IMG/VR virus record: IMGVR_UViG_3300035179_000035
Coordinates: 1 to 36,334 of that record
Reading direction: 5' to 3' (one strand)
Source: a virus
DNA length: 36,334 nucleotides
Each line of letters opens with the position of its first letter. The stretch's first letter is position 1. Both the position numbers and the translations under genes were made by a program. Below, in pieces: positions 1-36,334 of this stretch. The notes under the pieces are model-generated. The model saw only the letters and a program-made list of their open reading frames with translations, made no database searches and had not been told where the DNA came from.

Positions 1-186
1 CCCCCGCAGTTTTCGTTCCCCTTTCTTCCGGCGACTCAACCCAAGTTTTACGGCTCGCTGCTTTATCAAGCCAGCACTTCTCCCTGGGATTGCCGCGGTA
101 AGGACCTGATCGCTTGAATCCCCAAAAATCTCTCTCAACTTTGCGTCTTCCTCTGGCCTCCAATTTTTCCTTCCTCTCTTACTCAT
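1..186 (-). CDS. Myb/SANT-like DNA-binding protein, cut by window edge
   Basis: The N-terminal 62 residues are visible and the frame runs off base 1 without a stop. The first 55 residues look like a Myb/SANT-type helix-turn-helix: a tryptophan (NWRPEED), a spaced leucine/isoleucine pattern, then GRSAGLIKQRAVKLGL, followed by a basic linker. The ATG at 186-184 has GGAGG at good spacing and overlaps the stop of the upstream DUF5131 gene by a few bases, so the two are translationally coupled. The open frame at 36097-36334 has a similar domain and may be the rest of this protein. A DNA-binding regulatory or packaging role is inference. Confidence 0.7.
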   Translation of the reverse strand, partial: MSKRGRKNWRPEEDAKLREIFGDSSDQVLTAAIPGRSAGLIKQRAVKLGLSRRKKGERKLRG

Positions 187-832
187 ACTTTACCTCCTTC
201 TGTTCCGGAAATTCTCGAATCCTTTCTGCCCACCGTAAATTCGGTTTCAGAAAAAGCGGGATCCCGGATGCCTTCACTTTCTCAATCAGGGGACCCGCCC
301 ACTTCTTCGCCGATTTTTCGTCCTTTGGCGTATAAGAATTTAACTCGGTTTCCGCCCCGATGATCGCCCAATCAATTCCCTGTAAATCTACCTCATCGAT
401 AAATCCGAGAATTGGTTCAAAGGAAATAAATTTTATTCGTGCGTTTGCTTTTTTAAGATAATTGATTTTCGGAACATCTTCCTGCTTCGTGATCGATGTG
501 CCGACCCAACAATTGCTGGGGAATATGAAGCCGGGATACCGGCTGGGGTTTTTAGTCAAGAATTGAAAGATATGCTGCGGACATAATTTTGTTGTTTCTA
601 TAACTTCCCTTATCTGCCAATCCTGCACCCATTCCCCGAACAGATCTCCGGTGTTCGCCACGAATATCGTCGTCGGTTTCTTGAGTGTTAGCGGTTCGTT
701 TAAGAGGTTGCCGTGAAACCGCGGCGTCATATCCTTCATGTGTCTCTTGCAATAGCAATAGGGGCAGCCGTGTTTGCAGCCCGTAGAGATTTTCCAAACC
801 ATTTCCGTCCATTCGATTTTGGTTTTTCTCAT
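179..832 (-). CDS. DUF5131 (phage Gp37/Gp68-like) radical-SAM-type protein
   Basis: A 217-residue protein of the DUF5131 family, frequent in phages. The N-terminus has the family pattern KIEWTEMVW followed by a CxxxCxxC motif (CKHGCPYC, Cys19, 23 and 26), the cysteine spacing used by radical-SAM enzymes for a 4Fe-4S cluster. Later parts (GDLFGEW, FQFLTKNP, WVGTSI, KFISFEPILG, WAIIGAE) are also typical of the family. The substrate is unknown. I chose the ATG at 832-830, because family members begin just before KIEW and this start clears the upstream gene's stop; a 24-residue longer form opening at 904 overlaps that gene. A GGGCGGGA stretch upstream could serve as ribosome site. Confidence 0.85.
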   Translation of the reverse strand: MRKTKIEWTEMVWKISTGCKHGCPYCYCKRHMKDMTPRFHGNLLNEPLTLKKPTTIFVANTGDLFGEWVQDWQIREVIETTKLCPQHIFQFLTKNPSRYPGFIFPSNCWVGTSITKQEDVPKINYLKKANARIKFISFEPILGFIDEVDLQGIDWAIIGAETELNSYTPKDEKSAKKWAGPLIEKVKASGIPLFLKPNLRWAERIREFPEQKEVKYE

Positions 833-833
833 C

Positions 834-1094
834 TCAATATATTCCCGCCCTTTTCTCCCTGTTTTTCTCTGTAAAAAACTTCTCGTATTCCTCAACATTG
901 TCATTTATTTCAAGGATGGTAATTACTTCGTCCACATTAAACGGTTCAATCGCTTTCAACCACTCCATTCTCTCACACATCTTGCACCAGGTTGGAGCGA
1001 AAAAAAATCCGTCCTTAACTTTTACGATCATGTTGCTACCGTTCGCGAACTCCACCTGATACAAAACATTTTCCTTAAATTTAGATTCGCTCAT
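834..1094 (-). CDS. Hypothetical protein with a CxxC pair
   Basis: An 86-residue protein I do not recognise. The first half is hydrophobic and beta-prone (VLYQVEFANGSNMIVKVKDG) and is followed by WCKMCERMEW, a CxxC pair that could bind metal or form a disulfide. The C-terminus is acidic, then basic. AGAAGG precedes the ATG at a good distance. It is directly upstream of the DUF5131 gene in the same direction, separated by 1 nt, and is the first gene downstream of the candidate origin. Confidence 0.75.
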   Translation of the reverse strand: MSESKFKENVLYQVEFANGSNMIVKVKDGFFFAPTWCKMCERMEWLKAIEPFNVDEVITILEINDNVEEYEKFFTEKNREKRAGIY

Positions 1095-1147
1095 TCTCTG
1101 CCTTCTTCTTTACCTGCCTTTTCAGGGGCCCGTCTTCGAGTTTTAAC

Positions 1148-1347
1148 TTATCCACAGGTTTTAAGTTATTAAATCTCAATCTATAATCTATCATTTATAA
1201 TCTCATATATATAATGTATGTTGATGTTGCACCTATGCAACATCACGTTGCACCTATGCAACATCACGTTGCACCTATGCAACATCACGTTGCACCTATG
1301 CAACATCATTTATCCCCAAATTCTTAAGCGTCGTTGAGTTATCCACA
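1148..1347. other. Candidate replication origin (iterons, AT-rich stretch, DnaA boxes)
   Basis: Three elements of an iteron-type origin lie together: a perfect DnaA box TTATCCACA at 1148-1156, an AT-rich stretch at about 1157-1222 that could unwind, four tandem palindromic iterons at 1223-1307, and a second perfect TTATCCACA at 1339-1347. The array overlaps the last codons of a gene for a winged-helix protein (1296-1655), as plasmid rep genes often lie against their iterons. The order of elements is read directly; that this is the working origin is inference. Confidence 0.65.
1223..1307. repeat. Four tandem palindromic iterons, 21-bp period
   Basis: The core GTTGCACCTATGCAACATC starts at 1226, 1247, 1268 and 1289, exactly 21 bp apart (two helical turns), joined by an AC dinucleotide. 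Each unit is a dyad: GTTGCA, spacer CCTA, TGCAAC (in the first copy the arms extend to GATGTTGCA/TGCAACATC). The four cores are identical. The last unit supplies the final codons and the TAG stop of the leftward gene at 1296-1655. Confidence 0.95.
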
Positions 1348-1655
1348 AGGTACTTGGTGCCCTTTGTGCCCACCATTGCCTCCACTTTCGGATCATGTTT
1401 CGGTATGAACCAAACCGGTGTTTTGCCGGCTAACCCGATTTTTTTTACAAACCTCTTTTTTTTTAAGAGGTTGAAGGCCCTCCAAGTTGTTGTGCGATCA
1501 TAATCAATGGCCTTGGCAATATCATTGATGGCTTGAGCAAATACCCCGCAACGATCACAAGTCAAAGTCATTATGATAAAGACCGAAAGCGGGGCCCCCT
1601 TAATATCCTTCAAATGCTCCTTAATCCCTACTCTTAATTTGCTGTATTGTTTCAT
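1296..1655 (-). CDS. Winged-helix/HTH protein, candidate replication initiator
   Basis: A 119-residue protein with a helix-turn-helix in residues about 35-75: AINDIAKAIDYDRTTTWRAFNLLKKKRFV followed by a beta-wing (KKIGLAGKTPVWFIP). This resembles the N-terminal winged helix of phage O-type and plasmid Rep proteins, but it is far shorter than full initiators (usually 200-350 residues). Its 3' end runs into the iteron array, making iteron binding the obvious hypothesis. It could instead be a transcription regulator of the downstream genes. GGGAGG lies very close to the ATG, so the ribosome site is not ideal. Confidence 0.75.
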   Translation of the reverse strand: MKQYSKLRVGIKEHLKDIKGAPLSVFIIMTLTCDRCGVFAQAINDIAKAIDYDRTTTWRAFNLLKKKRFVKKIGLAGKTPVWFIPKHDPKVEAMVGTKGTKYLVDNSTTLKNLGINDVA

Positions 1656-1667
1656 GGCCTCCCGCCA

Positions 1668-2033
1668 TCAATTCACCCCCGCTTTCTCCCGGGCCTCTCG
1701 GAGCCGGTCCTTGCCGGCCGCAAATAGCTCCATCTGATTTGCTTCTTTTATGGCCCTGATCTTTTCCACTTTGGCCGGCGGGCGAAAAACAGGAGCGGTT
1801 TTAAGATCTGCAATGGGGATGATCCGGAGTATTACCCCGCTCGGGAGGATTTGGGTGGGATAAGTCAGTGCTTTTTCCCGGTCTATGTAATACCTGCCCG
1901 GATAAAGACGAACCCCGCTGCGTGTTTCATAGAGGATCTCAATTTCAAGATCGTCTATGATCCTGCCTTCGGCAATCCCCACGCTTCGCGGGTATTTCCA
2001 AATTGGCGACCTAATTTCTACCCTTACAGCCAT
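1668..2033 (-). CDS. Hypothetical protein
   Basis: A 121-residue protein, not recognised. The first 75 residues are beta-prone (VRVEIRSPIWKYPRSVGIAE, LEIEILYETRSGVRLYPGRYYI). The C-terminal 40 residues are charged and helical (KVEKIRAIKEANQMELFAAGKDRLREAREKAG). The ATG at 2033-2031 is preferred over an upstream TTG (2051), because AAAGGA sits about 8 nt before it. It lies 12 nt upstream of the HTH gene next to the iterons and so may belong to the replication module. Confidence 0.75.
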   Translation of the reverse strand: MAVRVEIRSPIWKYPRSVGIAEGRIIDDLEIEILYETRSGVRLYPGRYYIDREKALTYPTQILPSGVILRIIPIADLKTAPVFRPPAKVEKIRAIKEANQMELFAAGKDRLREAREKAGVN

Positions 2034-2094
2034 CAGACGGCTTCCTTTCAAGGGGCCAGGCCAAAGGAGGTGAGAAGCCCCAAAACCCGGCCCC

Positions 2095-2430
2095 TTAAAC
2101 TATTTCAGATGTTTTCTGATGTTCACAAAAAGCATATCTCGTATGCCAAGCGTTCGGATCAACGGCACACTTTTGACAGGGATGGCAAAGTATCGCCGTT
2201 AATTGAACAAGTTTGTAGCCATCTGTATCATTTGCTAATGTGCGACTCCAGCCCCGTGTCCGTTTAGTTTCTCTGGCAAAGAAATCGGCTATGCTATTTA
2301 TCTGTCCACCCTCAAACCGCATAACAAAATTAACCCAATCTCTTAATAACTCCAAAGCTTCTGGTCCCAGCAAACCCATGTTGTAAGCGTTATGTAGTCG
2401 ATCAAACAAATTATCTCTGGGTTGTTTCAT
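2095..2430 (-). CDS. Hypothetical protein with possible zinc-binding cluster
   Basis: A 111-residue protein. The N-terminal half is helical (LFDRLHNAYNMGLLGPEALELLRDWVNFVMRF). The C-terminal part has CHPCQKC, then H..., then FCEHQ, a set of Cys and His residues that could hold one zinc ion. The ATG overlaps the stop of the gene at 2427-2588 (ATGA), indicating translational coupling. I do not recognise the family. Confidence 0.75.
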   Translation of the reverse strand: MKQPRDNLFDRLHNAYNMGLLGPEALELLRDWVNFVMRFEGGQINSIADFFARETKRTRGWSRTLANDTDGYKLVQLTAILCHPCQKCAVDPNAWHTRYAFCEHQKTSEIV

Positions 2431-2588
2431 TGACCCACCCTATCTCCCTTTATCCCTCTATGCCCCTCGCCTATTTTTCTTCCCCATTGTTCTGACCTTG
2501 GTGGTCTTTTTCTGCCAATTAACTTTTCCCTTATCTGTTGTTTTATTTTTTCAGAACGATGTTTATGTTGATAAACTCCTGATGGCAT
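2427..2588 (-). CDS. Small NUMOD3-like basic protein
   Basis: A 53-residue, very basic protein opening with MPSGVYQHKHRSEKIKQQI and containing GRKRPPRSEQWGRKIGEGHRG. This resembles NUMOD3-type DNA-binding modules of homing endonucleases, in which short GVY..., SEE...K.I and KG segments repeat. No nuclease domain is attached. An HNH-like protein lies about 840 bp upstream in the same operon (3426-3656), so the two could be pieces of one ancestral endonuclease or act separately. The stop overlaps the start of the next gene. Confidence 0.6.
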   Translation of the reverse strand: MPSGVYQHKHRSEKIKQQIREKLIGRKRPPRSEQWGRKIGEGHRGIKGDRVGQ

Positions 2589-2589
2589 A

Positions 2590-2676
2590 TTATTTAATCC
2601 TACGTTGATTCAGCATTTTCACGATCGCCGTCTGGCTCTTGGCCCAATTCACCGATGTCGACTTATAAGCCTTCAT
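2590..2676 (-). CDS. Very small ORF, possibly a truncated gene
   Basis: Encodes 28 residues containing VNWAKSQTAIVKMLNQR, a segment with the look of a conserved phage motif (W-K-Q-I-ML spacing). No clear ribosome site precedes the ATG, and it stops 1 nt before the next gene begins. It may be the remnant of a longer gene. Confidence 0.3.
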   Translation of the reverse strand: MKAYKSTSVNWAKSQTAIVKMLNQRRIK

Positions 2677-2706
2677 TTATTAAAGTAGAAGTATCAAATG
2701 GATGAT

Positions 2707-2910
2707 TCATTCCCTCCCCCTTTTCCCTTTGACAGGGACAATCTTGAAGACAATAACTTCGCCGCCTAATACGAATGATTCTTTCGCCTCTTTTTGTGCC
2801 AATTCAAATGAATCAAAAGAAACAATTTGAGATGAGTCTGTCGTCCCCGTCAGCCCTTTTACGGTATTCCCATCTTTTCTTCCAACTACAAACCGATCAG
2901 GCCGCTTCAT
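2707..2910 (-). CDS. Hypothetical small protein
   Basis: 67 residues, predicted mixed alpha/beta (RFVVGRKDG, QIVSFDSFELAQKEAKESF, GEVIVFKIVPV). The arrangement resembles small proteins that report a modified user-input value, but no family can be named. AAAGGAGGGG precedes the ATG. It overlaps the end of the upstream gene (2897-3124) by 14 nt, so it is part of the same operon. Confidence 0.7.
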   Translation of the reverse strand: MKRPDRFVVGRKDGNTVKGLTGTTDSSQIVSFDSFELAQKEAKESFVLGGEVIVFKIVPVKGKRGRE

Positions 2911-3124
2911 ATCTCCCCTCCTTTGTCTTTTTATTGACTGTTAATGGAACAAACTTCTTCTTACTGTTTCTATACCATCTGCGACGCCGTTCTCGATTCA
3001 TGCCTTCCAAGGTTTCTGCTTCTTTGTCCGTCAATTCAACGTGAAATAATCTCTCTTTCAGAGGCATATTAACTATTTGTTCGTCTGTCAATATTTTAAT
3101 CTCCCCGGTTCTTGTGTCCATCAT
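2897..3124 (-). CDS. Hypothetical small basic protein
   Basis: 75 residues. The N-terminal half is acidic (MMDTRTGEIKILTDEQIVNM) and the C-terminal half strongly basic (NRERRRRWYRNSKKKFVPL), which suggests nucleic-acid contact. Two adjacent ATG codons follow a GGGGAGGGG ribosome site; either could start it. It overlaps both neighbours by a few bases. Confidence 0.7.
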   Translation of the reverse strand: MMDTRTGEIKILTDEQIVNMPLKERLFHVELTDKEAETLEGMNRERRRRWYRNSKKKFVPLTVNKKTKEGRYEAA

Positions 3125-3429
3125 TTCCCCTCCCCTTTCAAGTAAGACATTATTGCTTGGGCAACCTCGGTATTCGGAGCCATCCGATTGTCGTGTTTCT
3201 CAACAGTTTTCTTCATAACTTCAACGATCCCTTCCTCCTCTATCGTGCGGGCGGTGGAGAGGAGTTCTTTCCTTTTTTCTTTCATTATCTCTTGACAATT
3301 TTCCCACGCTTCTTGATACCCATTTCTATACGCAACCGTTTCTGGTTTATTATTTAGCGGTTTGCCTTCAATAAGATTGTTTATTTTTAAGCCCTCCACT
3401 CTTTCAACATCAATTATGCGTAGTGTCAT
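3121..3429 (-). CDS. Hypothetical helical protein
   Basis: 102 residues, mostly charged and helical in the middle and C-terminus (ENCQEIMKEKRKELLSTARTIEEEG, VEVMKKTVEKH). The start MTLRIIDVE at 3429-3427 has AAGGAG correctly placed; a TTG start 8 codons upstream lacks such a site. It overlaps the 3' end of the HNH-like gene and the start of the next gene by 4 nt. Confidence 0.7.
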   Translation of the reverse strand: MTLRIIDVERVEGLKINNLIEGKPLNNKPETVAYRNGYQEAWENCQEIMKEKRKELLSTARTIEEEGIVEVMKKTVEKHDNRMAPNTEVAQAIMSYLKGEGK

Positions 3430-3656
3430 TTCTTTCTCCTTCGTCCTTGCCAATTATTTCTCCTGTTCTCGTCAAGTTCAATAAATCTACAGTTTTCGAG
3501 CGTATAGTCCTTACTGTTGTCTATCCTATCTATGCTTGGTTTTTCCATTAAAAAGGCACTATCCCTGACCCAAAAAGTTTCGAGCATATCAACGGTAAGG
3601 AAACATTTAATCCCCTTTTTATAATATTTTTGGTTCGGAAGACAGCATCTTGTCAT
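3426..3656 (-). CDS. HNH-like phage protein
   Basis: 76 residues carrying the family signature GIKCFLT...ETFWVRDSAFLMEKPSIDRIDN...YTLENCRFIELDENRRNN. This matches a large group of short phage and mobile-element proteins related to HNH nucleases, in which PSIDRIDN and NCRF form the beta-hairpin/alpha core. The usual histidine-rich metal ligands and N-terminal C..C pair are reduced here: only CC near the N-terminus is seen. Nuclease activity is therefore uncertain. There is no convincing ribosome site close to the ATG. Confidence 0.75.
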   Translation of the reverse strand: MTRCCLPNQKYYKKGIKCFLTVDMLETFWVRDSAFLMEKPSIDRIDNSKDYTLENCRFIELDENRRNNWQGRRRKK

Positions 3657-3689
3657 AATATAACAAATATATTTCGCCCCTTTCTCATT

Positions 3690-3914
3690 TTACTTTCCCT
3701 CCAATGCGGTGAGGAAGTCCCTCACACCAGAACAATAGGAACATTTACCCATAACTTCTCGGTGGTCAGTTTCCATAAGTTTCTCTACTATCTCGGCTGG
3801 GTCTATGGTGGGAATTGCCTTCAACTCAATGGCCGCTATTTCAGCACTCCAAACTGGTTGTCCCCATGTTTCAGAATACCATTTTTCCAAATCGCTCACC
3901 CTAATTAGTTTCAT
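3690..3914 (-). CDS. Hypothetical protein with C-terminal CxxC
   Basis: 74 residues: an N-terminal part with tryptophans (DLEKWYSETWGQPVW), a helical middle (IDPAEIVEKLMETDHREVMG) and a CSYC pair followed by a short helix. One CxxC with an upstream histidine could bind zinc. GGAGGATAAGGG precedes the ATG. The gene is separated by 3 nt from the next upstream gene. Confidence 0.7.
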   Translation of the reverse strand: MKLIRVSDLEKWYSETWGQPVWSAEIAAIELKAIPTIDPAEIVEKLMETDHREVMGKCSYCSGVRDFLTALEGK

Positions 3915-3917
3915 CCC

Positions 3918-4127
3918 TTATCCTCCTTTCTGCTCCACCCCATCAATTATTGGTTCTTTTGGCGGATCAATAATAATGTTCAATCCTGTCGTCTTACTTT
4001 TGCAAACATGACGACCAACTTCACTACAACCATGACGACAAATAAGTGGTTGATCATGTTGAACACAGACATCCTCGATTGGTTTGCATCCCCATCTGTT
4101 TGTTGACCGATTTCTTCTGTCGCTCAT
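3918..4127 (-). CDS. Hypothetical Cys/His-rich small protein
   Basis: 69 residues with five cysteines and several histidines in the first 45 positions (WGCKPIEDVCVQHDQPLICRHGCSEVGRHVC), a pattern that suggests a small metal-binding fold. The C-terminus is proline-rich. GGGGAGGATAAGAG precedes the ATG. No family recognised. Confidence 0.65.
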   Translation of the reverse strand: MSDRRNRSTNRWGCKPIEDVCVQHDQPLICRHGCSEVGRHVCKSKTTGLNIIIDPPKEPIIDGVEQKGG

Positions 4128-4142
4128 CTCTTATCCTCCCCT

Positions 4143-4459
4143 TAGTCTTCTACTCCTCCTCAATCCAAAATTATAATCTTAACACGACGCTTACGATAAC
4201 AAGGATATTGCTTATGCAGGGCAGTTTTGGTTCTTTGAATACGAGCCCAGTTGTTCTTTCTACATTAACTTCTTGCATTGCTTGCGACCTGATCTTACGA
4301 CCCGAGGCACCAGCATTAAATTTTCAAGGTCGAAGATCATGGCTTGTAACGGTAGCCATCCGGCTTTACATGGGCCATGATCTTCTCGATGTTTCTTTGC
4401 TCGCCAGGCCAATGGAGGATGGCACATCTAATTCTGGCTTCCGGTTTCCGATCGGTGGC
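4143..4459. other. Gap without a clean gene; short leftward coding-like frames
   Basis: No ORF with a normal start spans this stretch. On the minus strand an open frame at 4337-4459 directly follows the TAA ending the frame at 4460-4621, in the same reading frame. Its translation (CAILHWPGEQRNIEKIMAH, then VKPDGYRYKP) looks protein-like but has no ATG, GTG or TTG start. A different frame at 4260-4427 opens with ATG but reads less naturally. The region may hold a gene broken by a stop codon or frameshift. Confidence 0.4.
4171..4278 (-). CDS. Very small protein with hydrophobic C-terminus
   Basis: 35 residues: MQEVNVERTTGLVFKEPKLP then a hydrophobic tail (ISNILVIVSVVLRL) that could insert in a membrane. 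AGG lies 9 nt before the ATG. The frame is open further upstream (back to 4327). Reported as tentative because of its size. Confidence 0.3.
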   Translation of the reverse strand: MQEVNVERTTGLVFKEPKLPCISNILVIVSVVLRL

Positions 4460-4621
4460 TTAAACCTCTCTCACTCCCCCGATTAACTTTTCAATCTGGC
4501 GGGGAGCCGGACAGAAAGGTGGTGAGTCGAAACTGCCCGGCCCCGCGGTTTTACCCGATCGCCGCTCGTGACGGCGATCGATTTCCGCATTTCCCATCAA
4601 AGTATGTTTATTCATTACCAT
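4460..4621 (-). CDS. Small ORF downstream of the nuclease gene, doubtful
   Basis: 53 residues from the ATG at 4621-4619 (another ATG at 4615), overlapping the last codons of the nuclease gene. It has basic and proline-rich stretches (RRHERRSGKTAGPG, SPPFCPAPRQIEKL). A perfect 9-bp inverted repeat lies within it, so part of this stretch may act as RNA rather than protein. Ribosome site weak. Confidence 0.3.
   Translation of the reverse strand: MVMNKHTLMGNAEIDRRHERRSGKTAGPGSFDSPPFCPAPRQIEKLIGGVREV
4556..4580. repeat. Perfect hairpin: 9-bp arms, 7-nt loop
   Basis: CGATCGCCG (4556-4564), loop CTCGTGA, CGGCGATCG (4572-4580). It lies about 30 nt downstream of the nuclease stop on the minus strand. 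No U-tract follows on either strand, so it is not a standard terminator. It could protect an mRNA 3' end or bind a dimeric protein. Confidence 0.8.
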
Positions 4622-5654
4622 TCTCTTTTTCTGGCTCCCCAAGTTGTTTTATATTGATCCTCCAGGAACTTTCCTCCACAGCGTATTGTTTTTTTACATC
4701 ATCAGGAATGTCATAAGCTGTCCTTGAGATTGCTTTGCCAGTAATCAAGAAGTTCCCAACGATTGTTTCCGGTTTGCCGCGGAATAGTTCTTTGACCTGC
4801 TTATCAATTTTGTTGTATTCCTGATATGCCGGAATTAAACCCTGACGTTGATTAAGCATTTTTTCCAGCTCCTCACTCGCGATAATCTCTACGCCGATGT
4901 ACTCGGTTCCTACTAGGCAAATGTGCCGAAAATCACACCTCTCGCAAGTCACAGGGCAGTATTTAATCCCTTCCTCCCGCATGATTTGATCAACAACCTT
5001 TTCCTGTGGCTCTTTTCGCCCCATGTAAGCGTTGACCTTCTGGGCCCGGACAAGAGCTGCCTCGGCAATATCCAGGTGATCATCCAGCTTTGTCCAGATA
5101 TGCTTGGGTTCGTTTGTGGACTTGCTCTTGAGATAAAGGAATCCAACTGGGGAGGCATCCATAAGCAGATAAAGCATTACTTGGGCAGGATATTTAATAA
5201 GCCAAATTTTTTCACTATCCAGAAAATCTTGAATGAAATTCATCCTTTCCCAATCATGGTGTTGCAATCCCTTGATTTCTCCTGGATACGGCTTTTCGTT
5301 ATGAGGAGCCTCTGGCTCGCGGAGCTTGCAGTCAATCTTGCCGGTTATTTGATATATGGGCCACTCAAACGGCCGGCTCTGTTCCAGGATTTGAAATCCG
5401 CCGTCGTTCTTAAGTTCATTGATCGCCTCATCCTCTATCCGGCGGCCATTTTCAAAAATGAAAGCTAACGTAACGGTAGGGAGAGCCCTCTGACTCCAAG
5501 CCGTCCGCAGGAAATAAAGATATAGGACGCAGGGATGCCCCAATTCACTTGCCCGGTTTGACCGTACCGGCCAGGCCTGGATCTTCCTTTCTTTCCCTGC
5601 CCTGACCCTGCCGGAAATATCAATCAATTCTTTGCCGACAACAACCTCGTTCAT
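4608..5654 (-). CDS. Cas4/RecB-like PD-(D/E)XK exonuclease
   Basis: 348 residues. The Cas4-type layout is visible: a first cysteine in GHPCVLYLYF (Cys42), catalytic Asp in TGKIDCK (Asp108), E-x-K in YPGEIKG (Glu126, Lys128), a RecB-family QxxxY motif (Gln158, Tyr162), and a C-terminal cysteine cluster (Cys233, 237, 240, 246). Cys42 with three of the latter probably holds a 4Fe-4S cluster. About 90 residues follow the cluster, unlike short Cas4 proteins. The start (TAATG) overlaps the stop of the annealing-protein candidate. Such a nuclease paired with an annealing protein forms a phage recombination system; that role is inference from family and context. Confidence 0.85.
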   Translation of the reverse strand: MNEVVVGKELIDISGRVRAGKERKIQAWPVRSNRASELGHPCVLYLYFLRTAWSQRALPTVTLAFIFENGRRIEDEAINELKNDGGFQILEQSRPFEWPIYQITGKIDCKLREPEAPHNEKPYPGEIKGLQHHDWERMNFIQDFLDSEKIWLIKYPAQVMLYLLMDASPVGFLYLKSKSTNEPKHIWTKLDDHLDIAEAALVRAQKVNAYMGRKEPQEKVVDQIMREEGIKYCPVTCERCDFRHICLVGTEYIGVEIIASEELEKMLNQRQGLIPAYQEYNKIDKQVKELFRGKPETIVGNFLITGKAISRTAYDIPDDVKKQYAVEESSWRINIKQLGEPEKENGNE

Positions 5655-6517
5655 TATACTTTCCCCGCCTTTTCGGCCAGTTCTTTAACTTTGCCATATA
5701 TGACGGGAATCGCGGCCGCGGACAGATCAGAAAGGGCCTTTTTGCCCCTTACCTCTTTCCCGTCCTTGCCCCTGAAAGTGGTCAGTTCTTCCAGGTGTCT
5801 TGAAGCCGCAGCCTTGTCATCACCATTAAGAGCCATGAGCCATTCACCGATCTTGACCCGCTTGTCCTCAACGGAGGAAGCCGTTTCCCCTGCAGGCACA
5901 TTGCTCTTGAAACCCCGGTCGTAATTGATCGAGGCAACCTGGGATCGCTTTATCCCGAAGGATTCAACCATCTCCCAAGTCAGATTGCGGATCCCAATCA
6001 GGCGGGTGATGGCGTTGACGGTCATGTTCGAGTATGCGGCCCGCATGACTTCGGATTCATCAATTTCAGACTGAGGAACAACCTCTCCCCTGGCCAGGGC
6101 AAAGAAGGGATCCCGGCTGCTGCGATACCCTTCTGCCTCAATGGAACGGTTGAGAAGCCTGGAATATATTCTGCAGCGGTATTCGTAAAAATAATAAGAG
6201 CCCTTCTCGTCTTTACGTTCGTGCTTTTCTTTTTCTTTGTTGGAGATGATAACGCCAAAAGGATTTGCAATTTTTTCCGCCCCTGAGGCCTGGAGATAAG
6301 GCTTGCCCCCCTGATCTACCCAATCGTTAGGCGTTGTGAGCCGGCAGGCGATCCCAACGATCTTCTTGAAGTTATCAACAGCCACATCGAGTTGCTGAAT
6401 TTGTTCGGAAGTGAGTTGAACCAATCCGCCATATTCGCTATCAGCCTCATCCTCCGAAGCGGCGAGGGGAATAAGTTCATTTTCAATGGGAACCTTCCTT
6501 TCTTGTTCGTTTGACAT
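5654..6517 (-). CDS. Candidate single-strand annealing protein (recombinase)
   Basis: 287 residues. The conserved-looking part is residues about 60-175: LQASGAEKIANPFGV, YFYEYRCRIYSR, RDPFFALARGEV, then MRAAYSNMTVNAITRLIGIRNLTWEMV. A segment of this type, a helix with AAYSN...N.ITRLLG followed by an LTWE, is seen in phage annealing-type proteins coded next to PD-(D/E)XK nucleases. I cannot assign it firmly to RecT, Erf or Rad52 families. The C-terminus is helical and charged. AGGAGG precedes the ATG. Direct overlap with the downstream nuclease supports a two-component recombination role. Confidence 0.6.
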   Translation of the reverse strand: MSNEQERKVPIENELIPLAASEDEADSEYGGLVQLTSEQIQQLDVAVDNFKKIVGIACRLTTPNDWVDQGGKPYLQASGAEKIANPFGVIISNKEKEKHERKDEKGSYYFYEYRCRIYSRLLNRSIEAEGYRSSRDPFFALARGEVVPQSEIDESEVMRAAYSNMTVNAITRLIGIRNLTWEMVESFGIKRSQVASINYDRGFKSNVPAGETASSVEDKRVKIGEWLMALNGDDKAAASRHLEELTTFRGKDGKEVRGKKALSDLSAAAIPVIYGKVKELAEKAGKV

Positions 6518-6567
6518 ATTTATTTCCTCCTGTTAATATTATTCTTTCCCAGGGGCGTCTGATCTTC

Positions 6568-6675
6568 CTAATCAGATACCTCTTTTGCTTTTAGAGCTTC
6601 TTCAATCCGAAGAAGCGTCCGCAAGTAATTCCGAAGCCCTTTCAGCGTCCCTGCATAACTCACAATTCCCCTCAT
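6568..6675 (-). CDS. Small protein, 35 residues
   Basis: Starts MRGIVSYAGTLKGLRNYLR and continues LLRIEEALKAKEVSD: a single amphipathic basic helix followed by an acidic helix. GGGGGTG precedes the ATG. It lies just upstream of the annealing-protein gene on the same strand and downstream of the early terminator. Family unknown. Confidence 0.55.
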   Translation of the reverse strand: MRGIVSYAGTLKGLRNYLRTLLRIEEALKAKEVSD

Positions 6676-6746
6676 CGTTTCACCCCCTTTTTATTTTTCC
6701 TTCTTCGCTTTCTCCAACAACTCAATTAACTCATCGACCAATTGTC

Positions 6747-6860
6747 TTAAAAGAAAAAGGAGTCGCCAGGCGGACACTCACTGCAGGGCAAGCGATCCTG
6801 ACGACCCCTTTTTCTCTCTGAAATTATTAAGCCCTGCTTTTGGCCGCGTCCGTTAGCCAT
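6747..6860 (-). CDS. Small ORF overlapping the early terminator, doubtful
   Basis: 37 residues opening MANGRGQKQGLIISERKRGR and ending PCSECPPGDSFFF. The basic N-terminus and CSEC pair look plausible, but the second half is read from the stem and U-tract of the terminator, so the sequence there is constrained by the RNA. GGGGAAG lies upstream of the ATG. Another 28-residue GTG frame (6691-6777) also overlaps. Confidence 0.3.
   Translation of the reverse strand: MANGRGQKQGLIISERKRGRQDRLPCSECPPGDSFFF
6754..6813 (-). terminator. Early leftward Rho-independent terminator candidate
   Basis: On minus-strand RNA the arms 6813-6797 and 6770-6754 pair over all 17 positions (15 Watson-Crick, 2 G-U), followed by UUUUUCUUUU. 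On the plus strand the two wobble positions become mismatches (A-C), so the structure favours leftward RNA. The loop is long (26 nt), which is unusual. It stands between the first small leftward gene and the recombination genes, where lambdoid phages place an early terminator. Confidence 0.65.
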
Positions 6861-6863
6861 GCC

Positions 6864-7022
6864 TTACTTCCCCTTTAATGCCTCATGCAACTTTTTTACT
6901 TTTTCTTTTGCATTTCGATAATTCTTCCAAAACTTCAACATTCCCTGCCGGTTCTTTTCTATGGTTTCCGGTGATCTCTTATACTTGCCACGCTTGATTT
7001 TTTTTATGAGTGTCTTTGACAT
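6864..7022 (-). CDS. First leftward gene: small basic protein
   Basis: 52 residues, very basic and helical: MSKTLIKKIKRGKYKRSPE, then KNRQGMLKFWKNYRNAKEKVKK. AAGGA stands 9 nt before the ATG. It is the first gene after the leftward promoter and the leader hairpins, the position of an early regulator (an N-type antiterminator is one possibility: small, basic, promoter-proximal, ahead of a terminator). That reading rests on size, charge and place only; no family match. Confidence 0.6.
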   Translation of the reverse strand: MSKTLIKKIKRGKYKRSPETIEKNRQGMLKFWKNYRNAKEKVKKLHEALKGK

Positions 7023-7060
7023 TGGAGGCAATCCTTGTTATACTTAGTGGTTGCTCGTAA

Positions 7061-7151
7061 TTGGCAAAAGTTCAGGTCTTGCAAACTATCACTTTTGCCT
7101 TGGAAGCTCTTTATCGGACCGTTGTTTTTTATTACGGTTCGGCAAAGAGCT
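7061..7151. promoter_or_regulatory. Tandem hairpins in leader between promoter and first leftward gene
   Basis: Two inverted repeats stand side by side. One has arms GGCAAAAGT (7063-7071) and ACTTTTGCC (7091-7099) with a 19-nt loop. The other has 17-nt arms at 7105-7121 and 7135-7151 with an AT-rich 13-nt loop: on plus-strand RNA it pairs 14 Watson-Crick plus 2 G-U, on the minus strand 14 plus 1 G-U. Both lie inside the transcribed leader of the predicted leftward promoter. On the plus strand the second stem is followed by UUUU, so a rightward-reading terminator is an alternative. Confidence 0.6.
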
Positions 7152-7152
7152 T

Positions 7153-7182
7153 TTGTGCTATTTAAGAGAGTCATACTATAAT
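7153..7182 (+). promoter_or_regulatory. Candidate rightward promoter for the repressor gene
   Basis: A perfect TATAAT (7177-7182) with TTGTGC (7153-7158) 18 bp upstream. The -35 box is weak, and the leader to the repressor would be about 180 nt. It overlaps the leftward promoter back to back, with the dyad operator across both -10 boxes. Confidence 0.4.
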
Positions 7183-7195
7183 TATAAACTATAGT
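7175..7195. promoter_or_regulatory. Dyad operator over the -10 region
   Basis: ACTATA, 9-bp centre, TATAGT; the centre is AT-rich. It covers the -10 box of the leftward promoter and that of the candidate rightward promoter. The position suggests binding by one of the XRE proteins coded at 7367 or 8366. Confidence 0.55.
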
Positions 7196-7208
7196 AAGGA
7201 TTTGTCAA
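7181..7208 (-). promoter_or_regulatory. Leftward early promoter, perfect consensus boxes
   Basis: TTGACA (7208-7203) and TATAAT (7186-7181) on the minus strand with a 16-bp spacer. Transcription would begin near 7174 and run into the leader hairpins and the gene at 7022. It is the strongest sigma-70-type promoter I could see in the window. Confidence 0.8.
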
Positions 7209-7322
7209 GCCCTTTTCGGTCCTTCTTAGATAGCTTCAAGACAATTGATAGATAAGGGTTTCAGGAATAGGCGGGCCTGCTCTCCTTAAATGACATGGGA
7301 AAAATCCAACCCGCGACGTTAA

Positions 7323-7341
7323 TCCCTTGTTAATCAAGGGA
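7323..7341. promoter_or_regulatory. Dyad just upstream of the repressor gene
   Basis: TCCCTTG, 5-nt centre TTAAT, CAAGGGA: a perfect 7-bp inverted repeat, 25 nt before the repressor ATG. It may be a second operator for autoregulation, or an RNA hairpin in the repressor leader. Confidence 0.5.
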
Positions 7342-7366
7342 ATTGAGAGATGGGTGTTGTGGTAAA

Positions 7367-7627
7367 ATGCCGACATCAAAGAAATTACATGAACGATTGC
7401 GAAGGTTGCGAGGCACAATCTCGCAGGAACAAGTGGCGGCCAGTATTGGTCGATCATACCATTATTATTATCTTATGGAGGCAGGAAAGAAATTGAATCC
7501 ATCCCTTGATGTTTTGACCAAGCTCGCCGACTTCTATGGCATCTCCATCGACGAACTGGTCGGCCACAAGATCAATAAGGACCCGAAATGCGACTGGTGG
7601 TTGCCGGACAAAAGGAGGAAGAAGTGA
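7367..7627 (+). CDS. XRE-family transcription repressor (candidate immunity repressor)
   Basis: 86 residues from the ATG at 7367 (a TTG 8 codons upstream would add a Cys-rich stretch and is less likely). A Cro/CI-type helix-turn-helix occupies residues about 6-62: LHERLRRLRGTISQEQVAAS, SIGRSYHYYYLMEAG, LDVLTKLADFYGISIDELVG. No cleavable C-terminal domain follows, so it is not a LexA/CI-type protein with RecA-dependent self-cleavage. It faces away from the leftward early genes across a control region with promoter and operators. The ribosome site is weak (GGGTG about 11 nt upstream). Confidence 0.8.
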   Translation: MPTSKKLHERLRRLRGTISQEQVAASIGRSYHYYYLMEAGKKLNPSLDVLTKLADFYGISIDELVGHKINKDPKCDWWLPDKRRKK

Positions 7628-7884
7628 GTAGTAGGCAATTCTATGTTCTAATCGCGACGCTAATTTTTCTGGGGCTATGTTTTTTCTTTGCTTTTGGTGG
7701 GGTTTATGAATATAGACACGCGGAGCCCAAGGATATGTTTCTTTTGAGAATTAACAAATTAACAGGGACCGCTCAATTGATCGTTCGAGATAAATGGCAA
7801 TATAAAAAATTGAGCAAGAAAGACGTTGAAGAAGCAAAACAAAAACTGTTAGAAAAATATAATGTACTTCCTAATAATCCTTAA
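7624..7884 (+). CDS. Small membrane protein
   Basis: 86 residues from a GTG start preceded by AAAGGAGG at proper spacing; an ATG 12 codons earlier would lie inside the repressor and lacks such a site. One transmembrane segment at residues about 5-27 (FYVLIATLIFLGLCFFFAFGG), then a soluble domain of about 55 residues (RINKLTGTAQLIVRDKWQYKKL) ending in a charged helix. It overlaps the repressor gene by 4 nt (GTGA), so it is coexpressed with it and probably made in the lysogen. Superinfection exclusion is a possibility, not shown by sequence. Confidence 0.75.
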   Translation: MSSRQFYVLIATLIFLGLCFFFAFGGVYEYRHAEPKDMFLLRINKLTGTAQLIVRDKWQYKKLSKKDVEEAKQKLLEKYNVLPNNP

Positions 7885-8101
7885 TCTGGCCTTAACAATT
7901 TATGTCCTCTACGAACTTCTTCGCCTGAAGAAAAAGCCCCGCGAGAGGCCCAGGGACATTATTTTGACCCGGCCCTCCAATCCATTCTTTGAAGAAATCA
8001 CGGATATCTACGTGGATTACTATGACAGTAATCATGAGCACAAGGTTCCCGAGAGGCTGCAGAACCTGTACAGGATAATCCCGGATCTATTTAGGAATTG
8101 A
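7862..8101 (+). CDS. Small membrane-anchored protein
   Basis: 79 residues: an N-terminal hydrophobic helix (MYFLIILNLALTIYVLYELL), a basic proline-rich stretch (RLKKKPRERPRDI) and an acidic soluble tail (FFEEITDIYVDYYDSNHEHK). Overlaps the previous gene by 23 nt, and is the third gene of the rightward cassette. Unknown family. Confidence 0.7.
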   Translation: MYFLIILNLALTIYVLYELLRLKKKPRERPRDIILTRPSNPFFEEITDIYVDYYDSNHEHKVPERLQNLYRIIPDLFRN

Positions 8102-8365
8102 ATGTCGCATAATATCTCCGGCTGAATGCCGTCGTACCTTGTTTTCACGACGACAAAATAAAACTGCCATTATGCTGGCACAGGTTAATATATCTTATGT
8201 CAAGTTGTATATAGGTGATGATTGCGTTATTTTTGTTGAAATATAGCCAAAAATATCATCACCCGAATGTTATGCACAGAGGTTTTATACAAGGATCTCC
8301 AGTAGCGGTTTCTGCTACGGCGATAGCGATAGCAAGGAACTGGTGCTACTACAGTAGCAGTTGAT
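8102..8365. other. Non-coding gap in the rightward cassette, rich in dyads
   Basis: No gene seen. It contains small inverted repeats (CGTCGT/ACGACG near 8130-8155, TGCCA/TGGCA near 8167-8182), the nested hairpin at 8214-8263, a DnaA-box match TTATGCACA at 8270-8278, and GTAGC/GCTAC repeats just before the second XRE gene (about 8306-8360), which may be its operators. Confidence 0.6.
8214..8263. repeat. Nested inverted repeat
   Basis: Outer arms GGTGATGAT (8214-8222) and ATCATCACC (8255-8263), inner arms ATTTTTG (8229-8235) and CAAAAAT (8248-8254). All 16 pairs are perfect; only a 6-nt bulge on one side interrupts them. A DnaA-box match follows 7 nt later. It may be a structured RNA leader or a protein-binding site. 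Confidence 0.75.
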
Positions 8366-8632
8366 ATGGCATTAAGAGATAAACTTAGATTGATCCGTTA
8401 TGAGGAGCATTGGTCCCAGGAAGAAGCTGCTCGCGAGTGTGGCTTATCCTATGCCTGGTGGAGAGCCCATGAATGTGGCAGCCGAACAAACCCTACCCTT
8501 AATGCCCTGGTTAAGGTTGCTTCCCGGGTCCGCAAATCAATCGACTGGCTGGTAGATTATCACCCGGATTGGCGGCGGATATTCAACAAAAACTGCCCTA
8601 CTCGTTTTTCGAATAGGGCAGCAACATCCTAA
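8366..8632 (+). CDS. Second XRE-family DNA-binding protein
   Basis: 88 residues with an N-terminal Cro/CI-type helix-turn-helix (LRDKLRLIRYEEHWSQEEAA, ECGLSYAWWRAHECG, LNALVKVASRVRKSIDWLV). The helix order matches the protein at 7367, but the two are clearly diverged. The last 15 or so residues are read from a terminator stem and may not be functionally important. No strong ribosome site was seen. A Cro-like partner of the first repressor is a reasonable guess. Confidence 0.7.
   Translation: MALRDKLRLIRYEEHWSQEEAARECGLSYAWWRAHECGSRTNPTLNALVKVASRVRKSIDWLVDYHPDWRRIFNKNCPTRFSNRAATS
8585..8621 (-). terminator. Terminator ending the leftward structural/lysis operon
   Basis: On the minus strand an 8-bp stem CTGCCCTA (8621-8614) / TAGGGCAG (8600-8593), with inner TCG/CGA pairing, is followed at once by TTTTTGTT: a textbook intrinsic terminator. 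It sits 20 nt past the last leftward gene and overlaps the 3' end of the convergent XRE gene. The same stem lacks a U-tract on the plus strand. Confidence 0.85.
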
Positions 8633-8641
8633 TAGATCTTT

Positions 8642-8935
8642 TTACTTAATCATCTTTTTCATTCTCTGGAACAAAAATTCTATGAACCAAGCCGCCAAAC
8701 TATCTGGGATGAAAGGCAGATATCTTTTGAACAGCTTAATGGCCATAATTTTCGCGGTCTCCGGAGGGATATTCTCCCCCTTGCGAATTTCGTTGACTGC
8801 CGCAATTGATTTATTGCCCGATGAGGACAGCAACTCAAGGATTGAAAAAAGGATAAACCCAATTAAAGCCCCATTCTGCATAAAGAAGTCTATCCAGGTC
8901 ACGGAATCAGGTCCTGCCGTTACTAATGGATCCAT
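8642..8935 (-). CDS. Small membrane protein, holin candidate
   Basis: 97 residues. One clear transmembrane segment at residues about 21-38 (GALIGFILFSILELLSSS), a charged middle, then an amphipathic aromatic stretch (LFKRYLPFIPDSLAAWFIEFLFQ) and a basic tail (RMKKMIK). Last gene of the leftward operon, right after the M23 endopeptidase gene. Position, size and tail fit a holin, but no holin family motif is visible, so this is inferred. Confidence 0.55.
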   Translation of the reverse strand: MDPLVTAGPDSVTWIDFFMQNGALIGFILFSILELLSSSGNKSIAAVNEIRKGENIPPETAKIMAIKLFKRYLPFIPDSLAAWFIEFLFQRMKKMIK

Positions 8936-9020
8936 ATAAAATCGTCACCCCCTCTTTTTTAAGCATTTAAGATATTGCCAGATTGCCCGAATATATCGGA
9001 CAACTGCCGGGATACTTATC

Positions 9021-9440
9021 TTAACCGTAAGCATAAGGGCCATAATAAATCGCCGGATTCACCCATTTTCCGTTTATTTTCAAACCCAAGTGGGCGTGCG
9101 GGCCAGTTGACATCATCCCGGTATTATCGGTGTGAGCACACCCCTGCCCCTCCTCTACCTCATCCCCAAGATTAACAAGATAATCCCTAAGGTGATAGCA
9201 GGCAGAAACAACATCGCCGCAGCTTGGATGATGGATCTCAATGATGTTGCCGGCCAGAGGCCCCCATCGCTTTGCCACCACTATTCCCTTGTAGGGAGCC
9301 ATGTATGACGTTCCATTTGGACAGGCATGATCTTGGCCATTGTGGAATCCCCACTTGCCAAAAATCCACCGCCATCCAAACCGAGAGGTTACCTCACCAA
9401 GAAATTCATCGGGCAATGGGAATTTTAAGTTTAATGCCAT
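9021..9440 (-). CDS. M23-family endopeptidase (endolysin)
   Basis: 139 residues forming one LytM/M23 domain. Zinc ligands are visible: HxxxD in GFHNGQD (His33, Asp37) and HxH in GPHAHLG (His115, His117), with the usual conserved histidine in YHLRD (His83). These enzymes cut peptide cross-links of peptidoglycan. There is no signal peptide, so cell exit would need a holin; the membrane protein gene directly downstream fits. A role as a virion-borne wall-opening enzyme is an alternative, since a virion-like gene is immediately upstream. Confidence 0.88.
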   Translation of the reverse strand: MALNLKFPLPDEFLGEVTSRFGWRWIFGKWGFHNGQDHACPNGTSYMAPYKGIVVAKRWGPLAGNIIEIHHPSCGDVVSACYHLRDYLVNLGDEVEEGQGCAHTDNTGMMSTGPHAHLGLKINGKWVNPAIYYGPYAYG

Positions 9441-9441
9441 A

Positions 9442-9873
9442 TCACACCTTTATCCACTTACCTAAAACGCTGTCATAAAGCAACATAGCTGTATCAAATT
9501 CATCATCCAGCGTAATATCGCCGCCAGTGAGTTTAAGATTGCCGGTCCCGTGTTTTAGGACTACGGTTCTGGCATCATTCTCCGGCCGGAGAATAAGGAT
9601 ATCCCCGGTGTTAAAATTTGTGGCATTGATCGTGTCCAGGTCATCAGAGGCCCCATTGCTCTCCGTATCTACCGTGTGATAGGCCCCGGTAGGAGCAATC
9701 ACTCCGGAGACGATCGTAAGTTCAGTCGATCTCCCAAAGCAAAGTTTTTTAACAAAGGCCCGGTCCATAACCAGGTCATATTCACCGCGTCTAAACCACC
9801 GCAGGATGGTGGTGATTATCCGCATTATATTTGTCTCTATGCTCGAATCTTTTAGTTCAGGGACCAATGCCAT
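9442..9873 (-). CDS. Beta-rich virion-like protein
   Basis: 143 residues. An N-terminal amphipathic helix (NIMRIITTILRWFRRGEYDL) precedes a beta-rich part (ELTIVSGVIAP, TGDILILRPEN, RTVVLKHGTGNLKL) ending DSVLGKWIKV. The second half resembles the end of the protein at 25932-26336 (GDILRL, LMYNATDAKWYQ) and other phage structural proteins. The exact virion role is unknown. It overlaps the ATP-grasp gene by 17 nt. Confidence 0.6.
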   Translation of the reverse strand: MALVPELKDSSIETNIMRIITTILRWFRRGEYDLVMDRAFVKKLCFGRSTELTIVSGVIAPTGAYHTVDTESNGASDDLDTINATNFNTGDILILRPENDARTVVLKHGTGNLKLTGGDITLDDEFDTAMLLYDSVLGKWIKV

Positions 9874-11188
9874 TGTTTTTCCCTCTCAGATATTCCTTTT
9901 TGACCAGTCCTTCCCATCGTTCCCGAGCCTCCCGGCTCATGTCTGTTCTAAACTGACGATTCGCCAGCCCGACCTTGAAGGCCTTGTTATAGACATCCCG
10001 GCCCAGGTCTGCCAGGTCGCGACCATAGCCCAAGACCTCCAGTACCACTCCATCTGTTCCGGCCACTTTGTAGCGGCCATCCTCGGCCATCACATCCAGG
10101 GGCAGATAGGATCTGTCTTTGAAATCCACGTCAACCTCCAGACCCTTTGTCTCGGCATAGATCTTAACCTTGAGGCTTTTATCCGTAGAATCGAAGGGAT
10201 AAGGCGGCACCGTAACCCGAACTGCTCCGCCAAACCCGGATTTCCAGGGGATCTCTTTGAGGCTGCCTTCTACTAAGTCGGAGAGGAACTTGCCAAGTTC
10301 CATGTCAAGGACTTGAGTCATTGCGTAAACCGCATTGTAGCCAAACCTGGGGCACCACTCCAAGCCGTAGAGTTGGCCATCTCTATCGGACACAATTCCG
10401 TTGATATCAAGCGGGCCCGTGTATCCGGTCCCTTTAATAAGGCCAATTGCCTTTTTAAGCGACTTTTGGTAGAGCCGTGGCTCCTTTTCCCTATATCCCC
10501 ACACAACGCTCGTCTGGCAACCCGTTTGCCCCCCCAGGTTGTCGTTTAAGAACCTCTTGGTCTCCAAGGTAGAATTTGGAGGCAATATCGGGAATCCATT
10601 AGAGAAAAAGACCTCGGTTGATACCTCTATCCCTGCCACATACTTTTGGAGAACAAAATCCCTCTTAATTGCCCGCTCTTTTTTCCACTTTTCAAGTTGC
10701 CCGATGAGCTGATCCATATCCTTGGGAACAAAGGTCATGTCCGTAGGCAGATTCCCGGAGGGTTTGATTACCCATCGGCCCGGATGGGCTTTCACAAACT
10801 CCAGGGCGTCATCGATTTGCTTAAACCGGGCCATACTGGGGATTCGGATCTTAAGGGAATCCATCATCTCCAAGCCAAAACTGCGGTCAAGTTCCAGTTT
10901 ATCGGAAAGACTCTCGGACCCGTACCGGCCCATGCCAGCACCGATAACCTTGTGTCCGGCCTTTCTCAATCGGTCCGCCAAGAGTCCCTGGCCAACCATA
11001 TCGAAAATAATTATTCCTTCTTTATTTTTAATTGCCTCCGAAAGCGAGGATGCCTGCGGGATCATATCCTTGAGGCCATAAGAATAGCTTTTATCCAGAA
11101 AATATATACTGACATCATTGCCTTCGCGGGCGAGTTGCCAAATAAGGCCAAGGCCATCGCCGTGCTGAGAAATAAGGGTATATCTCAT
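9857..11188 (-). CDS. ATP-grasp enzyme, PurD-like
   Basis: 443 residues with the layout of an ATP-grasp ligase: an N-terminal Rossmann-like part (GLGLIWQLAREGNDVSIYF), a PurD-like start of the ATP-grasp domain (GSESLSDKLELDRSFGLEMM), the ATP-binding lysine strand (RWVIKPSGN), the linker strand (DFVLQKYVAGIEVSTEVFFS) and a late metal/ATP region (GYTGPLDINGIVSDRDGQLYGLEWCPRFG). It is related to phosphoribosylamine-glycine ligase, but the true substrate cannot be read from sequence. It overlaps the polyvalent-protein gene (ATGA) and sits between ejection and lysis genes, with no purine genes nearby. Confidence 0.82.
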   Translation of the reverse strand: MRYTLISQHGDGLGLIWQLAREGNDVSIYFLDKSYSYGLKDMIPQASSLSEAIKNKEGIIIFDMVGQGLLADRLRKAGHKVIGAGMGRYGSESLSDKLELDRSFGLEMMDSLKIRIPSMARFKQIDDALEFVKAHPGRWVIKPSGNLPTDMTFVPKDMDQLIGQLEKWKKERAIKRDFVLQKYVAGIEVSTEVFFSNGFPILPPNSTLETKRFLNDNLGGQTGCQTSVVWGYREKEPRLYQKSLKKAIGLIKGTGYTGPLDINGIVSDRDGQLYGLEWCPRFGYNAVYAMTQVLDMELGKFLSDLVEGSLKEIPWKSGFGGAVRVTVPPYPFDSTDKSLKVKIYAETKGLEVDVDFKDRSYLPLDVMAEDGRYKVAGTDGVVLEVLGYGRDLADLGRDVYNKAFKVGLANRQFRTDMSREARERWEGLVKKEYLRGKNNGIGP

Positions 11189-14100
11189 TTTGCCTCCACC
11201 CTGCCAGTAATAACCTTAGAATAAAAGACCATGGCCTTTTTCAGTTTGTCCCTGTCCCTGGCATTTAAGTATCTGCCAACAAATTCGGCCTTTTCTTTCC
11301 GGTCTAATCCCGCCAGAGGATTCATGGATTTAAGAGAGTTTTGCATCTCCTCTCCTGTAATCCCCATCATAATTAACTGTTTCCGATATTTAAGGACTTT
11401 TTCTTTATCTCCGAATTTCAAGGCTTTTTTATATTGATAGAGCGATTCACTCCGCGGAGTATACATCCCTCCAGCAAATTTCCCCTTCCCCTGTTTCTCC
11501 AGATATAGGCGTTTCAGGTTTTGGATTTCCCAATAAGCGTTTTCTTCGGGATCGCTCGTTACGACCGGTGTCATTTTAAGTAAAATTTCAGATAGTGGCC
11601 TCTGAGGCTTGCCGGTTATCCAATCATACAGATCCTCGGCCTGAACATTTTGCAATATATTTCTGATCTTATCCCTTACGGCTCGCGGCTCAAAAACATC
11701 CGGGAACAGGGAGACGCCGGCCACATACTCAATAGGTATTTTGTAGCTCGGGGAAATCCCTCTTAAGAATTTGTTGGCTGGGGCCTTTGCGATTTCCCAG
11801 CCGAGTTCCGCCAGGGAAATTTTATCTTCCATCAACAATCGCGTAAGATGAGGGGCTTCGTCCATTCCGAACCATTCCAGAAAATCTCCCAAAGCTCCCT
11901 GACCCCTCAAGATCATGGGCCTGCCATTTTTTGTCCGACCCAAGGTTAAGTGCATGCGTCGGCGATCGTATTCGCCGAGTTCTTCTTCCACATCCGGATA
12001 GCGGAGGTGATTCCATGTCTGAAAAGTGGCCCAGAGAAAAACTGCTCGCATAAACCAGCGGGATAAAGCCCTTGCTACTTGAACTGAAGCCAGGGCTCCT
12101 ACTCTCCCGGTTGTGCTTACTCCCTTGGCTTTGCCTTCCACAAAAGCATTTCTCAACATGAGAGGATAACGTTTGGCATTAATCTCAAGCCAACTAAAGA
12201 ATGGGATAAGCCGCGTGCGAAGCTCTTTCCCTAATGCGGTGATATTGGCATAATCTCCGATAGCCTCGGTAGCGACTTTGGCGGCCTTATCTTTCGGAGA
12301 CGCTAAAGCGTCTACATCAGCAGGGTTAGAGGCCCCATATTTTAATAACCAGCTACTCTTAAAATCTCCGGTCTCATATCGCTGTAAATAATCAAGATAA
12401 AGCGTATATCTCAATAGATTTTCTCTGAAAGTCGAGGCTTTGGTGGCAAAGGCAAACCATCGTTTAATTAAATTCGCCTGCTCCGCCAGGGATTTTTTCT
12501 CAAAACCTTTGAGCTCCAGGACGGCCCCTTTGACTTCCGGAAGTTCGGCAAGGGTCAAGCCCGCGGAAAGCCCTCCCCGCTCAAAGAAGTCGTGCATATC
12601 TTTTGTCATGGGCTTTTTGCCGTAGAAGTGATCCCAGAGTTCCGTCCACGCCCGGGGGAAATATTTTAAGGCAGTAGGATTGGCGGCGATAACAGCATCA
12701 AGATCTCCAAGTTGGTTTTGGTAGTTATACATCAGCAGCCGGCGAGGATTGAATAATACCCATCGTTTCCACCAGGTTATCGGCGTTTTCGTGATGAAAT
12801 CCAAAACTTGTTTGGCAATGCCACCCCGATCGCCCGTATAAAGATTGTCAAGCGTTTCTGCTACCTCTACCGGCAGGACAAGTTCCTTGCGTTTTCTGCC
12901 GACTGCCAGGACTCTCTGCAAAAGCTCTTTAGGGGCGACTCCATCCGCGATCTTATCAATTAACCTCTCGGGGATGCTCTGGTTGGTATAAAATACCCTG
13001 CCCTCTCTGGGCTGCCAAGTATCATATCCTTCGGGAATCAGTTCATGCCAGTCAACGCCCTTTTCTCTGGCTCGTTGCTGCAATTTCTTCTTGATATTCA
13101 AAGGGCTGTTCTCGATCGCTCGCAGATTCTGGGCGGTTTTTATGTCATAGAGGGCTTGGGCCAGATATTCAAATTCTGCCTCAAAGTAATCGGTATTTAT
13201 GGCAAGGGTAGTTCCCATACGGCGTTTGGCGTATCCAGGACTCGGCGTTTTCAACTTCCGGCCAACACCGTACAATCCTTTGGCCCGGGCGTATTCTAAA
13301 ACTTGATGCCTGAAATAGTTCGGATTCTTGGCCTGATCTTCATCCAGGATATCCAGGGCAATGAGATCCCGCTTGACCGCATTGTGGATCTGCTTTCTCA
13401 GTGCCAGGGCGTTAAAGATGACCGGATTGGCCTCGATAATTTTGTCTATCTTGGTCTTTTCCGCCTGAAAGTTCTCAGCCGTTAAACCAAAAGGAACTTC
13501 CTTGTTCAGGGAAAGATCATAAGCAAGATCATCAAGCAGGATTTTTCTGGAGAATAGATCAAGTTGGTTTTCGCCAAGATCATAGGTTATGCCCTGGAGG
13601 ATCCTCAAGGTATCTTCTCTGGCCACTTCCCGGGCTGCCTGTTGCTTATTTAGAGTGTTTTTTATCTCGGCAAATTCGGCCTTTTGAGGCAGGTGAGGAT
13701 AAGCCCTTGTCGCTGATTGCCAGAGGCCACCAACGATTTGTTTAAGTTTTTGGCCAATTGTTTCCTTGGTGATTCCTTTGGCTGCCTGATACTGCTTCTC
13801 TATTTCGGGGTTATCAAACTTGATGATTTCTACGGCCCTTTTGCCTTTTAGCTCTTTTATCTTGCTGATCTTCTTCGCAATATCAGGAGGAAGTTTGATA
13901 ACATCTGCTTGAGGGGTAACTCCTACTTTGCGGATCGCAAGGCCTCCCGGCTGCGGGGTTTCACCGATTTTTTTCGTGATCTCTTTGCCAAGGGTTTCGA
14001 CCGCGGAGCCGGTTTCGAATGGAGTTACCGAAGCATTTGCTTCAACATATCCGGCCGGGACAGGGGCATTAACCGCTGGTTTTGCTGCCCTTCCCAACTG

Positions 14101-16143
14101 TGGCTGGATCTCAGCCTTGAAAAACTTAAACACTTCCGGAGCTTTTTTCTCAAATTCGCTTGGAGCGGTAATAAACCTCGCATAATTCTGGGCAAAAGAC
14201 TCCTTCATGATCCGCTCTTTGACGATCGGCTTGTCAATGTTCATCCCGGCAATGAGTCCGCCGAATAAGGCATGATCCTCAACAAGCAATCCCCCGTGAT
14301 CCATCATCAAGTTTTGGAATTTTCCCTGGAGATTAGGATCGATTGAAGCCCAGATCCGGTGTCCGTGCTCGTGCTGTTTGGTAAAAGCAACGCCTTCTTT
14401 GCTGTCCGGATATATTTCGATAACATCTTCATTCTGGCCGATCTGGTAATGACCTTTTACATCCGGAGCCGGAGGCGTTTTCATGTATGCCATGCGGTAA
14501 GGCCGGAGTTCGGGTTTGGCTGGCTCAGCCGGAGGCTTTTCCGGGGCCTTAAACTGCATGATATCGAGAATCTCGCCTTTTGGATTCACGGCCACAACAC
14601 CATCATAGCCAGCTTGTTTGGCTTTCTGCTCTCCCTCTCTTACAGTTTTGAGATCCTGGACATTCTCGACAACGAGCGGGTTTTTCAATTTAACGTCTTT
14701 CCCCTTCCACTTCATCTCCACCGGACCAGGAACAGGAGCAAGCGGAGCGGTAGGGATTTCTGGAATTGGTGCTGGTGCCGGCGTAAACATGGATTTATAC
14801 ATGGTCGTAGTGCGAGGACTTGCTTTATGCAGTTCAGTTATCATACCATCAACTTCACGCATTAAAGACTTATCCTTAACATTCGTCGCTATTTCTTCCA
14901 ATTGCTGATAGAGGGCTTTATTATCGGGATTATCCACAAGCGAGCGATTAAGCCTGATCCAATTTTCATCCCACGATCGCAGTTGTGCCGGAGTCATGTT
15001 GGGATTTTGTTCTTTAATGAACTGCAATCCCTTCCGGCCAAGGTAGCGAATGGTTTCATCCGCAGCAATAACTTTTTTTGCTTCTTCTTCTGTATAGCCC
15101 CTGGCCAGCATCCGATTCATTGTTATTTCGCTTTGCCATGCCTTCTGGATGGCCGCCTTCCGGATCCGCGTGGTTGTCTCGGCTCCCATTAACTCAAAGC
15201 CCATTAGAATCGCCGCAGTTGCCGCCGCGTCTATGTAATCTTTTTCGGAAAGCTTCCCTTTTTCTATCTTTCTTTCTAATAGCGTATATCCCCCGCCAAT
15301 GCCACCGGCAGTAAGGACCCGAGGCGTAGTTTCAGGGATAAAACCCATTACAGATAAGGCGGTTCCCCAAAGAGCCCCTTTGCCGGTTTCCTTGGCGAGT
15401 TTACCTGGCTCAAATTTTCCTTCCCTTCGTTGCCTTGTAGCCTCCGTTAAGGCGGCCTGGCTGGCAAAAGTAGGGATTCTGGTGGCCGCGGTAGCAACGC
15501 CAATTTCAGCCATTTTTTGGGCTCCAGGAGAAAGGAAGGGGAGCCTCCCCATTCCAGTCGCGGCTTTTATCCCGAGCGGAGCAAATGCCTGATGTGCTGC
15601 CACCAGAGATAAGATGGTGGAAGGAGCCGCTCCGGCAGTGTAAGCGAGAGGATGTTCGGCTGTCATTTTTTTACGATATCGCTTTAATCCTTCCGCGTCT
15701 GTTCCGGATAATAATTCAGATGGATATTTGCCGGAGACAAGTGCGGTAAATTGAGAGAAAGGATTAAACTCCTCAATCCCGAACAGGGTGGCCATAAATC
15801 TATCTGTCCGCTCCATCGCCTTGCTAAAATCATCCGGCTGAGGTTTGGGCTTTTCAGCATGAAGTTTTGACTTGGGCTTTGATGCTGGCATCCCCAAATG
15901 AGGATCAGAAGGAGTCATTGCCTCCGCCGTAAATTTAGCGATCGGAGCGATAACCGGAGCAACCTTTTCTTTTATGGCTGTAATGGCAGAACCTAAAAAG
16001 CCGGGGGAATCGGGTTTTATCTGGGACTTATAGGCAGGATGTTTTTCTGTAATTGCAGTGAAAAGCTCGTCATCGCTCCAGTTTTGGTAAGAGCCAGGAT
16101 ACTTAGATCTTATCTCCGAGACAAATTCTTTTTTCGTCCACAT
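11185..16143 (-). CDS. Giant ejected/internal virion protein with metallopeptidase motif
   Basis: 1652 residues, the largest gene. The N-terminus starts like phage-encoded lytic or polyvalent proteins (KEFVSEIRSKYPGSYQNWSD), followed by Ala/Pro-rich linkers. A zinc-metallopeptidase motif HEHGH is at residues about 591-595, and long helical regions follow. The last 400 residues (INAKRYPLMLRN, HLTLGRTKNGRPMILRGQG, DFLEWFGMDEAP) resemble large polyvalent-protein domains (LPD38-like). Such proteins are carried in podovirus heads and ejected into the cell with the DNA. GGAGAGG precedes the ATG. Catalytic activity and target are unknown. Confidence 0.8.
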   Translation of the reverse strand: MWTKKEFVSEIRSKYPGSYQNWSDDELFTAITEKHPAYKSQIKPDSPGFLGSAITAIKEKVAPVIAPIAKFTAEAMTPSDPHLGMPASKPKSKLHAEKPKPQPDDFSKAMERTDRFMATLFGIEEFNPFSQFTALVSGKYPSELLSGTDAEGLKRYRKKMTAEHPLAYTAGAAPSTILSLVAAHQAFAPLGIKAATGMGRLPFLSPGAQKMAEIGVATAATRIPTFASQAALTEATRQRREGKFEPGKLAKETGKGALWGTALSVMGFIPETTPRVLTAGGIGGGYTLLERKIEKGKLSEKDYIDAAATAAILMGFELMGAETTTRIRKAAIQKAWQSEITMNRMLARGYTEEEAKKVIAADETIRYLGRKGLQFIKEQNPNMTPAQLRSWDENWIRLNRSLVDNPDNKALYQQLEEIATNVKDKSLMREVDGMITELHKASPRTTTMYKSMFTPAPAPIPEIPTAPLAPVPGPVEMKWKGKDVKLKNPLVVENVQDLKTVREGEQKAKQAGYDGVVAVNPKGEILDIMQFKAPEKPPAEPAKPELRPYRMAYMKTPPAPDVKGHYQIGQNEDVIEIYPDSKEGVAFTKQHEHGHRIWASIDPNLQGKFQNLMMDHGGLLVEDHALFGGLIAGMNIDKPIVKERIMKESFAQNYARFITAPSEFEKKAPEVFKFFKAEIQPQLGRAAKPAVNAPVPAGYVEANASVTPFETGSAVETLGKEITKKIGETPQPGGLAIRKVGVTPQADVIKLPPDIAKKISKIKELKGKRAVEIIKFDNPEIEKQYQAAKGITKETIGQKLKQIVGGLWQSATRAYPHLPQKAEFAEIKNTLNKQQAAREVAREDTLRILQGITYDLGENQLDLFSRKILLDDLAYDLSLNKEVPFGLTAENFQAEKTKIDKIIEANPVIFNALALRKQIHNAVKRDLIALDILDEDQAKNPNYFRHQVLEYARAKGLYGVGRKLKTPSPGYAKRRMGTTLAINTDYFEAEFEYLAQALYDIKTAQNLRAIENSPLNIKKKLQQRAREKGVDWHELIPEGYDTWQPREGRVFYTNQSIPERLIDKIADGVAPKELLQRVLAVGRKRKELVLPVEVAETLDNLYTGDRGGIAKQVLDFITKTPITWWKRWVLFNPRRLLMYNYQNQLGDLDAVIAANPTALKYFPRAWTELWDHFYGKKPMTKDMHDFFERGGLSAGLTLAELPEVKGAVLELKGFEKKSLAEQANLIKRWFAFATKASTFRENLLRYTLYLDYLQRYETGDFKSSWLLKYGASNPADVDALASPKDKAAKVATEAIGDYANITALGKELRTRLIPFFSWLEINAKRYPLMLRNAFVEGKAKGVSTTGRVGALASVQVARALSRWFMRAVFLWATFQTWNHLRYPDVEEELGEYDRRRMHLTLGRTKNGRPMILRGQGALGDFLEWFGMDEAPHLTRLLMEDKISLAELGWEIAKAPANKFLRGISPSYKIPIEYVAGVSLFPDVFEPRAVRDKIRNILQNVQAEDLYDWITGKPQRPLSEILLKMTPVVTSDPEENAYWEIQNLKRLYLEKQGKGKFAGGMYTPRSESLYQYKKALKFGDKEKVLKYRKQLIMMGITGEEMQNSLKSMNPLAGLDRKEKAEFVGRYLNARDRDKLKKAMVFYSKVITGRVEAK

Positions 16144-16173
16144 ATTGCCTCTCCGTTATGGTCAGTTATAACC

Positions 16174-16965
16174 CTATTTTGGTGGCTTTTTCAGGCCCAA
16201 GGGATTGCTTTTATCAGTCGTCGGCTTTTCTTTCCCAATTTCTCCTGATACCATCTGATCGTATTTTCCTCTGATTTTATTTGTCCGAATAATATCCGCG
16301 AGGCCGGGATCATCTATCTGCATACCAATAAATGTAAAGTCCGAAGCCAGTTCATCTTCCGCCAAGGCCTTGGCCTTTTCCCAAATCGTGGGATTGATCG
16401 CGGCTCCGGGATATTGACGACCGGCTCCACCCAAAAGCCCTTTGCTTGATAACATAGCCCATTTGATCACCTGATCCATTTTATCCACTTCTGTGGGGAT
16501 CATTCTGGAAAGCCATCCGATTTCTTTGGGAAGATTTATCCCCAATTCGCCAAGCGTTTTTTGCCCTCTGAATTTCGGGGCAATAATTTTCTCTGGGGCT
16601 TGATATTGCGGAGTTGCAAACCGGGACCAGATATTTTCCCCAATGTTTCCCAGATGAGGCATAGGGACATTGAATGGCCCGATTTGCTGGTTTGCCATCA
16701 TCGGCTTATCTGCCAGCATAGGCTGGGGCCTGCTCACCATTTGCATGGCGGTGATATAGGCCTGCTCTGGAGTCGCTCCCTGGCCGATAAACTTAGTCGC
16801 CAATTCCTGAACCTGTTTTTGAGATTCGAGTTGACCCGTCTGCCGGAGCTGTTTGTTCTGAGCCATCTGCCCCATCATCGTTTGAGCAAATCGGGCAAAG
16901 GCCGCCAGGGTCGGGTCCTCCCTTACGAAAGGTTGAGCTTGCGGAGCATTTAAGAATTGAACCAT
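16174..16965 (-). CDS. Probable internal/ejection protein
   Basis: 263 residues, Gln- and Met-rich in the first 100 (MMGQMAQNKQLRQTGQLESQ, YITAMQMVSRPQPM), then Pro-rich, then helical with a glycine-rich bend (LSSKGLLGGAGRQYPGAAIN). The composition fits an unfolding-prone podovirus ejection protein. GGGGG precedes the ATG. It sits between the giant protein and another ejection-type gene. No named family. Confidence 0.6.
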   Translation of the reverse strand: MVQFLNAPQAQPFVREDPTLAAFARFAQTMMGQMAQNKQLRQTGQLESQKQVQELATKFIGQGATPEQAYITAMQMVSRPQPMLADKPMMANQQIGPFNVPMPHLGNIGENIWSRFATPQYQAPEKIIAPKFRGQKTLGELGINLPKEIGWLSRMIPTEVDKMDQVIKWAMLSSKGLLGGAGRQYPGAAINPTIWEKAKALAEDELASDFTFIGMQIDDPGLADIIRTNKIRGKYDQMVSGEIGKEKPTTDKSNPLGLKKPPK

Positions 16966-16979
16966 ATTTTATTCCCCCT

Positions 16980-17930
16980 TTACATAAAAGCTAACATTGC
17001 ATACGGAGCCAGATCTACCGCATAATCAAGAGGCCCCTTATTGTACTGTTGCTGCGGATAAGCCAGAGGCATCTGACCTAAAAGTCCGCTCATCAAATCA
17101 TAAGGTTTGTAAAAGGCCTCTTTTTGCTCGCTAATATTCCGCAGCCAATCGTTATAGTCTTGACCGGCAAATCTAAGCCAGTCGGCATAATCCTGCTGTC
17201 CAAGTCGTGTTGATTGATCATAATCAAGCCCGCCATACCGCAGGAACTCGGCATATTGCTTATCAAGATTACCCTGTTGCAATTGACGCGGAAGGGTTCC
17301 AGCCTGCATGAGAGATGACGCCCTTTGATATGGCATTTGTGCCCAACTTTGGGCCATCGGCAAAGCCGACATTTGCCGATTCCGCTCTGATTCGTAAGTG
17401 TTGCCATAGAGATTTGTCATCGCGTTTGAGAAATCGCTCAGAGCTCCCTGCCTCATTTTCTGTTCAGCCGGTCCCCGGTAAGAAACTCCGGCCTTGCTGA
17501 AAATATCTCCCAACCCCTCCGAACCTGCTGCAATTGCGTCGCTCATGTTCCCCATCATTGCCTCCGACATCTGCCTCAAAAAAGGATTGCTTTCGGGTTT
17601 AAGATATTCTCCCTGCATGGTCCCGGCCAGAAGCCCCCGTCCGACATCCTCCAACTGCCCCGGTTGCTGGGCCCAGGATTGAATTCCTTGCAATCCGGCA
17701 GTCTCCTGAGGAGACATCCACGCGGTAAAAGGATTGGCATATGGTTGGGCAAAAGCTCCGGCATATCGCTGTGTTGCCGGGCCAGTATAACGTTCCGCCG
17801 CCGGGCCTTGATATCTTCCGTAAGTCGGGATATTCCCCACCATTCCCTCGACCTGTTTCGCAAATTTTTCCCAGTAGGGTCTCGCTGTTTTCGGAATATC
17901 AGGCTCGATTGTCGTCGTAGATCCACCCAT
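16980..17930 (-). CDS. Probable ejection protein with aromatic repeats
   Basis: 316 residues from the ATG at 17930 (a start 3 codons upstream abuts the ribosome site). The N-terminal part has short repeats (YQGPAAERYTGPATQRYAGA, FAQPYANP), the middle is Ala/Met/Gln-rich and helical (GTMQGEYLKP, MMGNMSDAIAAGSEGLGDIF), and the C-terminus repeats DYADWLRFAGQDYNDWLRN. The low-complexity helical character and location next to the giant internal protein suggest an ejected virion protein like P22 gp7/gp20, without a clear sequence match. Confidence 0.6.
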   Translation of the reverse strand: MGGSTTTIEPDIPKTARPYWEKFAKQVEGMVGNIPTYGRYQGPAAERYTGPATQRYAGAFAQPYANPFTAWMSPQETAGLQGIQSWAQQPGQLEDVGRGLLAGTMQGEYLKPESNPFLRQMSEAMMGNMSDAIAAGSEGLGDIFSKAGVSYRGPAEQKMRQGALSDFSNAMTNLYGNTYESERNRQMSALPMAQSWAQMPYQRASSLMQAGTLPRQLQQGNLDKQYAEFLRYGGLDYDQSTRLGQQDYADWLRFAGQDYNDWLRNISEQKEAFYKPYDLMSGLLGQMPLAYPQQQYNKGPLDYAVDLAPYAMLAFM

Positions 17931-17931
17931 T

Positions 17932-18396
17932 TTACTCATCCCCCTTTTTCAGATATTTCTCGAATATGGCCATTTTGAATTTGAAACCATATCTTTCCAC
18001 CAAAAGTTTTTCCATGCTATCCCGATTCCTGGCTGAATTTGCCCTTACCAGATCGCAACCTTTCTCCCGGGCCCAGGATTCAATCCTTCCCATCGTATCT
18101 TTGCCAGTTCGATCATCGTTAAGGCACGCCAAGGCCTGCCAAACAACACACTCTTTTTGTTTTGTGAGTTGGCGTTCCTCCAATCTACAAACTACATAAC
18201 CAAAAGGCCTGTCATCCAAAACCCCTACGAGCACTAAGCTTTCATTGTCGAGAGTACACCCCAGAACAAAATCATAGATCTGTTCCTTGGATTTGAAAGA
18301 GTCATCATTGCTCGTTTCGAGATAAACCTCAAACAATTCCAAAAACTCCCTTTCCCGCTGCAACAAATCTTCTTTTGTCAAAACTTTTACGATCAT
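17932..18396 (-). CDS. GNAT-like acetyltransferase-fold protein
   Basis: 154 residues with a GNAT-type layout: N-terminal helices, a beta strand pair (SLVLVGVLDDRPFGYVVCRL), the acetyl-CoA loop region (degenerate here: NDDRTGKDTMGRIESWAREKG, without the usual RxxGxG), and the NSARN...LLVERYGFK signature. GNAT-like proteins occur among podovirus virion genes. The degraded loop leaves catalysis uncertain. It overlaps the ejection-protein open frame at its 3' end and the gp10-like gene by 4 nt at its 5' end. Confidence 0.7.
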   Translation of the reverse strand: MIVKVLTKEDLLQREREFLELFEVYLETSNDDSFKSKEQIYDFVLGCTLDNESLVLVGVLDDRPFGYVVCRLEERQLTKQKECVVWQALACLNDDRTGKDTMGRIESWAREKGCDLVRANSARNRDSMEKLLVERYGFKFKMAIFEKYLKKGDE

Positions 18397-19961
18397 CTAT
18401 TTGAACTCCTCGGGATAAAACCGTAAGAATGGCCAAGCAACCGGAACGGGATGCCGTCTGAGGTTGTAAACTTTAACATAAAGTATACGGCCGTCACATC
18501 GATGTCGAACTCCAATGTCCGGCCTTTCATGGTCCCGGTTACCGGGCCATACCAGGAGACATCATTATCCGGATTATCGGTGTAGCCGACATAGAGTTTG
18601 ATCGATCCGGCAGTAGCACTCTCCACCGAGGCATAGACTTTTTGCAGCCGTTTGAGATTATTCGGCAGTCCCAGATCCGATAAGCCAAATGCCAGGTAAC
18701 CGTTGATTGCGGGCCCATCGGCAGCTATGCCGTTATAGAGCTCATAGACATATCCGCTATTGTCTCCCATCATATTCAGGGGAGCATTTGTTTGGAAGAT
18801 CCGCTCATCCCAGTAGCCGGTCTGAGAGCTCCAGACTCCGACGATGTCATCCCACCCATCGGAATTAAGCCCCTGGTAATAGCCAAAACAGGTACAGGCC
18901 CGATCATGAGGCCCGGACCAGGACTTCTGAGCAAAGTTATAAATATAGAATTTATCCGGTCGGTTTGAAGCCGTTGAAGGAAAAGCCACGATAATCTCGT
19001 CCACTTCCTCAGCCATGAAAACCCTGACCTGCTCATGCCGCTCCGGGTTAAGCAGGCCGAAAAATTCATCTTTGATAGCGTCGCCAATCGGCTCGAAGGA
19101 TGAAGCGGTAAGCTCGTAAAAGTTATCATTGCCGACAAGAATATGATAATCCCCCATATTTGCCACACACTTCGAGCCGAGAATCCCTACGCCATCAATA
19201 AAGCGGTTAAACCTCATGACCGTAGGAGAGCCAACATATTCCATAAAATAAATCGAGCGTTCCTTGTAGATCACCATGTAATAATTAAGCCGCTCTCCGA
19301 CCACAGCCCAGTCGGTTGTTTCGAGTAGGTCTGTAAAACCGGCCTGGCCCAGACCATTCGTGTCGTTTTTCCAGGTCTCAGGAGTGCCTTTTTTGCCCCA
19401 TCGAATCCGGAATGGTTTTGCAAAGCCGTCCTCAGTTGTGTGAATCAGAACCACAAAATCCTCAAAAGTCCGGATACATTTTGCAGTATTGACCGTAATC
19501 CCGCCCGGTTCCACATCGGTCAAGCCACCCAATGCCGCAACGTTCCCGTTCCCGGTCCACTTTTTAATCGTATCTTTGCCGTTTGTGAAAACATAAAGTT
19601 CGCTTTTGGGCTGTGGCCAAATATCAGCATGGACAGTATAGGTATAATCTCCAGTCAGGGCAGCGGATTTATCATCCCAAACCCCGGTCGCAGTGTTATA
19701 ATGCTTGAACGTTGAGGTTGAAATCCCGATAAAAAAATCGGTCCCATCATACAAAAAGAACTGATCGAGCAACATGACCGGATTGCTCAGCCCCACCGCG
19801 TCAAACTTGAGCCACCCAGGAATCAGCCCCGGGGTCTTTTGGTAGTTGTAAGAGAAATTATACATTTCAGAGAAAGCCTGCGGCGGCAAGGCGTACGGTG
19901 GCAGATTTGTTATTTTGCCCTGGTAGGGCATTTTTACAGTAAATTCTTTAAGACGACCCAC
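18393..19961 (-). CDS. Tail hub/nozzle protein, P22 gp10-like beta-propeller
   Basis: 522 residues, all-beta with repeated blades: FLYDGTDFFIGISTSTFKHY, ELYVFTNGKDTIKKWTGNG, WAVVGERLNYYMVIYKERSI, DYHILVGNDNFYELTASSF, FYIYNFAQKSWSG. The pattern is that of P22 gp10-type tail hubs, which plug the portal and hold packaged DNA. A GTG start with GGGAG upstream. Its place among tail genes fits. Confidence 0.75.
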   Translation of the reverse strand: MGRLKEFTVKMPYQGKITNLPPYALPPQAFSEMYNFSYNYQKTPGLIPGWLKFDAVGLSNPVMLLDQFFLYDGTDFFIGISTSTFKHYNTATGVWDDKSAALTGDYTYTVHADIWPQPKSELYVFTNGKDTIKKWTGNGNVAALGGLTDVEPGGITVNTAKCIRTFEDFVVLIHTTEDGFAKPFRIRWGKKGTPETWKNDTNGLGQAGFTDLLETTDWAVVGERLNYYMVIYKERSIYFMEYVGSPTVMRFNRFIDGVGILGSKCVANMGDYHILVGNDNFYELTASSFEPIGDAIKDEFFGLLNPERHEQVRVFMAEEVDEIIVAFPSTASNRPDKFYIYNFAQKSWSGPHDRACTCFGYYQGLNSDGWDDIVGVWSSQTGYWDERIFQTNAPLNMMGDNSGYVYELYNGIAADGPAINGYLAFGLSDLGLPNNLKRLQKVYASVESATAGSIKLYVGYTDNPDNDVSWYGPVTGTMKGRTLEFDIDVTAVYFMLKFTTSDGIPFRLLGHSYGFIPRSSNR

Positions 19962-20271
19962 CTGTTTGTACTCCCTTATCGAGCATGATCATGTTTCTCT
20001 CGGCAATCAAATTGAATCTCGCGAGTTGATTCGCCAGGAGAGATATTCCTCCCTTAGGGTTTGCAATGACATTCCGCGTGCTTTCGATGGCGGCCGCATT
20101 TTGTCGGGCCATCTGAGCGTTCTCGACCAGAAGAATTGGCAAAAAAGAAATGGCACAATCAAAGGTGTCAATGGTATCCGTTCCCTGTGGATTCTTCCCT
20201 AAAAGATGTATCCAGAATTTACACTCTGTCTGTTTACATTTTCCCTTACTGAATGGGCACCAATTCCCCAT
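19948..20271 (-). CDS. Small Cys-rich protein in the tail operon
   Basis: 107 residues from the ATG at 20271, which has AAGGGGG upstream; a start 19 codons earlier overlaps the tail-tip gene. The N-terminus MGNWCPFSKGKCKQTECKFW matches a short pattern (CPF-KG-C---C-FW) I recall from small phage proteins, with a fourth Cys in TFDCAI. It may bind a metal or Fe-S cluster. The C-terminus is helical (ENAQMARQNAAAIESTRNVI). Function unknown. Confidence 0.65.
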   Translation of the reverse strand: MGNWCPFSKGKCKQTECKFWIHLLGKNPQGTDTIDTFDCAISFLPILLVENAQMARQNAAAIESTRNVIANPKGGISLLANQLARFNLIAERNMIMLDKGVQTGGSS

Positions 20272-20282
20272 GATTTTCCCCC

Positions 20283-20927
20283 TTAATTTTTTGTCGCCAC
20301 AATTACATCCAGATATGCTGGCCTCCAAGAGGCAGAAACAGCGTGGGCATGAGCTGCTGCCTCCAGAACGACATGATAATGAGTGAGATTATGATTTCCA
20401 ACTGAAATAACCGTATTTTTGTACCCGCCAACAATATCAATATAGTAAGAGGTTGTGACGTGAACAAGAGTAACGTTAGCAGTGGCCAGTGGGGTATGGT
20501 TGTGATTCCCACAACTATTTGAAGATGGGGCCCAACCCCCTCCTCCCGAGATGGGACCGCTTCCTATAACTCTCAATAATTCATCGTCCCCAAAACTTGT
20601 ATCCTGAGTCCACCCGGTCGGGGCCGAAGCCTGGAAGAACAACATTTTAGTCCCAGAAGGCAAAAGGTTTGCTGGGGCAGCAATCCCAGCCCAGGAAGAA
20701 CCATCATATCGCTCAATTTGATAAGTAGAAGGATTGTATCTCCATCGGCCGTCATGACCGACAATCTCGCTTCCGTAGGGCCACTTATGGACCATATTCA
20801 AACTATTCGGGAAATAATGCTCATCATCCAGTGCCTCCTGGAGAGCCAGCTTCATTTCCCGGACCCTGGTGGCTCCATTGCTGATCTGTTCAGTTCCGAG
20901 CGGATTTGATTTACTCCAATTGCTCAT
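20283..20927 (-). CDS. Tail-tip/fibre protein, copy 1 of 3
   Basis: 214 residues. An N-terminal helix (GATRVREMKLALQEALDDEH) precedes a tail-collar-like region (LPSGTKMLFFQASAPTGWTQ) and a His-rich C-terminal part with HxH motifs (NHNHTPL, AHAHAVSASWRPAYLDVIVA). In phage fibre tips HxH histidines bind metal along a trimer axis. The same arrangement is repeated in the next two genes upstream, with only moderate identity. A role in host attachment is inferred from family and place. Confidence 0.75.
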   Translation of the reverse strand: MSNWSKSNPLGTEQISNGATRVREMKLALQEALDDEHYFPNSLNMVHKWPYGSEIVGHDGRWRYNPSTYQIERYDGSSWAGIAAPANLLPSGTKMLFFQASAPTGWTQDTSFGDDELLRVIGSGPISGGGGWAPSSNSCGNHNHTPLATANVTLVHVTTSYYIDIVGGYKNTVISVGNHNLTHYHVVLEAAAHAHAVSASWRPAYLDVIVATKN

Positions 20928-20931
20928 AATT

Positions 20932-21609
20932 TTAATCCTTTGTACAAACTATGGCATCTAAATAAAGCGGACGCCACGTTCCATTTGAAGTATGTTCATG
21001 AGAATAACTGTCTCCCACAGAATGTATATGGTCAATGTTATGATTGTTAATAGTTTGGAACAATGAAATGTCTCCAGGCCGAGCTTCTTTTGTTGCATAA
21101 GAATGGGCTATCTCCGATGAGGGCCCAAGGCCAGGAAAGAACGAATATGGAGGGCCCCAAAGGGAGTGAGAGTGAGTGTCATTATCAAGCGTTATTGTCC
21201 AAGATCCCCCATTCCCTCCCCCCGACCCGCTTACTATGCGAAGCATTTTATCGTTGTACGTTGTATCTTTAGTCCATCCGGTAGGTGCTGTCGCTTGGCC
21301 AAAAACCATTTTAGTTCCTGAGGGGACCAATCCTTTCGGGGCAACAATATCCTCCCAGCCAGAGCCGGTATCTCTTTGTATCGTTTGTGTGGTCGTGTTG
21401 TAAAACCAGCGGTTAGCATTGCCAGCCGCCGGCCGTGAGGCCGTATTCCCATGAGGAATCTTGTGACAAGTTACCGGTGTATCGGCAGCCACCGGAAAAT
21501 TATGCTCAACCTGGAGAGCGGTTTGCATATCGGTCTTAAGCTCCCGGATATCCGCCGGGCCAAGACTTACATTTCTACTGTCCGCTGGTTTAGTTACATC
21601 CCAAGTCAT
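20932..21609 (-). CDS. Tail-tip/fibre protein, copy 2 of 3
   Basis: 225 residues, same architecture as its neighbours: ADIRELKTDMQTALQVEHNF, PSGTKMVFGQATAPTGWTKD, the glycine-rich MLRIVSGSGGGNGG, then HSHSLWG-type and HSHEHTSNGTWRPLYLDAIV His motifs. The loop between these His motifs differs in length and sequence from copies 1 and 3, where receptor specificity might lie. GGGGAAGGA precedes the ATG. Confidence 0.75.
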   Translation of the reverse strand: MTWDVTKPADSRNVSLGPADIRELKTDMQTALQVEHNFPVAADTPVTCHKIPHGNTASRPAAGNANRWFYNTTTQTIQRDTGSGWEDIVAPKGLVPSGTKMVFGQATAPTGWTKDTTYNDKMLRIVSGSGGGNGGSWTITLDNDTHSHSLWGPPYSFFPGLGPSSEIAHSYATKEARPGDISLFQTINNHNIDHIHSVGDSYSHEHTSNGTWRPLYLDAIVCTKD

Positions 21610-21656
21610 TTATTAATCCTTCCCCCAATGATACTTTTTATGCTCCCCTAATTTTC

Positions 21657-22331
21657 CTAATTTTTTATCGCCATGATCAGGTCTTTGTATTTTGGCGTCC
21701 ATCCCTCTATGGTATGCCCATGATTCCAATTGTTGTTCTCTATACTATGGACATGGCTTCCATTATCCGTGTGAGAACTTATAATAAGTCCGGTGTCCGG
21801 GTATACGCTTTCGTAACCAGTTTTGGTCATGTTCCCGCTATGGCCGGAAGGAAAGGTCCCACTTCCAGAAGTCCCTCCATGGGCATGAGGAAAATTCTCC
21901 GCAGCAAAAGTTATCGTCGCTTCTCCTCCGGTTCCTCCGCCACTTCCCGTAACAACTCTCAACATTCTATTGTTAATCGAAGTAGATCGGGTCCAGCCGC
22001 TTGGAGGTGTTGTTTGACAGAAGAACATTACAGTTCCAGATTCAATTACAACGCCATCGGTTAGGTCATCCCAAGAGGTTCCGTTGTCCCTCTGGATAGT
22101 CCCGGTCGTGGTGTTGTAATACCATCGCCCGGCTTTCCCTGTTGCTGCCACTGGCCGGGCCGCAGTGGTTCCGGAAGGGAGATTATGATAACAGGCCGGA
22201 TTCGCTCCATTTATCGGAAAAGAGTGCTCCTCCGAGAGGGCGTCCTCCAGATCATCTTTGAACTCCCGGATCTTATCATCTCCGGCCCTTATCGCGTCTG
22301 TATCTCCCGGTGTCGTTAGGGACCAGGTCAT
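21657..22331 (-). CDS. Tail-tip/fibre protein, copy 3 of 3
   Basis: 224 residues, paralogous to copies 1 and 2: DKIREFKDDLEDALSEEHSF, ESGTVMFFCQTTPPSGWTRS, MLRVVTGSGGGTGG, and His motifs in FPHAHGGTSGSG, SHVHSIENNNWNHGHTIEGW. The end TPKYKDLIMAIKN parallels RPLYLDAIVCTKD and RPAYLDVIVATKN. First of the triplet to be transcribed, 3 nt from the adaptor gene. Confidence 0.75.
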   Translation of the reverse strand: MTWSLTTPGDTDAIRAGDDKIREFKDDLEDALSEEHSFPINGANPACYHNLPSGTTAARPVAATGKAGRWYYNTTTGTIQRDNGTSWDDLTDGVVIESGTVMFFCQTTPPSGWTRSTSINNRMLRVVTGSGGGTGGEATITFAAENFPHAHGGTSGSGTFPSGHSGNMTKTGYESVYPDTGLIISSHTDNGSHVHSIENNNWNHGHTIEGWTPKYKDLIMAIKN

Positions 22332-22334
22332 CCT

Positions 22335-23009
22335 TTATTCCCCCCAGGGCCTCGAATAGGCCGCGTGTGTTTTAACATCCGCTCGTGGAGTGAGAGTGAT
22401 CTTTCCGGTTTGCCGCTCGATATTGTAGGACACAAGTCGGTCAAGCAACTTAAAAAATTGACCATCCCACTCATTCGCTTTCTCCGGCTCCTCCAGAAAT
22501 CGGAATCCCTCGGCAGTCCCGGCAAAGATATAGAGGTTCGGATAATTATTTGAGATAAAATTGTTTGTAACGCTGTCCGAAAAGGGAGTGACATGGCAGT
22601 AGCACTCAAAGTCAATGTAATAAGCGTCATCCGGGAGTGGCCATATCTCCGCTGTGGTCTCTTTGATAATGATCGCTTCAGGCTCACCGGTGTCATCCGT
22701 GGCCCATCGCCGCCTGGCTTCGGCCTCGTTGATCACATCCAGCGGCGTGCAGGCGTTGGTAGAAGAATCGCGGTAAACGATCCCATCCGGCATATCATCT
22801 TTATAATTGCTCGGAAGGGCAATCGTCCGCGTAACTGCTACAGTAGTCTTGGTCTCGCTTGTCTCCATGAACCAGAAATTATACGGAGTAGTGACATCAT
22901 CCTTGATCCGGTTATTAAGCCATCCTCTTATCTCATTATTGAAATCAGTATAAGAGCGGCCACAGTTTTTCTGTATGACCGCTTTAATCTGGGCCTCTGT
23001 CATTGACAT
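22335..23009 (-). CDS. Head-tail adaptor protein
   Basis: 224 residues with the features of podovirus adaptor proteins: an N-terminal helical part (EAQIKAVIQKNCGRSYTDFN), a beta core containing TIALPSNYK, TPLDVINEAEARRRW and EIWPLPDDAYYIDFECYC, and a helical C-terminal half (LYIFAGTAEGFRFLEEPEKA). Such proteins form the ring beneath the portal. TAGGAG precedes the ATG at good distance. Position before the tail genes supports the call. Confidence 0.65.
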   Translation of the reverse strand: MSMTEAQIKAVIQKNCGRSYTDFNNEIRGWLNNRIKDDVTTPYNFWFMETSETKTTVAVTRTIALPSNYKDDMPDGIVYRDSSTNACTPLDVINEAEARRRWATDDTGEPEAIIIKETTAEIWPLPDDAYYIDFECYCHVTPFSDSVTNNFISNNYPNLYIFAGTAEGFRFLEEPEKANEWDGQFFKLLDRLVSYNIERQTGKITLTPRADVKTHAAYSRPWGE

Positions 23010-23021
23010 AGAAAATTACTC

Positions 23022-23171
23022 CTATTTGTCGTCGCGTCCTGCCTTCATGGCTCCAATATGCTGGCCCCTGTGGTCGAACTTCTCGCCATTCTGGAGATAG
23101 ATCCGCAGAGGACCGTTTTTGGACACGATGACCTTATGAGATTTTTTCGGATCAAATCTCTTTTCAGCCAT
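23022..23171 (-). CDS. Small protein, paralogue of the next upstream gene
   Basis: 49 residues: RFDPKKSHKVIVSKNGP then a YLQNGEKFDHRGQHIG segment. It shares the pattern F(D/N)PK..HK..V..NGP....QNG......G with the protein at 23175-23420, directly upstream, pointing to a small local duplication. The stop lies 13 nt before the adaptor start. Function unknown. Confidence 0.65.
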   Translation of the reverse strand: MAEKRFDPKKSHKVIVSKNGPLRIYLQNGEKFDHRGQHIGAMKAGRDDK

Positions 23172-23174
23172 GAT

Positions 23175-23420
23175 TTACTTTCCCCCCTTTTTAGGTGGTC
23201 GTCCGGCTTTCTTTTTCACGTCCGGAGCTGCTGGATCCGGCTTCGGGACCGTTGCCACCGTTGGAGCCACATCCTCTTTCGGTTTATCCGGTTTCGGTTT
23301 ATCCGGAGCCTCGCCCCTGACCCTGCCGTCCAGGAAATACTCGACACCATTCTGGACAACATAGGTAGGCCCATTCGATTGAACGACTTGCTTGTGAGGC
23401 AGTTTAGGATTGAATCCCAT
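23175..23420 (-). CDS. Small protein with Pro/Lys-rich tail
   Basis: 81 residues from the ATG at 23420, spaced 8 nt from AGGAGG; a GTG three codons upstream abuts that site. N-terminal module FNPKLPHKQVVQSNGP...VQNGVEYFLDG is shared with the adjacent 49-residue protein. The C-terminal half is a linker of PDKPKPDKPK and basic repeats (KKKAGRPPKKGGK) with an AT-hook-like GRPPK. Confidence 0.65.
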   Translation of the reverse strand: MGFNPKLPHKQVVQSNGPTYVVQNGVEYFLDGRVRGEAPDKPKPDKPKEDVAPTVATVPKPDPAAPDVKKKAGRPPKKGGK

Positions 23421-23441
23421 CGTTTTCACCTCCTCTATCCT

Positions 23442-23753
23442 TTATTTCCAAAAAGCCATGACAATACTGACGATTATGCCCACTGCTGCTATTATCCCGA
23501 CTATCGCACTCCATACGAACTTGACCGCGAAAATTTCCTTGTCGTGCTCCCTGACCTTGCTATTTTTGCCATCTGGGAAAATCTCCTGATTAAGAAGGGC
23601 AACCGCTTTGCCGTGCTCCTCGCAAGGAAATCGATCAATGCCTTCTTTTATTCCTTTCAATACGGATTCACTGACCGCGAAGCTTTCAGCAAGTTCATTT
23701 ACCTTGTTGAAAAGCTGGTCAACACATTTTTCTATTCGCTCTATTGCATCCAT
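23442..23753 (-). CDS. C-terminally anchored membrane protein with coiled coil
   Basis: 103 residues: a coiled coil-prone first half (AIERIEKCVDQLFNKVNELA), charged middle, and one transmembrane segment at residues about 79-101 (VWSAIVGIIAAVGIIVSIVMAF). The layout recalls XhlA-type hemolysin/holin accessory proteins, so it is a second holin candidate, though it lies in the tail block rather than with the endolysin. Nearly abuts the exported protein upstream. Confidence 0.6.
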   Translation of the reverse strand: MDAIERIEKCVDQLFNKVNELAESFAVSESVLKGIKEGIDRFPCEEHGKAVALLNQEIFPDGKNSKVREHDKEIFAVKFVWSAIVGIIAAVGIIVSIVMAFWK

Positions 23754-23754
23754 T

Positions 23755-24156
23755 CTAAAAAGAAATTCCTAACCTTGCCGTATTGAGCATTTCCAGCCCA
23801 GCGGGTATGCCGTCGTCATTGCCAGCCAGATAGTCCCGGCCTCCAATCGAATAGGTTGACCAGAACGGCCCGATCTGCACGCCGAAGTTCCACGCCACCT
23901 CAATAGAGTGGTGATTGATCGCAAATATCGAAGATCTCGGAGCCGTATAGACCAGCCCTAATTCCACTTCGGAAAGGTAATAACATTTGTTTCCAAAGAA
24001 CTTCCCGGCCCATTTTGCCTGATTAAGTTCCAACTTCGGCAGGCGGTATTCATAGGAAAAATTTATTCCCTTCTTTTGCTCCAAATAAAGATACGACTCC
24101 GCCCCCGTTGCCGTCATCATCAAGCCGATTATCAATAATGCTATTAAGCCCTTCAT
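23755..24156 (-). CDS. Exported, probable small outer-membrane beta-barrel
   Basis: 133 residues. A Sec signal peptide covers residues 1 to about 19 (MKGLIALLIIGLMMTATGA). The mature part alternates hydrophobic and polar residues (YLYLEQKKGINFSYEYRLPK, EVELGLVYTAP, HSIEVAWNFGVQIGPFWSTY) and ends in phenylalanine (RLGISF), the C-terminal residue typical of outer-membrane barrels recognised by BamA. AAAGGA precedes the ATG. Surface change or block of superinfection is possible. Confidence 0.65.
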   Translation of the reverse strand: MKGLIALLIIGLMMTATGAESYLYLEQKKGINFSYEYRLPKLELNQAKWAGKFFGNKCYYLSEVELGLVYTAPRSSIFAINHHSIEVAWNFGVQIGPFWSTYSIGGRDYLAGNDDGIPAGLEMLNTARLGISF

Positions 24157-24167
24157 GCTTTTATCCT

Positions 24168-25919
24168 TTAGTTAAGGACATAGGAATAAATTATTGAATA
24201 GTCGGCATTGGCTGTGGTCCCACCAGTAAGAAAGTTTGCCGTTGCTGTGGTCGCCGAATTACTGGCCACATAACCCATACTATCAAGAGAAGTCAAAATT
24301 CCCCTTCCGGTGGGAGTGGTTGTACAAGCAATGGGCAAGGTAAAAGTAATAGCACTTGTCGTGGCGGCAGTCGCAATGTCAATAGCAAGTTTCAAATAAC
24401 AGGTGATGTTGTTCCCATTTCTTTCCCAATTACTTGCATAGCTTGCTGAAGAAGATACATTCGCTCCATTCGTCAGCGTCGGCATATAAACCCCACTCGC
24501 CACATTTAGTTCAGGGATAAATACATTAGTGTTGGCGTCTTTCACCGCAAACTTCTTGGCTGAACGGGCGTAGATACCCTTGACTACATCACCAAGATTA
24601 GTAGGCAGTACGCCTTTCTTAAAGAAACATTCATCATAGCGAGTTCCGGCTTCGGGTAAATTACTTGCCCCATTAACTCCACTCAACTGAAACTTACTTT
24701 GCGTTGTTCCTATCGTTCCATCTGCACCTGTTCCGACTAACAAACCATTAACATACAACTTTGTCCCAACCCCCATCTCTCTCGCCCAGACCATATGATA
24801 CCAACCCGCCGAGGGGATAGTTATTGCCGTGGTCGGTAAATCAGTTGCAAGATTGATAAGGAAAGTAAAAACTCCGGCAGTTGTTAAATAGGAATACCAA
24901 CCGTTATTTGTCGCACCAACATTGCTGAAAAATACAACATCGGATACAGGCGTAGCATCGGGAATATAAACCCAACCCCCCACCATAAAGTCATCAGTAT
25001 CGGCGGTGTTTGCCACATCGAATACTGCGTCCGTGCTTTGGAGATAACCACCAGTGATCATGGTGTTATAATATCCTGCTGTTCCTAAAACATCTGCTGA
25101 CTGTGTTAATTTTTGTGCCTTAAGTGTTAATGTTTTAGCTGTTCCAATGTAAGACACTTCTGCATATGCACTTTCAGCCGCAGTATCAGTTACGCTATTA
25201 AAGTTCCAACCGTAAAGCGTGGTGGAATTGGGAAAATCTGCTGAGACAAGTTGGGCGTCATTTTGCAATATCTCATTTCTGCGGACAACCGAATAGCCGG
25301 AAAGTGTTGAGGCACCGGTTATAGATAAGTTTGTTCCACTAATATTGGTGAAGGTCCCGGCCGCCGGAGTGGACCCGCCAATGATAGAGCCGTCGATTGT
25401 GCCGCCGTTGATATCCGCAGTGGTAACCACCAGGGCAGCAATAGTAGAAACGCCGGTGATAGTTTCGTTAGTAATGTTCGCAGTGGCAATGTTCCCAGTC
25501 GTGATCTTCCCGGTCGTTATATTGCCGGTCGTAATGTTGGAGGTCGTCACGCTTTCAGTGGTTGCCGTGAGTGAATTGACGCGAAGCGTTTCAATGGTCG
25601 AGATCCCGGTTATCCGTTCATTCGTTGCGGTAATGGTATTGGCAGTAATATTCCCGCCGGTCATGGAAAGCGAACCGTCTAAATTGAAATTGCCATCCTT
25701 GTCTATGTAGGCCTTTTCGTTGGTAAATTTATCGTTATAAAAGCTGACAATCTTTCTCCCGGTTGCTTCGATCGATCCACGGTTGCCGATCGAAACGGCC
25801 GGATCAGCTTCATTCGTCCCCACATCCCCGACTACATATCGGGTAAGACCCCATGCCGGCATCGAAATCAAAGCCAGAATTAGCAGCAGATTAGTAATTA
25901 GAAATCTTAATTTTTTCAT
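24168..25919 (-). CDS. Fibre-like protein with signal peptide and LamG-type domain
   Basis: 583 residues. An N-terminal Sec signal peptide (to about residue 24, ending MPAWG) is unexpected for a virion fibre. Next come fibre-like Thr-rich repeats (NITTGNITTGKITTGNIATA), then a LamG/concanavalin-like beta domain (DDFMVGGWVYIPDATP, AGWYHMVWAREMGVGTKLYV), and a C-terminal beta part. AAGGAGG precedes the ATG. It may be a secreted or surface protein of the lysogen, or a virion fibre of an unusual kind. Confidence 0.7.
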   Translation of the reverse strand: MKKLRFLITNLLLILALISMPAWGLTRYVVGDVGTNEADPAVSIGNRGSIEATGRKIVSFYNDKFTNEKAYIDKDGNFNLDGSLSMTGGNITANTITATNERITGISTIETLRVNSLTATTESVTTSNITTGNITTGKITTGNIATANITNETITGVSTIAALVVTTADINGGTIDGSIIGGSTPAAGTFTNISGTNLSITGASTLSGYSVVRRNEILQNDAQLVSADFPNSTTLYGWNFNSVTDTAAESAYAEVSYIGTAKTLTLKAQKLTQSADVLGTAGYYNTMITGGYLQSTDAVFDVANTADTDDFMVGGWVYIPDATPVSDVVFFSNVGATNNGWYSYLTTAGVFTFLINLATDLPTTAITIPSAGWYHMVWAREMGVGTKLYVNGLLVGTGADGTIGTTQSKFQLSGVNGASNLPEAGTRYDECFFKKGVLPTNLGDVVKGIYARSAKKFAVKDANTNVFIPELNVASGVYMPTLTNGANVSSSASYASNWERNGNNITCYLKLAIDIATAATTSAITFTLPIACTTTPTGRGILTSLDSMGYVASNSATTATANFLTGGTTANADYSIIYSYVLN

Positions 25920-25931
25920 GGACTTGCCTCC

Positions 25932-26336
25932 TTAATTATCCGCAAACGGAGCGGATTGGTACCATTTCGCATCCGTGGCGTTATACATCAGCCTGAGGAT
26001 GTCCCCCTTCCCCAGAGTTACATTCATCTTATCATTGAGCTTGAATCCAGAGTTTGTCAAATTGCTCTCCTCCTGGAGGGTCAGGGTATTGGTGTCTGAC
26101 TGCCCTTCCAGGATGAGCTCAAAACCGTCTACAGTGAAACTGGTGGCAATTCCAGGCGTAGCTGTGAGGGTTATGGCCCCACCAGAGCCCTGGACCCTCA
26201 TAATCTTATTTGTTATCGTGATCCCGCCGGCCTCCGTGATATTTGTTATAGCCGAAGGATCCATCGAGACCTGAGATAGTTGCGGATTTTTGAACGGCCT
26301 CATCCGGCTGATTGTTTTTCTTAATCTTGTTCCCAT
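25932..26336 (-). CDS. Beta-rich virion-like protein
   Basis: 134 residues: a basic N-terminus (MGTRLRKTISRMRPFKNPQL), then beta segments (GGAITLTATPGIATSFTVDG, FELILEGQSDTNTLTLQEES) and GDILRLMYNATDAKWYQ. The end resembles that of the protein at 9442-9873. GGGAGG precedes the ATG. Probably decorates head or tail; unproven. Confidence 0.6.
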   Translation of the reverse strand: MGTRLRKTISRMRPFKNPQLSQVSMDPSAITNITEAGGITITNKIMRVQGSGGAITLTATPGIATSFTVDGFELILEGQSDTNTLTLQEESNLTNSGFKLNDKMNVTLGKGDILRLMYNATDAKWYQSAPFADN

Positions 26337-26418
26337 AATAAGTTTCCTCCCTTATCGGGGGCTTGCCCCAAAACCCCTCTCAATGAGGCGAACGGGGCAA
26401 GCCGTCATTTCATGTTTT

Positions 26419-26853
26419 TTACTGAGTGCACATTGCCGGCTGGACCCACAGTTTACCGGCAGCTTCGGAAGTAGCACCCACGCAAGCCCTCACTCTCCAA
26501 TAAGGAAGGGGGTTGTCGGTGATCTTTGCCTGAAGCTGTGTTGCCGTGGCGATTGAAGCGAGAGATGACCCATCAACGACCGCCCAATGAGAAGCATCAG
26601 TCGAGCCCTCAATGGTGGCGTAGATAGTTCTAATGCACTCGCTCGATACCAGGAACACCCGGTTGATGTAGGGAGCAAGGTAGGTCGCATCCGTCCACAC
26701 GGTTGTGACCGCCCCGGAAGTGGCAACGGTCGTTCTTTGTGCGGGAGGGAGATAGACCGCACCTCGAATCAGGGCAATGCTCGTGGCGGAGGCCACGGAG
26801 CAAAGACCGATCACCAAACCTGCACAGAGCAGAAGGGCAAATAACTTTTTCAT
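26419..26853 (-). CDS. Exported protein of the structural block
   Basis: 144 residues with a clear Sec signal peptide (MKKLFALLLCAGLVIGLCSV ending ASA). The cysteine inside it does not fit a lipobox, so it is probably not a lipoprotein. The mature part is beta-prone (VFLVSSECIRTIYATIEGST, HWAVVDGSSLASI, RVRACVGATSEAAGKLWVQP) with three cysteines that could form disulfides. GGAGGG precedes the ATG. It lies between two beta-rich virion-like genes. Confidence 0.65.
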   Translation of the reverse strand: MKKLFALLLCAGLVIGLCSVASATSIALIRGAVYLPPAQRTTVATSGAVTTVWTDATYLAPYINRVFLVSSECIRTIYATIEGSTDASHWAVVDGSSLASIATATQLQAKITDNPLPYWRVRACVGATSEAAGKLWVQPAMCTQ

Positions 26854-26862
26854 ATTTCCCTC

Positions 26863-27270
26863 CTATTTATTTATCTCTGTGTAGTAGATGACAGCATAAC
26901 CGGCCCCGGTGGTCGTGCCGCCAGAAGCCTGCGTTTTGTGCTCTACTATCAGAGTATCACCCGCGACCACATCGAACTCTGTGGCCGCCGTAAATGCCGT
27001 CCCGGGCTGGACCTCAACCCCAATGGCGACATTGTCCGGAGTGACGGTGCACTTTTCGGCCCTGCTATCACCGGACGGAGTGTGGTCGAGAGAGACTACC
27101 GCTGCTGTGGTTGCATCACCGACCACTTCGGTCGCCGCGATAAATGTGAAATTCTTAACATGGATTGCTTTGCCCGTGGGCATGATCCACGTAAATTTAT
27201 CCGCAGCGGAAGCGGAAAGGTCAATTGCAACCGGCACTACCTCGCGAATTAAGGCATTATCATAAGACAT
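26863..27270 (-). CDS. Probable head decoration-type protein
   Basis: 135 residues, all-beta (VPVAIDLSASAADKFTWIMP, KAIHVKNFTFIAATEV, DTLIVEHKTQASGG). No signal peptide or membrane segment. It is directly downstream of the major capsid gene, a usual place for decoration or stabilising proteins. GGGGGG precedes the ATG. Confidence 0.55.
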   Translation of the reverse strand: MSYDNALIREVVPVAIDLSASAADKFTWIMPTGKAIHVKNFTFIAATEVVGDATTAAVVSLDHTPSGDSRAEKCTVTPDNVAIGVEVQPGTAFTAATEFDVVAGDTLIVEHKTQASGGTTTGAGYAVIYYTEINK

Positions 27271-27284
27271 GATTTAAGCCCCCC

Positions 27285-28247
27285 TTATACCGAGGTCACA
27301 TGGACGATCCGGGCTTCCCCGGCCGTTGCTGTGTCCCAGGTGAGTGAATAACCGAGAATGGCATACCAAGCGACTCCCTTGGAGCGGCCATAGTCGGTGG
27401 GAATCTTTGCACGAATTTCGGGGGCTATCGCGACTCCCTCAACGATGGGATCGTCCCCGAAAAAGAGAGCCTCTCCCTTATAAGTGGCGGCGGCCCCGAT
27501 GGTGTCGCCCATGTTGTTTACCTGCTCGATAAACCGGACGCCCTCGTAAATGCCGACCTCACCGTAGAAAAGGTCCTCCGGACGACCGTATTTCACCGCT
27601 TCGATGAAATCGTCATCGTCCTTGATGCACCGCAGGAATCCAACGGACGCGATACAAACGTAGTATCCGTCCTTCACGGTCCCGGAGAATTTGGGAACAT
27701 AGAGCGTGGACTTCATGTAATCGACGATCGCCTTTACATCGTAAGTCTCGCAATTCCGGGTTGCCGTGGTGGATACGGCACCATCCGTGTCGAATGTCCC
27801 GGTAGGATTGTCCGCCGTGCCGGTCGGAGTATACTTGACCTTGCAGGTCTTGAACTCCGTCCCGATCGCGGTGTCGATGGCTTTCGCCTGATCGTCCTTT
27901 AGGGACTTCGTCACGATGTTGTCTACCGAAAACTCTGAGAGAGCCTCAAGCTTTCCGGTATAGGGGACAGAATTGCCATATTCGTCTACAGCAACTTCCC
28001 CCTGAGAAATGATCACGCTTGTTTCCGGCATAGCATTTAGCTCGGAAATAGTGGACCCGGCGGTACCAACATTAGAGATCTTATCGAAAAGGATCTTATC
28101 CCCTTTGTTTTTGCCGTAGCCGGGCTCCGGACGGACAAACTGCCTAAACTTCATGATCGGCTGAGCCGCGTGGCGGATCTGCCGTGAAAGTTTAGGGTTA
28201 GCCAGGTATCCGCCGGAAGCGGAAGCTACCCAATTTTGGCCAGCCAT
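27285..28247 (-). CDS. Major capsid protein (HK97 fold, N4-gp56-like)
   Basis: 320 residues. Features of N4-gp56-type capsid proteins: KGDKILFDKISNVG, TISELNAMPETSVIISQGEV, the helical EFSVDNIVTKSLKDDQAKAI, and KTCKVKYTPTG, VDYMKSTLYVPKF, RFIEQVNNMGD. The absence of a long N-terminal delta-domain fits with a separate scaffold gene next door. Strong ribosome site (GGAGG). Confidence 0.85.
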   Translation of the reverse strand: MAGQNWVASASGGYLANPKLSRQIRHAAQPIMKFRQFVRPEPGYGKNKGDKILFDKISNVGTAGSTISELNAMPETSVIISQGEVAVDEYGNSVPYTGKLEALSEFSVDNIVTKSLKDDQAKAIDTAIGTEFKTCKVKYTPTGTADNPTGTFDTDGAVSTTATRNCETYDVKAIVDYMKSTLYVPKFSGTVKDGYYVCIASVGFLRCIKDDDDFIEAVKYGRPEDLFYGEVGIYEGVRFIEQVNNMGDTIGAAATYKGEALFFGDDPIVEGVAIAPEIRAKIPTDYGRSKGVAWYAILGYSLTWDTATAGEARIVHVTSV

Positions 28248-28286
28248 AACTTTTTACCTCCAAATTAGATTTGGGGGCATACAGGT

Positions 28287-29066
28287 TTACATTCGCTTGG
28301 CTTTATTCTTTCTGGTGGTCCCGACAAACTCATCAAGTTCCTCAGCCTGCGATTCCTCGACAGTCTTTGGAACTTCCGGCTTTGGCGGTGATGGTTGCTC
28401 GCCTCCACCTCTATCGCCGCCGGACTCGAAATGAGGCGGCGGTTCTTTTTCAATCTTTCCGCCCATCTCGACGATTTGCTTGCGGACCCTCTTAGCTATC
28501 TCCTCAAATGCCTTATTTTTATTTTCCGGCGTGGCCATTTGAGGGTTTTCCTGGAGATATTGCTGCGTGGTAAGATCCACCAGAACAGAGGCCTTTTTCA
28601 GCTCGGGATGGGTTGTGAAAAAATCTTCACGAACTTTTCTCCCGGCCTCAAGCCCATGAACCATTTGAGCCACGGTCCCTCGAACTCCAACCTGGACCGC
28701 TGTCATGAAGGCTTTAGCCCACCCATTCGGGTTTTCGATGATATCGATACCTTTGATTGCCTCAAAGGTCTCATCGCCCCCACCATCACCATTCCCGCCA
28801 GGTTCGGCAGAAATGGGTTTGCCTCCTCCAGACTGCCCTCGGCGATAGCCATCCAGGGCAGCGTTAGCCTGCGAAAGCTCCTCCCCCATTGTGCTGATTT
28901 TGCCCTCCAGATCAGCTCTGGAGCCCTCTGTTTTTTCGAGGTGGGCTTGTAGGGCCTTGGCCGCTACGACCTTTGCCTCGGGCGATAAATTCTCGAATTC
29001 GACGCCGCTCCCAGGGTCGCTCCCCCCTGGCAGCAAATTCCCTTCTATGCTAAATAAAAATCCCAT
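28287..29066 (-). CDS. Scaffolding-like protein
   Basis: 259 residues, low complexity and charged: a coiled coil (SRADLEGKISTMGEELSQAN), Gly-rich linkers, a helical middle (AFMTAVQVGVRGTVAQMVHG) and a helical, basic C-terminus (EEIAKRVRKQIVEMGGKIE; ending TTRKNKAKRM). Place between portal-side genes and the capsid gene fits a scaffold, whose basic C-terminus would bind the capsid. AAGGAG precedes the ATG. Confidence 0.65.
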   Translation of the reverse strand: MGFLFSIEGNLLPGGSDPGSGVEFENLSPEAKVVAAKALQAHLEKTEGSRADLEGKISTMGEELSQANAALDGYRRGQSGGGKPISAEPGGNGDGGGDETFEAIKGIDIIENPNGWAKAFMTAVQVGVRGTVAQMVHGLEAGRKVREDFFTTHPELKKASVLVDLTTQQYLQENPQMATPENKNKAFEEIAKRVRKQIVEMGGKIEKEPPPHFESGGDRGGGEQPSPPKPEVPKTVEESQAEELDEFVGTTRKNKAKRM

Positions 29067-29110
29067 TTTACTTTCTCCTTCCCGGCGTCCCTTACCGTAG
29101 TAGGACCGGG

Positions 29111-29389
29111 TTATTTAGGCTCGCTCGCGACCATTTTCAATCCCTCAGCCGCTCGCTTGCCTGCGTTTATCTGATCCTGGACATTGCTGAAAAGAGTCAT
29201 CAGCAGTTTTGCCTGGGCCTGAACCTCAAGCAGCTTGATATGGTCCGGGCCGCATTCGGTCAGGATCCTAAGTGTGTCCCAAGCATTTTCCCACACCCAG
29301 GTATCAAGCCATTCTTTCGCACTATCAGCAGCACCTCCTTTCTTGACAAATTTTAAGAGCTCAACTTTGCGAGCATTATTCGAGGTCAT
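29111..29389 (-). CDS. Hypothetical helical protein of the head block
   Basis: 92 residues, mostly helical (VELLKFVKKGGAADSAKEWL, IKLLEVQAQAKLLMTLFSNV, QDQINAGKRAAEGLKM). Overlaps the upstream gene by 4 nt. No family seen; capsid assembly is suggested only by location. Confidence 0.6.
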   Translation of the reverse strand: MTSNNARKVELLKFVKKGGAADSAKEWLDTWVWENAWDTLRILTECGPDHIKLLEVQAQAKLLMTLFSNVQDQINAGKRAAEGLKMVASEPK

Positions 29390-29799
29390 AAAGCCGCATC
29401 CTTTTGGATTGTCTGGCTCGTTTCAAAACCCGGCACTTCAAGTGCCGCCTGCTCAATGGGTGTGCCAGTTGACTTGGCTTCCCCTTCTTTTGCCACTGCA
29501 ACAGGATCCTCCGGATCCATCCCGACGTTCGGCTTAATATCCGGGTCCACCGGCTGAGTAATAGTTTCAATCCGTTTGAACCCCTGAGTTACATCAGCTT
29601 CTCCAAAGACTCCGGAGCCATGGACTTTTCCTTTGATTTTTGTTTTCTTTTTTGGCAATCCCTTTTCCGGAGTGGAGGCAAACTCATGCAACTGTTTTTT
29701 GCTCATCTTCAACATCCCCCTGTTTTTCTTGTGAAGTTTCTCTGGATGATGTTCTGCGATCGCCGCCGCTTTCCTCATCGCCTTACTTGGTGCTGGCAT
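29386..29799 (-). CDS. Small basic protein of the head block
   Basis: 137 residues. The N-terminus MPAPSKAMRKAAAIAEHHPE and LKMSKKQLHEFASTPEKG resembles a short conserved module of phage proteins (DUF3008-like: AAAIA...LKMSKKQL.EFA). The rest is Pro/Lys-rich and disordered. AAAGGAGG precedes the ATG. Virion role likely but not defined. Confidence 0.6.
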   Translation of the reverse strand: MPAPSKAMRKAAAIAEHHPEKLHKKNRGMLKMSKKQLHEFASTPEKGLPKKKTKIKGKVHGSGVFGEADVTQGFKRIETITQPVDPDIKPNVGMDPEDPVAVAKEGEAKSTGTPIEQAALEVPGFETSQTIQKDAAL

Positions 29800-30087
29800 T
29801 TAACTCATTCCTCCTTTTTTTTCGATATCCTGGACAACGACCTCAAGGGGCTCGGCCAGATAACTTGGGATTTCGCTGCTCCTAAATTCAAACTCGATAT
29901 ATTTATCCCCTTCGTGATGAGGATCCTCGCTTTCGGTTTTCACCTGCGGAACATAGCCGACCCTGCTTTGGATAAGTCGAGAATCCCCCGGGATCCCCTT
30001 GATAACCTTACAGGCCCGCTTCTCTGACCCTTCTGCGAACAATGACACAAGAAATTCCTCAGACATCCGAACCTTGAACATTCCCAT
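29800..30087 (-). CDS. Hypothetical protein after the portal
   Basis: 95 residues, alpha/beta (MFKVRMSEEFLVSLFAEGSE, RLIQSRVGYVPQVKTE, YIEFEFRSSEIPSYLAEPLE). Overlaps the portal stop (1 nt). Unknown. Confidence 0.65.
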   Translation of the reverse strand: MGMFKVRMSEEFLVSLFAEGSEKRACKVIKGIPGDSRLIQSRVGYVPQVKTESEDPHHEGDKYIEFEFRSSEIPSYLAEPLEVVVQDIEKKGGMS

Positions 30088-31877
30088 TACATCGGCCCTC
30101 CAGCTCCAGGTGGTACAGCTGCAACCCGCCTTTGCTCCTCTATCTTTTTTATTTCATCATCGCTAAACATGAATCGATCGCGATCCCATCCGAAACTGTT
30201 GATTGCAAAAGCAAGCACATCCTTCCCCTTCAACATCCAGGCAAGGTTCGGAAACATTCTGGCCATTTCCGCGAACTGCCTCAGCTTGACAAGCTCCTCC
30301 ATCCGATTAAGGACGCCGCTCATCCCCTTGGCCTTAAACTTTGAAGCCTTGCCGAATATGACCTCCATGCCTCTGGGATCCGTGAGAAAGACCTCGATGA
30401 CTTCATTCGGGACGATTCCCTCAAGTTGCCGATAGTCATCGAAATACTGCACAATATTGCTCCAGGCCTGTTCGAGTAGGGGAACGATGACTTGGCCTTC
30501 GATCTCCTCGGCCACGGCCTTCATGGCTCCTGAAGTTTGAGCGGATCGTTCTCCGACTTCCCGGGCCGTAGCCCGACCTCCTGGCCGCCCTCCAGTTTCT
30601 CCCATTGAAAACTCGTTGTAAAAACCGATATCGTTTTGAACCTGGCGTTTGAGTCCCTCATAGATAGCCAAGTCCTGTTGCGGCACGCCTCCGATCTGTA
30701 TCTCGCGAATCATCTGAGCCTCCGGCCGGCCGGGTTTAGTTTTCTTTTTGAAAGTCTTGCCTGGATAAATGCCATCCATCAGGTCGTTCGGATCAATGAC
30801 CTGGTCCATGTCAATCTCAAAGGCCCGGGCCATAGCAAAGAGATTAGTGTCAAGCGTCAGGTTGAGGACTTCGGTAACCATGTGGGCCAAGCCGTTGATA
30901 TCAGAAACAAGAGCCTGATGATAAACCGATTTCGGCTTGGGATTTGGAGCCCCATAAACAATCGGCCCTTTGCCGTGGTTTAAGACATCCTTAATCGGCG
31001 TGGGCTTTCTGAGAAGATATTTCTCATTCATGACGGTAAAGAAACAATTCGCCATGATCAACTCGCCATCGCCACCGATCAGGTCGCCGTAAAATTCATC
31101 GAGGATAACCTCTTTTCGGAACGGCGGAGAGACGGTTCCCGTCACCTGTTGCTGTTTGCGGCTTGCTTCCTCATAGGCCTCTTGCTGGCGGATAAACTCC
31201 TCTTTGCATTTTTCTACCTCAGCAATGTCATAAATATTTTTTTTCGCACTTGCCATTACCAGATCCAGGTCTGTCTCGATTGAATGGATCAGCCACCGTT
31301 TGCGGCCGGTGGGATCCAAGATGATCTTATACGAGGACTCCGAGGTTATCAAAAGACCTTCGTTGCCTTTTGGCATGACCTTAAGACAAATAAGGGATTC
31401 AAGCATGCTCATTGCCGCGGCCTCGGCTATGACCGTTGCGAAATTATTATCATCCAAGAATTTCCGGAGAATGTTTTTACCCCAGATATTAACCTTGTCC
31501 TTGTAAGGATGGTTTTTGGGGATCGCCGGAAAGTCTACATCAAAAAAGTCTCCAGCCGTGACCAAGGCTTGCTTGAGCAGATACTTAATGCCACGGACCA
31601 TGACCGGGACCATTGCGACATAATTCTTTGCCTGCCAGGGAGCCTTCTTTGAAAAGTCATACTGGTTGTTATAGAGATTCCAATTGCTGTCCCAGTTGCT
31701 CTTATGCGGCCGGCGTGCCTCTATTCCCGACCTGCGGCACTCGTTCAGGATATTGATCGGGTCCTTATCCTTTTCAAGCCGGGCAGTTGCGGCTGATTCT
31801 TTTTCTTTTTCCTCATCCGTTTTAATGCCGGTAAGATTCGCCGCTTGCTCATCGCTCATCCGCCGTCGCTTGACCAT
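30087..31877 (-). CDS. Portal protein, P22 gp1-like
   Basis: 596 residues. Portal features: an N-terminal helical part with SNWDSNWNLYNNQYDF, a wing/crown region with ILDPTGRKRWLIHSIETDLD, IVYGAPNPKPKSVYHQALVS, NGLAHMVTEVLNLTLDTNLF, and a C-terminal helical barrel-type part (TGGRPGGRATAREVGERSAQ). Portals form the dodecameric ring for DNA entry and exit. It follows the terminase genes as usual for this type of phage. The start overlaps the small gene at 31879-32046. Confidence 0.85.
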   Translation of the reverse strand: MVKRRRMSDEQAANLTGIKTDEEKEKESAATARLEKDKDPINILNECRRSGIEARRPHKSNWDSNWNLYNNQYDFSKKAPWQAKNYVAMVPVMVRGIKYLLKQALVTAGDFFDVDFPAIPKNHPYKDKVNIWGKNILRKFLDDNNFATVIAEAAAMSMLESLICLKVMPKGNEGLLITSESSYKIILDPTGRKRWLIHSIETDLDLVMASAKKNIYDIAEVEKCKEEFIRQQEAYEEASRKQQQVTGTVSPPFRKEVILDEFYGDLIGGDGELIMANCFFTVMNEKYLLRKPTPIKDVLNHGKGPIVYGAPNPKPKSVYHQALVSDINGLAHMVTEVLNLTLDTNLFAMARAFEIDMDQVIDPNDLMDGIYPGKTFKKKTKPGRPEAQMIREIQIGGVPQQDLAIYEGLKRQVQNDIGFYNEFSMGETGGRPGGRATAREVGERSAQTSGAMKAVAEEIEGQVIVPLLEQAWSNIVQYFDDYRQLEGIVPNEVIEVFLTDPRGMEVIFGKASKFKAKGMSGVLNRMEELVKLRQFAEMARMFPNLAWMLKGKDVLAFAINSFGWDRDRFMFSDDEIKKIEEQRRVAAVPPGAGGPM

Positions 31878-31878
31878 T

Positions 31879-32046
31879 TTAATTCATCCCCAATCGGACA
31901 AAGAAATCGACCTGGTTAAATACCGGATCCTCAGCTGGATAGAATACGATGTCTTGAGTCGCCGTATGGTGAAAGAAAAAACCGACTGCTATCCCAAGCC
32001 TTATTGGATTAAGACCCTGCAGCAGATATTTCAATTGCTCATTCAT
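31879..32046 (-). CDS. Small protein between terminase and portal
   Basis: 55 residues: MNEQLKYLLQGLNPIRLGIA followed by aromatic FFFHHTATQDIVFYPAEDPV. The ATG overlaps the terminase stop (ATGA) and its stop lies next to the portal start. Coupled translation on both sides suggests a real gene. Function unknown. Confidence 0.65.
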   Translation of the reverse strand: MNEQLKYLLQGLNPIRLGIAVGFFFHHTATQDIVFYPAEDPVFNQVDFFVRLGMN

Positions 32047-33416
32047 TGCCCTACCCCTGCCGGGATCCGGGAGATGTTTGATTGAAAGTTGTAATTCGGC
32101 TGAGCTATCTTGATATGCGAAAAGTCCTGGGAACTCTCACGGCTATTCGAGCTGAAAATGTTAATAAATCCTTCGCGGAGACAATCGTGTAAATGCTCAT
32201 AGTAACCATCCTTAATGACATCATCACCATCGCGGCAGTAGCCACCCCGGAAACCTTCGACTAAGATAGGACACTTTGACCCCTTAATCCGCAAGGCTGG
32301 CCGGGCCTTATCGCCGGAGCCGATCATCTCCCTCATTTTAGAGCGGACAAGTTCAAGCCCCTCAACCACAAAGGAATGGCGAGACCTCATGCGGAGATTG
32401 AACGGCGGGGATTCGAGGACTTGGATGGAAGGCAACCCATCGTCTTTCATGCTCTTGCCGGCGTCGTCACAGATGTCTATAATTTTGGCGTTCGGAAATT
32501 CATCGTTTGTCAAGCGAAGGATATCCGGAGCAAAGTCGCGGAGATATATCTTAGTTCCCATCTTTTCAAGCAGTATATTTGGGTCTTGGTCGGGACCGAC
32601 CTGACACCAGAGGACCGCGGGATGGTGCCATCCAAAATCCCAAAAGCGGTAGACCTCGCGGCCTTTGTTGAACTCGATTGACTCATCCAAGTAAATATCA
32701 GAAAACTCGGGATAGACCGGATCTCCCTGCGGAGTGAACCCCCAATTGCCATCAAAGAATCGCGAGAGCCACCCGGGCTGAGTTTTGAACGACTCCTCAA
32801 GATCACTGATATAAGTTGCGGGTAGATATTTAGCGTTTTCCCTGGTCCCGACTTTTATCATCCCGTAACCATGCCGGGGATTTTTTTCAAACAGATCAAA
32901 AGCCCAAAAGTCTTTGGTGGGAGGGTTTGCGGTCATATAGATTTTTCGCTCATTCTCCGGAACGCAAGTAAGAGAGAGTCGCCCCTGGAGATCCAGGAAG
33001 TCCTTGAGCTCGATCTCTGAACCTTCCTCCACATGGGCCCGGCCGATATTCATGGAACCGAGTTTAGAACGTTGCAGGCTTGTCCTGGCGTACAGGCCGC
33101 GGAAGATGGCTTGAGAGCCATTGCGGAATACGCAGATATCACCACCATCCCTGCGGTCCGCAATCAACCGGGGATCGCAATACTCGTAAAATTCTCGCTT
33201 GGATGTTTTTTCCAAATCTTCATGAAACTTACGGGTAATGAGCACGACCATCCCAGGATATTTTTGGCAGATATCTATGTCCTCCTCATAACACGCCCGG
33301 GATTTGCCGGACCGGAATCCCCCCATGATCCAGGTATATTTATTTTTGGCTATCACCTGGTGGATCCTGTTTTGGTGAGGCTCCGGACGATATCCCTCAA
33401 TTATAATTCCCGTCAT
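32043..33416 (-). CDS. terL: Terminase large subunit
   Basis: 457 residues. Walker A in GGFRSGKS (residues 32-39), Walker B acidic pair near AHVEEGSE (Glu130-131), TANPP coupling motif (about 162-166), and the RNase H-like nuclease with acidic residues in RFWDFGWHH (Asp260), DICDDAG (Asp314, 317, 318) and a late DCLREG. All catalytic parts appear present. Cuts and pumps DNA into the head through the portal. GGAGAAG precedes the ATG; it overlaps the small subunit by 4 nt. Confidence 0.92.
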   Translation of the reverse strand: MTGIIIEGYRPEPHQNRIHQVIAKNKYTWIMGGFRSGKSRACYEEDIDICQKYPGMVVLITRKFHEDLEKTSKREFYEYCDPRLIADRRDGGDICVFRNGSQAIFRGLYARTSLQRSKLGSMNIGRAHVEEGSEIELKDFLDLQGRLSLTCVPENERKIYMTANPPTKDFWAFDLFEKNPRHGYGMIKVGTRENAKYLPATYISDLEESFKTQPGWLSRFFDGNWGFTPQGDPVYPEFSDIYLDESIEFNKGREVYRFWDFGWHHPAVLWCQVGPDQDPNILLEKMGTKIYLRDFAPDILRLTNDEFPNAKIIDICDDAGKSMKDDGLPSIQVLESPPFNLRMRSRHSFVVEGLELVRSKMREMIGSGDKARPALRIKGSKCPILVEGFRGGYCRDGDDVIKDGYYEHLHDCLREGFINIFSSNSRESSQDFSHIKIAQPNYNFQSNISRIPAGVGQ

Positions 33417-34000
33417 TTCTTTTCTTCTCCGTTTTTCTTTGGCGGCTCCGGGTTACCATTGCGATCTATATTTGATTGATAAGCCAATGACCCGGACAGG
33501 TGCATTTTTGCTTCGAGCTGGCCGAGTTCATTTGCAATGTCCGTAAAAGTTTCCCGGAGTTCTTTGGCGATCTTCTGATATGCTTCTGCGGAGAGCCGCT
33601 TAATTATTTTGCCGGATTTGTTATCACCAATTGCTTCTTGATCTGCATCAATCACAGAGAGTTTTTTAAATGTTCGATTTGCTAATTGATAGAGAGCCTG
33701 AATCCGATTGTCCTTGTTCCCAAATCCATGTTTAATCGCTTGATCATAATAAAGTTTTGAAACTCGGGACAGATATTCACTAAAAATCGGATTCTGCTTA
33801 TAACGATAAATTGTTGTTCGGTCTATTCTGAAATTCTCGGCAATTTTACTTTCGGGTTCCTCGCATTTAGCCAGTTCAACTGCTAACTCTATTTTGTCCT
33901 GGCCCAAATGCTCTGCAAGTTTTTCCGTTGCGACTTGTTGCAGTTCCTCCGAGGTCAAATCTTTAAGTTTCTTTTCGCCGTTGCCGTTCTTCTTTGCCAT
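33413..34000 (-). CDS. terS: Terminase small subunit
   Basis: 195 residues. A helix-turn-helix (SKIAENFRIDRTTIYRYKQN) in the first half binds DNA; the rest is helical (KIIKRLSAEAYQKIAKELRE, FTDIANELGQLEAKMHL) and fits the oligomerisation part. Basic ends. Position directly upstream of terL supports the call. The ribosome site is weak. Confidence 0.8.
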   Translation of the reverse strand: MAKKNGNGEKKLKDLTSEELQQVATEKLAEHLGQDKIELAVELAKCEEPESKIAENFRIDRTTIYRYKQNPIFSEYLSRVSKLYYDQAIKHGFGNKDNRIQALYQLANRTFKKLSVIDADQEAIGDNKSGKIIKRLSAEAYQKIAKELRETFTDIANELGQLEAKMHLSGSLAYQSNIDRNGNPEPPKKNGEEKK

Positions 34001-34006
34001 AATTTT

Positions 34007-34588
34007 TTAAAAGTGGACCTTGGCTCCGATCATCGCGTCTCCCAATCTCCATCCGCTGCCAAAGCGAAGAGGATAAATATCCAGGTCAAGAGAGACGAAG
34101 GGGCTGAGATATTGCCTTATGCCAAGAGAAAGACCAATCGGGAGTTGAGTGTTTGAATCTATCAAGCCAAGGATGCCGGCTTGGAAGGAAAGATAGCCGG
34201 AATCGATTGAGCCAAGCGGATAAGTAAGTCGGATAAGCCCTGCGGAGTCCTGATTATCAAGACAAAGACCCAGTTCTATGGGCCAATAGGGATTGTCAAT
34301 CAGGATGGATGGGATGCTGGAGTAAAAACCGATAGCGGAACCTTTAAGCGGAGGCATTTTCTCGGGAACATATCGTTTCTCAACTACGATAGTTTTTTCT
34401 TCCGGCTGCTCTACGAAGGGGTCGTGACTGGGTACAGAACCAATATCAGAGTCAGGGGAACTTGATTTAGGGACCACGAGTTTTTGGGACCGGGAATCTT
34501 CATACCAAGGAACGTAAGCACCCGCATATGAAACAGAAAGCAGAACGAAACACAGGAACAAAGAAATACAGATACTCTTTTTTCTCAT
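34007..34588 (-). CDS. Exported, probable outer-membrane protein
   Basis: 193 residues from the ATG at 34588, with GGGGGG upstream; a start 13 codons earlier lacks sense as it precedes the signal peptide. The signal peptide runs to about residue 24 (MRKKSICISLFLCFVLLSVS, YAGA). Then a polar linker, then beta strands (YPIELGLCLDNQDS-like WPIELGLC, GYLSFQAGILGLI, LPIGLSLGIRQYLSPF) ending in phenylalanine (IGAKVHF), typical of outer-membrane barrels. It sits oddly between a regulator and the terminase genes. Confidence 0.65.
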   Translation of the reverse strand: MRKKSICISLFLCFVLLSVSYAGAYVPWYEDSRSQKLVVPKSSSPDSDIGSVPSHDPFVEQPEEKTIVVEKRYVPEKMPPLKGSAIGFYSSIPSILIDNPYWPIELGLCLDNQDSAGLIRLTYPLGSIDSGYLSFQAGILGLIDSNTQLPIGLSLGIRQYLSPFVSLDLDIYPLRFGSGWRLGDAMIGAKVHF

Positions 34589-34632
34589 AAGACACCCCCC
34601 TCTCTTTATCTCTCCCCCCTCGTTCATCGGAC

Positions 34633-34662
34633 AGAAGGGAAATTTGGGCTATAAGCCCTTCT
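34633..34662. promoter_or_regulatory. Overlapping alternative hairpins
   Basis: GGGCT (34646-34650) pairs with AGCCC (34654-34658); AGAAGGG (34633-34639) pairs with CCCTTCT (34656-34662). The two share CCC, so only one can form fully. They lie between the sigma-like gene and the exported-protein gene in the leftward operon. No strong U-tract follows. An attenuator-like switch is possible. Confidence 0.4.
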
Positions 34663-34703
34663 AATAACTAAAGGACAGGAATTAAGGGTTGTTGGAGGAT
34701 TTT

Positions 34704-34985
34704 TTAATTAAAAGAGGTTAATTTTTGCCCAACTTGTCCCAAATGTTTCCAGGCCTGTTTAACTAATTGAGAAACGCGAGAGCGGGAAATCCTTAAATGA
34801 CAAGCAATTCGTGAGCGTGTCCAATTTGACAAAACAAGTTTTTTAATAATAAAGGCCTCACGTTTGGGAATTTGCTTCAAGGCCTCATCAATTAGCCCAA
34901 CCCTTAATTCTTGACCCAAGGGTGGCAGGGGGTCCCAGGCTGGAAAACACTCTATCAGCTTGCCTATCCTGAGCTCTCTGGTCAT
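34704..34985 (-). CDS. Sigma-region-4-like HTH protein, late regulator candidate
   Basis: 93 residues. The C-terminal half is a sigma-70 region 4-type helix-turn-helix: LKQIPKREAFIIKKLVLSNW, then TRSRIACHLRISRSRVSQLV and KQAWKHLGQ. No region 2 is present, so it is not a complete sigma factor. Short proteins of this type (ArpU/RinA-like) switch on late phage genes. It stands just upstream of the terminase genes, as those regulators do. The ATG overlaps the stop of the nuclease gene (ATGA). Confidence 0.7.
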   Translation of the reverse strand: MTRELRIGKLIECFPAWDPLPPLGQELRVGLIDEALKQIPKREAFIIKKLVLSNWTRSRIACHLRISRSRVSQLVKQAWKHLGQVGQKLTSFN

Positions 34986-35257
34986 TTCAAAACGGCTTCC
35001 AAGTCCTCAATACTCCGAATCACCGCGGCTATGCCACTGGCGTCCGTGACATTCTTAAGAAAATTGTCTTGCTCCTGTGTGAGCTTGCCCTTGTCTCCCT
35101 TCAACTCCAGGGCCATGAGTTGGCCCGAGGACGGATGAATGGCAATGATATCGCTTATACCCCGATTGCTTCCCAGGCTTTGATGAACCCGGAAATAAAA
35201 AATATGGCGGATTTTGAGATAGTCTTTAATTTGGACCAAGAGATCTTGTTCTCTCAT
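34982..35257 (-). CDS. VRR-NUC-type nuclease
   Basis: 91 residues making one VRR-NUC domain of the PD-(D/E)XK superfamily: an N-terminal Glu (MREQDLLVQIKDYLK), the GxSD-type motif (NRGISDIIAI, catalytic Asp), the E-x-K motif (LMALELKGDKGKLTQEQ) and the Q that follows it. Such nucleases process branched or flap DNA; phage versions commonly lie near terminase genes. A GGGGG site precedes the ATG. Confidence 0.82.
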   Translation of the reverse strand: MREQDLLVQIKDYLKIRHIFYFRVHQSLGSNRGISDIIAIHPSSGQLMALELKGDKGKLTQEQDNFLKNVTDASGIAAVIRSIEDLEAVLK

Positions 35258-35293
35258 TGCATCATAACCCCCTCTCTATCTCCCCCCCTTCTC

Positions 35294-35689
35294 TTATCTC
35301 ATCGGCCTCAAATGCGGCAAGATCAGGCTTTTCTGCGGCCCGATTATCTTCTGGCCCTTGGCCTCGGCCATGGCCGCGTTGACCCGATCCTGATATTCCT
35401 TCGCATAAGCTTCGGCCTGGCACTTTTTAAGGACCTGGATCTCGTACAGCTTTTCAAGTTCCCGAAGTTTGATCTCCTCGATCTTTCGGTGCAGGCCCTG
35501 GATCCGCTTCAGGTATTCCTGGCCGACCGGGGAATCCTGAGCTATCCCGCTCTGATTTGCCTCAGTCACAAGCCTTTGGACCCGGACATCGATCTCCCGG
35601 GCCTCAACATGGACCTGTTCAAGCTCTACTATGGTTTTGTTGATTTTTATTTGAACAGCCGTTTCCTCGGATAACTTTACTTCGGTCAT
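35294..35689 (-). CDS. Coiled-coil protein
   Basis: 131 residues, predicted long helices and coiled coil (INKTIVELEQVHVEAREIDV, YLKRIQGLHRKIEEIKLREL, YEIQVLKKCQAEAYAKEYQD), with a short end of KSLILPHLRPMR. It lies 2 nt after the acyl carrier protein gene, so they are coexpressed. No family seen. Confidence 0.65.
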   Translation of the reverse strand: MTEVKLSEETAVQIKINKTIVELEQVHVEAREIDVRVQRLVTEANQSGIAQDSPVGQEYLKRIQGLHRKIEEIKLRELEKLYEIQVLKKCQAEAYAKEYQDRVNAAMAEAKGQKIIGPQKSLILPHLRPMR

Positions 35690-35691
35690 TT

Positions 35692-35925
35692 TTACACCTT
35701 CCCCTCGATATATTTGACGGCCTGACTAACCATTAGGATCTTCTCCGCATCCTCATCCGGGATCTCTAACCCGAATTCCTCCTCCAGGTCCATGACCAGC
35801 TCAACCATATCCAGGGAGTCAGCCCCGAGATCATCAACAAAACGGGTCTCGGGTTTGACCTCGGGATCTAAGACCCCCAACCTATCCATAATCACTTTTT
35901 TTACTCGGTCAAAAATGTTTTCCAC
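35692..35925 (-). CDS. acpP: Acyl carrier protein
   Basis: 77 residues, a full-length match to bacterial AcpP: a first helix ([15 protein letters not shown]), the DSL motif in [20 protein letters not shown] with Ser37 as the 4'-phosphopantetheine attachment site, then [10 protein letters not shown] and a last helix. The apo form would be modified by host AcpS. No fatty-acid or polyketide gene is nearby. The start is GTG, with GAGGAGAGG upstream. It overlaps the end of the mini P-loop gene. Why a phage would carry AcpP is unknown. Confidence 0.93.
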
Positions 35926-36100
35926 TGTTCACCTCTCCTCTTTTTTTGATTTCTTTCAACTCTAAAATATAGGCGGCCCCTGGAGTGAGCAAAACAATCG
36001 ATTGGCCAGGTTTTGTTTTTTTGATCGCCTCCACAAACGCCCGGGCCACCAGAGTTGATTTCCCGGGTCTTCTGGCCCCCACCCCCGTCAATTGCTTCAT
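35909..36100 (-). CDS. Mini P-loop protein
   Basis: 63 residues. A Walker A motif GARRPGKST (residues 8-16) is followed by a helix ([16 protein letters not shown]) and a strand ([15 protein letters not shown]). No Walker B or further NTPase domain follows, so the protein ends far short of a working P-loop NTPase. It may be a fragment, or a nucleotide-binding partner of another protein. The ATG overlaps the Myb-like gene stop (ATGA). Confidence 0.6.
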
Positions 36101-36334
36101 GTATCAAACCTGATCTTATTTACTTTGAGGACCAGATCCAAGGGTACCACGATTTCCATGGGCCCCTTCTCCAAATATCCGACATCGAGATCCATTCGCT
36201 TTGCCTCCTTCAAGATATCCTTAATCGACCAACCGATATCCCGGACCAGAGTCTCTTTTGATGCTTTGGCCCCGATTAAGCCGGTAAGGTTCTCGATATC
36301 CTTCACTGACCATCTGCTCTTACGGGGGCCGCGC
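36097..36334 (-). CDS. Myb-like DNA-binding protein, cut by window edge
   Basis: The frame is open from the right edge (79 codons) with a Myb/SANT-like domain: RWSVKDIENLTGLIGAKASK, then RDIGWSIKDILKEAKRMDLD, and a beta C-terminus (KGPMEIVVPLDLVLKVNKIR). An internal GTG at 36306 would give 69 residues but drops the domain's tryptophan, which lies in the same open frame; so the true start is upstream, outside the window. The domain matches that in the gene at 1-186. Confidence 0.7.
   Translation of the reverse strand, partial: RGPRKSRWSVKDIENLTGLIGAKASKETLVRDIGWSIKDILKEAKRMDLDVGYLEKGPMEIVVPLDLVLKVNKIRFDT

Follow-up and report, generated by a model that had tools for sequence, protein, structure and literature searches.

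Near the left end of the window, which is the whole stretch analysed here (the entire 36,334-bp IMG/VR record, classed there as 'linear'), a tandem array of palindromes, an AT-rich tract and several DnaA boxes lie together at the end of a gene for a small winged-helix protein (Table 1). The array comprises four identical 16-bp palindromic cores, GTTGCACCTATGCAAC, each with 6-bp arms around 4 bp, and their exact 21-bp spacing, already pointed out in a preliminary description of this DNA, is borne out by period-21 identity that is exact across 1226–1308. For periods of 4–60 this is the sole exact tandem run above threshold in the whole window, its own multiple of 42 apart. The palindrome of the first iteron extends further, to arms of 10 bp (1222–1245), and an in-frame TAG stop is present in every iteron. 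As a single strand the array folds with z = -6.75 relative to shuffles, with 0 of 200 shuffles equally stable. Across viral contigs the exact 16-mer is found as 14 single copies, approximately the chance expectation.

The AT-rich stretch beside the iterons is the extreme of its surroundings, with the 60-mers starting at 1159–1160 being 85% AT, the maximum for the whole 36 kb. Two perfect DnaA boxes, TTATCCACA, are where they had been reported, on the same strand and flanking the array, and there is in addition a one-mismatch version, TTATCCCCA. By chance 0.23 perfect boxes are expected per window, and two within 200 bp of each other occurred in none of 300 simulated windows. A separate observation is that a 17-nt string, ATATATATAATGTATGT, at 1205–1221, is present in identical form in L041, L050, L055 and similar marine contigs, where it adjoins 21-bp TTGCA-N4-TGCAA arrays located upstream of the gene for a terminase small subunit.

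Table 1. Features of the proposed origin region, and selected genes elsewhere in the window
Feature	Position	Strand	Remarks
SANT-like regulator, N-terminal half	1..186	-	runs off left end; phrog_323 E 6.9e-5
Perfect DnaA box TTATCCACA	1148..1156	+	on AT-rich side
AT-rich tract, probable DNA unwinding element	1157..1221		holds most AT-rich 60-mer of the window
Iteron array (n = 4, period 21 bp)	1222..1309		cores 1226-1241, 1247-1262, 1268-1283, 1289-1304
119-aa winged-helix protein, proposed replication initiator	1296..1655	-	ORF; stop codon within iteron array
DnaA-box-like TTATCCCCA	1310..1318	+	one mismatch
Perfect DnaA box TTATCCACA	1339..1347	+	within 3' end of 119-aa gene
Cas4-like exonuclease	4608..5654	-	phrog_1990 E 9.8e-15; same early leftward transcription unit as 119-aa gene
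Xre/HTH_3 regulator, possible repressor	7343..7627	+	PF01381 above cut-off
Second small Xre-like regulator	8366..8632	+	phrog_8 E 4e-6; Pfam HTH below cut-off
SANT-like regulator, probable C-terminal half	36097..36333	-	right end; joins 1-186 in frame

The 119-residue protein

The gene for the 119-residue protein ends at a TAG (1296–1298) inside the array, which agrees with the earlier statement that the origin elements overlap the 3' end of a helix-turn-helix (HTH) gene. Only the end of the array, the TTATCCCCA sequence and the 1339 box are coding, the remainder of the array being just downstream of the gene. As the origin elements are thus not contained within initiator coding sequence, the site, which would work like an O-type origin, is not filed as one. 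Read-through of the TAG to extend the initiator was considered and rejected, since a TGA in the AT tract follows after about 31 more residues; the use of TAG to end other genes here also opposes it.

Profile searches with Pfam, PHROG and NCBIfam yielded no family above cut-off for this protein, and at E<=1 there was neither an O-like PHROG match nor, in the Pfam scan, a plasmid Rep family. No relatives were detected in viral contigs, phages or plasmid records. AlphaFold2 models, from the protein alone and with three sequences, are of low confidence (pLDDT 41 and 35) and have the shape of a winged HTH, with two helices at residues ~37–50 and 54–66 followed by a beta hairpin at 71–83; Foldseek found no significant match to them. 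The protein is 33% identical over 39 residues to the winged HTH of an initiator from another viral contig, L174 (E 0.003 in a single comparison), and hhalign against a profile of nine O-like initiators, though weak (E 0.016, probability 2.9%), places the HTH in register. The recognition helices agree: DRTTTWRA in this protein, NRSTVHRA in contig L042 and NRSTISRA in L174.

Genome context

The open reading frames at the two extremities of the contig join in frame if the contig ends share one base, and the joined protein scores 29.1 bits against phrog_323 across the junction, versus 23.5 when the left half is scored by itself and 20.9–24.1 when it is joined to a shuffled right half (n = 8). No overlapping viral contigs were found at either end. 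On this sequence evidence the contig is probably a complete circle of ~36.3 kb, or a circularly permuted genome, despite its 'linear' record.

Phage structural genes are present, with a terminase, a portal-like head-tail adaptor and a major capsid protein. Relatives of the latter are 28–62% identical, and among its matches are phages that catalogues assign to Vibrio and E. coli, e.g. PTXU04 and HelliStehle_Bas95; the terminase, when used as a search probe, retrieved distant relatives only. Several other genes merit mention in their own right. A 443-residue ATP-grasp protein resembling PurD (9857–11188, minus strand; TIGR00877 at 62 bits and GARS_A, both below cut-off) is encoded between an M23 endopeptidase gene and the gene for a 1652-residue protein, an unusual presence in a phage late region. 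An acyl carrier protein is phage-encoded at 35692–35925 (minus strand; above the cut-off of several NCBIfam models), a DUF5131 (radical-SAM-like) protein at 179–904 (minus strand), just downstream of the origin, and a small sigma-70 region 4 domain protein, possibly a late-gene regulator, at 34704–34985 (minus strand), near the terminase genes.

Occurrence of the palindrome elsewhere

A scan of 2.9 million viral contigs, on DNA only, for two tandem copies of GTTGCA-N4-TGCAAC at any close spacing matched only four other contigs. L042 (also G012) has five copies of the palindrome within a gene for a 197-residue HTH protein that is directly upstream of a DnaB gene (E 7e-71). L174 has palindromes at nt 302–414 of a gene for a 380-residue winged-HTH protein, which has matches to initiators of the DnaD-like (E 2e-6) and O-like (E 3e-4) types. 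Twelve related palindromes (TGCA-N4-TGCA) are in one open reading frame of L175, with the most AT-rich 40-mer of that locus directly after the last of them, and the array in L176 is outside any recognisable initiator gene. From these sequence associations the palindromes are read here as iterons belonging to winged-HTH initiators, which would bind them.

A looser pattern, TTGCA-N4-TGCAA present twice at 21 bp, has a wider distribution, with 38 viral and 50 genomic loci. Many of the latter are on chromosomes, in arrays that are spaced by multiples of 21 bp and lack DnaA boxes or an evident initiator, and in a family of marine phages similar 21-bp arrays are upstream of a terminase gene. Given the existence of both types, a 21-bp palindromic array is not diagnostic in itself; the combination of features is. 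The chromosomal arrays, of up to 21 copies (L097, L114, L121, L123, L132, L137, L141, L146 and others), are from Chitinophagales, Acidobacteria, Prevotellaceae, Verrucomicrobia and other bacteria, and have no recognisable gene association. Nothing specific was found in the literature on 21-bp intergenic palindromic satellites.

Relation to known origins

The origin of phage lambda is within gene O and has four iterons, each an inverted repeat, beside an AT-rich tract, with O dimers as the ligand (PMC7466680). Four tandem inverted-repeat iterons with an adjoining AT-rich tract are also what is found here, likewise at about nt 300–450 from the start of a winged-HTH initiator gene. Repeats are at ~nt 260–450 in seven of eight annotated O-like initiator genes used as controls. 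However, the initiator gene in the window ends before most of the array, whereas that of lambda reads through it, and the iterons here recur every 21 bp, against a spacing that in the O-like controls is most often 24 bp. In addition, the searches turned up neither a helicase gene nor one for a loader, and perfect DnaA boxes, which are in none of the eight controls, flank the site.

DnaA boxes are familiar from iteron-containing plasmid origins, with the P1 origin having arrays of them on both sides (PMC4980987). As at P1 oriR and RK2 oriV, the site in the window combines iterons, DnaA boxes and an AT-rich unwinding element, but its iterons are palindromic and, for its initiator, plasmid Rep families give no match at E<=1. 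The Vibrio H20-like phages also encode a short HTH protein (155 residues in H8) whose gene has iteron-like repeats at its 3' end, though there the spacing is 24 bp and DnaA boxes are absent; these phages bear an integrase and are temperate (PMC5454434).

A close parallel in anatomy comes from a relative identified via its capsid protein, G003 (IMGVR_UViG_3300026519_000003; 46,847 bp, terminal repeat of 127 bp). Its 272-residue initiator has matches to phrog_6643 (E 5.5e-34), the O-like phrog_678 (E 2.8e-25) and HTH_36, and the gene contains two DnaA-like boxes (nt 285 and 296), four palindromic iterons (nt 313–460) and an AT-rich side. Counting from the start of the 119-residue gene, the window has DnaA boxes at nt 309 and 500, iterons at 348–431 and the AT tract at 458. 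The order, winged HTH, DnaA boxes, palindromic iterons and AT tract, is shared and the distances match, and like the window G003 has no match to DnaB, DnaC/IstB, integrase or ParA. In contrast, its palindrome is different (GTCCCA..TTTTGGGAC) and its initiator is full-length. With the palindromes differing and the capsid protein being the only protein detectably shared, the sequences are indicative of similar anatomy rather than of proven common descent of the origin.

A proposed mode of initiation

That this is an iteron-type origin, as the preliminary description had proposed, is well supported, since two perfect DnaA boxes occur at the same place as the array and the 60-mer with the highest AT content of the window, a conjunction not expected by chance, and since the palindromes recur in the initiator genes of L042 and L174 with a similar layout in G003. 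With a probability of roughly 0.8 the site is the phage's theta-type replication origin, on a lambda-like plan in which the sites bound by a winged-HTH initiator, and a tract that melts, come directly after the initiator's gene. It is probably a real and functional origin of known general kind, and unusual for its minimal initiator and its DnaA boxes.

The steps that follow are inferred from this anatomy and from the recurrence of the iterons within initiator genes. Dimers of the 119-residue protein would bind the four palindromes, which, as 21 bp corresponds to two helical turns, would be on one face of the helix. The AT-rich tract would then be melted by the wrapped complex acting jointly with host DnaA, which would occupy the boxes on either side. 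DnaA at the two boxes may also recruit the helicase of the host, in the manner of P1- and RK2-type origins (PMC4980987), and host replisomes would copy the circularised genome. The 119-residue protein stops after its winged helix, and the helicase and loader searches, which covered the families DnaB (PF03796) and DnaC/IstB (PF01695), gave no match in the window or in G003; for these reasons loading of the helicase by host DnaA is the simplest proposal. The architecture is the lambda plan (PMC7466680) to which the DnaA boxes of iteron plasmids are added.

The location of the array between the 119-residue gene and the leftward genes downstream of it (834–1094 and 179–904) raises the issue of whether the palindromes are instead operators by which the protein regulates the promoter of those genes, with the DnaA boxes being incidental, and the arrays upstream of the marine phage terminase gene are a precedent of sorts. 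This is quite improbable: no good sigma-70 promoter was found at the site, clustered DnaA boxes and the most AT-rich tract of the window would be left unexplained, and in L042 and L174 the same palindromes are within initiator coding sequence. A further possibility is prompted by at least a dozen chromosomal loci with tandem TTGCA-N4-TGCAA at multiples of 21 bp and no DnaA boxes or evident HTH gene: a neutral intergenic minisatellite of this widespread palindromic type may have landed here by chance. Such an array would have no initiator gene, DnaA boxes or unwinding tract beside it, and all three are present in the window; moreover, the copies here are identical and their core sequence matches those in the initiator genes of unrelated phages, and a chance landing is very improbable.

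Lifestyle

The proposed origin most likely serves lytic replication. The preliminary description had gone further, from an iteron-type origin to a temperate phage kept as a low-copy plasmid, and it is this second part that is not supported, because lambda-type lytic origins share the anatomy and such origins occur in both lytic and integrating phages. L042 has a tyrosine integrase in addition to the related array in its initiator gene, and a prophage-like contig, G011, has a tyrosine integrase at its end.

Several of the observations on which a plasmid prophage was based are nevertheless sound. A six-frame search gave no match to the integrase families PF00589 or PF00239, and with the contig ends joining in frame within one gene, this absence from a probably complete circle may be real. 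Integration via Xer is rejected, no dif-like site being found. A possible repressor cassette is seen as well, in that two small HTH genes of Xre type run divergently from the early genes, the first encoding a possible repressor, and DnaA boxes flank the iterons as they do, in arrays on both sides, in P1 (PMC4980987). That the prophage is a low-copy circular plasmid, replicated from this origin and tied by the DnaA boxes to the host cycle, is nonetheless rather unlikely. In agreement with the earlier remark that no partition gene was seen, the partition search, which covered ParA (PF13614), gave no match, while mycobacterial phage-plasmids that have no integrase carry parABS instead (PMC7157519). 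The initiator matches no plasmid Rep family, the capsid protein is in 0 of 72,556 plasmid records and its matches include the catalogued Vibrio and E. coli phages named above, and both of the inspected phage-sized plasmid records with an O-type initiator also carry an integrase. The GC-skew switch that had been anticipated at the locus is not seen; skew is negative on both sides, and is uninformative since the genes nearly all share a strand.

Lambda-type origins can maintain a plasmid, as with lambda-dv, so that lifestyle is not something that sequence can decide. The missing integrase and the two Xre regulators allow a plasmid prophage; a lytic phage fits equally well. The fullest version of the former, a complete circular, temperate phage of ~36.3 kb without an integrase, whose only replicon is a lambda/P1 hybrid with palindromic iterons and a minimal 119-residue initiator that has no domain for recruiting a helicase, which host DnaA would load both for lytic growth and for a plasmid prophage that has no partition system, is decidedly unlikely.

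Implications

A small winged-helix protein that was previously unannotated can now, from sequence considerations, be linked to a probable replication origin. Its palindrome, GTTGCAC-N2-RTGCAAC, recurs within the initiator genes of otherwise unlike phages, and this DNA pattern lets origins be found where phage initiators are too divergent for family searches. The site has a minimal initiator, DnaA boxes on its flanks and no match to a helicase or loader, and is thereby a testable example of a possible dependence of a phage origin on the DnaA of its host.
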